Positions 1 to 64,000 of a stretch of 64,000 bases of DNA are shown here, piece by piece. Source of the DNA: Spartobacteria bacterium (GTDB lineage: Bacteria > Verrucomicrobiota > Verrucomicrobiia > Chthoniobacterales > UBA10450). The stretch lies in contig PLCN01000002.1 in the NCBI GenBank assembly GCA_003134785.1, positions 310,219 through 374,218 on the forward strand, in the 5' to 3' direction. Under the pieces are notes generated by a model. The model was given only the letters and a program-made list of their open reading frames with translations, was not told the origin of the DNA and searched no databases. The translations under genes and the position numbers were made by a program. Position 1 is the first letter of the stretch; every line of letters starts with the position of its first letter.

Positions 1-1069
1 GGAGCACCGGGTCGTGCACCGTGGCTTTCTCCGGCCCACGATTCCGGCGCTGCGCCGCTTCCATGGCCTCGAGCTCAGGGTTCTTGCCGGAAATGAGCGC
101 GGCTTCGTTCAAATGCGGCCGCGCATTCTCGAGCACGAACGGCATCATTCCCTTCTCGCGGCTTTGCTGAAAGACTTCGCGCTTTTCCGCGGCCGGCATC
201 TCCACCGGCACATCCGGTTTCAGCCCGTCCGGAAAAAGCGGACGTCCTTCGGGCAAGACGGCTTCACCCACCGCGATCCGCAGGATTTTTCCACTGGGAA
301 GTTTGAGGTCGGAATATTCCACTGCGCGTCCCGCCGTCGATTGCCCGATGATCAATGCCCTGTTGTAGAGTCGTACCGCTCCCGCGATCGCTTCCGCCGC
401 GCCGGCCGTGTCGCCGTCCGTCAGAAGGATAATCAATCCTTGATAGGATGGGTCGCGATCGGAAGTGAAAGTGCGTTCCTGCCGCGCCGTCGTTTTTCGA
501 AGCGAAAAGAGCGGTTTGCCCTTCGGACAAAAGCGCTTGGCGAACTCTGACGCCGTCGCAAAATCGTTCGTGGCTGGGCTGGCTCTCAGGTCGAGCACGA
601 GGGCGTCCACCTTCTTGGCTGCAAATGTTTGCAGGTTCGTATCGAGCGCGTCGAGGTCCGGCTTATCGAGCGCGCCCAGCCGCAGATAACCAATGTGGTC
701 GTCGAGGATCTCGCCGTAAAATGGCGACGCCAGCTCGGATGGCCCAGCCGTGGGAGCGGAGAGCAAAACTACGCCTCGGCCGAGACGCATAAGGATTCCT
801 TCGAAAGTCGCGCGACTCAGCTCGGTTTCGTTCAACGTTTCCGGTTTGATGTAATTCGTCTTGAGCAGTTGGATCGCTTCCTTCAAATCCGTGGAGTCCA
901 TCGAATCGACCAGGGACTTGGTCGTCGGCGTGGGTGAAGGTTGCGGCGTCGATGACGGAACCGGTGTCGGCGAAACGCTGGCGGACTTCGCCGGAGTTTG
1001 CGCGGACAAATTCTCCGCAGTACTCCAGGCGAGACAAACGCAAACAAATAGGGAAACGCGCCGGGACAT
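1..1069 (-). CDS. S41 family (C-terminal processing) peptidase-like protein, truncated by the window edge
   Basis: Open minus-strand frame from ATG at 1069 (MSRRVSLFVCVCLAWSTAENLSAQ...) through ...LLKTNYIKPETLNETELSRATFEGILMRLGRG...IGYLRLGALDKPDLDALDTNLQTFAAKKVDALVLDLRASPA... and ...LIILLTDGDTAGAAEAIAGAVRLYNRALIIGQSTAGRAVEY.... It runs off position 1, so it is absent from the ORF track. Confidence 0.8.
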   Translation of the reverse strand, partial: MSRRVSLFVCVCLAWSTAENLSAQTPAKSASVSPTPVPSSTPQPSPTPTTKSLVDSMDSTDLKEAIQLLKTNYIKPETLNETELSRATFEGILMRLGRGVVLLSAPTAGPSELASPFYGEILDDHIGYLRLGALDKPDLDALDTNLQTFAAKKVDALVLDLRASPATNDFATASEFAKRFCPKGKPLFSLRKTTARQERTFTSDRDPSYQGLIILLTDGDTAGAAEAIAGAVRLYNRALIIGQSTAGRAVEYSDLKLPSGKILRIAVGEAVLPEGRPLFPDGLKPDVPVEMPAAEKREVFQQSREKGMMPFVLENARPHLNEAALISGKNPELEAMEAAQRRNRGPEKATVHDPVL

Positions 1070-2352
1070 CAGAGGCCCACGACCTTAGCCGCAACTGCGC
1101 CAAGAGCAATATCGCGCCGGTACTGGCACCCTTCGAAATCGATGTGCGAAACTGCTTCGTAGGCGAGCGTGCGCGCTGCCGCCACGGTCTCGCCGAGCGC
1201 GCTCACGGCAAGAACTCGACCGCCGGCGGTGACGATCTTTCCGTTTTCCCGACGCGTGCCCGCGTGAAAGATTTGAACGCCCTGAGCGCAGGCCGTCTCC
1301 AGGCCGGTAATTGGTTTTCCGGTTTCGTATTTATTCGGATAACCGCCGGATGCGAGCACTACGGTGACCGCGGCGCGATCATCCCATTCGATGGTCGCGC
1401 GATCCAGGGCGCCGTCGATGGTCGCCTCGAGAAGCTCGAGCAAATCGGATTTCAATCGTGGCAAAATCACCTGCGTCTCGGGATCGCCAAAGCGGCAGTT
1501 GAACTCGAGAACTCGCGGTCCCTTCGGCGTGATCATGAGACCGGGGAAGAGCAACCCGCGAAAGCGCACACCGCTTTCGTTCAAGCCCTTGAGCAAGGGA
1601 CGCATGACCTCGCGATCGAACTGTGCCTCGAGTTCGGGGCTGAAATTATTCGCGGGACTGAACGCGCCCATTCCTCCGGTATTTGGGCCCGTGTCGCCAT
1701 CGTAGGCGCGCTTGTGATCGCGAGCTGTCGCGAGCATCCGATAATTTTTTCCGTCCACCAGCGCATGGAGCGAGCATTCCGCGCCGGTCAGGCATTCTTC
1801 AATCAGGAGGCGCGCGCCCGCCTCGCCGAACCGCCGCTCGTTCATCATTGAATCGATGGCGGCTCGCGCTGCCAACGCATCCTGCGCAATGATCACGCCC
1901 TTACCCAGCGCCAGACCATCAGCCTTGATCACGACGGGAAATCGCGACTCGTTCACGAAGGCAAATGCCGCCTCGATCTTTTCGAAAGCCGCGCCGCGCG
2001 CCGTCGGGATCTTGTTTTTCCGCATCAATTCCTTGGCGAAGATCTTCGAGGATTCGAGACGCGCGGCGGATTTTGAGGGACCGAAAACGCGCAATCCTTC
2101 GGCCTCGAAAAGATCCGCGATGCCGGCCGCCAGTGGATCATCCGGTCCAACCACCGTCATTCCGATTCCGTTTTCTTTGGCGAAGCGGACCAGCGCAGGC
2201 AAATCGTTCGTTTGAATAACGACATTTTCTCCTATCTCAGCTGTGCCCGCATTGCCGGGTGCGCAAAAAATCCGCTCGACCGCGGACGATTGCTTCAGCT
2301 TCCAGGCGAGGGCGTGTTCCCGCCCTCCGCTGCCAACGACGAGAATTTTCAC
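1069..2352 (-). CDS. purD: Phosphoribosylamine--glycine ligase
   Basis: MKILVVGSGGREHALAWKL N-terminus, ATP-grasp body (FPVVIKADGLALGKGVIIA, NTGGMGAFSP, LEFNCRFGDPETQVILPRL). Confidence 0.97.
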   Translation of the reverse strand: MKILVVGSGGREHALAWKLKQSSAVERIFCAPGNAGTAEIGENVVIQTNDLPALVRFAKENGIGMTVVGPDDPLAAGIADLFEAEGLRVFGPSKSAARLESSKIFAKELMRKNKIPTARGAAFEKIEAAFAFVNESRFPVVIKADGLALGKGVIIAQDALAARAAIDSMMNERRFGEAGARLLIEECLTGAECSLHALVDGKNYRMLATARDHKRAYDGDTGPNTGGMGAFSPANNFSPELEAQFDREVMRPLLKGLNESGVRFRGLLFPGLMITPKGPRVLEFNCRFGDPETQVILPRLKSDLLELLEATIDGALDRATIEWDDRAAVTVVLASGGYPNKYETGKPITGLETACAQGVQIFHAGTRRENGKIVTAGGRVLAVSALGETVAAARTLAYEAVSHIDFEGCQYRRDIALGAVAAKVVGL

Positions 2353-2444
2353 AGGAGTTTTTTGTCTCGATGAGACATGTGGGACGGAATCGTCCTAGCG
2401 AAATCGGACGAACGCAAGGCGCCTCTGGAACGGACGTCGCGCTA

Positions 2445-2557
2445 CCCTGTAGCCGCCGCCCTGCCTGCCACGCCGAAGCAAAGCGAAGGTGGGTGGGGCG
2501 GCGTGGTTTGGGCGTCGAAGCTCTTTCCGCGCTTCGCACAGCGAAGCGGCTACAGGG
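2445..2557. repeat. Inverted repeat with CCCTGTAGCCGC / GCGGCTACAGGG ends (REP-like palindrome)
   Basis: ccctgtagccgc at 2445-2456 and its exact reverse complement at 2546-2557; interior cctgcctgccacgccgaagc resembles the element near 22950. Confidence 0.75.
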
Positions 2558-2652
2558 CGTTGGGCCAGCATAACTTCAACTGCAGGTTATACCGTCCTTT
2601 CAGTTCGTCACTCTCCGCTTGCGCCGCGCCTGATTGATCCTACAGGTGGCTG

Positions 2653-3027
2653 GTGAAATCTTCCGCGCCGTCAGTTTTGAAAGCGCAGTGCCCTTCACGC
2701 ATCGTGCTGGACCGAATCGCGGATAAATGGACTGCGCTTATCATTCAGGTCCTGGCCAACGGAACGCAGCGTTATGCGGCGCTGCAACGCGAGATCGGCG
2801 GCATTTCGCAAAAGATGCTCACGCAAACGCTGCGCAGCCTCGAGCGCGACGGCCTGGTCCTGCGTAAAGTTCATCCAGTCGTGCCGCCGAAAGTCGAATA
2901 TTCGCTCACCCGCCTCGGCCGAACGTTGATCGACCCTCTGCACACGCTTTGCCGCTGGTCGGAAAGACATCTCCCTGAGCTGCAAGAAAACCGCAATCGC
3001 GCGCGTTCCGCCGCACTTTCGACCTAA
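2653..3027 (+). CDS. HxlR-family winged-helix transcriptional regulator
   Basis: CPSRIVLDRIADKWTALIIQVLANGTQRYAALQREIGGISQKMLTQTLRSLERDGLVLRKVHPVVPPKVEYSLTRLGRTL is the HxlR domain pattern. Confidence 0.9.
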   Translation: MKSSAPSVLKAQCPSRIVLDRIADKWTALIIQVLANGTQRYAALQREIGGISQKMLTQTLRSLERDGLVLRKVHPVVPPKVEYSLTRLGRTLIDPLHTLCRWSERHLPELQENRNRARSAALST

Positions 3028-3060
3028 CGAGTCGAACTCTTCTTTAGGCTCATTTCCGCC

Positions 3061-4068
3061 ATGCGCGCGATGGTCTTGGAGCGGCAAAAACCGGTAAGTG
3101 AATCGCCACTTGTCTTGCGCGAGATCGACGAACCGCAAGCTGGCGCGGACGAAGTGCGAGTACGGGTGAGCGCATGCGCCGTCTGTCGCACCGACATTCA
3201 TATCGTCGAGGGCGATTTGGCGTTGCATAAGACTTCGGTGATCCCTGGCCACCAGGTCGTGGGCCGAATCGATCAGGTCGGAGAAAGCGCTGCTCAATTT
3301 CGGGTTGGGCAGCGGATTGGTATCGCTTGGTTGCGTCATGTGGACGGCACCTGCCGGTTTTGCCAGCGCGGGCGCGAGAACCTCTGTCCCGGCTCGCGCT
3401 ACACCGGATACGACGTTGATGGCGGATACGCCGAGTACGCGGTGGCGCCGCAAGATTTCGCTTACGAATTGCCCGAGGGTTTCGACGACGAACACGTTTC
3501 GCCGTTGCTCTGCGGCGGCTTGATCGGATATCGCGCGCTCGAGCGGGCCGAAGTGCCGGAGAAGGGCCGATTGCTCCTCGTTGGGTTCGGCAGCTCAGCG
3601 CACATCGTCATTCAGATCGCGCTTCGCAGGGGTCACGAAGTCCATGTCGTGACGCGGAACGAAAATCACATCCGCCAGGCGAAAGAACTTGGCGCGGCTT
3701 GGGCCGGAAACGATTTTCGCGATCTCCCCGGCAAAATGGATTCGGCGATTCTCTTCGCTCCCTCCGGCCGCCTCGTCCCGCCGATTCTGGAAGCTCTCGA
3801 TCGCGGAGGAATTTGCTCAATCGCCGGCATCCACCTCAGCGACGTGCCCGGCCTCAACTACGATCGGCACCTTTACCAGGAGCGCGAGTTGCGCAGCGTC
3901 ACCTCCAACACCCGCGCCGACGCTCGCGCTCTTTTCGCCGAAGCGAGCGCGGCTGGTCTTCGACTGCACACGGCCTCCTATCCATTGCAGGATGCGAACC
4001 GCGCCCTCGCGGACATGAAGCAGAGCAACGTCGATGGAACTCCAGTTCTGATCGTCGATGAGAACTGA
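3061..4068 (+). CDS. Zinc-dependent alcohol dehydrogenase family protein (MDR)
   Basis: GADEVRVRVSACAVCRTDIHIVEGDL, VIPGHQVVGRIDQVG, CRFCQRGRENLC zinc ligands; Rossmann GFGSSAH. Confidence 0.92.
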   Translation: MRAMVLERQKPVSESPLVLREIDEPQAGADEVRVRVSACAVCRTDIHIVEGDLALHKTSVIPGHQVVGRIDQVGESAAQFRVGQRIGIAWLRHVDGTCRFCQRGRENLCPGSRYTGYDVDGGYAEYAVAPQDFAYELPEGFDDEHVSPLLCGGLIGYRALERAEVPEKGRLLLVGFGSSAHIVIQIALRRGHEVHVVTRNENHIRQAKELGAAWAGNDFRDLPGKMDSAILFAPSGRLVPPILEALDRGGICSIAGIHLSDVPGLNYDRHLYQERELRSVTSNTRADARALFAEASAAGLRLHTASYPLQDANRALADMKQSNVDGTPVLIVDEN

Positions 4069-4133
4069 CGCGCGATCGCTTTTCAACCATGGTAGCATCG
4101 TTGCCAGACGACTTTGACTGCGTACCCTGCCGC

Positions 4134-4781
4134 ATGAAACGATCTTTGTTTTGCATTTCGCTCGGCGTTGCCGCAATCGGAACGCTTTTCATCTCTGCCG
4201 CCCGCGCCGAGGACAACGCGATGGAAGCGCTCAAAAAAGCGCAGAAGGCCCAGCTCGAGGCGCCGGCTTCCCGCATGAAAATGATTTCGACGGATGCCGA
4301 CAACAGAGTCAGCACCATGACGTTGGAGTTTGTGAAGCCCGACATGATGCATTGGAGGATGGAGGAGAACAGCCAGGTGAAGATGGAGATGTGGTCGGAC
4401 GGAAAGAAAACCTTCGTGCGGCACGGTCCGGCTGGTGAAATCAAAGAGGCGCCGCTCAGCATGAGCGCCATGCTCGCGCAGGCGCGCGAATCGGCCGCAG
4501 TAGAAAAATTGATCGCGATGGCCAAAGAATTGGCGTTCGTCGGACATGAGAACGTGAACGGAACGCCGGCGTCCGTTTACACCTTCAAGACTGAAATGAT
4601 GGGCCTGAACTCGGCGACGAAGCTCTGGATTTCCGACGTCGATAATCGCCCGCTGAAATCCGAGGGCGAGACCCATGGCGAAATCAAGATCGGCGCCGGA
4701 CCTGGGCGCACGACCAATAAGAAATCGGTCACGACCTACGAATACGATCCGTCGATCAAGATAATCGTGCCGGCGAATTAA
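4134..4781 (+). CDS. Secreted LolA-like / outer-membrane lipoprotein-sorting-like protein
   Basis: Signal peptide MKRSLFCISLGVAAIGTLFISAARAE; fold-like pattern VSTMTLEFVKPDMMHWRME, VKMEMWSDGKKTFVRH. In-frame ATG at 4134 preferred over 4089. Confidence 0.6.
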   Translation: MKRSLFCISLGVAAIGTLFISAARAEDNAMEALKKAQKAQLEAPASRMKMISTDADNRVSTMTLEFVKPDMMHWRMEENSQVKMEMWSDGKKTFVRHGPAGEIKEAPLSMSAMLAQARESAAVEKLIAMAKELAFVGHENVNGTPASVYTFKTEMMGLNSATKLWISDVDNRPLKSEGETHGEIKIGAGPGRTTNKKSVTTYEYDPSIKIIVPAN

Positions 4782-5557
4782 GAACCGTTTAACGTAGTCG
4801 GCAGGTTGATCGTCCCACTCTGTGCGCGCATCAACGCTTCGCCGATCAAAACCGCGTCCACGCCGCAGGCCTTGATCCGCGCCAAATCTTCCGCGGTCCT
4901 GATTCCGCTTTCGCTCACGAGGACAATTCCAGGCGGAACTTCCTCGCTCAGTTTTTCAGTCACGCTCAAATCGATCTCGAACGTGGCGAGATCGCGATTA
5001 TTGAGACCGATGATTTTCGCGCTGGTTTCGAGCGCGCGATCCAGTTCGGCCAGCGTGTGCACCTCGACCAGCGCATCGAGCTGATAAGTCTCGACCGCTT
5101 GGAGCAAACCGACGAGTTGCTCCTGCGCGAGCGCTGCCACGATCAGGAGGATCGCATCCGCGCCCGCTGCGGCCGATTCCGCGATTTGGATTTCATCGAG
5201 AATGAAATCCTTCCGCAGCAGCGGTTGGGTCACCGCTGCCCGGATCGGTGCCAGATAGTTGAGATGGCCCTGGAAAAATTTCTCATCCGTTAAAACGGAA
5301 ATCGCATCGACGCCGGCGCGCGCGTAATTCCCGGCAATTTCGAGCGGATCGAATGACTCAACGATCACACCAGCGGAAGGCGACGCCTTTTTGATTTCGG
5401 CGATGAGCGCGACCTGATTGGGACCTCGCTGAAGCGCGGCGGCGAAACCGCGAAAATCATTTCGGCCCAGCGCTGCCTTGCGCAATTCATCGCGCCGCGG
5501 ACGCAACTGTTCTATCTCGGAACGCTTCACGCCCAGTATTTCCTCCAGCCGATTCAT
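4778..5557 (-). CDS. trpC: Indole-3-glycerol phosphate synthase
   Basis: VALIAEIKKASPSAGVI, AGVDAISVLTDEKFFQGHLNYL, LLRKDFILDEIQI, VEVHTLAELDRAL, IGLNNRDLATFEIDL, SESGI. Confidence 0.96.
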   Translation of the reverse strand: MNRLEEILGVKRSEIEQLRPRRDELRKAALGRNDFRGFAAALQRGPNQVALIAEIKKASPSAGVIVESFDPLEIAGNYARAGVDAISVLTDEKFFQGHLNYLAPIRAAVTQPLLRKDFILDEIQIAESAAAGADAILLIVAALAQEQLVGLLQAVETYQLDALVEVHTLAELDRALETSAKIIGLNNRDLATFEIDLSVTEKLSEEVPPGIVLVSESGIRTAEDLARIKACGVDAVLIGEALMRAQSGTINLPTTLNGS

Positions 5558-5685
5558 AGCCGATGCGCATCTCTAGCAGATGGCGTCGTCGATTCCATCG
5601 AATCCCTCCATCATCTTCAACGGTTCGCCTGTGCTCGGGCCGCTAGCGCGCGACCAGGCGCACAACGTGATCTTCGAAGGCGAAT

Positions 5686-5712
5686 CTTGTCTTGTCTTGT
5701 CTTGTCTTGTCT
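5686..5712. repeat. Pentanucleotide tandem repeat (CTTGT)x5
   Basis: cttgtcttgtcttgtcttgtcttgtct read directly. Confidence 0.9.
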
Positions 5713-5847
5713 CCGATGCCCGATTCTCCTTCGAAGACCCGGCAGCTTCGGTCCCGCCATTGGTTCGCCCATCTCTTGCGCGAATGGACGCTCGAAAGCG
5801 TCGGCCCAATCCCACCACCGCTCGTTAGATCACAGCCGGCCCGGTGG

Positions 5848-6010
5848 GATGGATTCAATCGCTTACGCGATCGCGGTGTTGTCGGTGGGCCGGATCATAT
5901 TCGGGATTGTCTGGGCGCGAACGAAAAATCTTTACGCAGTGATGGCCATTCACGCGGCGACCGATCTTCTGCCGAACTTCGCCCAGTTCGTGAAGACTTG
6001 GGGAATCTAA
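5848..6010 (+). pseudogene. C-terminal remnant of a CPBP-family intramembrane protease
   Basis: Frame SIAYAIAVLSVGRIIFGIVWARTKNLYAVMAIHAATDLLPNFAQFVKTWGI* parallels the end of the intact copy at 26153-27124 (LFGVIWARTRNLFAAIAVHAAGDLLPNLPAFIDLWR*); no upstream CPBP core. Confidence 0.7.
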
Positions 6011-6069
6011 ATCATTTAGCGAGCTAGCGACTAAATGACTTGGCGATGGGCGAGGTTTCACGCCTCGCG

Positions 6070-6306
6070 TTAATCGCGACGTTTCTTCCTCCAGGCGGAC
6101 GTGGTAGCGAGCCCGCCGAGAACGACCAGGCCCGCTCCAAGAGTCAGCCAGATCCATGCGATCTCCGGGACCGATCTCATTAATTCCGCCCCGCCGAGCA
6201 AGAGACTCAAAAGGCCGAGCTCAGCAACGGTGATTCCAATACCGATAACTGCTTCGGGTGAGATCGAAGGGGCGCCGGCTTGAGGTGATTTCTCGGAGTC
6301 GTTCAT
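6070..6306 (-). CDS. Small two-TM membrane protein
   Basis: MNDSEKSPQAGAPSISPEAVIGIGITVAELGLLSLLLGG...IAWIWLTLGAGLVVLGGLATTSAWRKKRRD. Confidence 0.5.
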   Translation of the reverse strand: MNDSEKSPQAGAPSISPEAVIGIGITVAELGLLSLLLGGAELMRSVPEIAWIWLTLGAGLVVLGGLATTSAWRKKRRD

Positions 6307-6375
6307 GATGAGACGGAGGATAACTGCGACCGGCCGGAGCGGCAAATGGCTGAGCGAATGATGCGAGAACCTGGC

Positions 6376-6522
6376 CTAACGACCCAGATCCTGAAACTTC
6401 GGCGCTTCATTTGTGGTGACGCCGACGGTCGTCGTCGTGGTGGCGCAGCCGCTGAGGAAAGTGAGGCCAAGAACGAGAAGCACGGCCGGGAGGACTGACG
6501 CGCGACGAGTGACGAAGGCCAT
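6376..6522 (-). CDS. Small lipoprotein (48 aa)
   Basis: MAFVTRRASVLPAVLLVLGLTFLSGCATTTTTVGVTTNEAPKFQDLGR*, lipobox LSGC. Confidence 0.55.
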   Translation of the reverse strand: MAFVTRRASVLPAVLLVLGLTFLSGCATTTTTVGVTTNEAPKFQDLGR

Positions 6523-6601
6523 AAAGCAGTGTGGACGGCTCCGCGAAAAAAGCGAACGCCGCAGACCGCAGGGGCGAATCAGCGGTGTGAAGCACGCATT
6601 G

Positions 6602-6745
6602 ATGTTTATCGCGATTGTTCTAGTGATCATTTGGGTGGTTGCCCGAGTTACGCTCGCAGTCACGTCTGTTGCGCTCCACCTCCTCTGGATCGTGGCCATT
6701 ATCCTGGCGGTCATCTGGTTGATCGGACGGTTGAAAGGTCCTTGA
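6602..6745 (+). CDS. Small hydrophobic membrane protein (lmo0937/DUF5670-like, 47 aa)
   Basis: MFIAIVLVIIWVVARVTLAVTSVALHLLWIVAIILAVIWLIGRLKGP*. Confidence 0.55.
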   Translation: MFIAIVLVIIWVVARVTLAVTSVALHLLWIVAIILAVIWLIGRLKGP

Positions 6746-6888
6746 TGCGATTCCGAAATCAGCTCCGGGGGAGCGAAGAAAATCTTGTGAATTTTTTCCC
6801 GCGAGCGAAGTCTAATTCTATCGAGCCGGACACCCGCCGCCGCGGTGCGGTTCGAATCCAATAACGGGAGTTCGTCGGGCCATTCCAT

Positions 6889-8667
6889 ATGGAAAACAAA
6901 ATCTTTCTCGGTCAGTACCGCGTCGCCGCTGCGGAAATCGAGCTGGAGGGAGAATTGCGTGACGCGCCTTTGGCTTATGAGGGCGAGGAGATCGATTCGG
7001 GAAGAAAAGTGATCGTCGAGCTAATCCCGGCGGCGGCGCTCAAGCCGGCCGTCCGCGAACGGCTCGAAGCCGAGGTGGCGGCGGCGAAGAAGCTGAATCA
7101 TATCAACATCCCCGCGCTCTATGATTTCGGAGTTGAGGACGATCACCTGGTTTACGTCACCGAGGATTTTGACGGGACCCTGGCCGAGGAATGGGTCAAT
7201 ACGCACGGACCCATGCCGGTTAGCGCGGTTTTGTGCATCGCTTCGCAGGTCGTGAGCGCGCTCGGCGCTGCGGCGGTGCAACGCATCAATCATCACGCGA
7301 TCAATCCCACCAACCTCGTCCTCGTTCCCGGCCAGACGGCCGAAGGCGAATGGCCGCTGGTGAAGATGCTGCACTTCGTTGGGGTGGTTCCGAAATCTTG
7401 CGACGCGGATGAAGCCGTTGCGGCTTTCGACAAGTCTTCGCATTACGCGAGCCCGGAACAGCTTCGGCGCGGCTCCCTCGATTTCCGCTCGGAGATCTAT
7501 TCGCTTGGCTGCACGATGTGGTTTTTGCTCACCGGCGCGCCGCCACTGGCCGCCGCGAACAGCGCGCTCGCGGTGCCGCCGGCCAAGCTGGCCGAGAAAT
7601 TGAGCAGTGTCCCGAAGGCGGTCCGGCGTTTGCTCGCGCAAATGCTTGCCGCAAATCCAAAGGATCGCCCGAACAATCCGCTCGCCTTTTATCGCGAAAT
7701 CCAAGCTTGCCGTGCTCAGGTGGAACGACGCGAGACGATGGCTCGCCGGTTTGGAGTGGCCACCATCTCAACCACGCCGGTTGGAGCGCCGGAGCGCCGT
7801 CGTCATCCGATGAGGGCGCTCGCTTTTGCGGCGTTGCTGCTCGCCACCTCCGCGCTGACCGCCGCGGTTTTGTCAGGATACCTCAAGCATCGCCGGGTGG
7901 TGCGGGCAGAAGAACCGATCGGCATTCCGATCGGAGTTCCAGATGCCGCTGCTTCCGCGCCGCCCGTGAACACGACCGCGGCGAATGTGATCGTGCCGGA
8001 TCCGACGAAATCGGACGCAACGATCGAAGACGCGAACGAGAAAGAGCCTGCGACAGTGAGCAGCTCGAAGGAGAAGATCGCACCGCTTCCTACCGCGAAT
8101 GACTCCGCCGAAGTTGCTTCCACAAATCAAGTTGCGCCTGCACCCGTGCAGCCGACCGCTCCACCCAACACGGAACCCGATCCGTCCACGCCCGTTGTGA
8201 CAACCAATACGACGCCGGCTGCTACCGAGACCGACTCTTCTGCTCTCGCTGCAGCCAACAAGGTTGAGCCACCACCAACGCAGCCGGAATCACCTCGCAC
8301 GGAAGCGAAGATCGCTGTCGAGAAAAGCGCATCGGAAAAAACCGTCATGCATGAGGTGCGACGCGCGGAGCCCGCCGAACCGGAAGTTAGACGTGCGGAG
8401 CCGGCGCCTCCAGAAGACGGTCCTGCGAAAACTACCGCCTCGAAAGCGCGCGCGAAAAAGAATGAGCGCGATGCGAAACCGAAAAGAAACGCCGATCAGG
8501 ATCTTTACGTGTCGACCACCGCGCCGAACTTTGAAGATAGGCTGCCGCCGTTGCCGCCAGGCTCCGCCCGCGCGCGATTTGTCGGCATAATGCCCGACGG
8601 CAGATGGATGCTCGTGTTGCCTTCCCACAAAGTGATCCTCGTGCCGCCACCGCCTCCGAGGCCCTGA
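6889..8667 (+). CDS. Membrane-anchored protein kinase-like protein, predicted pseudokinase, with long Pro/Ala/Thr-rich tail
   Basis: Kinase-fold pattern (KLNHINIPALYDFGVEDDHLVYVTEDFDG, SSHYASPEQLRRGSLDFRSEIYSLGCTMWFLLTGAPP), TM near ALAFAALLLATSALTAAVL; catalytic motifs replaced (see finding). Confidence 0.8.
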   Translation: MENKIFLGQYRVAAAEIELEGELRDAPLAYEGEEIDSGRKVIVELIPAAALKPAVRERLEAEVAAAKKLNHINIPALYDFGVEDDHLVYVTEDFDGTLAEEWVNTHGPMPVSAVLCIASQVVSALGAAAVQRINHHAINPTNLVLVPGQTAEGEWPLVKMLHFVGVVPKSCDADEAVAAFDKSSHYASPEQLRRGSLDFRSEIYSLGCTMWFLLTGAPPLAAANSALAVPPAKLAEKLSSVPKAVRRLLAQMLAANPKDRPNNPLAFYREIQACRAQVERRETMARRFGVATISTTPVGAPERRRHPMRALAFAALLLATSALTAAVLSGYLKHRRVVRAEEPIGIPIGVPDAAASAPPVNTTAANVIVPDPTKSDATIEDANEKEPATVSSSKEKIAPLPTANDSAEVASTNQVAPAPVQPTAPPNTEPDPSTPVVTTNTTPAATETDSSALAAANKVEPPPTQPESPRTEAKIAVEKSASEKTVMHEVRRAEPAEPEVRRAEPAPPEDGPAKTTASKARAKKNERDAKPKRNADQDLYVSTTAPNFEDRLPPLPPGSARARFVGIMPDGRWMLVLPSHKVILVPPPPPRP

Positions 8668-8718
8668 GGCGACTCTCATTGGAAACAACCTCCGTGCCCC
8701 AAACTGCACCCCGCGCTC

Positions 8719-11700
8719 TCAGTGAAAGAGATGGAAGTCAGCTGGAAGCAGGGCCTGAGTGATTTGATCGTCAGGATCGTCAGGATCGGCTGGTCGATTC
8801 GCGATTCGTCCCGAACCGAGTGGCGTGTCGTTCACGGCAACCTTCGCCGGCGGCGGAGCAATCGGCGGCTGACCTTTTGCCTTGAGGGCATCGTTTAGCG
8901 CCGGCAAATCCTTCGCGAGAAGTTGCTCGAACTCCTTTGTCACATCGTCCAGTTCCTTCCGCAGCGCGTCGGTGCGGGCAATCTGGTAATCCCCCGGTTT
9001 GCCTTCATAGCTTAGGATCGCGCCATAAAGTTGGTCGGTATGTTCGCGCAGCCGTTCTTCGCCTGTGATCGCGCCGCCCTCGGTCGTGGCCACGATTTTC
9101 TTGCGCACGGCATCTACCTTCGCGTCGAAATCCGAGATCGTTTTGCGTAACGCATCGCCTTCCGGCAGCGCGCCGCCGCCCTTGGCCAAGCTTGCGCGCA
9201 GCATGAGAATGCGATCCATCACCGCGCTCTCATCGCCAAACAACGCGTGCACTTTCATCGCCGCGTCGAACTGCGCTTTGCGATCCGCTTCGTTGAATTT
9301 CACCCGGCGATCGAGCCCGATCGTGAGTTTCGTTTCGGAAACTTTTCCGGCTTTCGTCATCCGAACCGTGTAAACGCCCGGCAAAAAACGTGGGCCTCGG
9401 GTGCCGGCGAAGGCAAGCTGCGCCGCGGGCGGAACCCGGGGCGGTTTCGCGTGCATGCTCCAGGTGACGCGATTCAATCCGGGACGTTTGCTCGCGGGCA
9501 GGTCGTCCACTACTCGCCCCGATGCATCCAGCACTTCGATCTTGAGTTTGCCGAAGAGATGACGGGAGCGCTGATAGTAAGTGATGACTGCGGCGTCCGG
9601 CGGATTGTCTCCAGTAAAGGTGGCCGCGCCCTCGGGCCACCCTCCGTTGGCCTCGATCCGCTGCTGCACCGGGCGCGCCGAAACGAAGCTGGCTTCCTGG
9701 GTCAGCAAATCAGCCGTGAGCGCGCGCAAGGGCGTGATGTCATCGATGATCCAGATGCCGCGTCCGTGAGTGGCCAGAACGAGATCGTTCTCCCGCGGAT
9801 GAATTGCGAGATCGCGCACGGCCACGGCCGGAAAGCGACCGCCCTTGAATTGCGCCCAGGCTTTGCCGCCATCGATGGAAACGAAGAGCCCGAACTCCGT
9901 GCCGAGGAATAATAGATTTGGCCTAACGAGATCTTCCTTGATGACGTGGGCGTATCCGCGCACGCCCTTGACCTCTTGCGCGGTGACGAGCGGCGTCCAG
10001 GTTTTGCCGTAGTCCGCGGTGCGAAAAACATAAGGCGCAAGATCGCCGAAAGTATGGCGATCGAATGCGGCGTAGGCCGTGCCCGCATCGAAGTTGCCCG
10101 CCTGGACCCAGCTGACCCAGGAATTTTTCGGCAGGCCCGGGACCTTATCGACGACGTTGCTCCAGTTCTTCCCGCCATCGCGCGTGACCTGAACGTTGCC
10201 GTCATCCGTGCCAACCCAGATGACTTGCTTGTCTTTGGGCGACTCGCTGATCGAGTAAATCGTCGTGTGCATTTCAGCCGCCGAGTTGTCGATGGTGACA
10301 CCGCCGGATTGCTCCTGCCGCTGCTTCTGCGGATCGTTCGTGCTCAAATCCGGCGAAATGCGGTCCCAGGTCTGGCCGTGATCGCGCGAGCGAAAGAGAA
10401 ACTGCGCGCCGATGTAGACGGTGCCTTTTTCCGTGGGAGACAACGCGATCGGCGTGTTCCAATTCCAGCGCAGCTTCTCCTTGTAGTTCGCCTTCGGCTG
10501 GATGTCGCGCGCCTCATGCGTGTAGCGATTCACGCGGCCGACATTTCCGCCCTGCGCTTCGGCATACAGATAGTCGGGATCGGCGGGATCGGAAAACATC
10601 CAGAACCCGTCGCCGCCGAACATGTTTTCCCACTGCGAATTGGCGATGCCGCCGGGATATTGCGACTGGCCGACCCAGGAACTGTTGTCCTGCAAACCAC
10701 CGTAAACTCGGAACGGATCGTTGTCGTCGAGACTGACGTGATAAAATTGAGAGACGGGAAGGTTCTCGCCCTTCCACCATTTGCTGCCGCCGTTATACGA
10801 ATACCACATCCCGCCGTCGTCCCCGGAGGCGACGGTCTGCGGATTGGTCGGGTCGATCCAGACATCGTGCAGATCGCCGTGCGCTCCCTGGAAACCGCCC
10901 ACCACCGTGAAACTCTTGCCCGCGTCTTCGCTCAGGATCAACGGACCGTCGGTCTTGAAAACGCGATCCGGATTTTTCGGATCGACGATCAGGTTCGCAA
11001 AGTAGAACGGACGCCAGACCATCCAATTGCTTTTGTCGCGCTTGTCCCATGTCGCGCCGCCGTCGTCGGAAACAAAGAGCGCGCTGTCAGTGGATTCGAC
11101 AAAGCAGTAAACGCGTTTCGCGTTCGACGGCGCGATCGCGATCGCGAGACGCCCGTATGGCTTCTTCGGAAATCCTTTGCTGTTCTCGGGCGTAACTTCC
11201 GTCCAGGTCGCCCCGGCGTCGGCCGTGCGGAATAATCCGCTGCCGGAAGGTTTATCGGGACCGTCGCCGCCGGAGCGGAACTCCCAGCCTTTGCGCCGGA
11301 AATCCCACATGGCCGCGAACATCTTGTTCGGATCGGTCGGATCGACCGCGATCGCCGACGCGCCTGTGGAGAGATTCGCTCCCTTCAAAATAAGATTCCA
11401 GGTCTTGCCGCCGTCCGCTGTTTTGTAGAGACCACGATCCGGCGAATCGCTCCAAAGCGCGCCCGGCACCGCGGCGAAAACCGTGTCGCTGCTCGTGGGA
11501 CTGACGACGATTTTCGCGACGCGCTCGGAGTTCGGCAGCCCGGCGGAATTCCAGGTCTCGCCGCCGTCGATGGATTTGTAGATTCCATTCCCGACCGAAA
11601 CGCTGTTGCGCGTCCACGATTCGCCCGTGCCGACCCAAACATTCTTTGAGTTCTTGGGATCGAGCGCGATCGCGCCGATCGATTGCACCGGTTGTTCGTC

Positions 11701-11958
11701 GAAAACCGGCTTGTAACGCGTGCCGCCATCTTCCGATTTCCAAACGCCGCCGCTGGCCGCGCCGACGAAGAGCGTAATTTTGCCGGATGGTTCGCGTGAG
11801 GCCGCGATGGCGGAAATGCGTCCGCTCATGGTGGCTGAGCCAATGTTGCGCGCTCCGAGACCGGAGATGGTGGAAGAATTATACGGCGCTTGTTGAGCGC
11901 CAATGGCCACGCCAGCGCAACCGAGCGCGGTGAAAAGAATGAAATTTGGAAAACGCAT
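8719..11958 (-). CDS. Secreted VPS10/sortilin-type BNR beta-propeller protein
   Basis: Repeated Asp-box motifs (GVWKSEDGGTRYKPVF, GIYKSIDGGETWNSAG, LYKTADGGKTWN, LFRTADAGATWTEV, LFVSDDGGATWDKR, LFRSRDHGQTWDRI, VTRDGGKNWSNV). Confidence 0.85.
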   Translation of the reverse strand: MRFPNFILFTALGCAGVAIGAQQAPYNSSTISGLGARNIGSATMSGRISAIAASREPSGKITLFVGAASGGVWKSEDGGTRYKPVFDEQPVQSIGAIALDPKNSKNVWVGTGESWTRNSVSVGNGIYKSIDGGETWNSAGLPNSERVAKIVVSPTSSDTVFAAVPGALWSDSPDRGLYKTADGGKTWNLILKGANLSTGASAIAVDPTDPNKMFAAMWDFRRKGWEFRSGGDGPDKPSGSGLFRTADAGATWTEVTPENSKGFPKKPYGRLAIAIAPSNAKRVYCFVESTDSALFVSDDGGATWDKRDKSNWMVWRPFYFANLIVDPKNPDRVFKTDGPLILSEDAGKSFTVVGGFQGAHGDLHDVWIDPTNPQTVASGDDGGMWYSYNGGSKWWKGENLPVSQFYHVSLDDNDPFRVYGGLQDNSSWVGQSQYPGGIANSQWENMFGGDGFWMFSDPADPDYLYAEAQGGNVGRVNRYTHEARDIQPKANYKEKLRWNWNTPIALSPTEKGTVYIGAQFLFRSRDHGQTWDRISPDLSTNDPQKQRQEQSGGVTIDNSAAEMHTTIYSISESPKDKQVIWVGTDDGNVQVTRDGGKNWSNVVDKVPGLPKNSWVSWVQAGNFDAGTAYAAFDRHTFGDLAPYVFRTADYGKTWTPLVTAQEVKGVRGYAHVIKEDLVRPNLLFLGTEFGLFVSIDGGKAWAQFKGGRFPAVAVRDLAIHPRENDLVLATHGRGIWIIDDITPLRALTADLLTQEASFVSARPVQQRIEANGGWPEGAATFTGDNPPDAAVITYYQRSRHLFGKLKIEVLDASGRVVDDLPASKRPGLNRVTWSMHAKPPRVPPAAQLAFAGTRGPRFLPGVYTVRMTKAGKVSETKLTIGLDRRVKFNEADRKAQFDAAMKVHALFGDESAVMDRILMLRASLAKGGGALPEGDALRKTISDFDAKVDAVRKKIVATTEGGAITGEERLREHTDQLYGAILSYEGKPGDYQIARTDALRKELDDVTKEFEQLLAKDLPALNDALKAKGQPPIAPPPAKVAVNDTPLGSGRIANRPADPDDPDDQITQALLPADFHLFH

Positions 11959-11963
11959 AAAAC

Positions 11964-12719
11964 TTATTTCGAAACGGTTGCTGGAAAATTGAAGACCGAG
12001 TCATCAACCGGAACGTTGACCTCGGCTTTCTCGAGAATGATTTTTTGTTTGTCGGTCGATCCCTTGGGGCCGGCCTCGATCGAGAACGGGAAAAAGACGC
12101 CGCCGATTTTTTCGTAATCGCCGAGATCGGTTTCCACTTCCACCTGCGCGCCCTGCTCGATCCGCTGGGTCACGATCCGAATCTCGAGAAAGTAATCCGG
12201 ATCAAGATAGACGTAGCTCACGTCGCCATTCTTCCGCACGACCTTCAACTTATGCGCCAGCGTGCCGTCGACATCTTCGGGACCGAGATACTCAACGGTG
12301 CTTCCCTTGGCCTGCCAATCCACCAGCGGTCCATCGATCTCGGCGTCTTCCACCAGCGACTTCGCGTCGTCCGCGGACATTTTCTCGGGATCTTTGCGTC
12401 CGCCGAACGGAGAAATTTTCCAGCCTTCTGTCCCGTTGTAAGCCTGCACCAGGGTCATCCCTTGGAGACTCGCTTCCGTCCGTATCTCGCCTGGTATTTT
12501 TTTTGTTTGGACGTAAGCCAACTCGAGCTGGCCCTGGTTGACGAGCATCTTGCCCTGAAAGCGGATCGACTTCACGGCGCGCAACGCGTCGGCGCCTCCT
12601 TTGGCCTCGATGTTTTTCGCCACCAAAGCATCGACGGTGAATGATTTTAGTTCCTGCGCGCTCAGGACCGGCGCGACCAACGAGAACGCCAGAAGAAAAA
12701 AGACAAAACGTTTTTCCAT
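11964..12719 (-). CDS. Secreted LolA-like / outer-membrane lipoprotein-sorting-like protein
   Basis: Signal peptide MEKRFVFFLLAFSLVAPVLSAQ; ALRAVKSIRFQGKM, IPGEIRTEASLQGMTLVQAYNGTEGWKISPFGG, DGTLAHKLKVVRKNGDVSYVYLDPDYFLEIRI. Confidence 0.65.
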   Translation of the reverse strand: MEKRFVFFLLAFSLVAPVLSAQELKSFTVDALVAKNIEAKGGADALRAVKSIRFQGKMLVNQGQLELAYVQTKKIPGEIRTEASLQGMTLVQAYNGTEGWKISPFGGRKDPEKMSADDAKSLVEDAEIDGPLVDWQAKGSTVEYLGPEDVDGTLAHKLKVVRKNGDVSYVYLDPDYFLEIRIVTQRIEQGAQVEVETDLGDYEKIGGVFFPFSIEAGPKGSTDKQKIILEKAEVNVPVDDSVFNFPATVSK

Positions 12720-12862
12720 AAAGCTTGATCGAAAAATCGACGGCAATTTATTTTGCCGCCGGACGCGGAACCATGCCAGATGCGAACGTCCTCAGCAATC
12801 GCGACATTCTTACAAAAGCGAAAGCTTGAATCGGCCGGGCGGGCGCGTTAGTTCTCGCATAC

Positions 12863-13597
12863 GTGAACGGCCAGCCACCATCAGTCCCGCCTCCTCCTCC
12901 TCCAGCGCCCGTTCCACCGACGCAAGTTGTCGTCCTGCCGCCTCAAGGCATGGGTTGTTTTGCCAAGGGATGTCTCACGATTCTGATTCTGGGATTTCTG
13001 CTCATCGCGGGTGTCGTCGGAAGCGGCTGGTATGTTTTTACCAAGATGGTCAACAACCTGACTTCCACCGCGCCGTCGGATGTGCGGATGGAGCAGCCGA
13101 GCGATGCTCAATATCAGAACGCCGAAACCTTGCTCACCCGGCTGAACAACGCGACCGACGCGAACGAGGAGACTACGGTGGAATTCACCAGCGCGGATCT
13201 AAACGCGCTCATGGCGCGGGATGAAGATTTCAAGGAATTTCGAGGCCGGGCCCGTGTCGATATCGCCGACTCGATGATGACGATCTCATTGAGCGTGCCG
13301 CTCGATTTCTTTCGCTGGCGGAGGACGAGAGGGCGTTGGTTCAACGGCACCGCCCGTTTCAGTTTCGTCTATTCCTCGGGCCAATTTCGCGTCGAGCTCG
13401 AATCGGCTGAGGCGGGCGGCCACCGTCTGGCCGGGAAATTTCTGACCGACACCTTCATGTCATCCTTTAATGATGGCCTGAACGAGGGCTTCCAGGAAAA
13501 GCGGGGCGATTACGCCGGAGGAGAAAACTTCTGGCGGCACGTGAAAAGCATCTCGCTCTCAGGTGACAAGATGGTGGTGACGACTCAAGCGCGGTAG
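12863..13597 (+). CDS. Hypothetical membrane protein with Pro-rich N-terminus and single TM
   Basis: MNGQPPSVPPPPPPAPVPPTQ then GCLTILILGFLLIAGVVGSGWYVF. Confidence 0.65.
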   Translation: MNGQPPSVPPPPPPAPVPPTQVVVLPPQGMGCFAKGCLTILILGFLLIAGVVGSGWYVFTKMVNNLTSTAPSDVRMEQPSDAQYQNAETLLTRLNNATDANEETTVEFTSADLNALMARDEDFKEFRGRARVDIADSMMTISLSVPLDFFRWRRTRGRWFNGTARFSFVYSSGQFRVELESAEAGGHRLAGKFLTDTFMSSFNDGLNEGFQEKRGDYAGGENFWRHVKSISLSGDKMVVTTQAR

Positions 13598-13608
13598 TTT
13601 TACGCCCC

Positions 13609-13766
13609 TGTCATCCCGAGCCGCGCAGACGGCGAGGGACCTCACAATTGCTCACCCGTTAGCTTGCGCCAAAAGCACAACGTCCATCGATTCGACGATG
13701 TGGGGCGCAAGCTAATCGGCACTTCGACTGTGAGGTCCCTCGCCGTCTGCGCGGCTCGGGATGACA
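13609..13766. repeat. Long nested inverted repeat (38-bp perfect arms), MITE/REP-like, between convergent genes
   Basis: tgtcatcccgagccgcgcagacggcgagggacctcaca at 13609-13646 and exact reverse complement at 13729-13766; inner ttagcttgcgcc/ggcgcaagctaa at 13659-13670/13704-13715. Confidence 0.95.
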
Positions 13767-13781
13767 GCGCTTTGGTTGCGT

Positions 13782-14798
13782 CTACTTCGCGCGAGTTACG
13801 GCGCGTTCATTGATCTCGCGAAAAGCGCCTGCTGCGATTTCGAACGAGCGCAGGCGCGCGGCGTGATCGAAAATCTGCGCGGTGGCGATGACTTCGTCCG
13901 CTCCCGTTTCATCGAGCAACTCTTCCAGCCGGCGCTGCACCGTTTCCGGCGACCCGACCGCGGAGAATCGGGTCCGTTGTTCGACGGTACGCCGCTCGGC
14001 CGGACTCCAAAGCCCATCCATGCTCTCGACCGGCTGCGGAAGTTTTCCTGGATTCCCGCGAACCAGATTCAGGAACATCAACTGCGCTGAAGTCATCAGC
14101 CGGCGCGCTTCGGCATCGGTGTCCGCGGCGAAAATGCCAACGCCAATCATGACGTGTGGCCTAACGAGTGCATCCGAGGGCGTGAATTCGCGCCGGTAAA
14201 TCTCGAGCGCGGCGCGAAGATACTCCGGCGCGAAATGTGACGCGAAGGCGAAAGGAAGTCCGAGTTCCGCGGCGAGGCGTGCGCTGAAATCGCTCGAGCC
14301 GAGAAGATAAAGCGGAACGTTCAAGCCGGCGCCGGGAACCGCCACCACCGCCTGACCGGATGCGGCCGGACGGAAGTACGATTGCAGCTCAAGCACGTCC
14401 TGCGGAAAAGTGTCACCGCTGCTGCCGAGGTAACGGCGCAACGCCCGCGCAGTGAGCTGATCGCTGCCCGGCGCGCGGCCAAGACCGAGATCGATGCGGC
14501 CAGGGTAAAGCGATTCGAGCGTTCCGAACTGTTCGGCGATGACGAGCGGCGCGTGGTTCGGAAGCATAATGCCGCCGGCGCCGACACGAATGCTTTTTGT
14601 TTTGCCCGCGACATGACCGATGACGACCGAAGTGGCGGCACTGGCGATGCCCGGAAGATTGTGATGTTCGGCCAGCCAATAGCGATGATAACCCCACTCT
14701 TCTGCGTGCTGCGCGAGATCGACTGTGTTTCTGAAAGCGAGCTTGGCATCGCCGCCGTCGACGATGGGAGAAAGATCGAGAACGGAAGGAAGAATCAC
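13782..14798 (-). CDS. LLM-class (luciferase-like) flavin-dependent oxidoreductase
   Basis: [85 protein letters not shown]. Confidence 0.95.
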
Positions 14799-14800
14799 TC

Positions 14801-14874
14801 TTTAATGTAGAGGCGCTTGTGCCAAGCGCCTAGCCAATCGAACAGACGCTCGGCACAAGCGCCTCTACATTAAA
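14801..14874. repeat. Inverted repeat with 23-bp perfect arms between divergent genes
   Basis: tttaatgtagaggcgcttgtgcc at 14801-14823; exact reverse complement at 14852-14874. Confidence 0.9.
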
Positions 14875-14931
14875 AGCCTTTCGATCACGAGTTGACGTGG
14901 CCGTGAAAGCAGTTGCAACCCGAATGACCTG

Positions 14932-15879
14932 ATGCGCTCCTATGCGATGCCGGAGCGGAGGAAATTCGCCGTCATCGCCGCCTTCGTGGCGCTGTGCGTG
15001 ATCTGGAGTTCGACCTGGCTCGCCATCAAGGTGGGCCTGCGCGATCTCCCGCCTATTTCGTTCGTCGCGATTCGGTTTGTCATTGCGGTCGTCGTGCTTC
15101 TGGCGATCTCCGTCGGCCGCGTCCGATTGCTGCCGGCTCGGCGCGAGGATTTCAAGCTGCTCGCCTACACCGGCGTGCTCATGTTCGCGGTAAACTACGC
15201 ACTGCTTTTCTGGGCGGAACTATATGTGTCGTCCGGTTTGTCGGCGGTGTTACAGGCGACCATTCCAATCTTCGGGATGGTCTTCGCGCATTTTCTTCTA
15301 CCCAGCGAACCTCTCCGGTGGCAACGCGTCGTCGGGGCTGTCCTCGCCATCGGCGGCGTTGCGGTCATCTGTTCGCGGCTGCTCGATTTCGGAGGACTCC
15401 TCGCGTTTTGGGGCGGAGTCGCGATCGTCTTCGGCGCAGCGGGCGCGGCATTCTCGAACGTGCTGCTGAAAAAACGCGCGCTCCAACTCGCGCCGGCCAT
15501 GATCGCCGCCTGGCAGATGATCTTCGGCGTGATCCCATTACTTGTGACCGGGTTCATCGTCGACGGAAATCCGTTGCATTTGCACTGGACGAAGACCGCC
15601 GTCTTCTGCCTGTTCTATCTTGCGGTGCCGGGATCGGCGCTCGCATTTCTGCTTCTCTATTGGCTACTGCCGCGGATGTCGGTCACGAATCTGCAAACCA
15701 TCTCGCTCATCACGCCGCCCGGCGCCGTGGCGTTCGGTTGGTTGCTTGGGGGCGAAACATTCCCGCTCTGGTCGCTCGCGGGTGGCGTGCTGGTGCTCGC
15801 GGGCGTCTGGATGATTTTCCGAAGGGTCCAACCCGCCGAGCTTCACGACGAGTGCGAGACAGCGGTCCCGCAGGGTTAA
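14932..15879 (+). CDS. EamA/DMT-family drug/metabolite transporter
   Basis: Ten-TM pattern; FVALCVIWSSTWLAIKVGLRDLPPISFVAIRFVIAVVVLLAI; LPRMSVTNLQTISLITPPGAVAFGWLLGGETF. Confidence 0.92.
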   Translation: MRSYAMPERRKFAVIAAFVALCVIWSSTWLAIKVGLRDLPPISFVAIRFVIAVVVLLAISVGRVRLLPARREDFKLLAYTGVLMFAVNYALLFWAELYVSSGLSAVLQATIPIFGMVFAHFLLPSEPLRWQRVVGAVLAIGGVAVICSRLLDFGGLLAFWGGVAIVFGAAGAAFSNVLLKKRALQLAPAMIAAWQMIFGVIPLLVTGFIVDGNPLHLHWTKTAVFCLFYLAVPGSALAFLLLYWLLPRMSVTNLQTISLITPPGAVAFGWLLGGETFPLWSLAGGVLVLAGVWMIFRRVQPAELHDECETAVPQG

Positions 15880-15882
15880 GAC

Positions 15883-15967
15883 CTGCTCCTGATCTTACTC
15901 ATGATCATCTCCGAGCCGGCGCGGAGAAGGAAAAGATCAGGATTAGGATCAAGATCATGAGCAGGAG
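15883..15967. repeat. Imperfect inverted repeat with short-period arms (CTGATC/GATCAGG type)
   Basis: ctgctcctgatcttactcatgatca (15883-15907) opposite gatcaggattaggatcaagatcatgagcaggag (15935-15967). Confidence 0.65.
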
Positions 15968-16018
15968 TAGAAGCGCGGTCCCCTTGCTACATCAAAATGA
16001 TAAATTGAATCGGCCTCT

Positions 16019-16837
16019 TTGAAGCGTTTATCTCAGAGACGCATGCGCCAATACCACGATCTGCTTCGGCTTGTGCTCGAACACGGACAGCCGCGCATGG
16101 ACCGAACCGGCACGGGAACACTCTCCGTTTTCGGTGCGCAAACGCGGTTAGATTTGCGCGAAAGATTTCCGCTGCTCACCACCAAGAAGCTGCATCTCAA
16201 GTCGATCATCTACGAGTTGCTCTGGTTCCTGCGCGGCGACACGAACGTCCGCTATCTGAATGAACACGGCGTCACGATCTGGGATGAGTGGGCCGACGAA
16301 AAAGGAAATCTCGGCCGCATCTACGGCGCGCAATGGACCGACTGGCACCGCGCCGATGGAGCGGTCGTCAACCAGATCGACGCCGTCATTGATGAGATCA
16401 AAAAAAATCCCGCGAGCCGGCGCCTCATCGTGAGCGCATGGAATGTCGCCGAGCTGGACCAGATGGCACTCGCTCCCTGCCACGTGCTCTTTCAATTCTA
16501 CGTTCAGGACGGCGAGCTGAGCTGTCAGCTTTATCAACGCAGCGCCGATCTTTTTCTCGGCGTTCCGTTCAACATCGCTTCCTACGCCCTGCTCACATTG
16601 ATGGTCGCGCAGGTCTGCGATCTGCGGCCCGGCGAATTCGTCCACACCTTCGGCGATCTGCACCTTTACCGAAACCATCTCGACCAGGCACGCGAGCAAC
16701 TCACTCGCGAGTTTCGTCCGCTCCCGCGCATGCAGCTGAATCCCGCGGTGAAAGATATTCACGATTTCCGATTCGAGGATTTCATTCTCACCGAATACGA
16801 TCCGCATCCGGCGATCAAAGCGCCGATCTCGATATGA
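16019..16837 (+). CDS. thyA: Thymidylate synthase
   Basis: [128 protein letters not shown] at 16043 also plausible. Confidence 0.97.
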
Positions 16838-16965
16838 AACTCTCGCTTCCCGCGGTTCTTGGGCTGACCTATTTCTTGTCGGAATTGGTTCTCGCCTTCA
16901 CCCGACGATCGAGCGCCAAGACCGTGTCGAAAGACGCCAATTCGCTTCGAGTTCTCTGGGTCGCC
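16834..16965 (+). pseudogene. 5' fragment of an isoprenylcysteine carboxylmethyltransferase-like membrane gene
   Basis: [42 protein letters not shown], then sequence that is the 3' end of the opposite-strand VOC gene; no methyltransferase core follows. Confidence 0.4.
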
Positions 16966-16994
16966 CCCAGAGATTCGCGAGAAACTAACGACGC

Positions 16995-17397
16995 CTGGAC
17001 TTCTTCTTCGTCGCTCGAGCGGTGGTCCGTTTCGTCGCGCGTTTCGCCAAGCTCATCGGCTCCGGCCTCGCGTGACGCGGCTGATAGACGCCGAGTTTCC
17101 ACCACCGGGTAGCGTGAATTGCGAGAGCAAGCCCCAGCCTTGATCGTCCACCGGCCCGCAAGCGATGCCGTTCTTCTTCATCTGCGCGACGAACACTTCG
17201 ATGTCGTCACACATCAGATAAAACTCGTGCTGATCATTCTTATCGGATGGGTGGATAGCGACTTCCGCCGGCGGCAATCCGAAGATCAGCCATCCATGGC
17301 CAACGTCGACCTTGGTCAACTTGAGGATATCCCGCAGGAAAGCGCGGTCGGCCTCCGGATTCCTGCTGTAAATGATTGAATGGGCTCCGGAGATCAT
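16995..17397 (-). CDS. VOC (glyoxalase/bleomycin resistance) family protein with an apparent 1-nt frameshift near the C-terminus
   Basis: MISGAHSIIYSRNPEADRAFLRDILKLTKVDVGHGWLIFGLPPAEVAIHPSDKNDQHEFYLMCDDIEVFVAQMKKNGI...QFTLPGGG; the alternate frame continues KLGVYQPRHARPEPMSLAKRATKRTTARATKKKSRRR*. Confidence 0.75.
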
Positions 17398-17428
17398 GGC
17401 GAAGTTTCATGAAAGATAGCCCTGGCGT

Positions 17429-17869
17429 CTACCCCGATCGCGCGACAAAAATTCCTTCGAACTCAGCCGCGGCTTGGCCTTCTTCCACTACGTTTACGTG
17501 AAGGGTGATCCGTGCCTTGCCCTTCTCGGAAAATTGAGTTCGAAACGCGGTCCATTCATCCGCGCCGGGCCGCCGACAAATCGCGACGATCTTCTCGCGC
17601 ACGGGCCGCAGAAATCGAATCGAGCTCTCGGCGACAACCACGTGGACTGCCGGGTCGCCGCGCAGCTCAAGCCAGAGCAACCCGTAAGCAGCCAGGGTGG
17701 CCACCGCGTTGATGCTTCCGCCGAAGGCCGTGCCCAGATGATTCGAGTTCAGCGCGACTGGCGCGTCGATCACGAATCCATTTTCATCGTGGGCCGCCAC
17801 CCGCACGCCCATCGCGCGGGTGATCGGGATTTGCTCGTGAAGATATTTCTCCGCCTCGGAGGTTGTCAT
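17429..17869 (-). CDS. YiiD C-terminal-like / hotdog-fold thioesterase-like protein
   Basis: HEQIPITRAMGVRVAAHDENGFVIDAPVALNSNHLGTAFGGSINAVATLAAYGLLWLEL. Confidence 0.8.
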   Translation of the reverse strand: MTTSEAEKYLHEQIPITRAMGVRVAAHDENGFVIDAPVALNSNHLGTAFGGSINAVATLAAYGLLWLELRGDPAVHVVVAESSIRFLRPVREKIVAICRRPGADEWTAFRTQFSEKGKARITLHVNVVEEGQAAAEFEGIFVARSG

Positions 17870-17890
17870 CCTGAGCGTCAGTCCAAGAAT

Positions 17891-18967
17891 TTATTTCCCA
17901 GATTGCTTCAGCAACGCTTCGAGTTCGCCCTTCCACAACGCCGCGATGGTGTGGCTCCCGTGCCCGCGTGTCTTGTCGCTCAGCGGAATCACGACCGCGC
18001 GTCCCTTCGCTACGCGTTTGATTTCGCGCTCGAGGATTCCCAACTCGGGCGGATTGATCAGATCGTCGGCTGAATTCACCGCGACGAGAGGCGCACGGAT
18101 TTTCTCCAGCCCCGGACCCGGATCGTAATCGTGCGATGCCTCGACCGCGTAGAGCATGTCGTTCGCGTCGCCGGTTTTGAAATAATCCGCGACGAATTTA
18201 TCGAGCGCCTCATCGGTTTTCGCGAGCGTCGGGGACTCCTTCTGCCGCAGCACCGGATTACTGCTCATGAACCAAAGCATCTGGGCAGCCGTGCGAAGAC
18301 TTTGCGGTTGCGCGGAATAATCGCCGCCCCGCCATTCCGGATCGTTCCGGATCGCGTCGGTCACCATCCGGCGCCATGCGCGATTGCGTCCGGATATCTG
18401 GGTCGGCAAACTCGCCAGCGGCATCAGTGCATCCATGAAATCCGGATGCGCTTCGCCCCAGAGCCAGGTGTGCATTCCCCCCATCGATGTGCCCATTACC
18501 AGCCGGGCGTGGTTCACGCCGAGCCCATCGGTCAGCAGGCGGAATTGCGCCTCAACCATGTCCACATAGCCGTAGCGCGGAAACTTCGCGTGCATCCCAT
18601 CGCTCGGCTTGCTCGATTTCCCGTGCCCGATTCCATCCGGTAGCACGATGAAAAACTTTGCGGCATCGAGCGGCTGGCCCGCGCCGAAAAGTTCGCCCGC
18701 GAACTCCGGCCGGATAAATTGCGCGCCGCTGCCAGTGGTCCCGTGCGTGATCAGCACCGCGTTGCGCACCGTGCCCTTTTCGTCCTTCACCGCTTTCCCG
18801 ATCGTCCGGTAATGGATCTTCAACTCCGGCAACGTCTCGCCCGAAGTGAATTTGAAATCGTGAATGACGTAATCGCCCTCCGTCGGCGCGGGATACTCAG
18901 CCGCGTGCAACCCGCCCGGCAGCGCAATAAGCAAAGCGAAAGCAAAACCTCGGATCATCGAATTCAT
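17891..18967 (-). CDS. Secreted alpha/beta hydrolase (homoserine O-acetyltransferase-like)
   Basis: YVIHDFKFTSGETLPELKIHYRTIGK, NAVLITHGTTGSGAQF, LPDGIGHGKSSKPSDG, HARLVMGTSMGGMHTWLWG nucleophile elbow; signal peptide from MNSMIRGFAFALLIALPGGLHA. Confidence 0.85.
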   Translation of the reverse strand: MNSMIRGFAFALLIALPGGLHAAEYPAPTEGDYVIHDFKFTSGETLPELKIHYRTIGKAVKDEKGTVRNAVLITHGTTGSGAQFIRPEFAGELFGAGQPLDAAKFFIVLPDGIGHGKSSKPSDGMHAKFPRYGYVDMVEAQFRLLTDGLGVNHARLVMGTSMGGMHTWLWGEAHPDFMDALMPLASLPTQISGRNRAWRRMVTDAIRNDPEWRGGDYSAQPQSLRTAAQMLWFMSSNPVLRQKESPTLAKTDEALDKFVADYFKTGDANDMLYAVEASHDYDPGPGLEKIRAPLVAVNSADDLINPPELGILEREIKRVAKGRAVVIPLSDKTRGHGSHTIAALWKGELEALLKQSGK

Positions 18968-19031
18968 GGCCTGAATATTAGGGGCATTTTGCGTCGATCG
19001 CGAGTCACTTGAGAACCGATCGTGCTTGATG

Positions 19032-19122
19032 ACCGCGGATGACGCGGATTTCGCGGATTGATTTGGCCGCTTGAAAAGCGCCATCCCTGATCTTCATCCG
19101 GATCATCCGCGCCATCCGCGGT
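19032..19122. repeat. Inverted repeat with ~9-nt periodic CGCGGAT arms
   Basis: accgcggatgacgcggatttcgcggat (19032-19058) versus atccggatcatccgcgccatccgcggt (19096-19122). Confidence 0.75.
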
Positions 19123-19138
19123 TCAAAGTCCCTCCGAT

Positions 19139-19588
19139 TCACCAATCGATAGTGGCGTTGCCGGAAGGATCGAGCGTCACGTTGCGGCCGAGCAATCGAA
19201 CGAAGAGAAAGTTCGCCTCCGTATCGCGTTCCACCTGGCCGTAAACGACGATCTCGGCCGGCGATTTGAAATCGATCGGGAGCGACTTGAAAGAAGGGAG
19301 GTCCTTCTTCTCGATCATCACCCGCAGGAAAGGGAACTTCTCTTTTTCCGCTGGGCGGTAATGCCAGATCGAGCTTTCGTACCAATTCGCTTTTCGATGG
19401 CTGATCCGATTGCTCCGATAGTTGATCCGCACGCCAATGACTTTCCCAACCTGTGAGCTCTGGATTTTTTGCAGCGCGGGAATGTCGTAGGTCTGAACGT
19501 TGCGCCACTGCGCGGCATCGAAGCGCTGTCCGCAATAAGCGCTGCTAATGGCGACGAAACTAGCGATCAGGACAAGGATCTTTTTCAT
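19139..19588 (-). CDS. Secreted hypothetical protein
   Basis: MKKILVLIASFVAISSAYCGQRFDAAQWRNVQTYDIPALQKIQSSQVGKVIGVRINYRSNRISHR. Confidence 0.6.
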   Translation of the reverse strand: MKKILVLIASFVAISSAYCGQRFDAAQWRNVQTYDIPALQKIQSSQVGKVIGVRINYRSNRISHRKANWYESSIWHYRPAEKEKFPFLRVMIEKKDLPSFKSLPIDFKSPAEIVVYGQVERDTEANFLFVRLLGRNVTLDPSGNATIDW

Positions 19589-19643
19589 GTGATGCGTTTG
19601 GTTGGTTTGCTTTCGTTATTCGATGTGCGGAATCATCAGGAAA

Positions 19644-22091
19644 TCACTCATAGCGAAGGGCGATCATCGGATTCACACGGATCGCGCGCCAGGCGGGCAG
19701 AAGACAAGCGACCAGCGCGATGCTGATCATTAGAAGAGCGACTTCAAAATAAGTCGTCGGATTTGCCGGGCTCACGCCGAAAAACAGGCTGGAAAGAAAA
19801 CGGCTGAGCGCCACGCCCGCGGCCACACCAATGAGTACGCCGAGCGCCACCATCCGAAAACCTTCACTCAGCACCATGCCCAAGACGTCCTTCGTTTGCG
19901 CGCCCAGCGCCATGCGAATCCCGATCTCGTGCGTGCGCTGGCTCACGAGCGAAGAAAGCACGCCGAAGAGTCCGATGGAAGCGAGCACTAGCGCGAGCCC
20001 GGCAAAAACGGTCATGACGAACGATTCGAATCGGCGCTGGCTCGTGTCTTCTTCGAGCACCTGTTCCATCGTTCGCACTTCGAAGACCGGAAGATTTTTG
20101 TCGATCGACCAAATCTGGTTCTTCACGCTCGCGATCAACGCCTCCGGGTCGGCATTCCCGCGCACCGCGAGAGTGAGCTGCGTGTAGTCGAGCATCGGCT
20201 TCGTAATCTCCGGGCGTGTGTGGCTTTCCAATGACTGTTGGTGGGTGTCCGCGACGACACCGATCACAGTCGAGACAACTGGCGTCGCATCGGCTTTCGA
20301 CGGCACACTGCGAAGATGTTGGCCCACCGCGTCTTCGTTAGGCCAAAGATGTTTCGCCAACGCTTGATTGATCACCATGACCGGTTGTTTGTTCGCGAGT
20401 TCTTCAGCGGTGAAGTTGCGGCCGGCGATGAGACGTATTCCGACAGTCTCGAAATAGGTGGGCGTGAAAATTCCGCGCATGTCCGCCGTCGGCTCGCTCC
20501 CGCGCGCGGGTGGGGGCTGGCCTTCAATCGCGAATCGCGTCATGCGCAGGCGCGTCAGCGGCAGGCCATCCGAAAAGCTCGCGCTCTTCACCCCGGGCAG
20601 CGCCGAGACTTTCTCAAACGCCTGCCGGCAAAACGCGGCGATCTGGGTGTCGTTCGCGTAACGGGAGGCCGGCATGCTGAACTTCATCGTAAGCAAATGG
20701 TCCGCGCGAAATCCGGGATCGACCTTCAAGACCGCGAGCAAGCTCTTCATCATGAACCCGGCGCCAACGAGCAGCACGCAGGCCAGCGCGACTTCTGCCA
20801 CCACGAGCACGCGCCGCGTGCGACTGGAGGACGAGCCCGATTGCGCACCGCGACTCTGATTGAGGATCGCGCTCACGTCGGTGCGCGCGGCTTGCAGCGC
20901 GGGCACAATGCCGAAGAGAACGCCAGCGCCGATCGAAAGAAGCGTTGCGAAAACGAGCACGGCCAGGTTGAGATGAATGTCCTCCGGCCGATTGATCGCC
21001 GCCGGCTTCAGAGCCACGAGTAACTTGATTCCAAAATGCGTGAGTCCGAGGCCGAGCATTGCGCCGGCGCCGCTCAATAACAAACTCTCCGCGAGCAATT
21101 GTGAGACGAGCCTGACGCGACCCGCGCCGAGCGCTTTGCGGATCGCCATTTCTTTTTGCCGCGCCGCCGCGCGCGTCAGCATCAGATTGGCAACGTTCGC
21201 GCAACCAATCAGCAAAACGAAACCGACCGCAGCCAGCATGACGAATAAATTGCGGCGCAGATCCTGTCCGAGGTTCTCCACGTAAACCGGGAAGACGTTC
21301 ACGCCGAAGCCGGTGTTCTGGGTTGGATCCTTTTCAGCCGTGCGCTGGCCGATGGCGTCCATCTCCGCGCGCGCCTGCTCGAGCGAGACATTGTCCCGCA
21401 GCCGGCCGTAAACCTGCATCTTGCGGCGATTCGCTTCGACTGAGTTCTGCGTCGCGGAAGAATCGTACGGCACCCAGAGCTTGGGCGAATGCTGGTCCGA
21501 TCCTTCGCGCGCCGCGGGCAGATGAAATTCCGGCGGGAGCACGCCGATGAGTGTGTAGACGATATCGTTCAGCGTGAGCGTCTGGCCCAGAGCGCCTCGC
21601 TCGCCGCCGAAATGACTTTTGAAAAAAGAGTCGGTCAGAACGACGACATGACCTGGATCGGTCGCGGCCGGATTAAAACTCGTTCCGATTCGCGGCCTCA
21701 CGCCGAAAAGCGCAAAGATATTCGCGGAAGCACGCGCGCCTTCGATCCGTTCCGGCTCCGGTCCGCTCGTAAGATTGAAGTTCGCGTCCTCGAATCCGCC
21801 GACCGCTTCGAATTGTGTCGCCTGCCGGACCCACTCGAGGAAATTCGTGTAGGCGACTGGCACTCGGTCTCCGATGGGCGCGCCGAGCGCCGGATTCTTT
21901 TCCCAAATCATGACGACGCGGTCTGGATCTCGGAGCGGAAGCGACCTGAGCAAGACGGCATCGACCACACTGAAGACGGCCGCATTCGCGCCAATTCCCA
22001 AGGCGAGGACGGCGATAACGGTGAGCGCGAATCCCGGCGATCTGCGCAACATGCGCAAACCGAATCGGAGGTCCGCCAGGAAAATTCTCAT
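19644..22091 (-). CDS. FtsX/MacB-type ABC transporter permease (duplicated-permease, ADOP-like)
   Basis: DLRFGLRMLRRSPGFALTVIAVLALGIGANAAVFSVVDAVLLRSLP; VLLIGCANVANLMLTRAAARQKEMAIRKALGAGR; VSQRTHEIGIRMALGAQ. Confidence 0.93.
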   Translation of the reverse strand: MRIFLADLRFGLRMLRRSPGFALTVIAVLALGIGANAAVFSVVDAVLLRSLPLRDPDRVVMIWEKNPALGAPIGDRVPVAYTNFLEWVRQATQFEAVGGFEDANFNLTSGPEPERIEGARASANIFALFGVRPRIGTSFNPAATDPGHVVVLTDSFFKSHFGGERGALGQTLTLNDIVYTLIGVLPPEFHLPAAREGSDQHSPKLWVPYDSSATQNSVEANRRKMQVYGRLRDNVSLEQARAEMDAIGQRTAEKDPTQNTGFGVNVFPVYVENLGQDLRRNLFVMLAAVGFVLLIGCANVANLMLTRAAARQKEMAIRKALGAGRVRLVSQLLAESLLLSGAGAMLGLGLTHFGIKLLVALKPAAINRPEDIHLNLAVLVFATLLSIGAGVLFGIVPALQAARTDVSAILNQSRGAQSGSSSSRTRRVLVVAEVALACVLLVGAGFMMKSLLAVLKVDPGFRADHLLTMKFSMPASRYANDTQIAAFCRQAFEKVSALPGVKSASFSDGLPLTRLRMTRFAIEGQPPPARGSEPTADMRGIFTPTYFETVGIRLIAGRNFTAEELANKQPVMVINQALAKHLWPNEDAVGQHLRSVPSKADATPVVSTVIGVVADTHQQSLESHTRPEITKPMLDYTQLTLAVRGNADPEALIASVKNQIWSIDKNLPVFEVRTMEQVLEEDTSQRRFESFVMTVFAGLALVLASIGLFGVLSSLVSQRTHEIGIRMALGAQTKDVLGMVLSEGFRMVALGVLIGVAAGVALSRFLSSLFFGVSPANPTTYFEVALLMISIALVACLLPAWRAIRVNPMIALRYE

Positions 22092-22149
22092 CGTCTCAGA
22101 GTGGACAGCGCCCGACTAAAAAATCGAGAACCTGTTTATTCGGCTTTGC

Positions 22150-22800
22150 CTAACGATGCCCCCGAGGCCCGAATCCCTGGGTTGGCCGCCAAGAGGGCGC
22201 GTTTGGATTCCGACGAGGCAATATTCCGTCCTCGCTTGTGTTAGGTCCCACTCCGTCTGGGCGTCGATGGTTTGTCGCCATGAAAACGCCACGGTGAGGT
22301 GTCGATCGGCGTCGATTCGCAAAGCGGCGAGGATTGGAAAACACGATTATCTGCGCAGGCTGTGAGTATACTACGATCTGGCTAGGCTGAGCGTATGGGA
22401 CGGTCTGCGGCGAAGTCAGATCGTCGGATTGAGTTACCGCCGGCTCTTGATCCGCTTCCGCATAGGTTGGCGAATCTGCGGTGATGGATCCGTCCTCACG
22501 ATCGGAATCCGCGTAAGGCTGAGTAGCGATCTCCTGATCGTCCTCTTGCGCCGTTGGAACCGGTTGCTCATCTGCCAGCGCGACCCGTTCACGATCGACG
22601 CGGTAATTTATGGGGTGAGGACGTTGATTTCTCGGCTTGGATACGGATGCAACGGTCGCGAAAGGGACCACAGAGCCTTCCTCCATTTCTGTTGCGGTGT
22701 CCCCTGCGGTGGATGGGAAACGGGAATATATCAGCCAGGACATGAGCCCGATCAAAATGGCCAATTCCACCGCAATAACATTCGCAACTTTCAGGTTCAT
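22150..22800 (-). CDS. Hypothetical single-TM protein
   Basis: MNLKVANVIAVELAILIGLMSWLIYSRFPSTAGDTATEMEEGSV.... Confidence 0.5.
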   Translation of the reverse strand: MNLKVANVIAVELAILIGLMSWLIYSRFPSTAGDTATEMEEGSVVPFATVASVSKPRNQRPHPINYRVDRERVALADEQPVPTAQEDDQEIATQPYADSDREDGSITADSPTYAEADQEPAVTQSDDLTSPQTVPYAQPSQIVVYSQPAQIIVFSNPRRFANRRRSTPHRGVFMATNHRRPDGVGPNTSEDGILPRRNPNAPSWRPTQGFGPRGHR

Positions 22801-22939
22801 TTCGCCAAACCCCCTTCAAGTGACAATAAAAGATGACGGAAACCAAAGCGAATTATTCCTTCAATCCTCCGAAGATCTTGTCCGTAACCTCAGGCGCAAC
22901 AATTTCAAAAATTTTTGAAACGAGTCTACGGCGAGTCCA

Positions 22940-23014
22940 GCTGTAAGCCCCGTTCCTGCCTGCCACGGCGAAGCCTCGCGAAGGCGGGTGGGACGCGCGC
23001 GCGACGGCTACAGG
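22940..23014. repeat. REP-like palindrome (CTGTAAGCC...GGCTACAG) related to 2445-2557
   Basis: ctgtaagccccgttcctgcctgccacggcgaagcctcgcgaaggcgggtggg...gacggctacag; shares cctgcctgccac(g/c)gcgaagc with the 2445 element. Confidence 0.6.
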
Positions 23015-23020
23015 AGCAAT

Positions 23021-23530
23021 CTAAGTCTCGCTCGGTTGCGGCGGCAGAAGAATCATTCGAGCAAATTGCAAAGCGCCGATGGTCACTTGAAATATGATGG
23101 CGGCGTAGAAGAACCAGAAAACGCCTGGGACCAGAAGATTGTAAACCTGCAAGAGTCCGACCGCCGTGCCGGCGCTGCCGACCAGATAAAAAAGATAGCG
23201 ATAGGTCCCCAGTTCCTTGATTGCCGTCGGCCCTAGTTCTAATAAGCGTCGCCGGGTCACAAAACCGAAAGGAAAACTCAATAGGAGCCAGAACCCGCTA
23301 CCCCAACGCCAGATGGAAAGCGGCGCCGGTTTTATCGTCAGCAGAAGCATGCCGAACAAGCAAGCGAAGAGCGGGACCATGGCGCTGCCCAGTAAGAGCC
23401 ACAGGCGATACCTATCCAGGGGCGACCATTCGTGGAGCGACCGGCTGCGAAACGCCACCACCACTCCGGCAAATCCGGCCAGTGCCACCGCGATCTGGGC
23501 GGCGGTCGACAAGGCTTCACCTGGTTCCAT
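23021..23530 (-). CDS. Four-TM hypothetical membrane protein
   Basis: MEPGEALSTAAQIAVALAGFAGVVVAFRSRSLHEW...LLLGSAMVPLFACLFGMLLLTI.... Confidence 0.65.
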   Translation of the reverse strand: MEPGEALSTAAQIAVALAGFAGVVVAFRSRSLHEWSPLDRYRLWLLLGSAMVPLFACLFGMLLLTIKPAPLSIWRWGSGFWLLLSFPFGFVTRRRLLELGPTAIKELGTYRYLFYLVGSAGTAVGLLQVYNLLVPGVFWFFYAAIIFQVTIGALQFARMILLPPQPSET

Positions 23531-23589
23531 TGCTTTGATTAGATACGATTCAGGCAACGCGAACAAACACGAAGTTTGGCAGCCAAGGC

Positions 23590-23618
23590 GTTGAGGGTTG
23601 AAGGTTGAGAGCTGAGAG
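23590..23618. repeat. 7-nt periodic TTGAGRG arm upstream of S23 gene copy 1
   Basis: gttgagggttgaaggttgagagctgagag. Confidence 0.75.
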
Positions 23619-23633
23619 ATTTATAAAGCGGGG

Positions 23634-23993
23634 ATGTTTAACTTCGAGAAGCTTGATGTCTGGCACGAGGCGATTCAATTCGCCGACCTGGTTTACGAAC
23701 TAACACGCGGCTTTCCGCAGGATGAACGCTTCGGCCTAACCAACCAGATGCGTCGTGCTGCGGTTTCGGTTTCCTCCAACCTCGCTGAGGGAAGCTCGCG
23801 GGGCTCTCGTCCGGATTTTTCGCGTTTTGTCGAGATCGCGACCGGTTCGCTGTTTGAAGTTGTTTCTCAAGCGACCGTGTCGCGGCGGCAGGGTTTGTTG
23901 AACGACGATGAACATCAGCGGATATACGCGGCGGCCGAAAAACAGAGCCGAATGCTCAGTGGGCTGCGGAAATCGTTGAGGGTTGAGAGCTGA
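23634..23993 (+). CDS. Four-helix-bundle protein (23S rRNA intervening-sequence/S23 family), copy 1
   Basis: MFNFEKLDVWHEAIQFADLVYELTRGFPQDERFGLTNQMRRAAVSVSSNLAEGSSRGSRPDFSRFVEIATGSLFEVVSQ matches the S23/TIGR02436 pattern. Confidence 0.93.
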   Translation: MFNFEKLDVWHEAIQFADLVYELTRGFPQDERFGLTNQMRRAAVSVSSNLAEGSSRGSRPDFSRFVEIATGSLFEVVSQATVSRRQGLLNDDEHQRIYAAAEKQSRMLSGLRKSLRVES

Positions 23994-24071
23994 GAGAAAA
24001 GGATGATTTGAACGTTCAACACTCAACTGAGGACTCTCAGCGTGCCGGGGATGAACCCTCAACACTCAACC
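23975..24071. repeat. 7-nt periodic arms with opposing CTCAAC arms downstream of S23 copy 1
   Basis: gttgagggttgagagctgagag (23975-23996) versus gttcaacactcaactgaggactctcag and aaccctcaacactcaacc. Confidence 0.75.
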
Positions 24072-24095
24072 ACGAACCCAAAACCTCTACTCGAC

Positions 24096-24686
24096 ATGTC
24101 CCGCTTCATGCCAAGCCCTTCCTTGCTGGCCGATATCATTCCCGCGTGTTGGATATTATTTTCCGTAATTTGGCTGCTGGCCGCGGCATCGACCAAGCGT
24201 TCCATCTATCGTGAAAGCGGTGCGCAACGGCTGCGTTACTGGATATTGCTGGTGCTAGCTTATCTTCTTTTGACCAGGGGCCACCGATTGCCCTATCCAT
24301 TTAATGTCCGCATTGTCCCGGCCACGGAGACCGTGGAGTGGATGGCCGGGATTCTATGCATCGCAGGTCTCGCGTTCTGCGTTTGGGCGAGAGCTACTCT
24401 TGGGCGCAACTGGAGTGGCACCATCACGTTGAAAGAAGGACACGAACTCATTGAACGCGGTCCGTATCGTTTCGTTCGTCATCCGATTTACACCGGACTA
24501 CTGGCCATGTTTCTCGCGACTGCTATCGCGTTCGGGTATCTGGGCGGGATCGTCGCCGTCATCCTCGCGTTCGCAAGCTTTTGGATAAAGTTAAGCGAAG
24601 AAGAAAGGCTTATGCTCCAACAATTCCCGGATCAGTATCAGTCTTATCAGCAACGCGTGAAGCGCATCATTCCTTTCGTGCTCTAG
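24096..24686 (+). CDS. Isoprenylcysteine carboxylmethyltransferase family protein
   Basis: VEWMAGILCIAGLAFCVWARATLGRNWSGTITLKEGHELIERGPYRFVRHPIYTGLLAMFLATAIAFG...EERLMLQQFPDQYQSYQQRVKRIIPFVL. Confidence 0.92.
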   Translation: MSRFMPSPSLLADIIPACWILFSVIWLLAAASTKRSIYRESGAQRLRYWILLVLAYLLLTRGHRLPYPFNVRIVPATETVEWMAGILCIAGLAFCVWARATLGRNWSGTITLKEGHELIERGPYRFVRHPIYTGLLAMFLATAIAFGYLGGIVAVILAFASFWIKLSEEERLMLQQFPDQYQSYQQRVKRIIPFVL

Positions 24687-24739
24687 TCGAACCGGTTGAG
24701 TGTTGAAGGTTTGAGGGATGAGGGGTTTATAAAAGTGGG

Positions 24740-25096
24740 ATGTTTAACTTCGAAAAGCTTGATGTCTGGCAGGAGGCGATTCAATTCGCCGACCTGGTTT
24801 ACGAACTAACACGCGGCTTCCCGCACGATGAACGCTTCGGCTTATCAAACCAGATGCGTCGCGCCGCTGTTTCGGTTTCCTCCAACCTCGCTGAGGGAAG
24901 CTCACGAGGCTCTCGTCCAGATTTCTCGCGTTTTGTCGAGATCGCCACCGGTTCACTATTTGAAGTTGTTTCTCAGGCGACCGTATCGCGACGGCAAGGT
25001 TTATTAAATGATGATGAACATGAGCGGATATACGGGGCGGCCGAAAAACAGAGCCGAATGCTCAGTGGATTGCGGAAGTCGTTGAGCGAAGGTTGA
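24740..25096 (+). CDS. Four-helix-bundle protein (S23 family), copy 2
   Basis: Near-identical to copy 1 (differences such as H/Q, Q/H, T/S, Q/E, A/G) including upstream TTTATAAA...GGATGTTTAAC. Confidence 0.93.
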   Translation: MFNFEKLDVWQEAIQFADLVYELTRGFPHDERFGLSNQMRRAAVSVSSNLAEGSSRGSRPDFSRFVEIATGSLFEVVSQATVSRRQGLLNDDEHERIYGAAEKQSRMLSGLRKSLSEG

Positions 25097-25104
25097 GCGT
25101 CGAT

Positions 25105-25157
25105 GGTTGAGAGTTGAGAGAAAGAGCGAGTTGATCGTAAACTCTCAACTCTCAACC
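25105..25157. repeat. Hairpin with 16-bp perfect arms downstream of S23 copy 2
   Basis: ggttgagagttgagag (25105-25120) and ctctcaactctcaacc (25142-25157). Confidence 0.9.
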
Positions 25158-25180
25158 AAGAACCCTCAACCAATGCACTT

Positions 25181-25726
25181 ATGAACGAACCCTCCGTCAC
25201 AGCTCAGCCCGTCGCGCCGCTTCCCTCCGACAACCTCGCCCGCAGCCTCAAGGTCGCGCGGCCCGATACCGACGAAAGCCTGCCTCACATCGGACTCGTC
25301 GGAGACACCTACACCATCCTCCTCTCGGGCGCCGACACGGACGGCCGTTATTGCCTCATCGATATGCACATCCCGCCTGGGGGCGGTCCGCCGCCGCATC
25401 GGCACGACTTCGAGGAATCCTTCACCGTCCTGGAAGGCGAGATCGAAGCCACCTTCCGCGGAGAAAAATCGATCGTGCACGCAGGTCAAACCGTGAGCAT
25501 CCCGGCCAACGCGCCGCATTCCTTCACCAACGCGTCCGGGGCCGCGGCCCGACTCCTCTGCATCTGTGCGCCGGCCGGCCAGGAAGAGTTCTTCGCGCAG
25601 GTCGGCGTCACCGCGCCCACTCGCAGATCCACTCCGCCGAAGCTTAACCAGGCGGAGCAAACGGAGTTAATAAGGAAAGCCCAGGAGTTAGCCCCCAAGT
25701 ATCGGACGGAGCTTCTGCCACCGTAG
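25181..25726 (+). CDS. Cupin-domain protein
   Basis: MHIPPGGGPPPHRHDFEESFTVLEGEIEATFRGEKSIVHAGQTVSIPANAPHSFTNASGAAARLLCICAPAG. Confidence 0.92.
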   Translation: MNEPSVTAQPVAPLPSDNLARSLKVARPDTDESLPHIGLVGDTYTILLSGADTDGRYCLIDMHIPPGGGPPPHRHDFEESFTVLEGEIEATFRGEKSIVHAGQTVSIPANAPHSFTNASGAAARLLCICAPAGQEEFFAQVGVTAPTRRSTPPKLNQAEQTELIRKAQELAPKYRTELLPP

Positions 25727-26152
25727 CTGTCGTTCACGGAGAGGAAACGCGACCGGTCACCACTTGCTCTTCCGAGTGTTAAATGTTTAAAGACACGACC
25801 CCACGAGCTCCCCCCCACGAGCTCCCGACCCATCCCAATACGCCGCTTTCACTCCAGATAGTCCGCTACCGCGATCTCGCGACATCCACAGAAAGGATGC
25901 GGGGGAAAGCGAATTGGGCACCGGAACCGAAAGTTCGCGGTGCCCAATCGTTAGTTCCCCCCAGAACTGCCCTCTGGATAAGGGATCGGGAATGCGCAAG
26001 GCAAGCAGAATCGCCATCAATAACGAATGCCCGCGACGGCGGCTTTGGCCTGTTGGAATTGCGATCTTAACCCGGTCTTCTCAGCGTCGTAGAGCAGGGC
26101 AGCGCGGGCTACGCCCGCGAACGTCCAAAATCCAACGTCCGACCTGCACGCC

Positions 26153-27124
26153 CTATCGCCAAAGGTCGATGAAAGCCGGCAAGTTCGGCAATAGATCGCC
26201 GGCCGCGTGCACGGCAATCGCAGCAAACAGATTTCGTGTTCGCGCCCAAATCACCCCGAACAGAATGCCGCTCGGTGCGACCACAACCACGGAATAAGCC
26301 AGCGCCGCTAGGGCCGAAGGATTAGCGCCGAGGCCTTCCACTTCGCCCCCATGACGGAAAATGAACCCGGGCGCGTGCGCCAGTCCAAAGGTTAGCGACA
26401 TCAGCGCAACGCCCGTTATCTCCGAGCGAAAAAATGCACTCAACCGTGATTGAACCAATGCACGAAAGAAAAACTCTTCCACCAATCCAGCCTCAATGGC
26501 CAGCCACACGAAACACACGGGTAAAGCTGGCAACAACTCGTGCGCTGGAAATTTCCCAGCGCGCACCGGCGCCACGGCCCCACCGAGGAAATACTGAAAG
26601 ACGATGAGAGCGCCGCTCAGCACCAACACAACCAGCCCGTGGCCACGGCCAAGTGCACGCAGGGCCGACAGACTGACCCCGTAGTTGGCCCAGCGATAAC
26701 CGAACAAAAAGCGAAAAATCAACCATGGCGCTACCACGAACACGGCCAGTTTCTTCGCCAGATTGACAAAGAAATGAATTCGCGGCGAGACGCTCCACCG
26801 AGCAGGAAGAAGCCCATCGATCCATTGCGGGCCGCCGATGAGATAGATCGAGAGAGCGATCACGATCGCGACCAGTACCAGCATTTCGCTCCTGCTCGAT
26901 CGGGTCGGTATTGCGAGCGGGACGGCGCGGCGCGTTGCTATCCATGCGAGCAGAGGAAACACCAAACCGACGATGACGAGCTCAACCAAGGCATCGGCGA
27001 AATTGAAATCCTTGTTCTGCGACAAAATCGCCAGCCCGGCCAAATAGAGCGCCGCAAATAGAGCGACGCCCGGATTAAAGATAAGGAGTCGAACCGTCTT
27101 CATACTCTTTCCATTTGGATGCAT
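26153..27124 (-). CDS. CPBP-family intramembrane metalloprotease
   Basis: IEAGLVEEFFFRALVQSRLSAFFRSEITGVALMSLTFGLAHAPGF and FGVIWARTRNLFAAIAVHAAGDLLPN (EExxxR and HxxxN-type motifs). Confidence 0.88.
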   Translation of the reverse strand: MHPNGKSMKTVRLLIFNPGVALFAALYLAGLAILSQNKDFNFADALVELVIVGLVFPLLAWIATRRAVPLAIPTRSSRSEMLVLVAIVIALSIYLIGGPQWIDGLLPARWSVSPRIHFFVNLAKKLAVFVVAPWLIFRFLFGYRWANYGVSLSALRALGRGHGLVVLVLSGALIVFQYFLGGAVAPVRAGKFPAHELLPALPVCFVWLAIEAGLVEEFFFRALVQSRLSAFFRSEITGVALMSLTFGLAHAPGFIFRHGGEVEGLGANPSALAALAYSVVVVAPSGILFGVIWARTRNLFAAIAVHAAGDLLPNLPAFIDLWR

Positions 27125-27449
27125 TGCGGAGCACCTTTGGATTCAAGAACTTCGCGTCAACGCAGAGACGCCGGAATGTGTGCGCGATTTGTCAGCACGC
27201 TCGCTCCCATCGATGCGATCGGTGGACCGCAAAGCGAAGTCGCGTGCGCTATGTCTTTGCGCCCAGTCGGCTGTCGAAACTCTGAAGACCTAACGGATAG
27301 AGGTGAGCCACAGCCGTGGAAGCCGGGCGTGTGAAAGTACGAGTGTAAACGATTCAACGACGGCCAACGTAACAGAACGGCTCAAGGCTGTTGGCTCCAC
27401 TGAAGTGTTAAACCGCGCGGCGATCCGTTGGATGTTCGCCTCGCACTGC

Positions 27450-27863
27450 TCACTCGAACCAGATCTCAATTTCGTAGCCATCCGGATCGGCGATGTAAGC
27501 GTAGGGGAGGCCGGGAGCGAACTCGCCACGACGGAGCAAGCGCCCTCCCGCGCGTTCGACCTCGGCGATGGCACGGTCGATGTCGTCGGGGTCCACGAGC
27601 CGAAAGCCGAAATGTGCGACGCCGCCACTGAGACCGGCGGTGGCGGGGTCCTCTGCGAAGGTGACGATGTCGTGCCTACCCGACGCCTGAGTGTGGACGA
27701 GTCCATCTCCGCGCCCGTACTCGCGCAGACCAAAGACCTGCTCGTAGAACCGCAGCGCGCGTCCCAGATCCCGGACGGCGAGATTGATGTGCGTAAGGCC
27801 GTAGGTCTGAACCATTGTTACCTCGAAATTCTTTCGCGGTCTAACGAGATCAAGCTCAGCCAC
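27450..27863 (-). CDS. VOC family protein
   Basis: THINLAVRDLGRALRFYEQVFGLREYGRGDGLVHTQASGRHDIVTFAEDP...ERAGGRLLRRGEFAPGLPYAYIADPDGYEIEIWFE. Confidence 0.93.
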   Translation of the reverse strand: MAELDLVRPRKNFEVTMVQTYGLTHINLAVRDLGRALRFYEQVFGLREYGRGDGLVHTQASGRHDIVTFAEDPATAGLSGGVAHFGFRLVDPDDIDRAIAEVERAGGRLLRRGEFAPGLPYAYIADPDGYEIEIWFE

Positions 27864-27970
27864 CGCTGACGAAACCGAGCTTTGCTGTGGACTTTAATGT
27901 TGAAACTGTCATGTGTTAATTTTTCAAAGGGGGCAGCGGTTGGTTGGAGCGCTTAGATGACATGAGGGAG

Positions 27971-28005
27971 TTGTCGGGTGCGGGTTTGGGACCTACACCC
28001 GACAA
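27971..28005. ncRNA. Stem-loop upstream of the IS110-type transposase; candidate part of a bridge RNA
   Basis: ttgtcgggtg (27971-27980) pairs exactly with cacccgacaa (27996-28005), ending just before ATG at 28007; RNA identity is inferred. Confidence 0.35.
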
Positions 28006-28006
28006 T

Positions 28007-28972
28007 ATGAATAATACCATAAAGGTAGAGTCGTCCTCACTCGAGGAAACCCGCGGAGAGTTTAATCCCCGCGCCGTTGCGATCAAGCTTGGAATCGATG
28101 TGCACCAGGAGTTTTACGTGGTGGTTTGCCAGGAGGGAGGAGGCAACCCGAAGCCGGCGCAGCGCTTCAAGAAAGAAGCGTTCCTGAGCTGGGCGGCCAA
28201 GTTGAAGCAGAAGAGCGGGGCGGAGATCCACGCGGTCTACGAGGCGTGCGGGTTTGGGTTCGGCTTGCAGCCGCAACTGACGGCGCTGGGGATTGCGTGT
28301 TACGTGGTCTGTCCGCAGAAGTTGGATGAACGCAACCAGCGGGTGAAGACCGATGGGCGCGATGCCAAGGCGCTGTGCCTGAAATTGGATCGGCTGGTGG
28401 AAGGCAACCGCGAGGCATTGGCGCTGGTGCGGGTGCCGACTGAGGAAGAAGAACAACTGTGGGCCATCCACCGGCAGCGCGAGCAACTGGTCAGAGCGCG
28501 CAAACAGTTGGAAGCGCAGGGGCGCAGTCTGATGGTGAATCACGGGCTCGAGCCGGTGAAGAGCTGGTGGAAGCGGCGGACCTTTGCCGCGCTCTGCGTG
28601 CCGGAGTGGATGAAGCAGTTGTTGAGTAACTCGCAGCCGATTCTGCTGGCGCTGGAGGAAAAGATCCGCGCGCTCACCGTGCAACTCCAGGGGGCAGCCG
28701 CTCCAGGGCAACCGCGCGGACTTGGGGCCATGACCAGTGTGGTGATCGATCGGGAGATCGGAAGCTGGAACCGGTTTAACAATCGCCGCCAGGTGGGCAG
28801 CTACTTCGGTTTATGTCCCGGAGAGTACTCCAGCGGTCAGACCCGGGTCCAAAGCTGTGTGACCAAACACGGGAACCCGCGCTTGAGAGCGGCGCTGGTG
28901 GAACTGGCCGTGGATCTGTGGCGCCTCCGCACCGGCCGGCTCAACCCAGGGCAACTCGGGCTGACGGATTAA
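28007..28972 (+). mobile_element. IS110/IS116-type (DEDD) transposase
   Basis: AIKLGIDVHQEFYVVVCQ N-terminal domain; KTDGRDAKALCLKLDR; C-terminal IS116/IS110/IS902 domain ...SVVIDREIGSWNRFNNRRQVGSYFGLCPGEYSSGQTRVQSCVTKHGNPRLRAALVELAVDL. Confidence 0.9.
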
Positions 28973-29331
28973 AACAAATGAGTTTGAGGGGAACAGAAAA
29001 AAAGGACCTTGCCTAACGAAACCTTAAGCTAAACCTAATATCCACTTTGGGATGTTGGCGTGTGCCCGTTACCTAACCTGATCGGCCTCACTGCCAGTTC
29101 GACGCTTTAGATTGGGCCACGCCTACGTTCCTCTTCCATCGATCGCATTGATCATATGGTCCGGCTACTGCCGTGACGGATAGGAGTAAGAGCCGCTGGA
29201 AACACAAAACCCAACGAGCCACAGGAAGAGGAGGCGTCTCCAAGATTAACTCAAACCACTTACCAACCCAAAACCAATGAACTAGAACGAACCCCATACC
29301 CTGCATCCACGCTTGACTTCCTATATAGGGG

Positions 29332-30657
29332 TTAGGTCTTTTTCATTCGAGCCAGGGCTTCCGCGAACAGACTCTGCACGTCCTCCAATCGGGTTGAAGG
29401 GTCGTTGTTGTAATCCATGAGTCGGTGATGATAATTGCGTCCCTCAGATCGTTCGTCCACGATTTGCCGCACCAACTCAAGCGCCGGGCGACGGTGGTGG
29501 AAACCGCCAGTCACCTCCGTGCTCGCTCGCTGGACCGCACAATAAATACTCCACTTTGTATCGGTCGGGGCGCACTTGCGAGTGTCGCTGCGGTTCCAAG
29601 CTGCTTCTGTAGAAAGGATGGCTGCGGCGCGCTGCACGATCTCGCGGTCCAAGTCATTCGGCGGAACGGGATGCGAAGTATCGATCTGGAAGCTCACCAC
29701 CCTAGCCCTAGCCGTGAATCCGGAGATTGGGAACCATCCGTATTCAGATCTCAGTACCCCCGATCCTTTGTCATATATCTCGAGTTCGAGAGGCCAGTTT
29801 GGAGAACCTGATTCCGTCATATCGCCTGCCCAGACTGTTGTCGGATTCCCGCTCTTGCGCCACACTCCGGTTGTGACCGCTTTGGCCGGCGCGATTGTCA
29901 GCTTCCGGTTTTCTCCGAAGAGAGATCCACACGAACCTTCCCATGATTTTTCGCCGGGATGGAACTCGCAAGCGGCAAGCGACTGAGGCGTACCGCCCGA
30001 GTCCGGCCGCGCCTGGTCTGCCCCGTCGATCAACAAGAATTCCTGCTGGAGGATGGCGTCACTAAGACCGGGATTCAGATTTTGGACGTAGGAACCTCTG
30101 GTGATGAGTTTGCGTCCAGAAGCCAGAATCCTGGGGCCGGGAACACGGCCGGCGTTGATCCCGTCGCGCAGTTCGGTGTCCCCATCAATGCCGGAGTGGC
30201 CGAGATTGCGCACCGTCGTGAAACCACTCTCCAAGTCTTCGCGAGCTGATTGCGCGCCCACTAGCACGCGTTTGCGTGGCGACTCGATGACGGCGAGCAA
30301 TATTCCCGGAGCGAACAGTCCGTTAAAATGGCGCTGCTGTTCCAGTTCCGGCGGCACAATGATGTCGAGAAATAAGTGGGTGTGACTGTCGATCAGTCCG
30401 GGCAGCAGCGTTGCGCTGCCCAGGTCGATTGTCTTGGCGCCTGCCGGCGGCTGTATCTGCGCGAGCGGACCGACTTCCTTGATCTTGCCGTTTTCAATCA
30501 GCACGCTGGCGGGCGAGAGCACATTTCCAGTGCGGGGATCAAGGAGGCGGCCAGCTTTAACTAGAGTTACAGGAGCGGACGGTTGGCCCGTGACGTGCCC
30601 GGCGGTAAGGATTGAGAACGCTAGTGCCAACAATAGGAAGGTTCGTATTTGATTCAT
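29332..30657 (-). CDS. Chimeric secreted protein: N-terminal amidohydrolase half fused to an unrelated C-terminal domain
   Basis: N-term VTLVKAGRLLDPRTGNVLSPASVLIENGKIKEVGP...TLLPGLIDSHTHLFLD; C-term FHPGEKSWEGSCGSLFGENRKLTIAPAKAVTTGVWRKSG...VQRASTEVTGGFHHRRPALELVRQIVDERSEGRNYHHRLMDYNNDPSTRLEDVQSLFAEAL. Confidence 0.75.
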   Translation of the reverse strand: MNQIRTFLLLALAFSILTAGHVTGQPSAPVTLVKAGRLLDPRTGNVLSPASVLIENGKIKEVGPLAQIQPPAGAKTIDLGSATLLPGLIDSHTHLFLDIIVPPELEQQRHFNGLFAPGILLAVIESPRKRVLVGAQSAREDLESGFTTVRNLGHSGIDGDTELRDGINAGRVPGPRILASGRKLITRGSYVQNLNPGLSDAILQQEFLLIDGADQARPDSGGTPQSLAACEFHPGEKSWEGSCGSLFGENRKLTIAPAKAVTTGVWRKSGNPTTVWAGDMTESGSPNWPLELEIYDKGSGVLRSEYGWFPISGFTARARVVSFQIDTSHPVPPNDLDREIVQRAAAILSTEAAWNRSDTRKCAPTDTKWSIYCAVQRASTEVTGGFHHRRPALELVRQIVDERSEGRNYHHRLMDYNNDPSTRLEDVQSLFAEALARMKKT

Positions 30658-30777
30658 TGTAGTTAGTCTCGTTAGGCGGAGTTATTCGAATGGGCCGCAT
30701 GGACGAACTCGCCAATAGCTTTGAATGTTGTCCAACGGGTTATCGTAAAAAAGGAAGTGAGCGCTCGACTGAATCTC
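30622..30777. repeat. Dispersed direct duplication, copy 1 (leader plus signal-peptide start)
   Basis: tagtgccaacaataggaaggttcgtatttgattcattgtagttagtctcgttaggcggagttattcgaatg... nearly identical to 32133-32287. Confidence 0.92.
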
Positions 30778-30833
30778 CGAGCGATTTTCGAGATTGATGA
30801 CAAAGTGTCCCTCCGAGCCTAGTACGCTCTTTA

Positions 30834-32168
30834 TCAACGCGCCGCATTTAGCTGCTTGAGTACATCCTGCACGCCGCTACGAATCTCGGCCCGCCGCTGC
30901 TCGGTATCGGACCACGACGACAGAGGCGCTTTGTGAGAATCAATCATGGCCAGTGCCTTTTCGGCGTACTGACGTGCCAGGTCTTTCTGTCCATCTTTCA
31001 AATAGGCATCGGCCAGGTTATAGTGCGCGTCCGCAGAGTCCGGATAAGCGAGAAGGTTGAGCTTGAAGATCTCGATCGCTGCGTTTATTTGCATCTTGGC
31101 CTCGCGCAACTGGCCAGCCTTCCTCTTCGACTCGCCTTCGCGCACATGGTCTTCGCCTATGATGTCGACGTTAACTTCCGGCAACAACTGCGCCTGGGGA
31201 TCTCTCCGCCGGGCTTCCATCAGTCGCTGCTTGATGCGCGCGACTCCTTCGGACGTCCAGAGTTGATTGAGGATTGCCGCAGATGCCAAGGCGTCCGCTG
31301 GTGCGTGCCCCGGCGTTTTAATCAGCGTGGTTATAAGCCAATCCACGATGATGCCGGACAGCTCCGGATGAACTTTGAACATGTCGGTTCCGTGGCCGCC
31401 CTTGGCGGAAACTTTGCTGGCATCGCTGGTTTCATACCATATCCAGGGCGCGTCTTGTGCAGCCGAATAGTGCACGAACTTCTTTCCCGGGCTGGAGGAG
31501 GTGATGTAGAGCCATTCCATCGCCTCGACCGTGGGAGGGTATTCGTCGTCGTCGGCCACGACGAACAGTCCGGGCAGTTGTGACGCCTCCCGCAGGAATT
31601 GCAGACCGTCTTGGAGGGTCTCTCCGGAAAGCAATACCAGCGATTTCACTTCAGCTGAGTGTCGACGCGCTACTTCGACGGAAGGAAGGACGCCGAACCA
31701 CCCGGCTCCTCCCACGCCGATGACATCGCGCTTCACGCCCGGCTGCGAAACCAAGTATTGAAACGCTGTGTCAACGTCGCTAGGCCACATCGTTTGTGCC
31801 TTTGCCTTCTCCGCGTCCGTCAGCTTCGTATAAGGCCCGCCGCTCTCGCCAAACCCGCGCATATCGAGTGTAAGCGTATTGATTCCAGCCGCAGCCAGTT
31901 GTCCGGCCAGATCATCCCAGGACTTACGCGTCCGGTTGATCTGATGCAGCAGCAGCACACCGGGACCTGGTTTGGCCGCTGCAAAGTAGCTTCCCTTCAG
32001 GATCGTCCCATCCGGAGCCTTTAGTTCGACTAGACGTCCAGCCGGTAGTTGCTGCGCCTGTGGCGCCGGAGTAGCGCTCGGCGTCGCGGTGCTCTTTGTT
32101 TCTTGTCCCAGGGCGCCGGCGGTGAAGATGGTTAGTGCCAACAATAGGAAGGTTCGTATTTGATTCAT
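30834..32168 (-). CDS. Secreted alpha/beta hydrolase with C-terminal TPR-like region
   Basis: GRLVELKAPDGTILKGSYFAAAKPGPGVLLLHQINRTRKSWDDLAGQLAAAGINTLTLDMRGFGESGG; TPR-like IFKLNLLAYPDSADAHYNLADAYLKDGQKDLARQYAEKALAM. Confidence 0.85.
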   Translation of the reverse strand: MNQIRTFLLLALTIFTAGALGQETKSTATPSATPAPQAQQLPAGRLVELKAPDGTILKGSYFAAAKPGPGVLLLHQINRTRKSWDDLAGQLAAAGINTLTLDMRGFGESGGPYTKLTDAEKAKAQTMWPSDVDTAFQYLVSQPGVKRDVIGVGGAGWFGVLPSVEVARRHSAEVKSLVLLSGETLQDGLQFLREASQLPGLFVVADDDEYPPTVEAMEWLYITSSSPGKKFVHYSAAQDAPWIWYETSDASKVSAKGGHGTDMFKVHPELSGIIVDWLITTLIKTPGHAPADALASAAILNQLWTSEGVARIKQRLMEARRRDPQAQLLPEVNVDIIGEDHVREGESKRKAGQLREAKMQINAAIEIFKLNLLAYPDSADAHYNLADAYLKDGQKDLARQYAEKALAMIDSHKAPLSSWSDTEQRRAEIRSGVQDVLKQLNAAR

Positions 32169-32287
32169 TGTAGTTAGTCTCGTTAGGCGGAGTTATTCGA
32201 ATGCGTCGCATGGACGAACTCGCCAATAGCTTTGAATGTCTCCACCGGGTTATCGTAAAAAAGGAAGTGAGCGCTCGACGGAATCTC
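32133..32287. repeat. Dispersed direct duplication, copy 2
   Basis: Same block as 30622-30777, with small differences (atgtctccaccggg versus atgttgtccaacggg). Confidence 0.92.
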
Positions 32288-32392
32288 AGTGAATGACCTG
32301 GATGGAACTTGCCCGGAGCGTGGGCAAATAGGAGAGCGTGCGTTTTTCCCGGATAGCAATTGGGCCGCGATCTGGCTGTCGGTTTGAGCCAC
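32183..32392 (-). pseudogene. C-terminal remnant of an alpha/beta-hydrolase-like gene
   Basis: ...RSFTEIPSSAHFLFYDNPVETFKAIGEFVHATHSNNSA* resembles a hydrolase C-terminus; no catalytic core. Confidence 0.45.
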
Positions 32393-32442
32393 GAGACTGA
32401 CAGCTGATTAACAATGATGGCCTCCGACGGTCGCGCGCGGGG

Positions 32443-35160
32443 CTATTCATATCTGAGAGCGATGATAGGATCGACGCGCATGGCGCGGCGCGCCGGGACG
32501 TAACAGGCTACTAGAGCGACGCCCATAAGAAGGAGTGCAACTCCAGCGAAAGTAGGAGGATCGGTCGGCCTTACTCCGTAAAGGAGCCCGGCCATTAAGT
32601 GCGATACGATTAGCGCACCCACCAATCCAACCGCCGCGCCCGTAACAGCGAGGCGCACTCCCTGACCCATCACCAGGCGCATGACATCAACCCTCTCCGC
32701 ACCTAAAGCGAGTCGGATCCCAATCTCGTGAGTGCGCTCGCTGACGATGTACGAAATCACTCCGTAAATTCCAAGCCCGGCCAGCACCAGCGCGGTCAGC
32801 GCGAAGAGCGCGACGATTTCCATCAGGAATCGCCTCTGAGCAAGAGACGCGGAGACGGTGTCGTTCAGCATCTCGGCGCCGAAAACGGGAAGCGTTGGAT
32901 CGACCGATTGCACTTGCGTGCGCACCTGATCCAGAACCGCTGCGGCGTCCACGTTACCACGCAAAAATATCGCCAGATGGTGCGCGACGCGGCGCGACAC
33001 CGTCTGATACAGACTGGTATAAATTTCCGGAACTCTTGCGTTCTCCAGCGATTCGGTTCGAGCATCCGCGATAATGCCGACGACGGTGGCCCAGGAGGGA
33101 TCCGATGGAGAGAGCTTCAGATGTTTTCCCACCGGATCCTCGTTAGGCCAGTAAGTCTGCGCCATCGTCTCATTGATCACCGCGACCTCCGGCGCGTTTT
33201 CGTTGTCGAAGTCACTCAAGAGACGCCCGCGTAGCAGCGTCATGCCCAGCAAGTGAAAATATTCCGGCGTGACGACCGAAGCATCGACCAAAGGAGACCG
33301 GTCGGCGCCTGTCTCGCGGCCTTCCAGGATCAGCGGGACCGGCGGAGTTTGATTGTCTCGGTCATGTCCCAATGGAACCGCGCCGAAATCACCAATGGCC
33401 GCTTCTTCTACTCCGGGCAGCGCTCTGTTACGCCGCAGTATTTCGCGGACGAACGCCGCCTGCTGGGAAACCGTTGCGTAGAGGTCGGCCTTGGGATCAT
33501 TCGGATAAGGCAACCTCGTCCTGACTGTCATCACACTCTGTGGATTGAATCCCAGCCGCGCATTTAGTAAGTCCCAGAAGCTGCGCAGGAGAAGACTCGC
33601 AGTAATCATCAGGACCAACGAAAGGGCAAACTCCGTTACTACCAGTGCGCGCCGCGTGCGTGACTGTCGCCGCGACCCGGTAGAACTCCGCCCTTCCAGT
33701 TTGAGCGTATGAGTTAAGTCAAGCTGTGTCGCCTGCAACGCGGGAGCCAGACCGAAGATCACTCCGGCGCCGAGAGAGGCGCCGAGCGCGAAAAGCAAAA
33801 CAGGCCAGCTAATCGATAGGTCATTGAGCCGCGGCAGACTTTCTGGCACGAGTCGCGCGAGAAAGTCCTTCGTCAGAAAAAGAATCGTTAGGCCGGCTAT
33901 TCCGCCGAGCAGGGAAAGAACTAAACTCTCCGTTAACATCTGACGCGTTAATCGCTCCCGTCCGGCCCCGAGTGCCTGGCGAACGGCCATCTCCCGTCCT
34001 CTTGCGCTGGCGCGTGCGAGCAGAAGATTGGCCACGTTCACGCAGCCGATCAGCAACACCAATCCCACGGCGCCGAGTAGTAGAACCAACGGCTGGCGAA
34101 CATTGCCGACCACGATCTCCTTGAGCGGCAACAACCGCACTCTCCAACCGCTCTGCAGTGGGTAATCGGCGGGGAATTGTTTCTGCAACGATGCGACGAG
34201 CGCGTCTACCCGGCTTTGCGCCTCGGGAATCGTTAGTCCGGGCTTTAGACGGGCGATTGCGGTCGGAAGGTTCCGTCGGTTTCGCGGCGGGTGATCAGCC
34301 AATGGCGGGCCGTAAAAACTGGTAGCGGCCCAGATTTCAATATTGCGATCTCTGGTTGTTCCCCCTGGCGCCTGAAAACCCGGTGGCATGACGCCGATGA
34401 TTCGATACAAGTCGGTGTCCATTCGCACACTTTTGCCGAGGACATGCAGATCGCTCGCGAAGTCCCGCTTCCACATGGCGTCGCTGATGACGACTTCCTC
34501 CGTGAAACCGGGCCTATGATCCTCGGGATTGAAGGTGCGGCCCAACTGCGGTTTTACGCACAGCAGCGCAAAATAATCCGGTGCGACGATGAGCAAGCTG
34601 ACGCGCGCAGGTCGCGATGAGCCTGTAAGATTGTTGTCATCGTACCAGGTCGGCGATACGTATTCGAAAATTCCGGAATGCTGCAGGTCCTGCCATTCGG
34701 GCTCGGACATTCCCACATCCTGCGCGCCCACGCCCGGAAGATCATCCGCGATGCTAACCAGCTGTTCCGATTGTGGGTATGGCAGTGGGTGTAAAAGCGT
34801 GGCGTCGACGACACTGAAAATGGCCGTCGTCGCTCCAACGCCCAGTGCAATTGTCAGGATGACGATGGCTGTGAAGCCGGGAGATTTGCGTATCATCCGA
34901 AGGCTGTAACGAACGTCCTGGACGAGATTTTCGAGGAACAACATTCGTCTCTCTTCTCGAAACTGTTCTTTAACCGCCTCTACCGCACCGAACTTCAACA
35001 CCGCCTGGCGTCGCGCCTCGCCCGGCGACATCCCAGATCGAACATTTTCAGCGGTCTGCAGAGCGAGATGTTCCTCAATCTCGTCCTTCATTCGTTCGTC
35101 ATCTCGCCGCCTCGCCACCGTGTTGACCAGACGCATGAGGAACCGCCGCAGAGGTCTCAT
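32443..35160 (-). CDS. ADOP-type ABC transporter permease (FtsX/MacB, duplicated)
   Basis: MRPLRRFLMRLVNTVARRRDDERMKDEIEEHLALQTAENVRSGMSPGEARRQAVLKFGAVEAVKEQFREERRMLFLENLVQDVRYSLRMIRKSPGFTAIVILTIALGVGATTAIFSVVDATLLHPLPY. Confidence 0.94.
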   Translation of the reverse strand: MRPLRRFLMRLVNTVARRRDDERMKDEIEEHLALQTAENVRSGMSPGEARRQAVLKFGAVEAVKEQFREERRMLFLENLVQDVRYSLRMIRKSPGFTAIVILTIALGVGATTAIFSVVDATLLHPLPYPQSEQLVSIADDLPGVGAQDVGMSEPEWQDLQHSGIFEYVSPTWYDDNNLTGSSRPARVSLLIVAPDYFALLCVKPQLGRTFNPEDHRPGFTEEVVISDAMWKRDFASDLHVLGKSVRMDTDLYRIIGVMPPGFQAPGGTTRDRNIEIWAATSFYGPPLADHPPRNRRNLPTAIARLKPGLTIPEAQSRVDALVASLQKQFPADYPLQSGWRVRLLPLKEIVVGNVRQPLVLLLGAVGLVLLIGCVNVANLLLARASARGREMAVRQALGAGRERLTRQMLTESLVLSLLGGIAGLTILFLTKDFLARLVPESLPRLNDLSISWPVLLFALGASLGAGVIFGLAPALQATQLDLTHTLKLEGRSSTGSRRQSRTRRALVVTEFALSLVLMITASLLLRSFWDLLNARLGFNPQSVMTVRTRLPYPNDPKADLYATVSQQAAFVREILRRNRALPGVEEAAIGDFGAVPLGHDRDNQTPPVPLILEGRETGADRSPLVDASVVTPEYFHLLGMTLLRGRLLSDFDNENAPEVAVINETMAQTYWPNEDPVGKHLKLSPSDPSWATVVGIIADARTESLENARVPEIYTSLYQTVSRRVAHHLAIFLRGNVDAAAVLDQVRTQVQSVDPTLPVFGAEMLNDTVSASLAQRRFLMEIVALFALTALVLAGLGIYGVISYIVSERTHEIGIRLALGAERVDVMRLVMGQGVRLAVTGAAVGLVGALIVSHLMAGLLYGVRPTDPPTFAGVALLLMGVALVACYVPARRAMRVDPIIALRYE

Positions 35161-35504
35161 GTCAGATCCTCCGCTTTCGCGTCGAAGAACCGACCGATGA
35201 TTGCGGCCGTTTGCTCCCAATCCCGTGTCTCCGCTCGCAGCTGTTTGCGTCCGGCGCGTGTCAGCCGATAGAAGCGTGCTCTGCGGTTATTCTCTGATGC
35301 ACCTAACTCCGACGCGATGGCACCTTCCTGTTCCAGCCTCAAGAGGACGGGATACAAAGTGCCTTGATTCACGGCCAGGACATCTCCGCTAATCTGCTCG
35401 ATCCGCCGGGCGATTCCGTAGCCGTGGACTGGTCCCATGACATCAAGAGTCTTGAGGACCATGAGCGCGAGCGTGCCTTGCAGAACTTCAGTTTTTTGTT
35501 TCAT
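35157..35504 (-). CDS. PadR-family transcriptional regulator
   Basis: MKQKTEVLQGTLALMVLKTLDVMGPVHGYGIARRIEQISGDVLAVNQGTLYPVLLRLEQEGAIASELG...RARFYRLTRAGRKQL; overlaps the downstream ADOP start by 4 nt (ATGA). Confidence 0.95.
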   Translation of the reverse strand: MKQKTEVLQGTLALMVLKTLDVMGPVHGYGIARRIEQISGDVLAVNQGTLYPVLLRLEQEGAIASELGASENNRRARFYRLTRAGRKQLRAETRDWEQTAAIIGRFFDAKAEDLT

Positions 35505-35661
35505 AGCACCGACATTTTGGTTTCCAACAGGAAGAGTAGCACACGTTCTGTGGGAAAACAACAGGTCGCTTTTGCTATGCGGTCCCGTGGCCGTTTATCG
35601 GTTTTGAACTGGCCATCTTGTTGGCGTTGCGGCAGCGGTCATGGTGCTCGTATCGGTTCAT

Positions 35662-35689
35662 TGCGGAATGCGGAATGCGGAATGCCGAA
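35662..35689. repeat. GCGGAAT 7-nt tandem repeat, copy 1
   Basis: gcggaatgcggaatgcggaatgccgaa; related tract at 36864-36890. Confidence 0.8.
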
Positions 35690-35699
35690 CGAGCCAAAC

Positions 35700-35893
35700 T
35701 GGGGCGGGGCAAGCCCGGCCGGAGGATTTGGATGATCTGGCGGTGATTGCGCGGCGGAAAAACGAGCCCACGATTCCGCTCGCAGAGATCATACGCCGCT
35801 TGAAGAGCCATGGCGTAATACGCCGTTGAGTTCCGCCGCTCGGCGGCTCGCCACAATTTCCTTGCGCACATGGCACGCGCGCGGCTTAAGTGA
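35700..35893 (+). pseudogene. Decayed RelBE-like toxin-antitoxin relic
   Basis: Antitoxin-like tail EDLDDLAVIARRKNEPTIPLAEIIRRLKSHGVIRR* overlapping ATG GCG TAA TAC GCC GTT GAG TTC CGC CGC TCG GCG GCT CGC (MA*YAVEFRRSAARHNF...), a RelE-like N-terminus with a stop at codon 3. Confidence 0.45.
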
Positions 35894-35898
35894 ACGAC

Positions 35899-36066
35899 AT
35901 GGTCGCGGTCATCGCCAGGCGCAATCCCTCACAAGTGAAAACCGAGCTGCGCGCGATGAAGAAGGCCGGCACCGAAATCAGCAAGTCGCCAGCCACGGCG
36001 CGCGCCTTCCTGCGCAAGAACGGCTTCATCACCAAAGCGAACAAGGTCAGTAAACACTACCGTTAG
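35899..36066 (+). CDS. Small basic protein (55 aa), candidate antitoxin/partner
   Basis: MVAVIARRNPSQVKTELRAMKKAGTEISKSPATARAFLRKNGFITKANKVSKHYR*, 8 nt upstream of the next ORF; too short for the supplied track. Confidence 0.55.
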   Translation: MVAVIARRNPSQVKTELRAMKKAGTEISKSPATARAFLRKNGFITKANKVSKHYR

Positions 36067-36074
36067 GCCGGTCG

Positions 36075-36677
36075 ATGTTTGCGACCTCGTTTGTCCTCGG
36101 CTATCACGGCTGCGACATGGAGGTCGGCGAGCACATCCTGCGTAGCGATGACCATGTCGGCATCAGCAGCAACCGCTACGACTGGCTCGGTGCGGGAGCG
36201 TATTTTTGGGAAAACAGCCCAGAGCGTGCGCGCACATGGGCTGAGTTCCTGACGAAGCATCCGCCCGACCCCAAGCGGCGAATCTCCGAACCGTTTGTGA
36301 TCGGCGCGATTATTGATCTCGGGAACTGTCTCGATCTGACCGATGCCAGCTCGCTCGAGATCGTCCGCAGTGGCTATGATGAATTCCTGCGGGCTAACGC
36401 TATCGCGGGATCAGAGTTGCCGACGAATGAGCCAGCGCATGGGGACGACGGGGATCTCGTGAAACGGCACCTCGATTGTGCAGTGATTAATTTCGTTCAT
36501 CTGCTGAGGGAGCGCGAGCGTCTGAAACCATTCGATAGCGTGCGAGGTGTCTTCACGGAGGGTGGTCCCCTTTATCCCGGTGCGAACATCATGGCTAAAA
36601 CGCATGTGCAGGTTTGCGTTCGCGATCCAAAGGCAAGGATCAGAGGTTATTTTCGACCGCTGGCCGGCAGCTCCTAG
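36075..36677 (+). CDS. Putative ADP-ribosyltransferase-like (DUF3990-like) protein, candidate toxin
   Basis: LGYHGCDMEVGEHILRSDDHVGISSNRYDWLGAGAYFWENSPERARTWAEFL follows the ART-like HGxD...GxYFxxxxxxAxxWA arrangement. Confidence 0.5.
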   Translation: MFATSFVLGYHGCDMEVGEHILRSDDHVGISSNRYDWLGAGAYFWENSPERARTWAEFLTKHPPDPKRRISEPFVIGAIIDLGNCLDLTDASSLEIVRSGYDEFLRANAIAGSELPTNEPAHGDDGDLVKRHLDCAVINFVHLLRERERLKPFDSVRGVFTEGGPLYPGANIMAKTHVQVCVRDPKARIRGYFRPLAGSS

Positions 36678-36721
36678 CTAGCCAGCGGTAAGGCTCACTC
36701 CCGCCCAAACGGGCAGTCGTC

Positions 36722-36860
36722 TTATTGAATGAACCGGATCGTCATGGGGTAGCGATAGAATTTTCCGTCGCTCGCCTCGATGGAGGCGATGATGGCGAAG
36801 ACAACGTTCAGGACCCAAAGGATGGCCAGGAAAACAAAGCCGACCAGGATCAGGCAAGAG
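36722..36860 (-). pseudogene. C-terminal fragment of a DUF4870-like membrane protein
   Basis: CLILVGFVFLAILWVLNVVFAIIASIEASDGKFYRYPMTIRFIQ*; upstream coding replaced by GCGGAAT repeat (translated FRNPHSAFS). Confidence 0.6.
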
Positions 36861-36863
36861 AAG

Positions 36864-36890
36864 GCGGAATGCGGATTGCGGAATGCGGAA
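36864..36890. repeat. GCGGAAT 7-nt tandem repeat, copy 2
   Basis: ggcggaatgcggattgcggaatgcgga, same orientation as 35662. Confidence 0.8.
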
Positions 36891-36973
36891 AAAAGGGAGG
36901 GCAGCTTAGCTCGCGGGCGTCGTATCGGAATTCGAATATCTTGAAATTGACCTCCGAAGCGCGAGGGTGCGCG

Positions 36974-37267
36974 GTGAAGAAATCGAGCAAACTCCGCCGA
37001 GATTCTGTTTCGCCTTTTCGAGACAAGCTTTGGACCCTGTTCCAAGAATTAGCCAAGGGAATGGACGGCGCGGATGTCGTGATCGCCCTCAAGCAAGCGG
37101 GCGAAGAAATCTGGGCGGTGGGCATCGACGACACCTACAGCAGCATGAGTCACCAGGATGACGAGCCTCTCGGCAACGCTTTCGATATCACCTGGCTCAC
37201 CGTCGTCTGCATCAAGCTCAAAGAGATGAAGCAAGGAAAGAAGCCGAAGGTTCGCATCCACTCTTAG
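36974..37267 (+). CDS. Hypothetical protein
   Basis: From GTG: VKKSSKLRRDSVSPFRDKLWTLFQELAKGMDGADVVIALKQAGEEIWAVGIDDTYSSMSHQDDEPLGNAFDITWLTVVCIKLKEMKQGKKPKVRIHS. Confidence 0.5.
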   Translation: MKKSSKLRRDSVSPFRDKLWTLFQELAKGMDGADVVIALKQAGEEIWAVGIDDTYSSMSHQDDEPLGNAFDITWLTVVCIKLKEMKQGKKPKVRIHS

Positions 37268-37313
37268 GGACGAAGATATTTCGCCTCGTGCCTTCTTTGC
37301 ACCGGCGACGCTG

Positions 37314-37760
37314 CTAATCTGGAATCTCGGCCTCGACCAGCTTCGCCACCAGGATGAGTGATTCTTGCCATCCGAGGTAGCAAGCCTCCGGTGGAATGGC
37401 CGCGGGCACTCCTTCCTGCACGATGCTCAACTCAGTGCCGCAGGAGACTTTGCTCAGATTAATCGTCGTCCGCATTTCCCCGGGCAAGTTTGGGTCGTCA
37501 AACTTGTCGGTGTGGCGGATGCGTTCGTGAGGCGTCAGTTCGAGATATTCCCCGCCAAAGGAATGACTCGCGCCGGTGGTGAAGTTAGTAAACGACATTT
37601 TGAAGGTGCCGCCGACTTTCGCCTCCAGGTGGTGGACCTTGCCGGTGAATCCGTTCGGAGGAAGCCATTTGGCCATGGCGTCCGCATCAAGGAACGCGCG
37701 GTAGACTCTCTCAGGTGTAGCACGGATGACGCGATGAAGCCGGATGGTATTCGTGGACAT
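37314..37760 (-). CDS. SRPBCC/AHSA1-family protein
   Basis: MSTNTIRLHRVIRATPERVYRAFLDADAMAKWLPPNGFTGKVHHLEAKVGGTFKMSFTNFTTG...LTPHERIRHTDKF...GWQESLILVAKLVE. Confidence 0.93.
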   Translation of the reverse strand: MSTNTIRLHRVIRATPERVYRAFLDADAMAKWLPPNGFTGKVHHLEAKVGGTFKMSFTNFTTGASHSFGGEYLELTPHERIRHTDKFDDPNLPGEMRTTINLSKVSCGTELSIVQEGVPAAIPPEACYLGWQESLILVAKLVEAEIPD

Positions 37761-37944
37761 GATGATTACTCCCTTCGTTTCGGACTGCATGCAACTTCCC
37801 TAAGCCAGGCTGGGCGGGTTGTTAGGCCTCTCACACAACGGGCACAACGGAACACGACGGAAAAACGTTGCAAACCTTTGTGATCGTTGGAGACCGTTGT
37901 GCGAGATTTCGGAAGTGGCGAAGGTGCGGGGAAAAGCGTGAAGG

Positions 37945-39087
37945 ATGAAAAAAAGGAAACGCACGATCGGTTCGGTGTCGGCTCTGACGCTGGATGATTT
38001 GCGGCGGTTTGCGGTGGCTCGCTCGCTCTTTGCGCCGACGACTCTGCGGCGGGCGATTGCGCGAATGGGCTTTGTGCAGGCGGATCCGATTCGGGCGCCG
38101 GCCCGGGCGCAGGATCTGATTCTGCGCCAGCGGGTGAAGGGTTATCGGGCGGGCGATCTGGAACGGCACTATGAGTCGCTCGGAATTGAGGAGGATTTCT
38201 TTACCACCTACGGTTTTGTAACCAGAGAGGTGCAGGCTTTGATGCATCCGCGGCCGGATCTGCAAGTACCGGCGGAGGGGAATCAGCGGTCGTCGGCGGC
38301 GCAGCGGAAGAAGGCGCAATTGCTTCTGGAATTCGTCGAGGAGCGCGGCGCAGTGCATCCGCGTGAGGTGGAGGAGCATTTCGCGCACGGGACGGTGCGG
38401 AACTACTGGGGCGGCTCATCGCTCGCGACCACGCAAATGCTCGGAGTGATGCATTACCGTGGACTCCTCCGCGTGGCGCGACGCGAAAAGGGCATCCGGA
38501 TTTATCGCACTCATCGGCATGAAGCAGAACCGAGGGATGAAGCGGTGCGCCGGGCGCGGATCGATGCGCTGGTGGATGTGGCGGTGAACATTTATGCGCC
38601 GCTGCCGGGCGCGAGTCTGTCGTACTACGTGCGCCGGTTGCGCTACGCGGTGCCGCAATGGCAGGAAGAAATGACCGCGGCTTTACGACGGGCGCGCGAG
38701 CGGCTGGCGCACGCCCGAATCGAAGGCGTGGATTGGTATTGGCCTAACGAGGAGAACCCGCGGCGTGCGGAGGCGTCGGAAACAGTGCGATTGCTTGCGC
38801 CATTCGATCCGGTAGTGCACGATCGGAGCCGCTTCGAGTTGTTCTGGGGCTGGGTTTACCGCTTCGAGGCTTATACGCCGGCGCCGAAACGGAAGCTCGG
38901 TTACTACGCGCTCCCGTTGCTCTGGCGCGAGCGCGTGATCGGCTGGGGCAATCTCGCGGTGAAGAATGGTAACCTAACGAGTAATCTGGGCTATGTGGCA
39001 GGGAGGCCGCCGCGCGATCGCGCTTTCAAACGCGAACTCGAAGCGGAGCTGGAACGGATGCGGATCTTTCTCGGCGCGAAGGCTTAA
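37945..39087 (+). CDS. YcaQ-like winged-helix DNA-binding protein
   Basis: SLFAPTTLRRAIARMGFVQADPIRAPARAQDLILRQRVKGYRAGDLERHYESLGIEEDFFTTYGFV...LLAPFDPVVHDRSRFELFWGWVYRFEAYTPAPKRKLGYYALPLLWRERVIGWGNLAV. Confidence 0.88.
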   Translation: MKKRKRTIGSVSALTLDDLRRFAVARSLFAPTTLRRAIARMGFVQADPIRAPARAQDLILRQRVKGYRAGDLERHYESLGIEEDFFTTYGFVTREVQALMHPRPDLQVPAEGNQRSSAAQRKKAQLLLEFVEERGAVHPREVEEHFAHGTVRNYWGGSSLATTQMLGVMHYRGLLRVARREKGIRIYRTHRHEAEPRDEAVRRARIDALVDVAVNIYAPLPGASLSYYVRRLRYAVPQWQEEMTAALRRARERLAHARIEGVDWYWPNEENPRRAEASETVRLLAPFDPVVHDRSRFELFWGWVYRFEAYTPAPKRKLGYYALPLLWRERVIGWGNLAVKNGNLTSNLGYVAGRPPRDRAFKRELEAELERMRIFLGAKA

Positions 39088-39159
39088 CGGCGAAGCGGAG
39101 TTCAGACGCGCCGCGGATGGGCTGAGCCAGGACCTGGCCGCGTTTTGTGATCAGGATTC

Positions 39160-39223
39160 AAGGAGCGGCGGTTTACAAATCGCCGGCCTAGAACCGACGG
39201 CGGACTGGAGACCGCCGCTCCTT
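39160..39223. repeat. Inverted repeat AAGGAGCGGCGGT...ACCGCCGCTCCTT
   Basis: 13-bp exact arms at 39160-39172 and 39211-39223; ggagcggcRgtttacaaa also at 58140. Confidence 0.85.
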
Positions 39224-39308
39224 GGAAAAGAAATTTCTTTTGAAAAATCCTGTGTAATTTTTCTTTCACCGCATCCGTCATCGGGACGAGCGGCGATGAT
39301 CAAAGGGT

Positions 39309-40001
39309 ATGAACGAAGACTCGGATGGGCTCGATCCAAGCAATATGCCAGACATCGATCCGGCCGGCGGGCTCGATGACCTTCTGATTTTTGGCAACCC
39401 GGAAACGCGCCGACGCTTTTTGAAGCAGATGGCGGGGACGGGCGCTGCGATCACTTTGGGTCCGGCCCTCATGCGGATGGGATCGGCGCAGGCGGCGGGA
39501 GCTGCTTCGACCACGCTCGGCGGCGCGCCTGCGGGGACGGTGCCGGTTCATCTCAAGATCAACGGAACGGATCATGCGCTCGACCTCGATCCTCGCGTCA
39601 CGCTGCTCGACGCGCTCCGGGAGCGGTTGCAGCTGACGGGCTCCAAGAAAGGCTGCGATCATGGCCAGTGTGGGGCGTGCACGGTGCTGGTGAACGGGCG
39701 CCGCATTAATTCGTGCCTCAGCTTCGCGATCGCACACGACGGCGATGAGATCACGACTATCGAAGGTCTTGCGAACGGCGACGAACTCCATCCGGTGCAG
39801 GCGGCGTTCCTGGAGCACGATGGATTCCAGTGCGGCTATTGCACGCCGGGGCAAATCTGCTCCGCGGTGGCGTGTATAAAGGAAGGCCACACAAAGACGG
39901 ACGATGAAATTCGCGAATGGATGAGCGGCAATCTTTGCCGTTGCGGCGCATATCCGAATATCGTCGACGCCATCAAGGACGCGCGCGGCAAGAGCTCGTG
40001 A
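39309..40001 (+). CDS. Molybdenum hydroxylase 2Fe-2S subunit with Tat-like leader
   Basis: RRRFLKQMAGTGAAITLGPALM leader; GCDHGQCGACTVLVNGRRINSCL and CGYCTPGQICSAV...MSGNLCRCGAYPNIVDAI clusters. Confidence 0.95.
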   Translation: MNEDSDGLDPSNMPDIDPAGGLDDLLIFGNPETRRRFLKQMAGTGAAITLGPALMRMGSAQAAGAASTTLGGAPAGTVPVHLKINGTDHALDLDPRVTLLDALRERLQLTGSKKGCDHGQCGACTVLVNGRRINSCLSFAIAHDGDEITTIEGLANGDELHPVQAAFLEHDGFQCGYCTPGQICSAVACIKEGHTKTDDEIREWMSGNLCRCGAYPNIVDAIKDARGKSS

Positions 40002-40015
40002 GGGAAGAATGAGGA

Positions 40016-40088
40016 GCCACGGATTAACACTGATGAAACACGGATTTCAAAGATTTTTTATCCGTGGCTATCCGTGTTCATCCGTGGC
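40016..40088. repeat. Imperfect inverted repeat with periodic CACGGAT arms
   Basis: gccacggattaacactgatgaaacacggat versus atccgtggctatccgtgttcatccgtggc. Confidence 0.8.
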
Positions 40089-40112
40089 CAAGAATAATTC
40101 TGCTTCGCTCGC

Positions 40113-41111
40113 ATGAACCCGTTTACCTACATAAAGGCGCGGGACGCCTCCCAGGCGGTCAGTGGCATCGCCGCGAAACCGCAAACGAAGTTTCTCGGCG
40201 GCGGCACCAATCTGATCGACTTGATGAAGATGGGCGTGGAGACGCCGGCGCAATTGATCGACATCACGCGTCTGCCGCTGACGCAGGTGGAGGAATTGCC
40301 GGGCGGCAAAGGTGTCCGGATCGGCGCGCTCGCGCGGAATTCCGATGTGGCGGAACACTCGCTCATTCAGCAGCGCTACCCGGTGCTGAGCCAGGCTTTC
40401 CTCGCGGGCGCGAGCCCACAGTTACGCAACATGGCCACTGTCGGCGGCAATCTTTTGCAGCGGACGCGCTGTTATTATTTCTACGACCCGGCGTTTCCGA
40501 AGTGCAACAAACGGAATCCGGGAAGCGGTTGCGGTGCGCTCGAAGGCTATAACCGCATCCACGCGATTCTCGGGCAGAGCGACCAGTGCATCGCGACGAA
40601 TCCGAGCGACATGAATGTCGCGCTGGCGGCGCTCGATGCGGTCGTTCGCGTGCAGGGACCGAAAGGCGAACGCGAAATTCCAATTGCCGATTTTCATCGG
40701 CTGCCGGGCAGCACGCCAAACATTGAGACCAATCTTCAACCTGACGAACTCATCACCGCGATCGATTTGCCCGCGATTCCGTTCGCGGCGCGATCGCATT
40801 ATTTGAAAGTGCGCGATCGCGCGAGCTATGCGTTCGCGATTGTGAGCGTGGCGGCAGCGCTCGAGCTTGGCGCGGACAGGAAAATCACGGCCGCGCGCAT
40901 TGCGCTCGGCGGGGTTGCGCACAAACCGTGGCGTGCGCAAAAAGCCGAAAAGGAACTGATCGGCAAAACTGCCGACGAAAAAACTTTTCGCGCGGCCGCA
41001 GAAGCGGAACTGGCGGCGGCGAAAGGGTACAAGCACAACTCATTCAAGATCGAGCTGGCAAAGCGCAGCATTGTTCGTGCGCTCAGTACCCTAACGGCAA
41101 TGGCGTCATGA
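40113..41111 (+). CDS. Molybdenum hydroxylase FAD-binding subunit
   Basis: MNPFTYIKARDASQAVSGIAAKPQTKFLGGGTNLIDLMKMGVE...PQLRNMATVGGNLLQRTRCYYFYDPAFPKCNKRNPGSGCGALEGYNRIHAILG. Confidence 0.95.
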   Translation: MNPFTYIKARDASQAVSGIAAKPQTKFLGGGTNLIDLMKMGVETPAQLIDITRLPLTQVEELPGGKGVRIGALARNSDVAEHSLIQQRYPVLSQAFLAGASPQLRNMATVGGNLLQRTRCYYFYDPAFPKCNKRNPGSGCGALEGYNRIHAILGQSDQCIATNPSDMNVALAALDAVVRVQGPKGEREIPIADFHRLPGSTPNIETNLQPDELITAIDLPAIPFAARSHYLKVRDRASYAFAIVSVAAALELGADRKITAARIALGGVAHKPWRAQKAEKELIGKTADEKTFRAAAEAELAAAKGYKHNSFKIELAKRSIVRALSTLTAMAS

Positions 41112-41137
41112 GTACGATTGGCGCGGAGCACATTGAG

Positions 41138-41271
41138 GGGGAGCGCAGGCTGCCGGCCTGCAGTTTGCGGCAGCTTGCCGCAAACATCCGAGACGAGTCC
41201 ACACTAAGGGCGTGGCGAAGATTCCGTCCGGCAAGCTGCCGGACGGTGCAGGCTGGCAGCCTGCGCTCCCC
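41138..41271. repeat. Complex palindromic element at the 5' edge of the molybdopterin-subunit gene
   Basis: ggggagcgcaggctgccggcctgca (41138-41162) pairs with tgcaggctggcagcctgcgctcccc (41247-41271), 24/25; inner hairpins gtttgcggcagcttgccgcaaac and gtccggcaagctgccggac. Confidence 0.9.
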
Positions 41272-41292
41272 AAAGCAGAGCGCGACACGGTT

Positions 41293-43527
41293 ATGAGTGC
41301 AACGATTGGACCTGCAAGAAGCCGAGTAGACGGGCGGCTGAAAGTAACCGGCGCGGCGAAATACTCGGTCGAGTTTGAAGTGCCGGAGTGCGCATACGGC
41401 TGGACGGTGGAAAGCAATATCGCGAAAGGGAAAATCACCGCGATCGATGCGAAGGCAGCGCAAGGAGCGCCCGGCGTGCTGGCGGTGTTGACGCACCTGA
41501 ACACGCCAAAGTTCAAGAGCGCGCCGAAGAAAGAAGGGGGCGGCGGTGGCAGCGGGATTCGCAATGAAGAACGTTTTCCGCTGAACGACGACGAGGTGCA
41601 TTACGCCGGGCAGTATGTTGCACTGGTCGTGGCGAAGACGATCGAGCAGGCGCGGCATGCCGCTTCGCTGGTCCTCGTGAGCTATGCGCCGGAGGAGCCG
41701 CTGCTCACGATGGAAGCCGCCGAGCACAAGGCGGAGAAGCCGAAGAAAAACAATGACGAGCATGTGCAGATCAAGAAGGGCGATGTCGAGGCCGCGTTGA
41801 AGGACGCGAGTCTGGTCAAGATCGAGCAGACCTACATCACGCCGACGGAGACGCATAACCCGATCGAGATGTCGGGCACGATCGCGGTGTGGGAGGGCGA
41901 CCAGAAGCTCACGCTCTATGACGCGACGCAGTTTGTGAAAGGCGTGCAGAATATATTGGCGCACGCCTTCGGACTCGAGCTCGAGAATGTGCGGATCATC
42001 TGTCCGTTCGTGGGCGGGGCGTTTGGCTGCAAAGGCGCGGTCTGGATGCACGTGCTGCTGGCGGCGATGGGCGCGAAGGTTGCCGGCGTTCCGGTCAAGA
42101 TGCACGTCACGCGCCGGAACATGTTTGTCGGCGCCGGCCATCGCACGCCGACACGCCAGACTCTCTCGCTCGCCGCGACGCGTGACGGAAAGCTGCAAGC
42201 GATCCAACATGTGAGCGAGACACTCACTTCAACCGTTGGCCAGTTCACGGAATCGTGCGGCGCGCGTTCGACGGGTGTGATGTACGAGAGCCCGGCGATC
42301 CGGGTGGAGGAAACGGTTTTTCCGGTGAATGTCTCAACGCCCACCTTCATGCGCGCACCGGGCGAATGTCCCGGAACGTACGCGCTCGAGTGCGCGCTCG
42401 ACGAGCTGGCCATCGCCTTGAAGATCGATCCGGTCGCATTGCGGCTGGCGAATCACGCGGACAATCATCCGATTAAAAACGTTCCGTTCAGCGCGAAGCA
42501 CCTCAAGGAGGCGTATCAGCTCGGCGCGGAAAAGTTTGGCTGGGCGAAACGCAATCCCGAGCCGCGCTCGATGCGTGACGGCGATCTTCTCGTCGGGTGG
42601 GGCATGGCGACGGCCACGTATCCCGCGCACAAGATGAGCGCGGCGGCAAAGGTGCAGTTGCGGGCGAACAACACCGCGACGGTGCAATGCGCCACGCACG
42701 ATCTTGGGACCGGCGCATACACCGCCTTCACCCAAATTTCCTCTGAGCAATTAGGGCTGCCTTTCGAGAATATTACTTTCGAGCTCGGGAAATCCGATTT
42801 TCCATTTGGACCAGTCGCGGGCGGTTCGAATTCCACCGGCACAGTCGGCACCGCGATTCATGAAGTCGCCGGTCTTCTGCACAAAGCTCTCGCGGAACTC
42901 GCGGTGAAGGATTCCAAATCGCCGCTCTTCAATTTGAAGACGGACGACATCGCGATGGTCGCGCCGGGGCGAATCGGATTGAAAAACGACACGACGAAAT
43001 CCGATGCCTACGCCGACATCCTCAAGCGCGCCGGCAAAGATTCGCTCGAAGTGCAGAGCGAACAAAAGCCGCCGGAAGAAAACAAGAAGCTGGCCTTCCA
43101 ATCCTGGGGCGCGCATTTCTGCGAAGTGAAAATCGATCCCCTTCTGCCGCGGGTGCAGGTGACGCGCGTGGTGAGCGTGATGAATTGCGGGCGCATCGTC
43201 AGTGCGAAAACTGCGCGCAGTCAAATCATGGGCGGCGTGGTCATGGGCATCGGCATGGCGTTGACGGAAGAGACTTCCTACGACCCGGGAACCGGATTGC
43301 CGGTAACGCGGAACCTGGCCGATTACCACGTGCCGACGAACGCGGATGTACCGGAGATCGACGTCGCGTTCGTGGGCGAACCCGATTTCGCGTTCAACCC
43401 GATCGGCGCGCGCGGGATGGGCGAGATCGGAATCACCGGCATCGCCGCCGCGATCGCGAACGCTGTTTACCACGCCACCGGCAAACGGATTCGCGATTTG
43501 CCCATTACGCAGGACAAGTTGATTTGA
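41293..43527 (+). CDS. Molybdenum hydroxylase molybdopterin-binding subunit
   Basis: MSATIGPARSRVDGRLKVTGAAKYSVEF...PFVGGAFGCKGAVWMHVLLAAMGAK...MRAPGECPGTYALECALDELA...GARGMGEIGITGIAAAIANAVYHATGKRIRDLPI. Confidence 0.95.
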   Translation: MSATIGPARSRVDGRLKVTGAAKYSVEFEVPECAYGWTVESNIAKGKITAIDAKAAQGAPGVLAVLTHLNTPKFKSAPKKEGGGGGSGIRNEERFPLNDDEVHYAGQYVALVVAKTIEQARHAASLVLVSYAPEEPLLTMEAAEHKAEKPKKNNDEHVQIKKGDVEAALKDASLVKIEQTYITPTETHNPIEMSGTIAVWEGDQKLTLYDATQFVKGVQNILAHAFGLELENVRIICPFVGGAFGCKGAVWMHVLLAAMGAKVAGVPVKMHVTRRNMFVGAGHRTPTRQTLSLAATRDGKLQAIQHVSETLTSTVGQFTESCGARSTGVMYESPAIRVEETVFPVNVSTPTFMRAPGECPGTYALECALDELAIALKIDPVALRLANHADNHPIKNVPFSAKHLKEAYQLGAEKFGWAKRNPEPRSMRDGDLLVGWGMATATYPAHKMSAAAKVQLRANNTATVQCATHDLGTGAYTAFTQISSEQLGLPFENITFELGKSDFPFGPVAGGSNSTGTVGTAIHEVAGLLHKALAELAVKDSKSPLFNLKTDDIAMVAPGRIGLKNDTTKSDAYADILKRAGKDSLEVQSEQKPPEENKKLAFQSWGAHFCEVKIDPLLPRVQVTRVVSVMNCGRIVSAKTARSQIMGGVVMGIGMALTEETSYDPGTGLPVTRNLADYHVPTNADVPEIDVAFVGEPDFAFNPIGARGMGEIGITGIAAAIANAVYHATGKRIRDLPITQDKLI

Positions 43528-43623
43528 AATCAAAGAAGGGCCTACTCCGAGAGGTCCGCAACTGTGTGTTTTAAGTCCTAATCACGATTTCGAAATCGCC
43601 GCTCTTTGAGGCGACACAATCAT

Positions 43624-44097
43624 ATGAGCGAAATTGGCCTGACGGTGAATGCCAGGAAGCGCGTTGTGAATGTTGATGACGACATGCCGCTCGTTTGGAT
43701 TTTACGGGACACGCTGGCATTGACCGGGACAAAGTTTGGCTGCGGTGTCGGTGTCTGTGGTTCCTGCACCGTGCTGGAAAATGGGAAGGCAGTCCGCTCC
43801 TGCCAGATTCCTGCGAGCGAAGCGAAGGAACGCGCTTTTGTAACGATAGAAGGGCTCTCACTCGATGCGAGTCATCCGTGTCAGCGCGCATGGCTCGAGG
43901 AAGACGTCGCGCAATGCGGCTTCTGCCAGCCGGGAATGATCCTGACGGCGTGCGGACTTTTGCGCGATCATCCAAATCCGACTGACGAAGAAATCAATAC
44001 CGTGATGTCGGATTCCGTGTGCCGATGCGGAACCTACCCGCGCATGCGCAAGGCGATCCGGCGGGCAGCGGCGTTGTTACGGGAGCAGAAACGATGA
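43624..44097 (+). CDS. 2Fe-2S subunit of a second (isoquinoline 1-oxidoreductase-like) molybdenum hydroxylase
   Basis: MSEIGLTVNARKRVVNVDDDMPLVWILRDTLALTGTKFGCGVGVCGSCTVLENGKAVRSC...CGFCQPGMILTACGLL...DSVCRCGTYPRMRKAI. Confidence 0.94.
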   Translation: MSEIGLTVNARKRVVNVDDDMPLVWILRDTLALTGTKFGCGVGVCGSCTVLENGKAVRSCQIPASEAKERAFVTIEGLSLDASHPCQRAWLEEDVAQCGFCQPGMILTACGLLRDHPNPTDEEINTVMSDSVCRCGTYPRMRKAIRRAAALLREQKR

Positions 44098-46262
44098 TCG
44101 CTTCGCGCCGAGCGTTTCTGAAAACTGCCGTTCTCGGCAGCGCATCTCTCGTGATCGGCTTCGACGGCTCCGGGCTGCTCTACGCCGTGGAAGCAAAACC
44201 AGGGACCCAGTTCCAACCAAACAACTGGGTCCGCATCGATCTCGACGGCTCCGTCACGTTAACGATTGGAAAATCGGAGATGGGTCAGGGAGTTCGGACT
44301 TCACTCGCCATGATTTTGGCCGAGGAGTTGGAAGCCGATTGGACGCGCATCAAGCTAGCGCAGGCGTCCCCCAGCGCGGTCTTCGACGACCTCGGTACGG
44401 GTGGCAGTGACAGTATGCGAGATGGCTGGAGAACGTTGCGCAAAGCAGGAGCGGCCGCGCGGGAGATGCTGGCTACCGCTGCGGCGGCGCGATGGAAAGT
44501 CGATCGTGCCAGCTGCGCAGCATCGAACGGTGCCATCGTTCATTTGCCAACCAATCGACGATTTGATTACGGCGCGCTGGTTACCGATGCCGGTAAACTG
44601 CCGTTGCCGAAAGAGCCGTCGCTCAAAAATGCAGCCGACTTCAAGATCGTGGGCCAGCGGACGCCGCGCATCGACGGCCGGGACATCGTGAGTGGGAAAG
44701 CGCTCTACGGCATCGACGCAAAGATTCCCGGAATGTTGCACGCCTCCCTCGAACGGCCCCCGTTCGAGGGGGCGAAACCGAAACGAATGCAGGAAGAGAA
44801 AGCACGTGCCATCCGAGGCGTTCGTACGATCGCCAAGACCTCACGCGGAATTGCGGTCGTCGGCGACACGACGTGGGCCGCAATCAAAGGCCGGACGGCT
44901 CTCGCCGTCGAGTGGGATGATCCACCCGCCGGGGCCTTCGATTCCGAAGCTCATGAGAAGCTGCTCGAAGCCGCATCACGCGAGCGGGGCTTTATCACAC
45001 GGACTGAAAAACCGCCGCCCGCCACTGGTGCTGTCGCGAAAACAATCGAAGCGACTTACCACTATCCATTCTATGCGCACGCGCCGGTCGAGACGATGAA
45101 CTGCGTCGCGGATGTGCGCGGCGATCGCTGCACGATCTGGGTGGGGACGCAGGCGCCTAACAAGTTGCAGAAACAAGTCGCGGAGCTGCTCCATACCACA
45201 CCCGAAAAGGTCGAAGTGAATCTCACCCTGATTGGCGGCGGCTTTGGACGGCGGCTCGCCGTGGAATATGCCTTGGAAGCAGCAGAAATTTCGCGCGTTG
45301 CGAAGGCGCCGGTCCAACTCCTTTGGTCGCGGCCCGACGACATGAAGCATGGCCATTTCCAGGCCGCTTCCGTGCATCACCTCGCGGGAGGCTTCGACGC
45401 GCAAGGTGCGCCGATCTCGTGGCGGCACACTAAGGCGGGCTCGTTTCACAACATCTCTCCGCTCGACCCGAAGGAAGTCCATGACGCTGCCTGGTATCAG
45501 GATTGGTCGTGGGGCACTTACGACGTGCCCTACGCATTTCCGGACATAGAGACCGCGTACGTGACGGTCGATTTGCCGGTGAAACATGGGCCCTGGCGCG
45601 CGGTCTTCGCGCCCTCGAGCGTGTTCGCGCGCGAAGCGTTCATCGACGAGATGGCGCACGTGCACGGCACCGATCCGCTGGCATTCCGCCTCGATCTTCT
45701 GAGAGGCGCTGACATCGTCAAAGCAGGCACGACCACTATTGATCGTCGGCGTTTGCGCCGTGTGCTGGAGGTTGTGCGGGACAAGTCCAGTTGGGGCTCG
45801 CCGCTCCCCCAGGGCCACGGCCGCGGTGTGGCCTGCAACGCTTACTTCGGCCACACTTACATAGCCTATGTCGTCGATCTCGGTGTCGATCACGATGGAA
45901 AAGTACGCGTCGAGCGAGTCGTTGCAGCCGTCGATTGTGGAATCGTGGTGAACCCAATTGGCGTCGAACAACAGATCGAGGGTGGAATAATCTGGGGCAT
46001 CTCCTCTGCTCTCGGTGGTGAAATCACTTTCCGCGGCGGCGTTGCGCAACAAGGCACCTATGCTGATTTCGCCGTGGCACGCATGCGCGACACACCTGCG
46101 GTCGAAGTGCATATTCTACCGAGCGATGCGTCCGAACCATTTGGGATGGGCGAACCGCCGGTGCCGCCCATTGTGCCGGCAATTACCAACGCTGTTTTTG
46201 CTGCGACCGGAAAACGGATTCGGCGTTTGCCAATTCGACCAGAAGAGTTGAAAGCCGTCTGA
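44094..46262 (+). CDS. Molybdopterin-binding subunit of isoquinoline 1-oxidoreductase-like hydroxylase
   Basis: MIASRRAFLKTAVLGSASLVIGF leader; GSVTLTIGKSEMGQGVRTSLAMILAEELEADW; overlaps upstream stop. Confidence 0.94.
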   Translation: MIASRRAFLKTAVLGSASLVIGFDGSGLLYAVEAKPGTQFQPNNWVRIDLDGSVTLTIGKSEMGQGVRTSLAMILAEELEADWTRIKLAQASPSAVFDDLGTGGSDSMRDGWRTLRKAGAAAREMLATAAAARWKVDRASCAASNGAIVHLPTNRRFDYGALVTDAGKLPLPKEPSLKNAADFKIVGQRTPRIDGRDIVSGKALYGIDAKIPGMLHASLERPPFEGAKPKRMQEEKARAIRGVRTIAKTSRGIAVVGDTTWAAIKGRTALAVEWDDPPAGAFDSEAHEKLLEAASRERGFITRTEKPPPATGAVAKTIEATYHYPFYAHAPVETMNCVADVRGDRCTIWVGTQAPNKLQKQVAELLHTTPEKVEVNLTLIGGGFGRRLAVEYALEAAEISRVAKAPVQLLWSRPDDMKHGHFQAASVHHLAGGFDAQGAPISWRHTKAGSFHNISPLDPKEVHDAAWYQDWSWGTYDVPYAFPDIETAYVTVDLPVKHGPWRAVFAPSSVFAREAFIDEMAHVHGTDPLAFRLDLLRGADIVKAGTTTIDRRRLRRVLEVVRDKSSWGSPLPQGHGRGVACNAYFGHTYIAYVVDLGVDHDGKVRVERVVAAVDCGIVVNPIGVEQQIEGGIIWGISSALGGEITFRGGVAQQGTYADFAVARMRDTPAVEVHILPSDASEPFGMGEPPVPPIVPAITNAVFAATGKRIRRLPIRPEELKAV

Positions 46263-46272
46263 GGCCTAACGA

Positions 46273-47208
46273 ATGAAAGAGATAGTCGACATTATTCGCG
46301 CATTTCAAAGCCATCGCGGTCGGTCGCTCGCCCTGGCCACTCTGGTGCGCGCGCAAGGATCCAGTTATCGCCGGCCCGGCGCGCACATGCTCGTTTGCCC
46401 GGATGGCACCACGGTCGGCTCTCTCAGCGGCGGATGTCTCGAGGAGGAAGTTGCGCGGCGTGCCTTTGAGGTGATTCAAACGGGCGCGCCTTCGCTGATG
46501 AGCTTCGACACGCGTCTTCGTTTTGGTTGCAACGGCGCGATCGAGGTTTTCGTGGAAGTCGGGCGCGCGAGTTTTTTCTCCCAGCTGGCGGAACATTTTG
46601 CGGCGCGTCGCAATTGTCGCGCGATGACTGTTTTCTCGGGAGTCGTCGGCCAGCTCGGCACGCGGATGCTGGGAGTGGGGGAAGAACCGCTCACGGAGGC
46701 GTTCGTGCAGGAGATCAAGGCTCCAATTCAACTTCTGATTTTCGGCGACGGTCCGGACAGCATTCCCGTGCGCTCTTTCGCGCAAACCTTGGGCTGGAGC
46801 GTAATCGACATCGATCAAGCGTCCGATCTCCCGACGCGAGCCGACGAGCGGACCGCTGCCGTCGTCAAGTCACATAATTACGGACGAGATTTCGCGGCCC
46901 TGCGCCATCTGCTCCAGCTTGATCTTCGTTATGTCGGGCTTCTCGGTCCACGCAAGCGCCGCGATCAGCTTCTAGGCGCGCTCCTCGACGATGGCGTCTC
47001 GCTCGATTCCGAACTTTTTGCTCCGGCTGGCCTCGATCTCGGCGCGGAAACACCGGAGGAGATCGCGCTCGCCCTCATCGCGGAAATTCAAACGGTGTTC
47101 GCTGACGCGAGCGGTGAATCACTGCGCGATCGGAAGGCGCCGATCCACGGATGGAATGTCGCCCGCGCTCACACGCAAGTGGCGAAATGCGAAGCGTTGG
47201 CGCGATAA
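46273..47208 (+). CDS. XdhC-family molybdenum hydroxylase maturation protein
   Basis: GRSLALATLVRAQGSSYRRPGAHMLVCPDGTTVGSLSGGCLEEEVARRAFEVIQTG...LLGPRKRRDQLL...GLDLGAETPEEIALALIAEI. Confidence 0.95.
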   Translation: MKEIVDIIRAFQSHRGRSLALATLVRAQGSSYRRPGAHMLVCPDGTTVGSLSGGCLEEEVARRAFEVIQTGAPSLMSFDTRLRFGCNGAIEVFVEVGRASFFSQLAEHFAARRNCRAMTVFSGVVGQLGTRMLGVGEEPLTEAFVQEIKAPIQLLIFGDGPDSIPVRSFAQTLGWSVIDIDQASDLPTRADERTAAVVKSHNYGRDFAALRHLLQLDLRYVGLLGPRKRRDQLLGALLDDGVSLDSELFAPAGLDLGAETPEEIALALIAEIQTVFADASGESLRDRKAPIHGWNVARAHTQVAKCEALAR

Positions 47209-47774
47209 TCCTCGCGGCCGGCGGATCGTCCCGGTTCGGGCAGCCAAAGCAACTGTTGCCATTTCGTGAAGAGAGTTTGGTTCGGCGCGCTGTCCGCGCC
47301 GCGGCTGAAGCCGGTTGCGGACGTATCGCCGTCGTCGCCGGCGAACAGCGTGATCTAATCGAAGTGGAATTGCGTGACACGGCGGCGTTCGTGATTCACA
47401 ACCCCCACTGGCAGCGAGGAGTCGGCACTTCCATTCGGAGCGGTTTGCAGCATTTGCGCAACGCGCAGCCGAAAGTGGACGCCGTCATTGTGCTGGCGTG
47501 CGATCAACCTTTCGTCGATGCGCGAATAATTTCCGCGCTGATCACCATGCGGGACGACTCCGGCAAATCGATCGTGGCGTCTCGTTACGCGAAGACGCTC
47601 GGCGTGCCGGCGCTTTTCGATCGCTCCTGTTTCGAAGCGTTGCTTGCATTGCCGGATGAGTCGGGTGCGAAAGCGCTGATCGAATCCCGCGCCGGCGACG
47701 TAGCTGAAATCGAATTCGAACAAGGCGCGATCGATATCGATACGCCGGACGATTTTGTGCGCCTAACGAGCTAA
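47187..47774 (+). CDS. MobA/MocA-like nucleotidyltransferase
   Basis: MRSVGAIILAAGGSSRFGQPKQLLPFREESLVRRAVRAAAEAG...VIVLACDQPFVDARIISALI; overlaps XdhC gene. Confidence 0.92.
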   Translation: MRSVGAIILAAGGSSRFGQPKQLLPFREESLVRRAVRAAAEAGCGRIAVVAGEQRDLIEVELRDTAAFVIHNPHWQRGVGTSIRSGLQHLRNAQPKVDAVIVLACDQPFVDARIISALITMRDDSGKSIVASRYAKTLGVPALFDRSCFEALLALPDESGAKALIESRAGDVAEIEFEQGAIDIDTPDDFVRLTS

Positions 47775-47799
47775 GAAGTCGATACCGCGGTAAAGATCC

Positions 47800-50256
47800 C
47801 TACCTGGCAACATCGGGCGGTGGAGCGCTCGCTCCATCTTCAGTTTTCTCCAACGCATTGGCCAGCACTTCATCCACGTTTTGGACTGGGATGAATTTGA
47901 TTTTCTCTTTTGCCTCCTGAGGAATGTCGACCAAATCTTTCTCGTTTAGTTTCGGGAACAGGACCGTGGTAATGCCCGCGCGCATCGCGCCGAGACTCTT
48001 CTCTTTTAACCCCCCGATCGGAAGGACTAGACCGCGCAAAGTCACTTCGCCCGTCATCGCGACATCGGCCCGCACCGACCTATTGCTGAAGAGCGAGGCG
48101 AGCGCCGTGAACATCGCGATGCCGGCGGATGGACCATCCTTCGGCACAGCGCCCGCCGGCACATGGACGTGAATGTCGCTCTCGCGAAAATCTTCCGATT
48201 TCACGCCGATCGACTCGGCCCGGCTGCGCACCAGACTGAACGCAGCCTGCACTGATTCCTTCATTACTTCGCCGATCTGCCCGGTGAGAGTGATGTTCCC
48301 TTTCCCGGGATAACGGGTCGCTTCGATCAGCAGAATCTCGCCGCCAAAAGGAGTGTAGGCGAGACCGGTGACCACGCCGGGCGCGCTGGTCGTGAGCGCG
48401 CGCTCGCGAATGTATTTTACCGGTCCGAGCATTTCCGTCACGAGCTCGGGTGTGACGGTGACGTGTTCCGTCTTCCCACGCGCCACTCTCGCCGCTACGC
48501 CGCGGCAAACCGCGCCGATCTGCCGCTCGAGTTCGCGCACGCCGGCTTCGTGGGTGTAGTCGTTCACCACGAGCCGCAACGCTTCCTCGGTCCACTCGCA
48601 TTGCTGCGGCTTGAGTCCGTTCTCTTCCAGCTGCCGCCTAACGAGATATTTTTTCGCGATCTGAAGTTTCTCGCTCTCGGTGTAACCGGGCAGTGAAATT
48701 ATTTCCATTCGATCGCGCAGCGGACCGGGAATGCCGTCGATGTAATTCGCGGTCGCGATGAAAATCACCTGTGACAGATCGAATGGGATATCGAGATAGC
48801 GATCGACGAAAGCGTTGTTCTGGCGCGGGTCGAGCACTTCGAGCAGCGCGCTGGCCGGGTCGCCGCGGAAATCCGTTCCGACCTTGTCGATCTCGTCGAG
48901 CATCATGACCGGATTGCGCGTCCCGGCGCGACGCATTTCCTGAATGATCCGCCCCGGCATCGAGCCGATGTAGGTGCGGCGATGACCGCGAATCTCCGCT
49001 TCGTCGCGAATGCCGCCGAGGCTCATCCGCGAAAACTTTCGGCCGAGCGCATCGGCAATCGATTGTCCGAGACTCGTTTTGCCGACCCCCGGCGGGCCGA
49101 GAAAACAAAGGATCGGCCCCTGGCCTAACGGATTCAGTTTCCGCACGGCGAGATATTCGATCAGCCGCCGCTTCACTTTCTCGAGGTCGTAATGATCGCG
49201 ATCGAGAATCTCCTGCGCCTTATCGAGATCGAGATTATCCTCGCCGAACTTCGACCACGGAAGCTCCGCGATTGTCTCGACGTAGCTGACAATGACCGAG
49301 TATTCCGGACTGGCTGGCGGAATGATTTCGAGACGCTTCAATTCGCGCTCGGCTTGCGCCAGCACATCGGCCGGCGGTTTGGATTCTTCCAGCCGGACGC
49401 GAAGTTGCGCGATCTGCTCATCCGCGCCGGTGTCGCCGCCTTCACCCAGCTCACGCTGGATCGCTTTCAATTGGCCGCGCAAATAGGCCTTGCGCTGCGC
49501 GTCGCCGAATTGCGATTGAACGTCCTGCTGCAAACGCTGTTGAATCTGCGCGATCTCGAGCTGGGCCGAGATGTTGATCTGCACGGAACGCACGCGTTTG
49601 CGCAGGTCGAACTCCTCCAAAATCGCCTGCTTCTGGGCGACGTCGATGTTCAGGTTCGGCGCGAGAAAATCCGCGAGCTGTCCGGGATCGTCGATACTGC
49701 GGACTAGCGTGGCGGCCTGCTCCGGCGCATCCGGTGTCAGGTCGAGCAGACGCGCCGCGCTGTCGCGCAGATTCTGAAATTCCGCCTGCCATTCCTTGTC
49801 GTTAGGCGGCGAAATGGATTCCGGGAGATGGACTTCGGCGCGCAGAAATGGATCCGTCGCCACGATCTTGCGCAGAGTGAAGCGCTGGATCCCCTGCACG
49901 ATCATGACGACGCGATCGTCGGCCTGCCGGAGGAGTTTCAACACCAGGGCCGCGGTGCCGACGCTGTATAAATCCTGCGGCTCGGGATTTTCCTTCGCGT
50001 CATCCTTCTGAGTGAGAAGACCGATCACTTTTGAGCGCGGCAAAGTTTCATCCAGCAGCTTAATCGACGCCGGCCGGCTAACGGTGAGTGGCAGGACCGT
50101 GCCCGGGAAAACCACGAATCCGCGGACCGGGAGAATCGAAAGCTCTTCCGGGATTTTGGGCGTCGTTTCCTCGCCCAGGCCGATGGACGCCGGACCCGAT
50201 CGCGCCGGCGGAGTGCTGCTTTCCGATTGCAGTGCTTCGATTTGTCCTTCGCTCAT
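47800..50256 (-). CDS. lon: Endopeptidase La (Lon protease)
   Basis: [124 protein letters not shown]. Confidence 0.97.
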
Positions 50257-50660
50257 TTTTTCAAAGGCAAATAAATCCAGAGCAAACCGTTTTCCTGCTC
50301 GGCAGACGCGCGATCGGCGTCGACTTCGGCCGGCAACGATACCTCGCGCTCGAATGGTCCGTAATCGATTTCGAGCGCAAGCAATTGGAGAGCGCGCCCT
50401 TCGCCATGGTTCGGCTCCGGCACCTCTCGCGTGCCGCGGATGATGACTTGCCGCGGCTCGACGGTCAGATCGATCTTCGATTTCTCAATTCCGGCGAGAT
50501 CGACACAAATCCGGATTGCCGTCTCACAACGAAAGGCATTGATCGCCGGTTGCCACTTTGCCGGCGCGACCCGCGAAAACTGCACCCGGCTGAGCTGGTA
50601 GCTGACATCCCCCAGCGTACCATGCAGCCAGCGTAATTTGATGTTTCGAATCGAGTTCAT
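50253..50660 (-). CDS. Hsp20/alpha-crystallin family protein
   Basis: AINAFRCETAIRICVDLAGIEKSKIDLTVEPRQVIIRGTREVPEP...[42 protein letters not shown]; 4-nt overlap with lon. Confidence 0.92.
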   Translation of the reverse strand: MNSIRNIKLRWLHGTLGDVSYQLSRVQFSRVAPAKWQPAINAFRCETAIRICVDLAGIEKSKIDLTVEPRQVIIRGTREVPEPNHGEGRALQLLALEIDYGPFEREVSLPAEVDADRASAEQENGLLWIYLPLKK

Positions 50661-50840
50661 GCTTCGAGTTGTGTCTGGGTACTTTACGGCGCGTTCAACT
50701 CTCGGCAATAAACGCAGCCCTTCCGCGATCGGCGAACAGCGCAGGGCGACATGGAGTGATGGAACTAATTACTCCTGATTTCGATCCATTACTCCATTCC
50801 GTCCTCGCCCTTTTCGGACCGCGTTGGTGATTTCATTGCG

Positions 50841-51977
50841 ATGCGGTTGGCCTTACGTTCGAAATCGATGAAGGCAATTCTCTTCGCTCTCCTGCTGTTC
50901 CCGCCGATGAGCCTCCGGGCCGCGAACGAAAGCGCTTCGCCGAAGTTCGACGCCGCGGCCGCGGAACGATTCGCGCGCCTGGCACTCGCCTGCGTGGACA
51001 AGGAATATCCGAACAAGATCAGCCACGTGCTGAACAGCGACGCCGACGTTGCGCCGCCGCGTAAACTCACGCCCGCGTTTTACGGATGCTACGACTGGCA
51101 TTCGTCGGTGCATGGTCATTGGCTGCTGGCTCGGCTCGCGCGCACATTTCCGGAAGCGCCGTTTGCCAAGCCGGCGCGGGAAGCGCTGCGGAAAAGCCTG
51201 ACCGCCGAGAATCTAAAACAGGAGGCGGCCTATCTTCGCGAAACGGGCCGATCGAATTTCGAGCGGCCGTATGGATTGGCCTGGCTGCTCCAGTTGATCG
51301 CCGAACTCCACGAATGGGATGACCCGCAAGCGCGAGAGATGTTGGCGAACTTGCGTCCGCTCGAAGAGGCCGCGCTCGAGCGACTGAAGGTGTGGTTGCC
51401 GAAGCTCTCCCATCCCGTGCGCATCGGCGAGCATGCGCAGACTGCGTTCGCTCTCGGCCTCATGCTTGATTACGCCCGCTCGATTGGGAACGAAGGGTTT
51501 GCCAAGCTCCTTATCGAGCAGGCGAGGAAGTTCTATCTCGCCGACAAGGATTGTCCGATGGCCTACGAACCGTCCGGTGAGGATTTCCTTTCACCATGTC
51601 TCGCTGAAGCAGACGTGATGCGCCGGGTGCTGGCGCCGGCTGAGTTCGCCACTTGGTTGCACAAGTTCATGCCTCAAATTCCCAAGACGGCGAACGTGGA
51701 ATGGCTGCCCGTCACGGTTTCGCCGGATCCCAGCGACCCCAAACTCGCGCATCTGGACGGTTTGAACTTGAGTCGTGCGTGGATGCTTGAGGGCATCATC
51801 TCCGCTCTCCCGGCCGGCGATGCGCGCCGGACCGCTCTGGTTGCGGCGGCTGAGGCGCATCGCCACGCCGGATTAGCGGCGGTGACTGGTGCGCACTACG
51901 AAGGCGGACACTGGCTTGGCAGTTTCGCCGTTTATCTCGTCACGGCGCGCGGCGTCCAACAGGAAAAGTCGAAGTAG
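50841..51977 (+). CDS. DUF2891-family protein
   Basis: ARLALACVDKEYPNKISHVLNSDADVAPPRKLTPAFYGCYDWHSSVHGHWLLARLARTFPEAPF...DCPMAYEPSGEDFLSPCLAEADVMRRVL. Confidence 0.88.
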   Translation: MRLALRSKSMKAILFALLLFPPMSLRAANESASPKFDAAAAERFARLALACVDKEYPNKISHVLNSDADVAPPRKLTPAFYGCYDWHSSVHGHWLLARLARTFPEAPFAKPAREALRKSLTAENLKQEAAYLRETGRSNFERPYGLAWLLQLIAELHEWDDPQAREMLANLRPLEEAALERLKVWLPKLSHPVRIGEHAQTAFALGLMLDYARSIGNEGFAKLLIEQARKFYLADKDCPMAYEPSGEDFLSPCLAEADVMRRVLAPAEFATWLHKFMPQIPKTANVEWLPVTVSPDPSDPKLAHLDGLNLSRAWMLEGIISALPAGDARRTALVAAAEAHRHAGLAAVTGAHYEGGHWLGSFAVYLVTARGVQQEKSK

Positions 51978-52018
51978 AGTTCAACCCGGACGACTTCCCG
52001 ATAATCGTCGCGATTCTG

Positions 52019-52102
52019 TTAGACTATCGGCGAAGGAATAAGCCAGCACACGAGCACCGTAAAGAGGACGGTCAGGGTAAGAATAAGGGCGAGTCTATTC
52101 AT
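52019..52102 (-). CDS. Candidate 27-aa single-TM small protein
   Basis: MNRLALILTLTVLFTVLVCWLIPSPIV*, read manually; no homology evidence. Confidence 0.3.
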   Translation of the reverse strand: MNRLALILTLTVLFTVLVCWLIPSPIV

Positions 52103-52296
52103 AATGATTTAGGCAGGATTGCGGTTTGTTTTGTCACAGGGTCGTTCCAGTAAATATAGTATTTCTCATAAATGAGTCGCATCGGTCAATGGAATTGTTA
52201 TGCCAAGCCTAATTTTTTGTTGTTCGCCTCCCGCCTTGTCGGCGTACTCACTGTTTACAATTCACCGCTTTCTGACTGCGCAGACTAGGACAACAC

Positions 52297-53217
52297 TTGG
52301 TTGAAGTGGTTCATATTTTCGACACCCGTCAGCTAGACACGACAGGAATCATCGCCGCCACAGCGCTGGAGACTGATGATGGACTCGCGCTTTTCGATAC
52401 TGGCCCGGAATCGACTTTCTTGAACGTGGCCGCGGAACTCCGCGAAAACGGTTTCTCCCTCAAAGATGTGCGGCACGTGTTTCTGAGTCATATCCACTTC
52501 GACCACGCGGGCGCCGCCTGGCGCTTCGCAGGAAGTGGCGCGACGATCTACGTCCATCCTCGAGGAGCGCCGCATCTCATCGATCCGACGAGGCTGGTCG
52601 ACTCGGCAACGCGCATCTACGGCGCCGAAATGGAGAGGCTTTGGGGTCGAGTTGCGCCGATCCCCGCGGAAAAGGTCAAAGTCCTGCAGGACATGGATGT
52701 CGTCCGCGTCGGCCAGTTTGAAGTGCGCGCAATCGCTACTCCGGGGCACGCCACCCATCATCATGTTTACCAATGGGACGAGAATGTTTTCGGCGGCGAC
52801 GTGGCGGGAGTGCGAATCGACGGAGGTCCACCGGTTCCGCCATTCGTTCCGCCGGAGTTGGACATCGAGTCGTGGCAACAATCGATCGAAAAGATTCGCA
52901 TGATGAATCCGGCGCGCCTTTACCTGCCTCATTTCGGGCTAATCGAAGGCTCCATTTCAGCGCATCTCGATGCGTTGGAAGAACGCATCCGTCGCTGGGC
53001 CCTTTGGTTCCGGGATCGCATTCGGGCCGGGCGGGACGAAGCGCACTTGATCCCCGCGTTCGCTGGATACCTTGCCGAAGAACTGCGCGCGGGCGGCGCG
53101 ACGGAAGAACTGATCCGCGACTACGAATGCGCTGATCCAAGTTTCATGGCGGTTAGCGGAGCAATGCGCTATTGGCGCAAGCATCATCCGGAAGAAATAA
53201 GCGGAGACAATTCGTAG
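52297..53217 (+). CDS. MBL-fold metallo-hydrolase
   Basis: GLALFDTGPESTFLNVAAELRENGFSLKDVRHVFLSHIHFDHAGAAWRFAGSGATIYVHPRGAPHLIDPTRLVDS...ATPGHATHHHVYQW. Confidence 0.95.
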   Translation: MVEVVHIFDTRQLDTTGIIAATALETDDGLALFDTGPESTFLNVAAELRENGFSLKDVRHVFLSHIHFDHAGAAWRFAGSGATIYVHPRGAPHLIDPTRLVDSATRIYGAEMERLWGRVAPIPAEKVKVLQDMDVVRVGQFEVRAIATPGHATHHHVYQWDENVFGGDVAGVRIDGGPPVPPFVPPELDIESWQQSIEKIRMMNPARLYLPHFGLIEGSISAHLDALEERIRRWALWFRDRIRAGRDEAHLIPAFAGYLAEELRAGGATEELIRDYECADPSFMAVSGAMRYWRKHHPEEISGDNS

Positions 53218-53238
53218 AGCGGGTTGCCTTCGTCTGCC

Positions 53239-54015
53239 TCATTGCACGTTGGCTCCCGGTCGCCAGCCGTGCTCTTGCCAGAATGCGCGCACGGCGTCGG
53301 GGCTGCCACGAAATATGTTCCGTTCTGCGTTCCTGATGTTAGCTACGCTCTTTGGATAAGCGGAGCGCGGGAGATCACAAACTCCGTCGCCGGTATACTG
53401 CCACATGGTCCAATGGCCCCACGGCGCGATGCTCCGCGGCTCGTAATGATAGTTGGCCACCCAAAGCCAGCACCGGGCCAGCACCTGTTTGTGAATTGTG
53501 CTCACTCCGGTGCTGTTGATGATCCCCCGGATCCGGTACTCACCGGAGTAAAGCCCTGGATAAACTCCCGTCCGCTCACGGATCCGCTCGACAAATGCCA
53601 CGGCTTGATCGATTCGCATCGTGCCGCCCGGGTAATGCCCGTTCTTCTCGAAATCGAGCACCAGCAAAATTTCATTCGGCCGGCCGGTTCCTTCGGCGCG
53701 ACGCCACGCTGATTCGACCGCGCTCAAAAAGTGATCAGCCTGTCGAACCGGATCGGTAGCATTGGCATAATGATAAGCGCCCCAGAGCAAACCCGCCCGG
53801 ACCGCCGCTCCTTGTCTCGAGCTGTATTTTTCATCCACGACGAACCGCGGATAAGTCGCCTCATGCAGCACGCCGACGGTGCCTTCAGCTTTCATCTGGC
53901 CAAAGTCGGGCTGCATCAGATCGTAATGGGAAAGATTGACCACGCTGATGCCGGCGAAGGCAGAAAGCTGCGGCGCCAGGAGCGCCAACAAAACGCGAAG
54001 GAAAAAGAATTTCAT
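53239..54015 (-). CDS. Glycoside hydrolase family 25 (lysozyme-like) secreted protein
   Basis: VVNLSHYDLMQPDFGQMKAEGTVGVLHEATYPRFVVDEKYSSRQGAAVRAGLLWGAYHYANATDPVRQADHFL...LLVLDFEKNGHYPGGTMRIDQAVAFVERIRERTGVYPGLYSG. Confidence 0.88.
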   Translation of the reverse strand: MKFFFLRVLLALLAPQLSAFAGISVVNLSHYDLMQPDFGQMKAEGTVGVLHEATYPRFVVDEKYSSRQGAAVRAGLLWGAYHYANATDPVRQADHFLSAVESAWRRAEGTGRPNEILLVLDFEKNGHYPGGTMRIDQAVAFVERIRERTGVYPGLYSGEYRIRGIINSTGVSTIHKQVLARCWLWVANYHYEPRSIAPWGHWTMWQYTGDGVCDLPRSAYPKSVANIRNAERNIFRGSPDAVRAFWQEHGWRPGANVQ

Positions 54016-54154
54016 CGCGCGGACGATAGCCGCACGGCATCTCACGCACAAAGTAAAACAAGGCCTTTCGATGTGAACTGCCAAACGCGCGCCGTTCCGA
54101 TAGCTCCTATCGGCAATGGCGGATAACACGTGACCGCGAAGCGGGACGCTCGGC

Positions 54155-54577
54155 TCAATCGCCCTTTACCTGAGCGATCCAGTCGTCCCGGCGCGCTTTC
54201 CAGCTTTCATCGACGGCCTGCCATCTAACGTTTTGTTCGAACTCTAAGAGGAGATTTGCAGCTTCTCTCCGAGTGGTGGCGGCTTTGCAATCGTTCACCC
54301 AGCCGCTTCTCCTTGTTCTCCAGGCACTGTCTACCGCTTTCCATTTCACATGCGCTTCCAGTTTCAATAATTGTTGGGCCACACATTCGGGATCGTCGCA
54401 GGCAGCGGTAGTTGCGACCCAATTGGATCTTAGTTGTCTCCAAGCGCCATCCACGGCGCTCCAGTTGATATGGGATTCAAGCTCCACCAATTGTTTTCCC
54501 AACGGAACTGCCACAGCTGCGTTTGCTTTCAAGACAACTGCTGCGACGACGATGATCAAGGTTGCCAATTTTCTCAT
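54155..54577 (-). CDS. Secreted protein of three tandem ~39-aa W-rich repeats
   Basis: LVELESHINWSAVDGAWRQLRSNWV / LLKLEAHVKWKAVDSAWRTRRSGWV / LLEFEQNVRWQAVDESWKARRDDWI. Confidence 0.75.
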   Translation of the reverse strand: MRKLATLIIVVAAVVLKANAAVAVPLGKQLVELESHINWSAVDGAWRQLRSNWVATTAACDDPECVAQQLLKLEAHVKWKAVDSAWRTRRSGWVNDCKAATTRREAANLLLEFEQNVRWQAVDESWKARRDDWIAQVKGD

Positions 54578-54702
54578 TCGTTTTGTATTTGGATTTATGG
54601 GGATCCCTTAGCTCAACAAGAAATAACAAGATTCGAATTTCTCCGCGAGAAATCATTTTGTTGTCGTTAGGCGGGCAGGTCGTCTCCAAACTTCGCGCCG
54701 GG

Positions 54703-55242
54703 CTATGCCCGCGGCGCAGCGTTCTTCGCCGCCTCGGAAATCATCTTCTTGAACGCTTCGGTCGATGCTTTCACGACAGCCTCAGGTCCCGTCATTTTGA
54801 TATACACGTCGCCGTCCGCGCTTTCGAGAATCGCACCGCAGAGCGCGTAGCCGGTCATCGGGGTCGTCGGACCGCCGGGCATGCCGCTGCTGAAAGTTCC
54901 CTCAGTCGAGGCAAAGGTGATCTTTACGGACCCGGCCTGGATGGTTTCAGTTTTCCGTTTGTCCTCGCTGCCGGGGAATTGACCGAACCAACGCGCGACA
55001 TTATCGGACGCTGTGCCACCCTGGCCGCCGCCAAATTGAAAGAACGTCACCTCCGCTTTGGCAGATCCTTCCCCGATTTCGAGCTGCGCTTTGCGCATCG
55101 GGGACGAGGGCGTCACTTTTTTCCAGCCACCGGGAACCGCGAAGGTGAATGGCCCTACCTTGACTGGCTCCGAGGGCTGCTCGGCCGGAGCGGCGGTCGC
55201 GGCCAGCAGAAAAAAACCGAAGACGGCGAATGCTTTTCTCAT
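54703..55242 (-). CDS. Secreted hypothetical protein
   Basis: MRKAFAVFGFFLLAATAAPAEQPSEPVKVGPFTFAVPGGWKKVTPSSPMRKAQLEIGEGSAKAEVTFFQFGGGQGGTASDNVARWFGQF. Confidence 0.7.
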   Translation of the reverse strand: MRKAFAVFGFFLLAATAAPAEQPSEPVKVGPFTFAVPGGWKKVTPSSPMRKAQLEIGEGSAKAEVTFFQFGGGQGGTASDNVARWFGQFPGSEDKRKTETIQAGSVKITFASTEGTFSSGMPGGPTTPMTGYALCGAILESADGDVYIKMTGPEAVVKASTEAFKKMISEAAKNAAPRA

Positions 55243-55335
55243 AAGGAGGAATAATAGTGCGACTTCGCTCGACCTGACAAGACTCCGCTCGACATCGCCT
55301 CCAAAGACGCGCTACATTACGGCCCCTCCAATTTT

Positions 55336-57084
55336 ATGCACTTGCGATTCCTCATTCCCGCGATCGGCCTGCTTCTGAGTGACGCGTGCTTCGCGCAATC
55401 CGATCTGCCGGCGGCCGATTCGAGCGCGCTCGATTTCAAGCAATGGGGTTTGCTCGCGATCCAGGATGGCGGGCGGCGCAAACCGATCGATACCTTTGCC
55501 CATGAGACGCTGATCAAAATCACAGGGCGCTCGAGTTACACCGACACCCGTGGCCGGAACTGGCAGGCGAATGATTTCGTTCTCTCGGCCTTGCTCGACA
55601 CCCACAAATGGAAGGACGAGCCGATGGTCCTAGTGTCGTTAGGCCAATTGATTGAGAAGCTTGGTCTCGACAAAACGCAGCGGCGCTTTTCCTTTTCGCA
55701 ATTGACGGCGCTGCCGGAGTTGAACCGCCTCGCGAGCGAAGCGCACGCGCTGCGAAAGGCCGAGAAACCGCTCGATCGTGTCCAGAGTGAAGTGATGAGT
55801 GTGAGCGAACGCCTGGCGCTTTTCGCGCACTTGATGGACGGGAGTGTGTTTCTCCTTGTGCCGGCCGCGGAGAAAACCACCGATGCCTGGGTCGTACCGC
55901 CCGAATACGCCCGCTACTACCAGGAAGCGCAGTTCAGCGCACCGATGACGCAGTTGCAAACGCTCGCGAACGCCTACATGAAGGCCGACAATTTCCAGTT
56001 CAACCGCGCCGCCAATCAACTGCGTGATGGCTTGCGCGGCCTGAGTCCGAAGATCTACCCGGAGGAATCACAGCTGCGGCTCGAATATTTTTATAACTAC
56101 TGGGATGGCTTCTATCGCGCCGCCTGGTCTTACGGAATCGCGCTGCTTTTGCTCGCCCTCGCACACGTTCGCCGCGCTCCCCCGGTAGCCGCTTCGCTGC
56201 GTGAAGCGTCCCGAAAGGGCGGCCTCCTTCAAACCATCGGCATCGTCATAGCAATCATCGGTCTGCTCTTCCACGCGAGCGGCATCGCCATGCGTTGCCT
56301 GATCGCCGGCCGGCCGCCGGTGACGAATATGTATGAATCCATCATCTGGGTTTCGTTCGCGGTCTCGTTTTTCGGAATGATCTTTTTCGCGCGCTATCGG
56401 ACTCCGGTCTACCTGCTCGCCGCGCTGCCGGTCTCGCTCGTCGCGCTTCTGCTCGTGCACCAAATGCCGATCGCCATGCCCTCGAGCATCGATCCGCTCG
56501 TGCCGGTCTTGCGCGATAACTTCTGGCTCACCATCCACGTCCTCACCATCACGCTGAGCTATGCGGCCTTCGCGCTCGCCATGGGGTTCGGGCACATCCT
56601 GCTTTACCGTTACGCGCGCAACCCGGTCTCCGCGCGGGCGGATCAGCCGATGCATTTCTGGCTTTACCGGGTGCTCCAGCTAGGTGTTATTCTTCTCGCG
56701 GCCGGAACGATCCTCGGCGGCGTTTGGGCCAACTATTCCTGGGGCCGCTTCTGGGGCTGGGACCCGAAAGAGACTTGGGCCCTCATCGCCCTGCTTTGTT
56801 ACATCCTTACTTTGCACGGTCGTCTCGCCGGTTGGTGGACGCAATTTGGTTTGGTGGTAGCCAGCGTGGTTTGTTTCCTGGCCGTGTTAATGGCGTGGTA
56901 TGGCGTCAATTTTGTTCTGGGCAAAGGCTTGCATAGCTATGGCTTCGGTCTCGGCGGCGAGACCTATGTCGTCACCTTCGTTATCGCCGATCTGTTATTC
57001 GTCGGCTTTGCCTGCTGGCGTTATAAGAGCAGTAGGAAACTTGGAGCCAGTCAAAGTATCCCGAGTGAACCGGTAGCGGTTTAG
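55336..57084 (+). CDS. ccsA: Cytochrome c biogenesis protein CcsA (with N-terminal extracytoplasmic extension)
   Basis: GGVWANYSWGRFWGWDPKETWALIALLCYILTLHGRLAGWW tryptophan-rich WWD-type motif; multi-TM; VNFVLGKGLHSYGFG. Confidence 0.92.
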   Translation: MHLRFLIPAIGLLLSDACFAQSDLPAADSSALDFKQWGLLAIQDGGRRKPIDTFAHETLIKITGRSSYTDTRGRNWQANDFVLSALLDTHKWKDEPMVLVSLGQLIEKLGLDKTQRRFSFSQLTALPELNRLASEAHALRKAEKPLDRVQSEVMSVSERLALFAHLMDGSVFLLVPAAEKTTDAWVVPPEYARYYQEAQFSAPMTQLQTLANAYMKADNFQFNRAANQLRDGLRGLSPKIYPEESQLRLEYFYNYWDGFYRAAWSYGIALLLLALAHVRRAPPVAASLREASRKGGLLQTIGIVIAIIGLLFHASGIAMRCLIAGRPPVTNMYESIIWVSFAVSFFGMIFFARYRTPVYLLAALPVSLVALLLVHQMPIAMPSSIDPLVPVLRDNFWLTIHVLTITLSYAAFALAMGFGHILLYRYARNPVSARADQPMHFWLYRVLQLGVILLAAGTILGGVWANYSWGRFWGWDPKETWALIALLCYILTLHGRLAGWWTQFGLVVASVVCFLAVLMAWYGVNFVLGKGLHSYGFGLGGETYVVTFVIADLLFVGFACWRYKSSRKLGASQSIPSEPVAV

Positions 57085-57195
57085 TTCTGGCGCTCATCCC
57101 CCATTTGAACCGCAAGGATTGCCCAACCTAGACTGATAGAAGCTTCACTTTCAAAGAGACACGTTCGTCCCATTCTCGTTTGCTACTTCCCCACC

Positions 57196-57671
57196 ATGAA
57201 TTACGTGGTTGTATATGATGTCGGATAAAGCTGGTATCGCCATTGGTGGTTTCCGGGCGGAGGTCTGCTGTTATTCGCCGTTGCGCTATTCATGTTTCCT
57301 TTCCGCCACAAGGTGCGCTCGCGTTTCCAACGCGGGCTGATCATTCTGAGTCCCGTATTTACAGCTATTTGGACGTTTGTCACATTAGGTCTTGTCGCGA
57401 CTGACTATTTCTTTCTCGCGTCCGATCTGCGCAATGGCAGGTGCGAAGTGGTCGAGGGCATTGTGACGCAGTTTGAGCCTTGGAGCGACATAAGCAAAAA
57501 AGATGAGACATTCGTTGTAAATGGCCATCGTTTCCACTATTCCGACTTCACTATCACAGCTTCAACAACACGAAGAAGTATGGCGGCCCCATTCACGAGG
57601 GGCTGCAGGTTCGCATCCATTACAGCGGGAACAAAATCGCAAGGCTTGAGATCGCTAACCCACAAAAGTAG
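57196..57671 (+). pseudogene. Disrupted small membrane-protein gene (in-frame stop plus frameshift)
   Basis: MNYVVVYDVG*SWYRHWWFPGGGLLLFAVALFMFPFRHKVRS...NGHRFHYSDFTIT then frame change to GFNNTKKYGGPIHEGLQVRIHYSGNKIARLEIANPQK*. Confidence 0.6.
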
Positions 57672-57702
57672 CCTATCTCTTTAGGCGACGTTTCGACTAC
57701 CT

Positions 57703-58116
57703 ATGGCTCTGTTCGTCCTGGTCTTTCTGGTTGTCGCGCTGATTCTTATTGGCATTGGGATTGTTGTGGGGCTCTTCCTTTGTTGCGTGGCGGCGATCCT
57801 AGTAGCCGTGGGGGTCGTCTCTTCTTCCATCGTGCTTGGACTCCTTCGTCGTAGCTCGGCGTTGGGCGTGCGGGTGTTCTTACTTCAATGCGGCGTTCTG
57901 GCCGGGTTGCCCGCGGGAATTCTTTGCGCCTGGCTCGTGCAATCCCTCTTCGAACCTTACGGTAACTCCCGGCTGGTGTTTCTTTACGGGGCGCTCGGCG
58001 GCGCGCTTGGTGGCGTTATCATCGCACTGCTGGTGGATTTGATCTTGCGCCGGCTGCGCGGTTGGGCTGCTACGAAGCTTATATCCGTTACACACGGTAG
58101 ACCCGCCATTCATTAA
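57703..58116 (+). CDS. Hypothetical multi-TM membrane protein
   Basis: MALFVLVFLVVALILIGIGIVVGLFLCCVAAILVAVGVVSSSIVLGLLRRSSALGVRVFLL.... Confidence 0.6.
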   Translation: MALFVLVFLVVALILIGIGIVVGLFLCCVAAILVAVGVVSSSIVLGLLRRSSALGVRVFLLQCGVLAGLPAGILCAWLVQSLFEPYGNSRLVFLYGALGGALGGVIIALLVDLILRRLRGWAATKLISVTHGRPAIH

Positions 58117-58136
58117 CGCCGAACGAAGACGCCTAA

Positions 58137-58194
58137 CCAAGGAGCGGCAGTTTACAAACCGCCGTGGGCGATTTCGGAAATCGCCCTTCCTTGG
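58137..58194. repeat. Palindromic repeat ccaaggagcggcagtttacaaaccgcc...gggcgatttcggaaatcgcccttccttgg
   Basis: Outer ccaagga/tccttgg and inner gggcgattt-cgg-aaatcgccc; shares core with 39160 element. Confidence 0.8.
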
Positions 58195-58219
58195 GAACTC
58201 ATTCCTTTTCCGTATCAAG

Positions 58220-58402
58220 TCTCGGCGCGCGCCGATCAGCCGATACCCTTTTGGCTTATCGGGTCCTTCAACCTTCTCGCGGCCGGCACAGATTCTCGGC
58301 GGCGTCTGGGCGATCGGCGGCGAAACCTATGTCGTCAGCTTTGGCATCGCTGATTTACTCTTCGTCGCCTTGCCATCTGGCGTTACCGCAGGACGAAATG
58401 AC
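58220..58402 (+). pseudogene. Decayed partial copy of the ccsA 3' end
   Basis: cgcgcgccgatcagccgataccctttTGGCTTatcgggtccttcaac...ctcgcggccggcacagattctcggcggcgt...ggcggcgaaacctatgtcgtcagctttggcatcgctgatttactcttcgtcg...tggcgttac parallels ccsA near 56630-56730 and 56950-57030 with the middle missing. Confidence 0.8.
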
Positions 58403-58529
58403 TGCATCCACCGATGTCCCCCACTGGTGTCCCCGCCGAACGCGTCGCGGCCGTGCGCGCGTCAATCTTCGCGATGGCGCCGGCTATCATCGACCGGGTT
58501 TTTCTCGCCCTGCGCTACGCGAGCTTGGT

Positions 58530-59402
58530 CTAGGGCACGCGACTGACGCTGGGCCACCACGCATTTTTCATCACCAGAGTTTGGCCCGACCCGTCCGTTT
58601 TCAGACGGTAAATTCCGATTTTGTTATTGTCCTCCGAAGCCACTTTACAAACCAACTCCTCATCATTCAGCCATTGCGGCTGCGATGCGAAAAACCCCTT
58701 GGCGATCGGGACGGGCTTGGCGGTATCCTTCTCCAAATCGAGTACGTAAGTGGTATATGCAGTGCCATTGGCGGTGTCGAAGACCAGTCTTCGAGTGTCT
58801 GGTGAAAGGTCCAGGCGGCTTGAGCTGGTCATGGTGGCTCCGCCGGTCATCTTCCGGATATCCCATTCTTTCATCAGCTTCCCATTTAGCGAGAACTGAT
58901 AGAGATAGGACATGTCCTGACTAAAAAAAGAGGCGTCGTCTGGCCCCCAGCAATACGAGTACAAGGTCGAACTGTGTCCCCGAAACGCCCTGGAAGAGCG
59001 AACGTCAGCGCCATCACTTTTCATGATCATGAGGTCCCGGATGCCCCCGGCAGAGGCACTAAAAGAGATCTGGTCCCCATGATGCGACCAGACCGGTCCG
59101 GAGCAATTTCTGCCTGGGACGTCTTTAAAGATCGTGGTCTTGCCGGTAACCAGGTTGGTGGCTGCGATGTGGGTTTCTGGAGTTTCGCTTACGATGGTGA
59201 ACGCCAGCCAGGTCCCGTCCGGCGACACTTCGGGACCTGACCAGTTGCTGGGAAATCGCCTGGCCTTGGTGCCATCGAGATTGGCGATCCACATCGCGTT
59301 TTTGTCCTCCGTGCCCAGAAAAGCGATTTTCTGTTGTCCGGCCGATGCGAAGGTCGGCATGGCCATGCAAATAAGAAGACAGCTCGCAGTGATTTTCACC
59401 AC
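58530..59402 (-). CDS. Secreted TolB-like/PD40 beta-propeller protein
   Basis: QQKIAFLGTEDKNAMWIANLDGTKARRFPSNWSGPEVSPDGTWLAFTIVS...GPVWSHHGDQISFSASAGGIRDLMIMKSDGADVR. Confidence 0.8.
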   Translation of the reverse strand: MVKITASCLLICMAMPTFASAGQQKIAFLGTEDKNAMWIANLDGTKARRFPSNWSGPEVSPDGTWLAFTIVSETPETHIAATNLVTGKTTIFKDVPGRNCSGPVWSHHGDQISFSASAGGIRDLMIMKSDGADVRSSRAFRGHSSTLYSYCWGPDDASFFSQDMSYLYQFSLNGKLMKEWDIRKMTGGATMTSSSRLDLSPDTRRLVFDTANGTAYTTYVLDLEKDTAKPVPIAKGFFASQPQWLNDEELVCKVASEDNNKIGIYRLKTDGSGQTLVMKNAWWPSVSRVP

Positions 59403-59608
59403 GTTCGCATCATCTATTCAACCGGCGGTCTTAAGAAAGCGAAATATTCGGGAACCCGTCGCTGATCTGCCCTTCGTGGCCTTCTCCATCTGGCAGCACG
59501 AAAGCACCGCGACAACCCCGTTCAGTTACGGGACGGGACCGTCTGGCCGCAACAGACGGCCAACCAAACCTTCCAGCGTAAAATAATATGACCGGGGGCG
59601 CGGCGTCC

Positions 59609-60721
59609 CTACCTTGCATCCAGCTTACTTAACGCAAGAGCATAAGCGCCGATGCTGACAGCCTGACTGGTGCCAAGCCGGGAAAGACCAACACCGATGC
59701 GCGGAGACGCATCGTAGCTTGCGACGCGCGCGCTGCCCGGCACCGTGACCTCGCGACTGGTCGGTTGTAGAAATGTCCTCAGCTCCTCCGCATCTTCCAG
59801 GTTGAATGCTTTAGGGATCAGGCGACGCACGCCATTTTCGTTCGAGCTCGGATAGCTGCTGTTTAGCTCTGCCATCAACGCGCGCGAAAAAAGCGGCCAG
59901 GCGCCAGACAAACCACCGCCGACTACCGCCAGCCCGTCCACGATGGTCAAAGCCTGGCCCATCGCGTCACCCACCACCTCGCCCAATTGACGAAACGCTT
60001 CTAGAGCCGCGGCCTTGTCGCCCGGCTGTTCGCCCTGGCCAATCGCGAAGATAACTCTAGGCTCAGGCGATTCCTCTAGCGGAATCTTCGCCTTCTCCGC
60101 GTAGAAGCGGCGCACGCCACGAATCCCCGCGACCTCCTCGACTCTGGTTTGCGGATTGAGCTTGTTCCGCAGTAACCAGATCTCAGCACCTAACGAGTTG
60201 TCACCCAGGAATAACTCGCCCTTCCGCACGATGCCACCGCCGAAGCCGGTTCCCAGAGTTACTCCAAACAGGTTATGGTATCGCTTCGGGTTACCGGCGT
60301 TGTCCAGCAGGCTGTTCACGTAAGGAAGAAAACCGGCGATAGCTTCGCCGTACACGAACAGGTCGCCGTCGTTATTGATGAAGACCGGAAGACCGAAGCG
60401 TTCTTCCAGCATGGGTCCGAGCGCCACGCCGCCGCGAAAGCAAGGCAGATGCTGCAGGTCGCCGATGACGCCATTGGGGTAATCGGCCGGGCCCGGAAAG
60501 GAGAAGCTGATCGCGACCGGAGGCGCTGCACAACGTTCTTTGGTTGTATTGAAGCCTTCGACAATGGTAGCAAGACAGCGCTCCAGATCGTCACCGAAGG
60601 AAGGCAGCACAACTGTCTCGACGATGGGTTGGTTACCTTGGGTCGCGGAGAAACGAAAATTCGTTCCGCCTCCGTCGAGCGTCAGGACGATTCGTGAATC
60701 GTGCGAGTAATCAGCGGCCAC
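59609..60721 (-). CDS. ROK-family sugar kinase-like protein
   Basis: IVLTLDGGGTNFRFSATQGN; VAISFSFPGPADYPNGVIGDL; FINNDGDLFVYGEA; NLFGVTLGTGFGGGIVRKGELFLGDNSLGAEI. Confidence 0.85.
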   Translation of the reverse strand: MAADYSHDSRIVLTLDGGGTNFRFSATQGNQPIVETVVLPSFGDDLERCLATIVEGFNTTKERCAAPPVAISFSFPGPADYPNGVIGDLQHLPCFRGGVALGPMLEERFGLPVFINNDGDLFVYGEAIAGFLPYVNSLLDNAGNPKRYHNLFGVTLGTGFGGGIVRKGELFLGDNSLGAEIWLLRNKLNPQTRVEEVAGIRGVRRFYAEKAKIPLEESPEPRVIFAIGQGEQPGDKAAALEAFRQLGEVVGDAMGQALTIVDGLAVVGGGLSGAWPLFSRALMAELNSSYPSSNENGVRRLIPKAFNLEDAEELRTFLQPTSREVTVPGSARVASYDASPRIGVGLSRLGTSQAVSIGAYALALSKLDAR

Positions 60722-60725
60722 AGCG

Positions 60726-62119
60726 TTATCCCGAGGCCGAAAAGTGCCGCCCGATTTTATGGCCCTTCCAGCCGTAAAAGGCGACGTAGGCGTAAGCGAT
60801 GACTGGGATGATGTAAGATACCTGGAGGTTCCAACGGTCGGCTATGTATCCTTGAAGCGGAGGAAGAATAGCGCCGCCGAGTATGGCCATGACAAGGAGA
60901 GACGACGCCTGGCTCTTGTAGATGCCAACACCTTCGATCGCGAGCGAGAAGGTGTTGGACCAACCTATGGAAGTAAAGAGTCCCGCGCCGACTACGCACC
61001 ACATCGCCAGCTTCCCGCCGGCGATAATCGCGGTCACCAGCAACGCGACGACCGTCAGGGAGAAAATCGTGAGCGTGCGAGCGGCCAATGACTTTCCAAA
61101 TTGAAACAAGATCCAACAAAGCGCGACGAATGGCAGATACATCGGGACAAGCGCCCAGCCTCGAAGCGCGCCGAGGAGCATGCAGGCGGCGATCGGAATC
61201 GCGCTGAGTAACAGTCGCTTCTTTCCCGGCGCCATATCGCTCAATTCGACTGCGCCCATGAAGCGTCCGATCAGCATGCCTCCCCAGAAGAGCGAGACAT
61301 AGCCGCTGGCTTCCAGTTGAGTCAGACCCGCGATGGTCGCCTGGCCAAGAAAACTGATGATCGAACTCCCGATGGAGACCTCGCCGCCGACGTAAAGAAA
61401 GATGGCGACGACCCCAGAGCCACGTGAGGATACTTGAGGGCGGCAAAGCCGGCCTCGATTTTTCCTTCTCCGATCTGCGGGAGATGAGCGAAGAAAAAGA
61501 TCGCGGCGAGGAGGGCGAAGACAAGACAGAAGGCCAGGTAAGGCATCTTAACCGAATCCGCTCCGTGCACGCCGGTCCGGGCGAAGTATTGAAAGATGAG
61601 GTAACCGCCCACCCACGGTCCGAGAGTGGTGCCTAACGAATTGAAGGCCTGTGCCAGGTTCAAGCGGCTCGAGGCGGTGCGTTCCGGCCCGAGGATGGTG
61701 ACATAGGGGTTGGCCGCGATCTGCAACATGGCGAAGCCCAAACCAACTACGAACAGAGCCGCAAGAAAGAGCGGGTAGGAGAGAGACGATGCCGCCGGCC
61801 AGAAGAGAGCGCTGCCGGCGGCCGAGATCAGAAGCCCGATGACCACGCCGTTCTTGTAGCCCAGGCGCGCGATGGGGTCACCGATCACGACCGAGATGGC
61901 AAAGTAGAGAAGCGAGCCGATAAAGTAAGCGCCGAAAAAGGCGAACTGCACCAGCATGGCGTGGAAATAGTCGAGCGTGAACGCGTCTTTGAAACGGGGA
62001 ATGAGGATGTCGTTAAAGACCGTCATGAATCCCCACATGAAAAAGAGGACGGTCATGATCGCGAACGGGCCGCGATAGGTCTGGCCGTTGCTTGCTCGGG
62101 TCGTAGGTGCTTCGTGCAT
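60726..62119 (-). CDS. FucP-type sugar MFS transporter, split by an apparent 1-nt frameshift near 61412-61415
   Basis: N-part RGPFAIMTVLFFMWGFMTVFNDILIPRFKDAFTLDYFHAMLVQFAFFGAYFIGSLLYF...ALKYPHVALG; the +1 frame continues VVAIFLYVGGEVSIGSSIISFLGQ...SGYVSLFWGGMLIGRFMGAVELSDMAPGKKRLLLSAIP.... Confidence 0.9.
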
Positions 62120-62121
62120 CT

Positions 62122-64000
62122 TTACTGCGGAATTTGTGGCTTCGTGCCCCATTGGCTTGGAGATGGACCCATGGTGAAGACCAGCGTGCCACCCTTTGTT
62201 ACTTCCGCGAAAGGAAGAAAGGGGTTATCGAGCTTCTGGCCGTTCACTTCGACCGACTGAACGTAAATGTTTTCGGGCGAAAGGTTGTTCGCCGTCATCG
62301 CAAACGTCTTTCCATTCGAAAGATGCAGCACCGCCTTCTTCAACTGCGGAGCACCGATGACATAGTAATCGCTGGCGGGACAAACGGGATAGAACCCCAG
62401 GCAAGTAAAGATATACCAGGCGGACATCTGGCCGCAGTCGTCATTGCCGCTCAAGGAGTTTGGCTTGTTGCCGTACTGGGTCGTCACTACCTCGTGCAAA
62501 CGCTCGGCCGCCTTCCAAGGCTGACCGGCATAGGAGTAAAGATAGATCACATGATGGCTTGGTTCGTTGCCATGCCAGTATTCGCCGATCCTGCCCTGAA
62601 TATCGGAAACGCCTTTGCTTTGGTCCGCCTCCTTGAAGGTAAACAATTCGTCCAGCTTCCGGGCGAATGGCTCTTTGCCCCCCATGAGCGCCATCAGTCC
62701 GGGCACGTCGTGCGGGACATACCAGGAATACTGCCAGCTTGTTCCCTCGGTAAAGTCATTGACTCCAGCAGTCTCATCATAGAAATGGGGGTTGAAGGGC
62801 GAATGCCACTTGCCTTGGGAATCCTTGCCTCGCATCAGGCCTACTGACGGATCGAACAAGTTCTTGTAGCTGGCCGCGCGCTTCGAGAAGGAAGCGAAGT
62901 CCTCCCGCTTGCCCAGAGCTTTCGCCATCCGCGCGATGCAGTAATCGTCGTAGGCATATTCCAAGGTTTTGGAGACCGATTCGTTTTCCTGGTCGAACGG
63001 AACCCAGCCCAATTTGGCGTAGGTGGCCACGCCGTCATAATGCGGATTCATCGCTGTGGTCTTGATCGCGTTGTAAGCGCGGTCGCGATCGAACCCTTTC
63101 ACGCCTTTCAGGTAGGCATCGACGATGACCGGCACCGCGTGGTATCCCACCATGCACCAAGTCTCATTGGCCTGGAGCGACCAGATCGGAAGCATGTGCT
63201 CCACGCTTTGGTCGTAATGAGCCAGCATCGAGTTGATCATGTCCGCTTCGCGCGGCGCTTGAACCAAGGCGAAGAGGGGGTGCGTCGCCCGATAAGTGTC
63301 CCAAAGCGAGAAGACAGTGTAGTTAGTGAAGCCTTTGGTGTGATGAATGTTCTGGTCCAGGCCTCGATATTCGCCACTGACGTCCTGATAAAGGTTCGGC
63401 GCGAGGAACGCGTGGTAGAGCGAGGTATAGAAAGTCTCCTTCTCCTCCCGCGATCCGTCGATCTCGATCCGTCCAAGCTCATTCTCCCATTTCGCCCGCG
63501 TCGCGTTCCGGACCTTCTCGAAATTCCAGTCAGGAATCTCCGCGTCCAGATTCTTCAAAGCATTCTCGGCGCTAATAGCGGAGACCGCCACTTTGATCAC
63601 AATGGCCTGTTTTTCCCCGGTCTTGTAGTGGGCGAGAAATTGCAAGTTGGTTCCGCTAGCTTCCTTCTCACTGCGGAATCGATAGGTATTGTAAACAACC
63701 GGCTTGCCGTCGCTCATGATCTCGGCCCTTTCGAAGGGCTTTGAATAACGCGCCGCAAAGTAAAGGTAACGCTCCCTGGCCCACCCATTCACGAGATGGA
63801 ATCCGGTCACGGTGGAGTTATCCTCGACGCGAACGTGGGACCAGACGACCTTCCATTTCTTGCCGGTCAGGACATGACTGAGATCAGTGAGGATCGAGGC
63901 GTTGTCACTCGCGAGGAAGGTCATCCGCATCATACCCGCCCGTTCCCCTGCGGTAAGCTCGACGGTGACGCCGGATTTTTGCAGCTTCACTTTGTAATAG
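62122..64000 (-). CDS. Glycoside hydrolase family 92 (alpha-mannosidase-like), N-terminus beyond window edge
   Basis: FYTSLYHAFLAPNLYQDVSGEYRGLDQNIHHTKGFTNYTVFSLWDTYRATHPLFALV...SQGKWHSPFNPHFYDETAGVNDFTEGTSWQYSWYVPHDVPGLMALMGG...GNDDCGQMSAWYIFTCLGFYPVCPASDYYVIGAP; the frame stays open upstream of 63990. Confidence 0.95.
   Translation of the reverse strand, partial: YYKVKLQKSGVTVELTAGERAGMMRMTFLASDNASILTDLSHVLTGKKWKVVWSHVRVEDNSTVTGFHLVNGWARERYLYFAARYSKPFERAEIMSDGKPVVYNTYRFRSEKEASGTNLQFLAHYKTGEKQAIVIKVAVSAISAENALKNLDAEIPDWNFEKVRNATRAKWENELGRIEIDGSREEKETFYTSLYHAFLAPNLYQDVSGEYRGLDQNIHHTKGFTNYTVFSLWDTYRATHPLFALVQAPREADMINSMLAHYDQSVEHMLPIWSLQANETWCMVGYHAVPVIVDAYLKGVKGFDRDRAYNAIKTTAMNPHYDGVATYAKLGWVPFDQENESVSKTLEYAYDDYCIARMAKALGKREDFASFSKRAASYKNLFDPSVGLMRGKDSQGKWHSPFNPHFYDETAGVNDFTEGTSWQYSWYVPHDVPGLMALMGGKEPFARKLDELFTFKEADQSKGVSDIQGRIGEYWHGNEPSHHVIYLYSYAGQPWKAAERLHEVVTTQYGNKPNSLSGNDDCGQMSAWYIFTCLGFYPVCPASDYYVIGAPQLKKAVLHLSNGKTFAMTANNLSPENIYVQSVEVNGQKLDNPFLPFAEVTKGGTLVFTMGPSPSQWGTKPQIPQ

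What the first reader, a model, noticed from the sequence alone, without database searches (positions are those of the whole stretch)
27900..28980. IS110-type element with a hairpin directly 5' of the transposase: bridge-RNA candidate
Seen: the transposase has the IS110 N-terminal and IS116/IS902 C-terminal patterns. The ORF-track start (27944) would place the perfect 10-bp stem ttgtcgggtg...cacccgacaa (27971-28005) inside coding sequence; starting at ATG 28007 leaves it in the 5' non-coding end. Established: IS110-family elements express structured bridge RNAs from non-coding ends to pair with target and donor DNA. Inference: this hairpin is one stem of such an RNA.
Basis: partly seen in the sequence, partly recalled or inferred. 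Interest (0 to 1): 0.6.

Follow-up and report, generated by a model that had tools for sequence, protein, structure and literature searches.

The report
attC-targeting IS1111 element with leader hairpin
The hairpin is real and conserved but is not the guide RNA: it abuts the transposase start codon, probably as an expression control, while the target-guiding RNA of this jumping gene lies at its other end and fits the integron site the element sits in.

Summary
Window 27955-29329 is an IS1111-type (IS110-family) element with both ends, in a soil verrucomicrobial (Chthoniobacterales/Spartobacteria-like) MAG. It sits in an integron attC site. Aligned homologues show that the long non-coding end is 3' (28973-29329), with subterminal inverted repeats: the IS1111 layout, in which the guide RNA is 3'. 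There a structured RNA (29044-29240) carries an internal loop whose 5' strand (ACCTAACC) is complementary to the element's own right flank (GGTTAGGT). Guide and flank track each other across 28 copies (p=0.003). Two distant relatives at other targets carry 9- and 11-nt guides matching their own flanks. The hairpin is a separate leader structure: its stem ends exactly at the ATG in nine diverse copies, keeps pairing while its sequence changes, and does not track the flanks. Most likely it controls transposase expression, as shown for the ISPpu9 leader. The window transposase has lost 43 residues in frame and is probably inactive. New member of a known kind.

The parts
27955..29329 (+). whole IS1111-type element (1375 bp; intact sister copy on contig C3 is 1523 bp)
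   Evidence: ends fixed by aligning 23 left and 17 right ends and by uninterrupted attC sites GCGNNN-GGTTAG in the same genome
27962..27971 (+). left subterminal inverted repeat ATGAGGGAGT after a 7-bp extension AGATGAC (27955-27961)
   Evidence: other copies ATGTAGGGAGT
29316..29326 (+). right subterminal inverted repeat ACTTCCTATAT before a 3-bp extension AGG (29327-29329)
28007..28972 (+). transposase gene (321 aa; DEDD and serine residues kept)
28902..28910 (+). junction of an in-frame 129-nt (43-aa) deletion between short ACTGGC-type repeats, relative to the C3 copy
28973..29329 (+). 3' non-coding end
29044..29240 (+). predicted guide RNA (bridge/seekRNA-like) region
29057..29062 (+). outer stem 5' arm GGCGTG of the target-binding loop (pairs 29118-29123)
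29118..29123 (+). outer stem 3' arm CACGCC
29069..29078 (+). 5' guide strand TTACCTAACC; ACCTAACC is complementary to own right flank GGTTAGGT
29101..29112 (+). 3' strand of the loop GACGCTTTAGAT, resembling left junction GCGCTT|AGAT (not statistically supported)
29313..29318 (+). TTGACT, nearly invariant -35-like hexamer at the right end, possible half of a circle-junction promoter (inference)
27839..27954 (.). left part of the interrupted attC site
   Evidence: E 2e-16
29330..29338 (.). right part of the interrupted attC site, GGTTAGGTC
27288..27413 (.). second, intact attC site
   Evidence: E 1e-12
27450..27863 (-). cassette gene between the two attC sites, judged glyoxalase/VOC-like from its sequence only

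Best explanation
An IS1111-type element that inserts in integron attC sites (cassette recombination sites). Layout: left end, 52-nt leader with hairpin, transposase, then a guide RNA in the 3' end. Inferred action: the RNA binds the transposase. Its internal loop reads the target: ACCTAACC pairs with the top strand of the right half (GGTTAGGT), and the other loop strand probably reads the left half (GCGNNT). The circular element inserts between GCGNNT and GGTTAG without target duplication. The leader hairpin is a separate cis element in the transposase mRNA, abutting the start codon; it most likely limits or times translation. This copy is probably a decayed one because of the 43-aa deletion. 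Shown in silico: ends, target, RNA fold, guide-flank match, hairpin conservation. Inferred: transcription, protein binding, mechanism, hairpin function.
For: Ends and 3' non-coding end. Target is attC: uninterrupted sites GCGNNN-GGTTAG; a covariance model built without the window sites finds them; 28 attC-like sites and an intI gene in the genome. RNA: conserved outer stem with 8 distinct arm pairs, 109/114 cells paired, 0/5000 shuffles. Guide: positions 7-8 of the flank paired with own guide 43/56 against 34.7 expected, p=0.003. Retargeted relatives: L025 (35% identical, other attC position, 9-nt guide; 7/2000 shuffles) and L023 (40%, other target, 11-nt guide; 1/2000 shuffles) at the same place in the RNA. 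Hairpin: 170/184 core pairs kept, 0/5000 shuffles; 0 nt between stem and ATG in nine diverse copies.
Against: No RNA or protein data. The single window RNA is not more stable than shuffles (z -1.2). Guide-flank statistics ignore relatedness, and several copies mismatch. The left-half guide shows no covariation. Double-change counts did not exceed shuffles for either stem. The -10 of a junction promoter is weak by eye. The hairpin is absent from IS4321 and not evident in L025, so it is not needed for the mechanism in general.
Confidence: 0.8

Rival explanations
1. The 5' hairpin is a stem of the bridge RNA, as the first reader proposed (IS110 layout, RNA in the left end).
For: Hairpin is in a non-coding end, stable and conserved.
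Against: Only 52 nt between left end and ATG; long non-coding end and sTIRs are of IS1111 type; guide-like loop matching the target lies in the 3' end; hairpin sequence does not follow the flanks.
Confidence: 0.05
2. On the hairpin alone: it is a 5' leader that controls translation or stability of the transposase mRNA: occluding initiation, stabilising the 5' end, or looping out the spacer so that a GGAG in the left inverted repeat reaches the ATG.
For: Stem ends exactly at ATG in nine diverse copies; purine-rich GGAG-like stretch just before the stem in several; the structured 5'-UTR of ISPpu9, another IS110-family member, limits translation (PMC8450116).
Against: No expression data; anti-SD pairing upstream of the stem is weak in some copies; the ISPpu9 leader is 244 nt and differently built.
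Confidence: 0.6
3. On the hairpin alone: it acts as DNA, part of the left end recognised by the transposase next to the inverted repeat.
For: It directly adjoins the left sTIR.
Against: Spacing is fixed to the ATG as well as to the end, the sequence changes while pairing is kept, and no counterpart was seen at the right end.
Confidence: 0.15
4. The element is an immobile remnant and the guide-flank match is inherited coincidence (all attC sites carry GTTAG).
For: 43-aa deletion in the window copy; several decayed copies in the genome.
Against: Many copies in different attC sites, and relatives at other targets with matching guides.
Confidence: 0.1

Closest known systems
IS1111-attC group (ISKpn4, ISPst6, ISPa25; Tetu & Holmes 2008, Post & Hall 2009 as cited in PMC11187229)
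   Same: IS1111 layout, insertion at one end of attC, target-matching RNA in the 3' non-coding end, top-strand complement 5' of the bottom-strand match
   Different: verrucomicrobial lineage with its own attC type; transposases only distantly related to plasmid IS110-family ones (about 24-35%; ISKpn4/ISPst6 sequences not compared); leader hairpin against the ATG
ISEc11 / ISXne4 (IS1111, seekRNA; PMC11187229)
   Same: 3' seekRNA; natural retargeting by changed guide segments
   Different: targets are not attC
IS621 (IS110, bridge RNA; PMC11208160, PDB 8wt6)
   Same: transposase family, internal-loop target guides
   Different: RNA in the left end and short STIRs; sequence match weak and C-terminal only (E 0.001)
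ISPpu9 (PMC8450116)
   Same: structured transposase leader thought to restrain translation
   Different: long 5'-UTR with antisense sRNA; REP target

Membership tests
IS110 family (broad) | DEDD/RuvC N-terminal plus Transposase_20 C-terminal domain with serine | tested here: met
   (D, E, D, D and EYSS present in the window protein)
IS1111 type | subterminal inverted repeats with 7-bp left and 3-bp right extensions | tested here: met
   repeat 10-11 bp, imperfect in the window copy
IS1111 type | long non-coding region downstream of the transposase gene | tested here: met
   357 nt 3' against 52 nt 5'
IS1111 type | no target-site duplication | tested here: met
   left and right flanks join to an uninterrupted attC
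IS1111 type | transposase groups with IS1111 rather than IS110 proteins in a tree | not tested
   no tree built; 28% identity to ISEc45, 25% to IS4321
IS1111-attC group | specific insertion in attC | tested here: met
   some copies (L058, L099, L061) have left flanks not recognisable as attC
seekRNA / bridge RNA | target-complementary guides on two strands of a loop, top-strand complement first | tested here: inconclusive
   right-half (top-strand) guide supported; left-half guide present by eye but without significant covariation
seekRNA / bridge RNA | RNA expressed and bound by the transposase | not testable with these tools
   needs RNA-seq of the RNP
   left end 52 nt, no guide found there

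The most novel reading that the evidence does not exclude
A verrucomicrobial lineage of RNA-guided attC-parasites that switch between positions inside attC, and to other targets, by changing the guide loop, and that share a hairpin locked to the transposase start codon: a compact leader control not described for IS1111 elements.
Probability: 0.4. Interest if true: 0.5.

Novelty: new member of a known kind. Interest (0 to 1): 0.38.

Why it matters
It extends RNA-guided attC targeting to chromosomal integrons of uncultured soil Verrucomicrobia, with relatives whose guides and targets changed together, a natural test set for guide-target rules. It also separates a conserved leader hairpin from the guide RNA, which matters to anyone locating bridge RNAs by looking for hairpins near transposase genes.

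Tried and rejected
Hairpin as bridge-RNA stem: rejected (end layout, no tracking of flanks). Hairpin as coding sequence from 27944: rejected. Rfam: nothing in 26500-30500. Left-flank versus 3' loop strand covariation: no offset significant. Double-change counts for both stems do not exceed shuffles; only the fraction paired (and, for the hairpin, extra pair types) does. A wider hunt for retargeted copies in the order: G169 uses the same GGTTAG target and guide; G177 carries the L025-like guide but sits at a site with one mismatch; several others were cut by contig ends. Structure prediction was not used: it would not decide between the readings.

Full report
Observation. The ORF at 27944-28972 is an IS110-family transposase (PF01548, PF02371). 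The perfect 10-bp stem is at 27971-28005. Such stems are not rare in 64 kb (11 against 0-7 in shuffles), but the leader 27955-28040 folds well beyond shuffles (z -4.8).

Ends. Homologues from the same genome and its order were aligned. Left ends agree from AGATGACATG, window 27955. Right ends agree to ...CTTGAC..CCTACATAGG, window 29329, always followed by GTTA one base on. The element is therefore 27955-29329, with 52 nt before ATG 28007 and 357 nt after the stop. Subterminal inverted repeats (27962-27971 / 29316-29326) have 7-bp and 3-bp extensions, as stated for IS1111 (PMC11187229). IS1111 elements have the RNA in the right end, IS110 elements in the left (PMC11187229; PMC11208160).

Target. 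Left flank 27839-27954 plus right flank 29330-29338 form an attC: TCTAACGAGA...CAGCGGTTGGTTGGAGCGCTT|GGTTAGGTC. Uninterrupted sites of about 123 bp (GCGNNN-GGTTAG) occur in arrays in this genome and relatives. A model from 26 such sites, none from the window, finds the window site (E 2e-16) and a second at 27288-27413 (E 1e-12), and 28 sites genome-wide. An integron integrase gene, with one in-frame TGA, is on contig C10. In the array on C22 the cassette genes run on the opposite strand to the attC strand printed here, so the window cassette (VOC-like gene, minus strand) is in normal orientation.

Guide RNA. 19 copies of 29044-29240 share an outer stem (GGCGTG/CACGCC in the window, GAGGCG/CGCCTC, GGGCGC/GCGCCC, GAGGTG/CACCTC elsewhere; 109/114 cells paired, 0 of 5000 shuffles reach it) and an internal loop. 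The 5' strand of the loop, TTACCTAACC, is complementary to the right flank over 8 nt. Over 28 copies, flank positions 7-8 pair with the copy's own guide in 43/56 cells against 34.7 in shuffles (p 0.003; relatedness not removed); the window's unusual T at position 8 meets an unusual A. L025 (35% identical) sits elsewhere in attC (CGGTT|GGCTCCAGCG) and has the guide CGCTGGAGC; L023 (40%) sits at an unrelated site and has an 11-nt guide, both at the same place in the RNA. The order of strands fits IS1111 seekRNAs. The left-half strand gave no significant covariation.

The hairpin. In 23 distinct left ends the stem changes sequence but keeps pairing: TTGTCGGGTG/CACCCGACAA, AGTGCGGG/CCCGCACT, GCGCGGG/CCCGCGC, AGCGGGTGAG/CTCACCCGCT; 170/184 core cells paired, 0/5000 shuffles. 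In nine diverse copies the stem ends with no base between it and the ATG. Reading frames through it differ and are often closed. It is absent from the IS4321 left end. It has no target or donor match that follows the flanks. A leader controlling expression is the best reading, by analogy with the structured ISPpu9 leader (PMC8450116); this is inference.

State of the copy. Against the C3 sister (90% identical protein) the window gene lost 129 nt in frame between short ACTGGC-type repeats, removing 43 residues of the C-terminal domain. Catalytic residues remain, but activity is doubtful; the C3 copy looks intact.

Noticed in passing
L060 (G005 C24), L110 (G007 C25), L098 (C9): Short derivatives of 416-578 bp keep both ends but have lost most of the transposase gene; L060 and L110 still hold the guide loop, L098 does not. 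Possible trans-mobilised mini-elements.
   Followed up: partly
L086 (own genome C10:4543-5484) and L100 (C22:2609-2978): Integron integrase gene with one in-frame TGA on C10, and a fragment beside a three-cassette attC array on C22.
   Followed up: partly
window 29332-30657 and 30834-32168, minus strand: Two neighbouring ORFs start with the same MNQIRTFLLLAL peptide; the first looks like an amidohydrolase start fused to unrelated sequence, with its stop codon formed by the attC.
   Followed up: no
L066, L120 (G011): The guide-RNA apical stem carries a longer hairpin, about 60 nt more (GTCCAGCTACTTG...CAAGTAGCTGGAC).
   Followed up: no
G031 contigs C18, C25, C62, C79, C83, C91, C108: Seven near-identical right ends, most at contig edges, suggest a multicopy element collapsed in assembly.
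   Followed up: no
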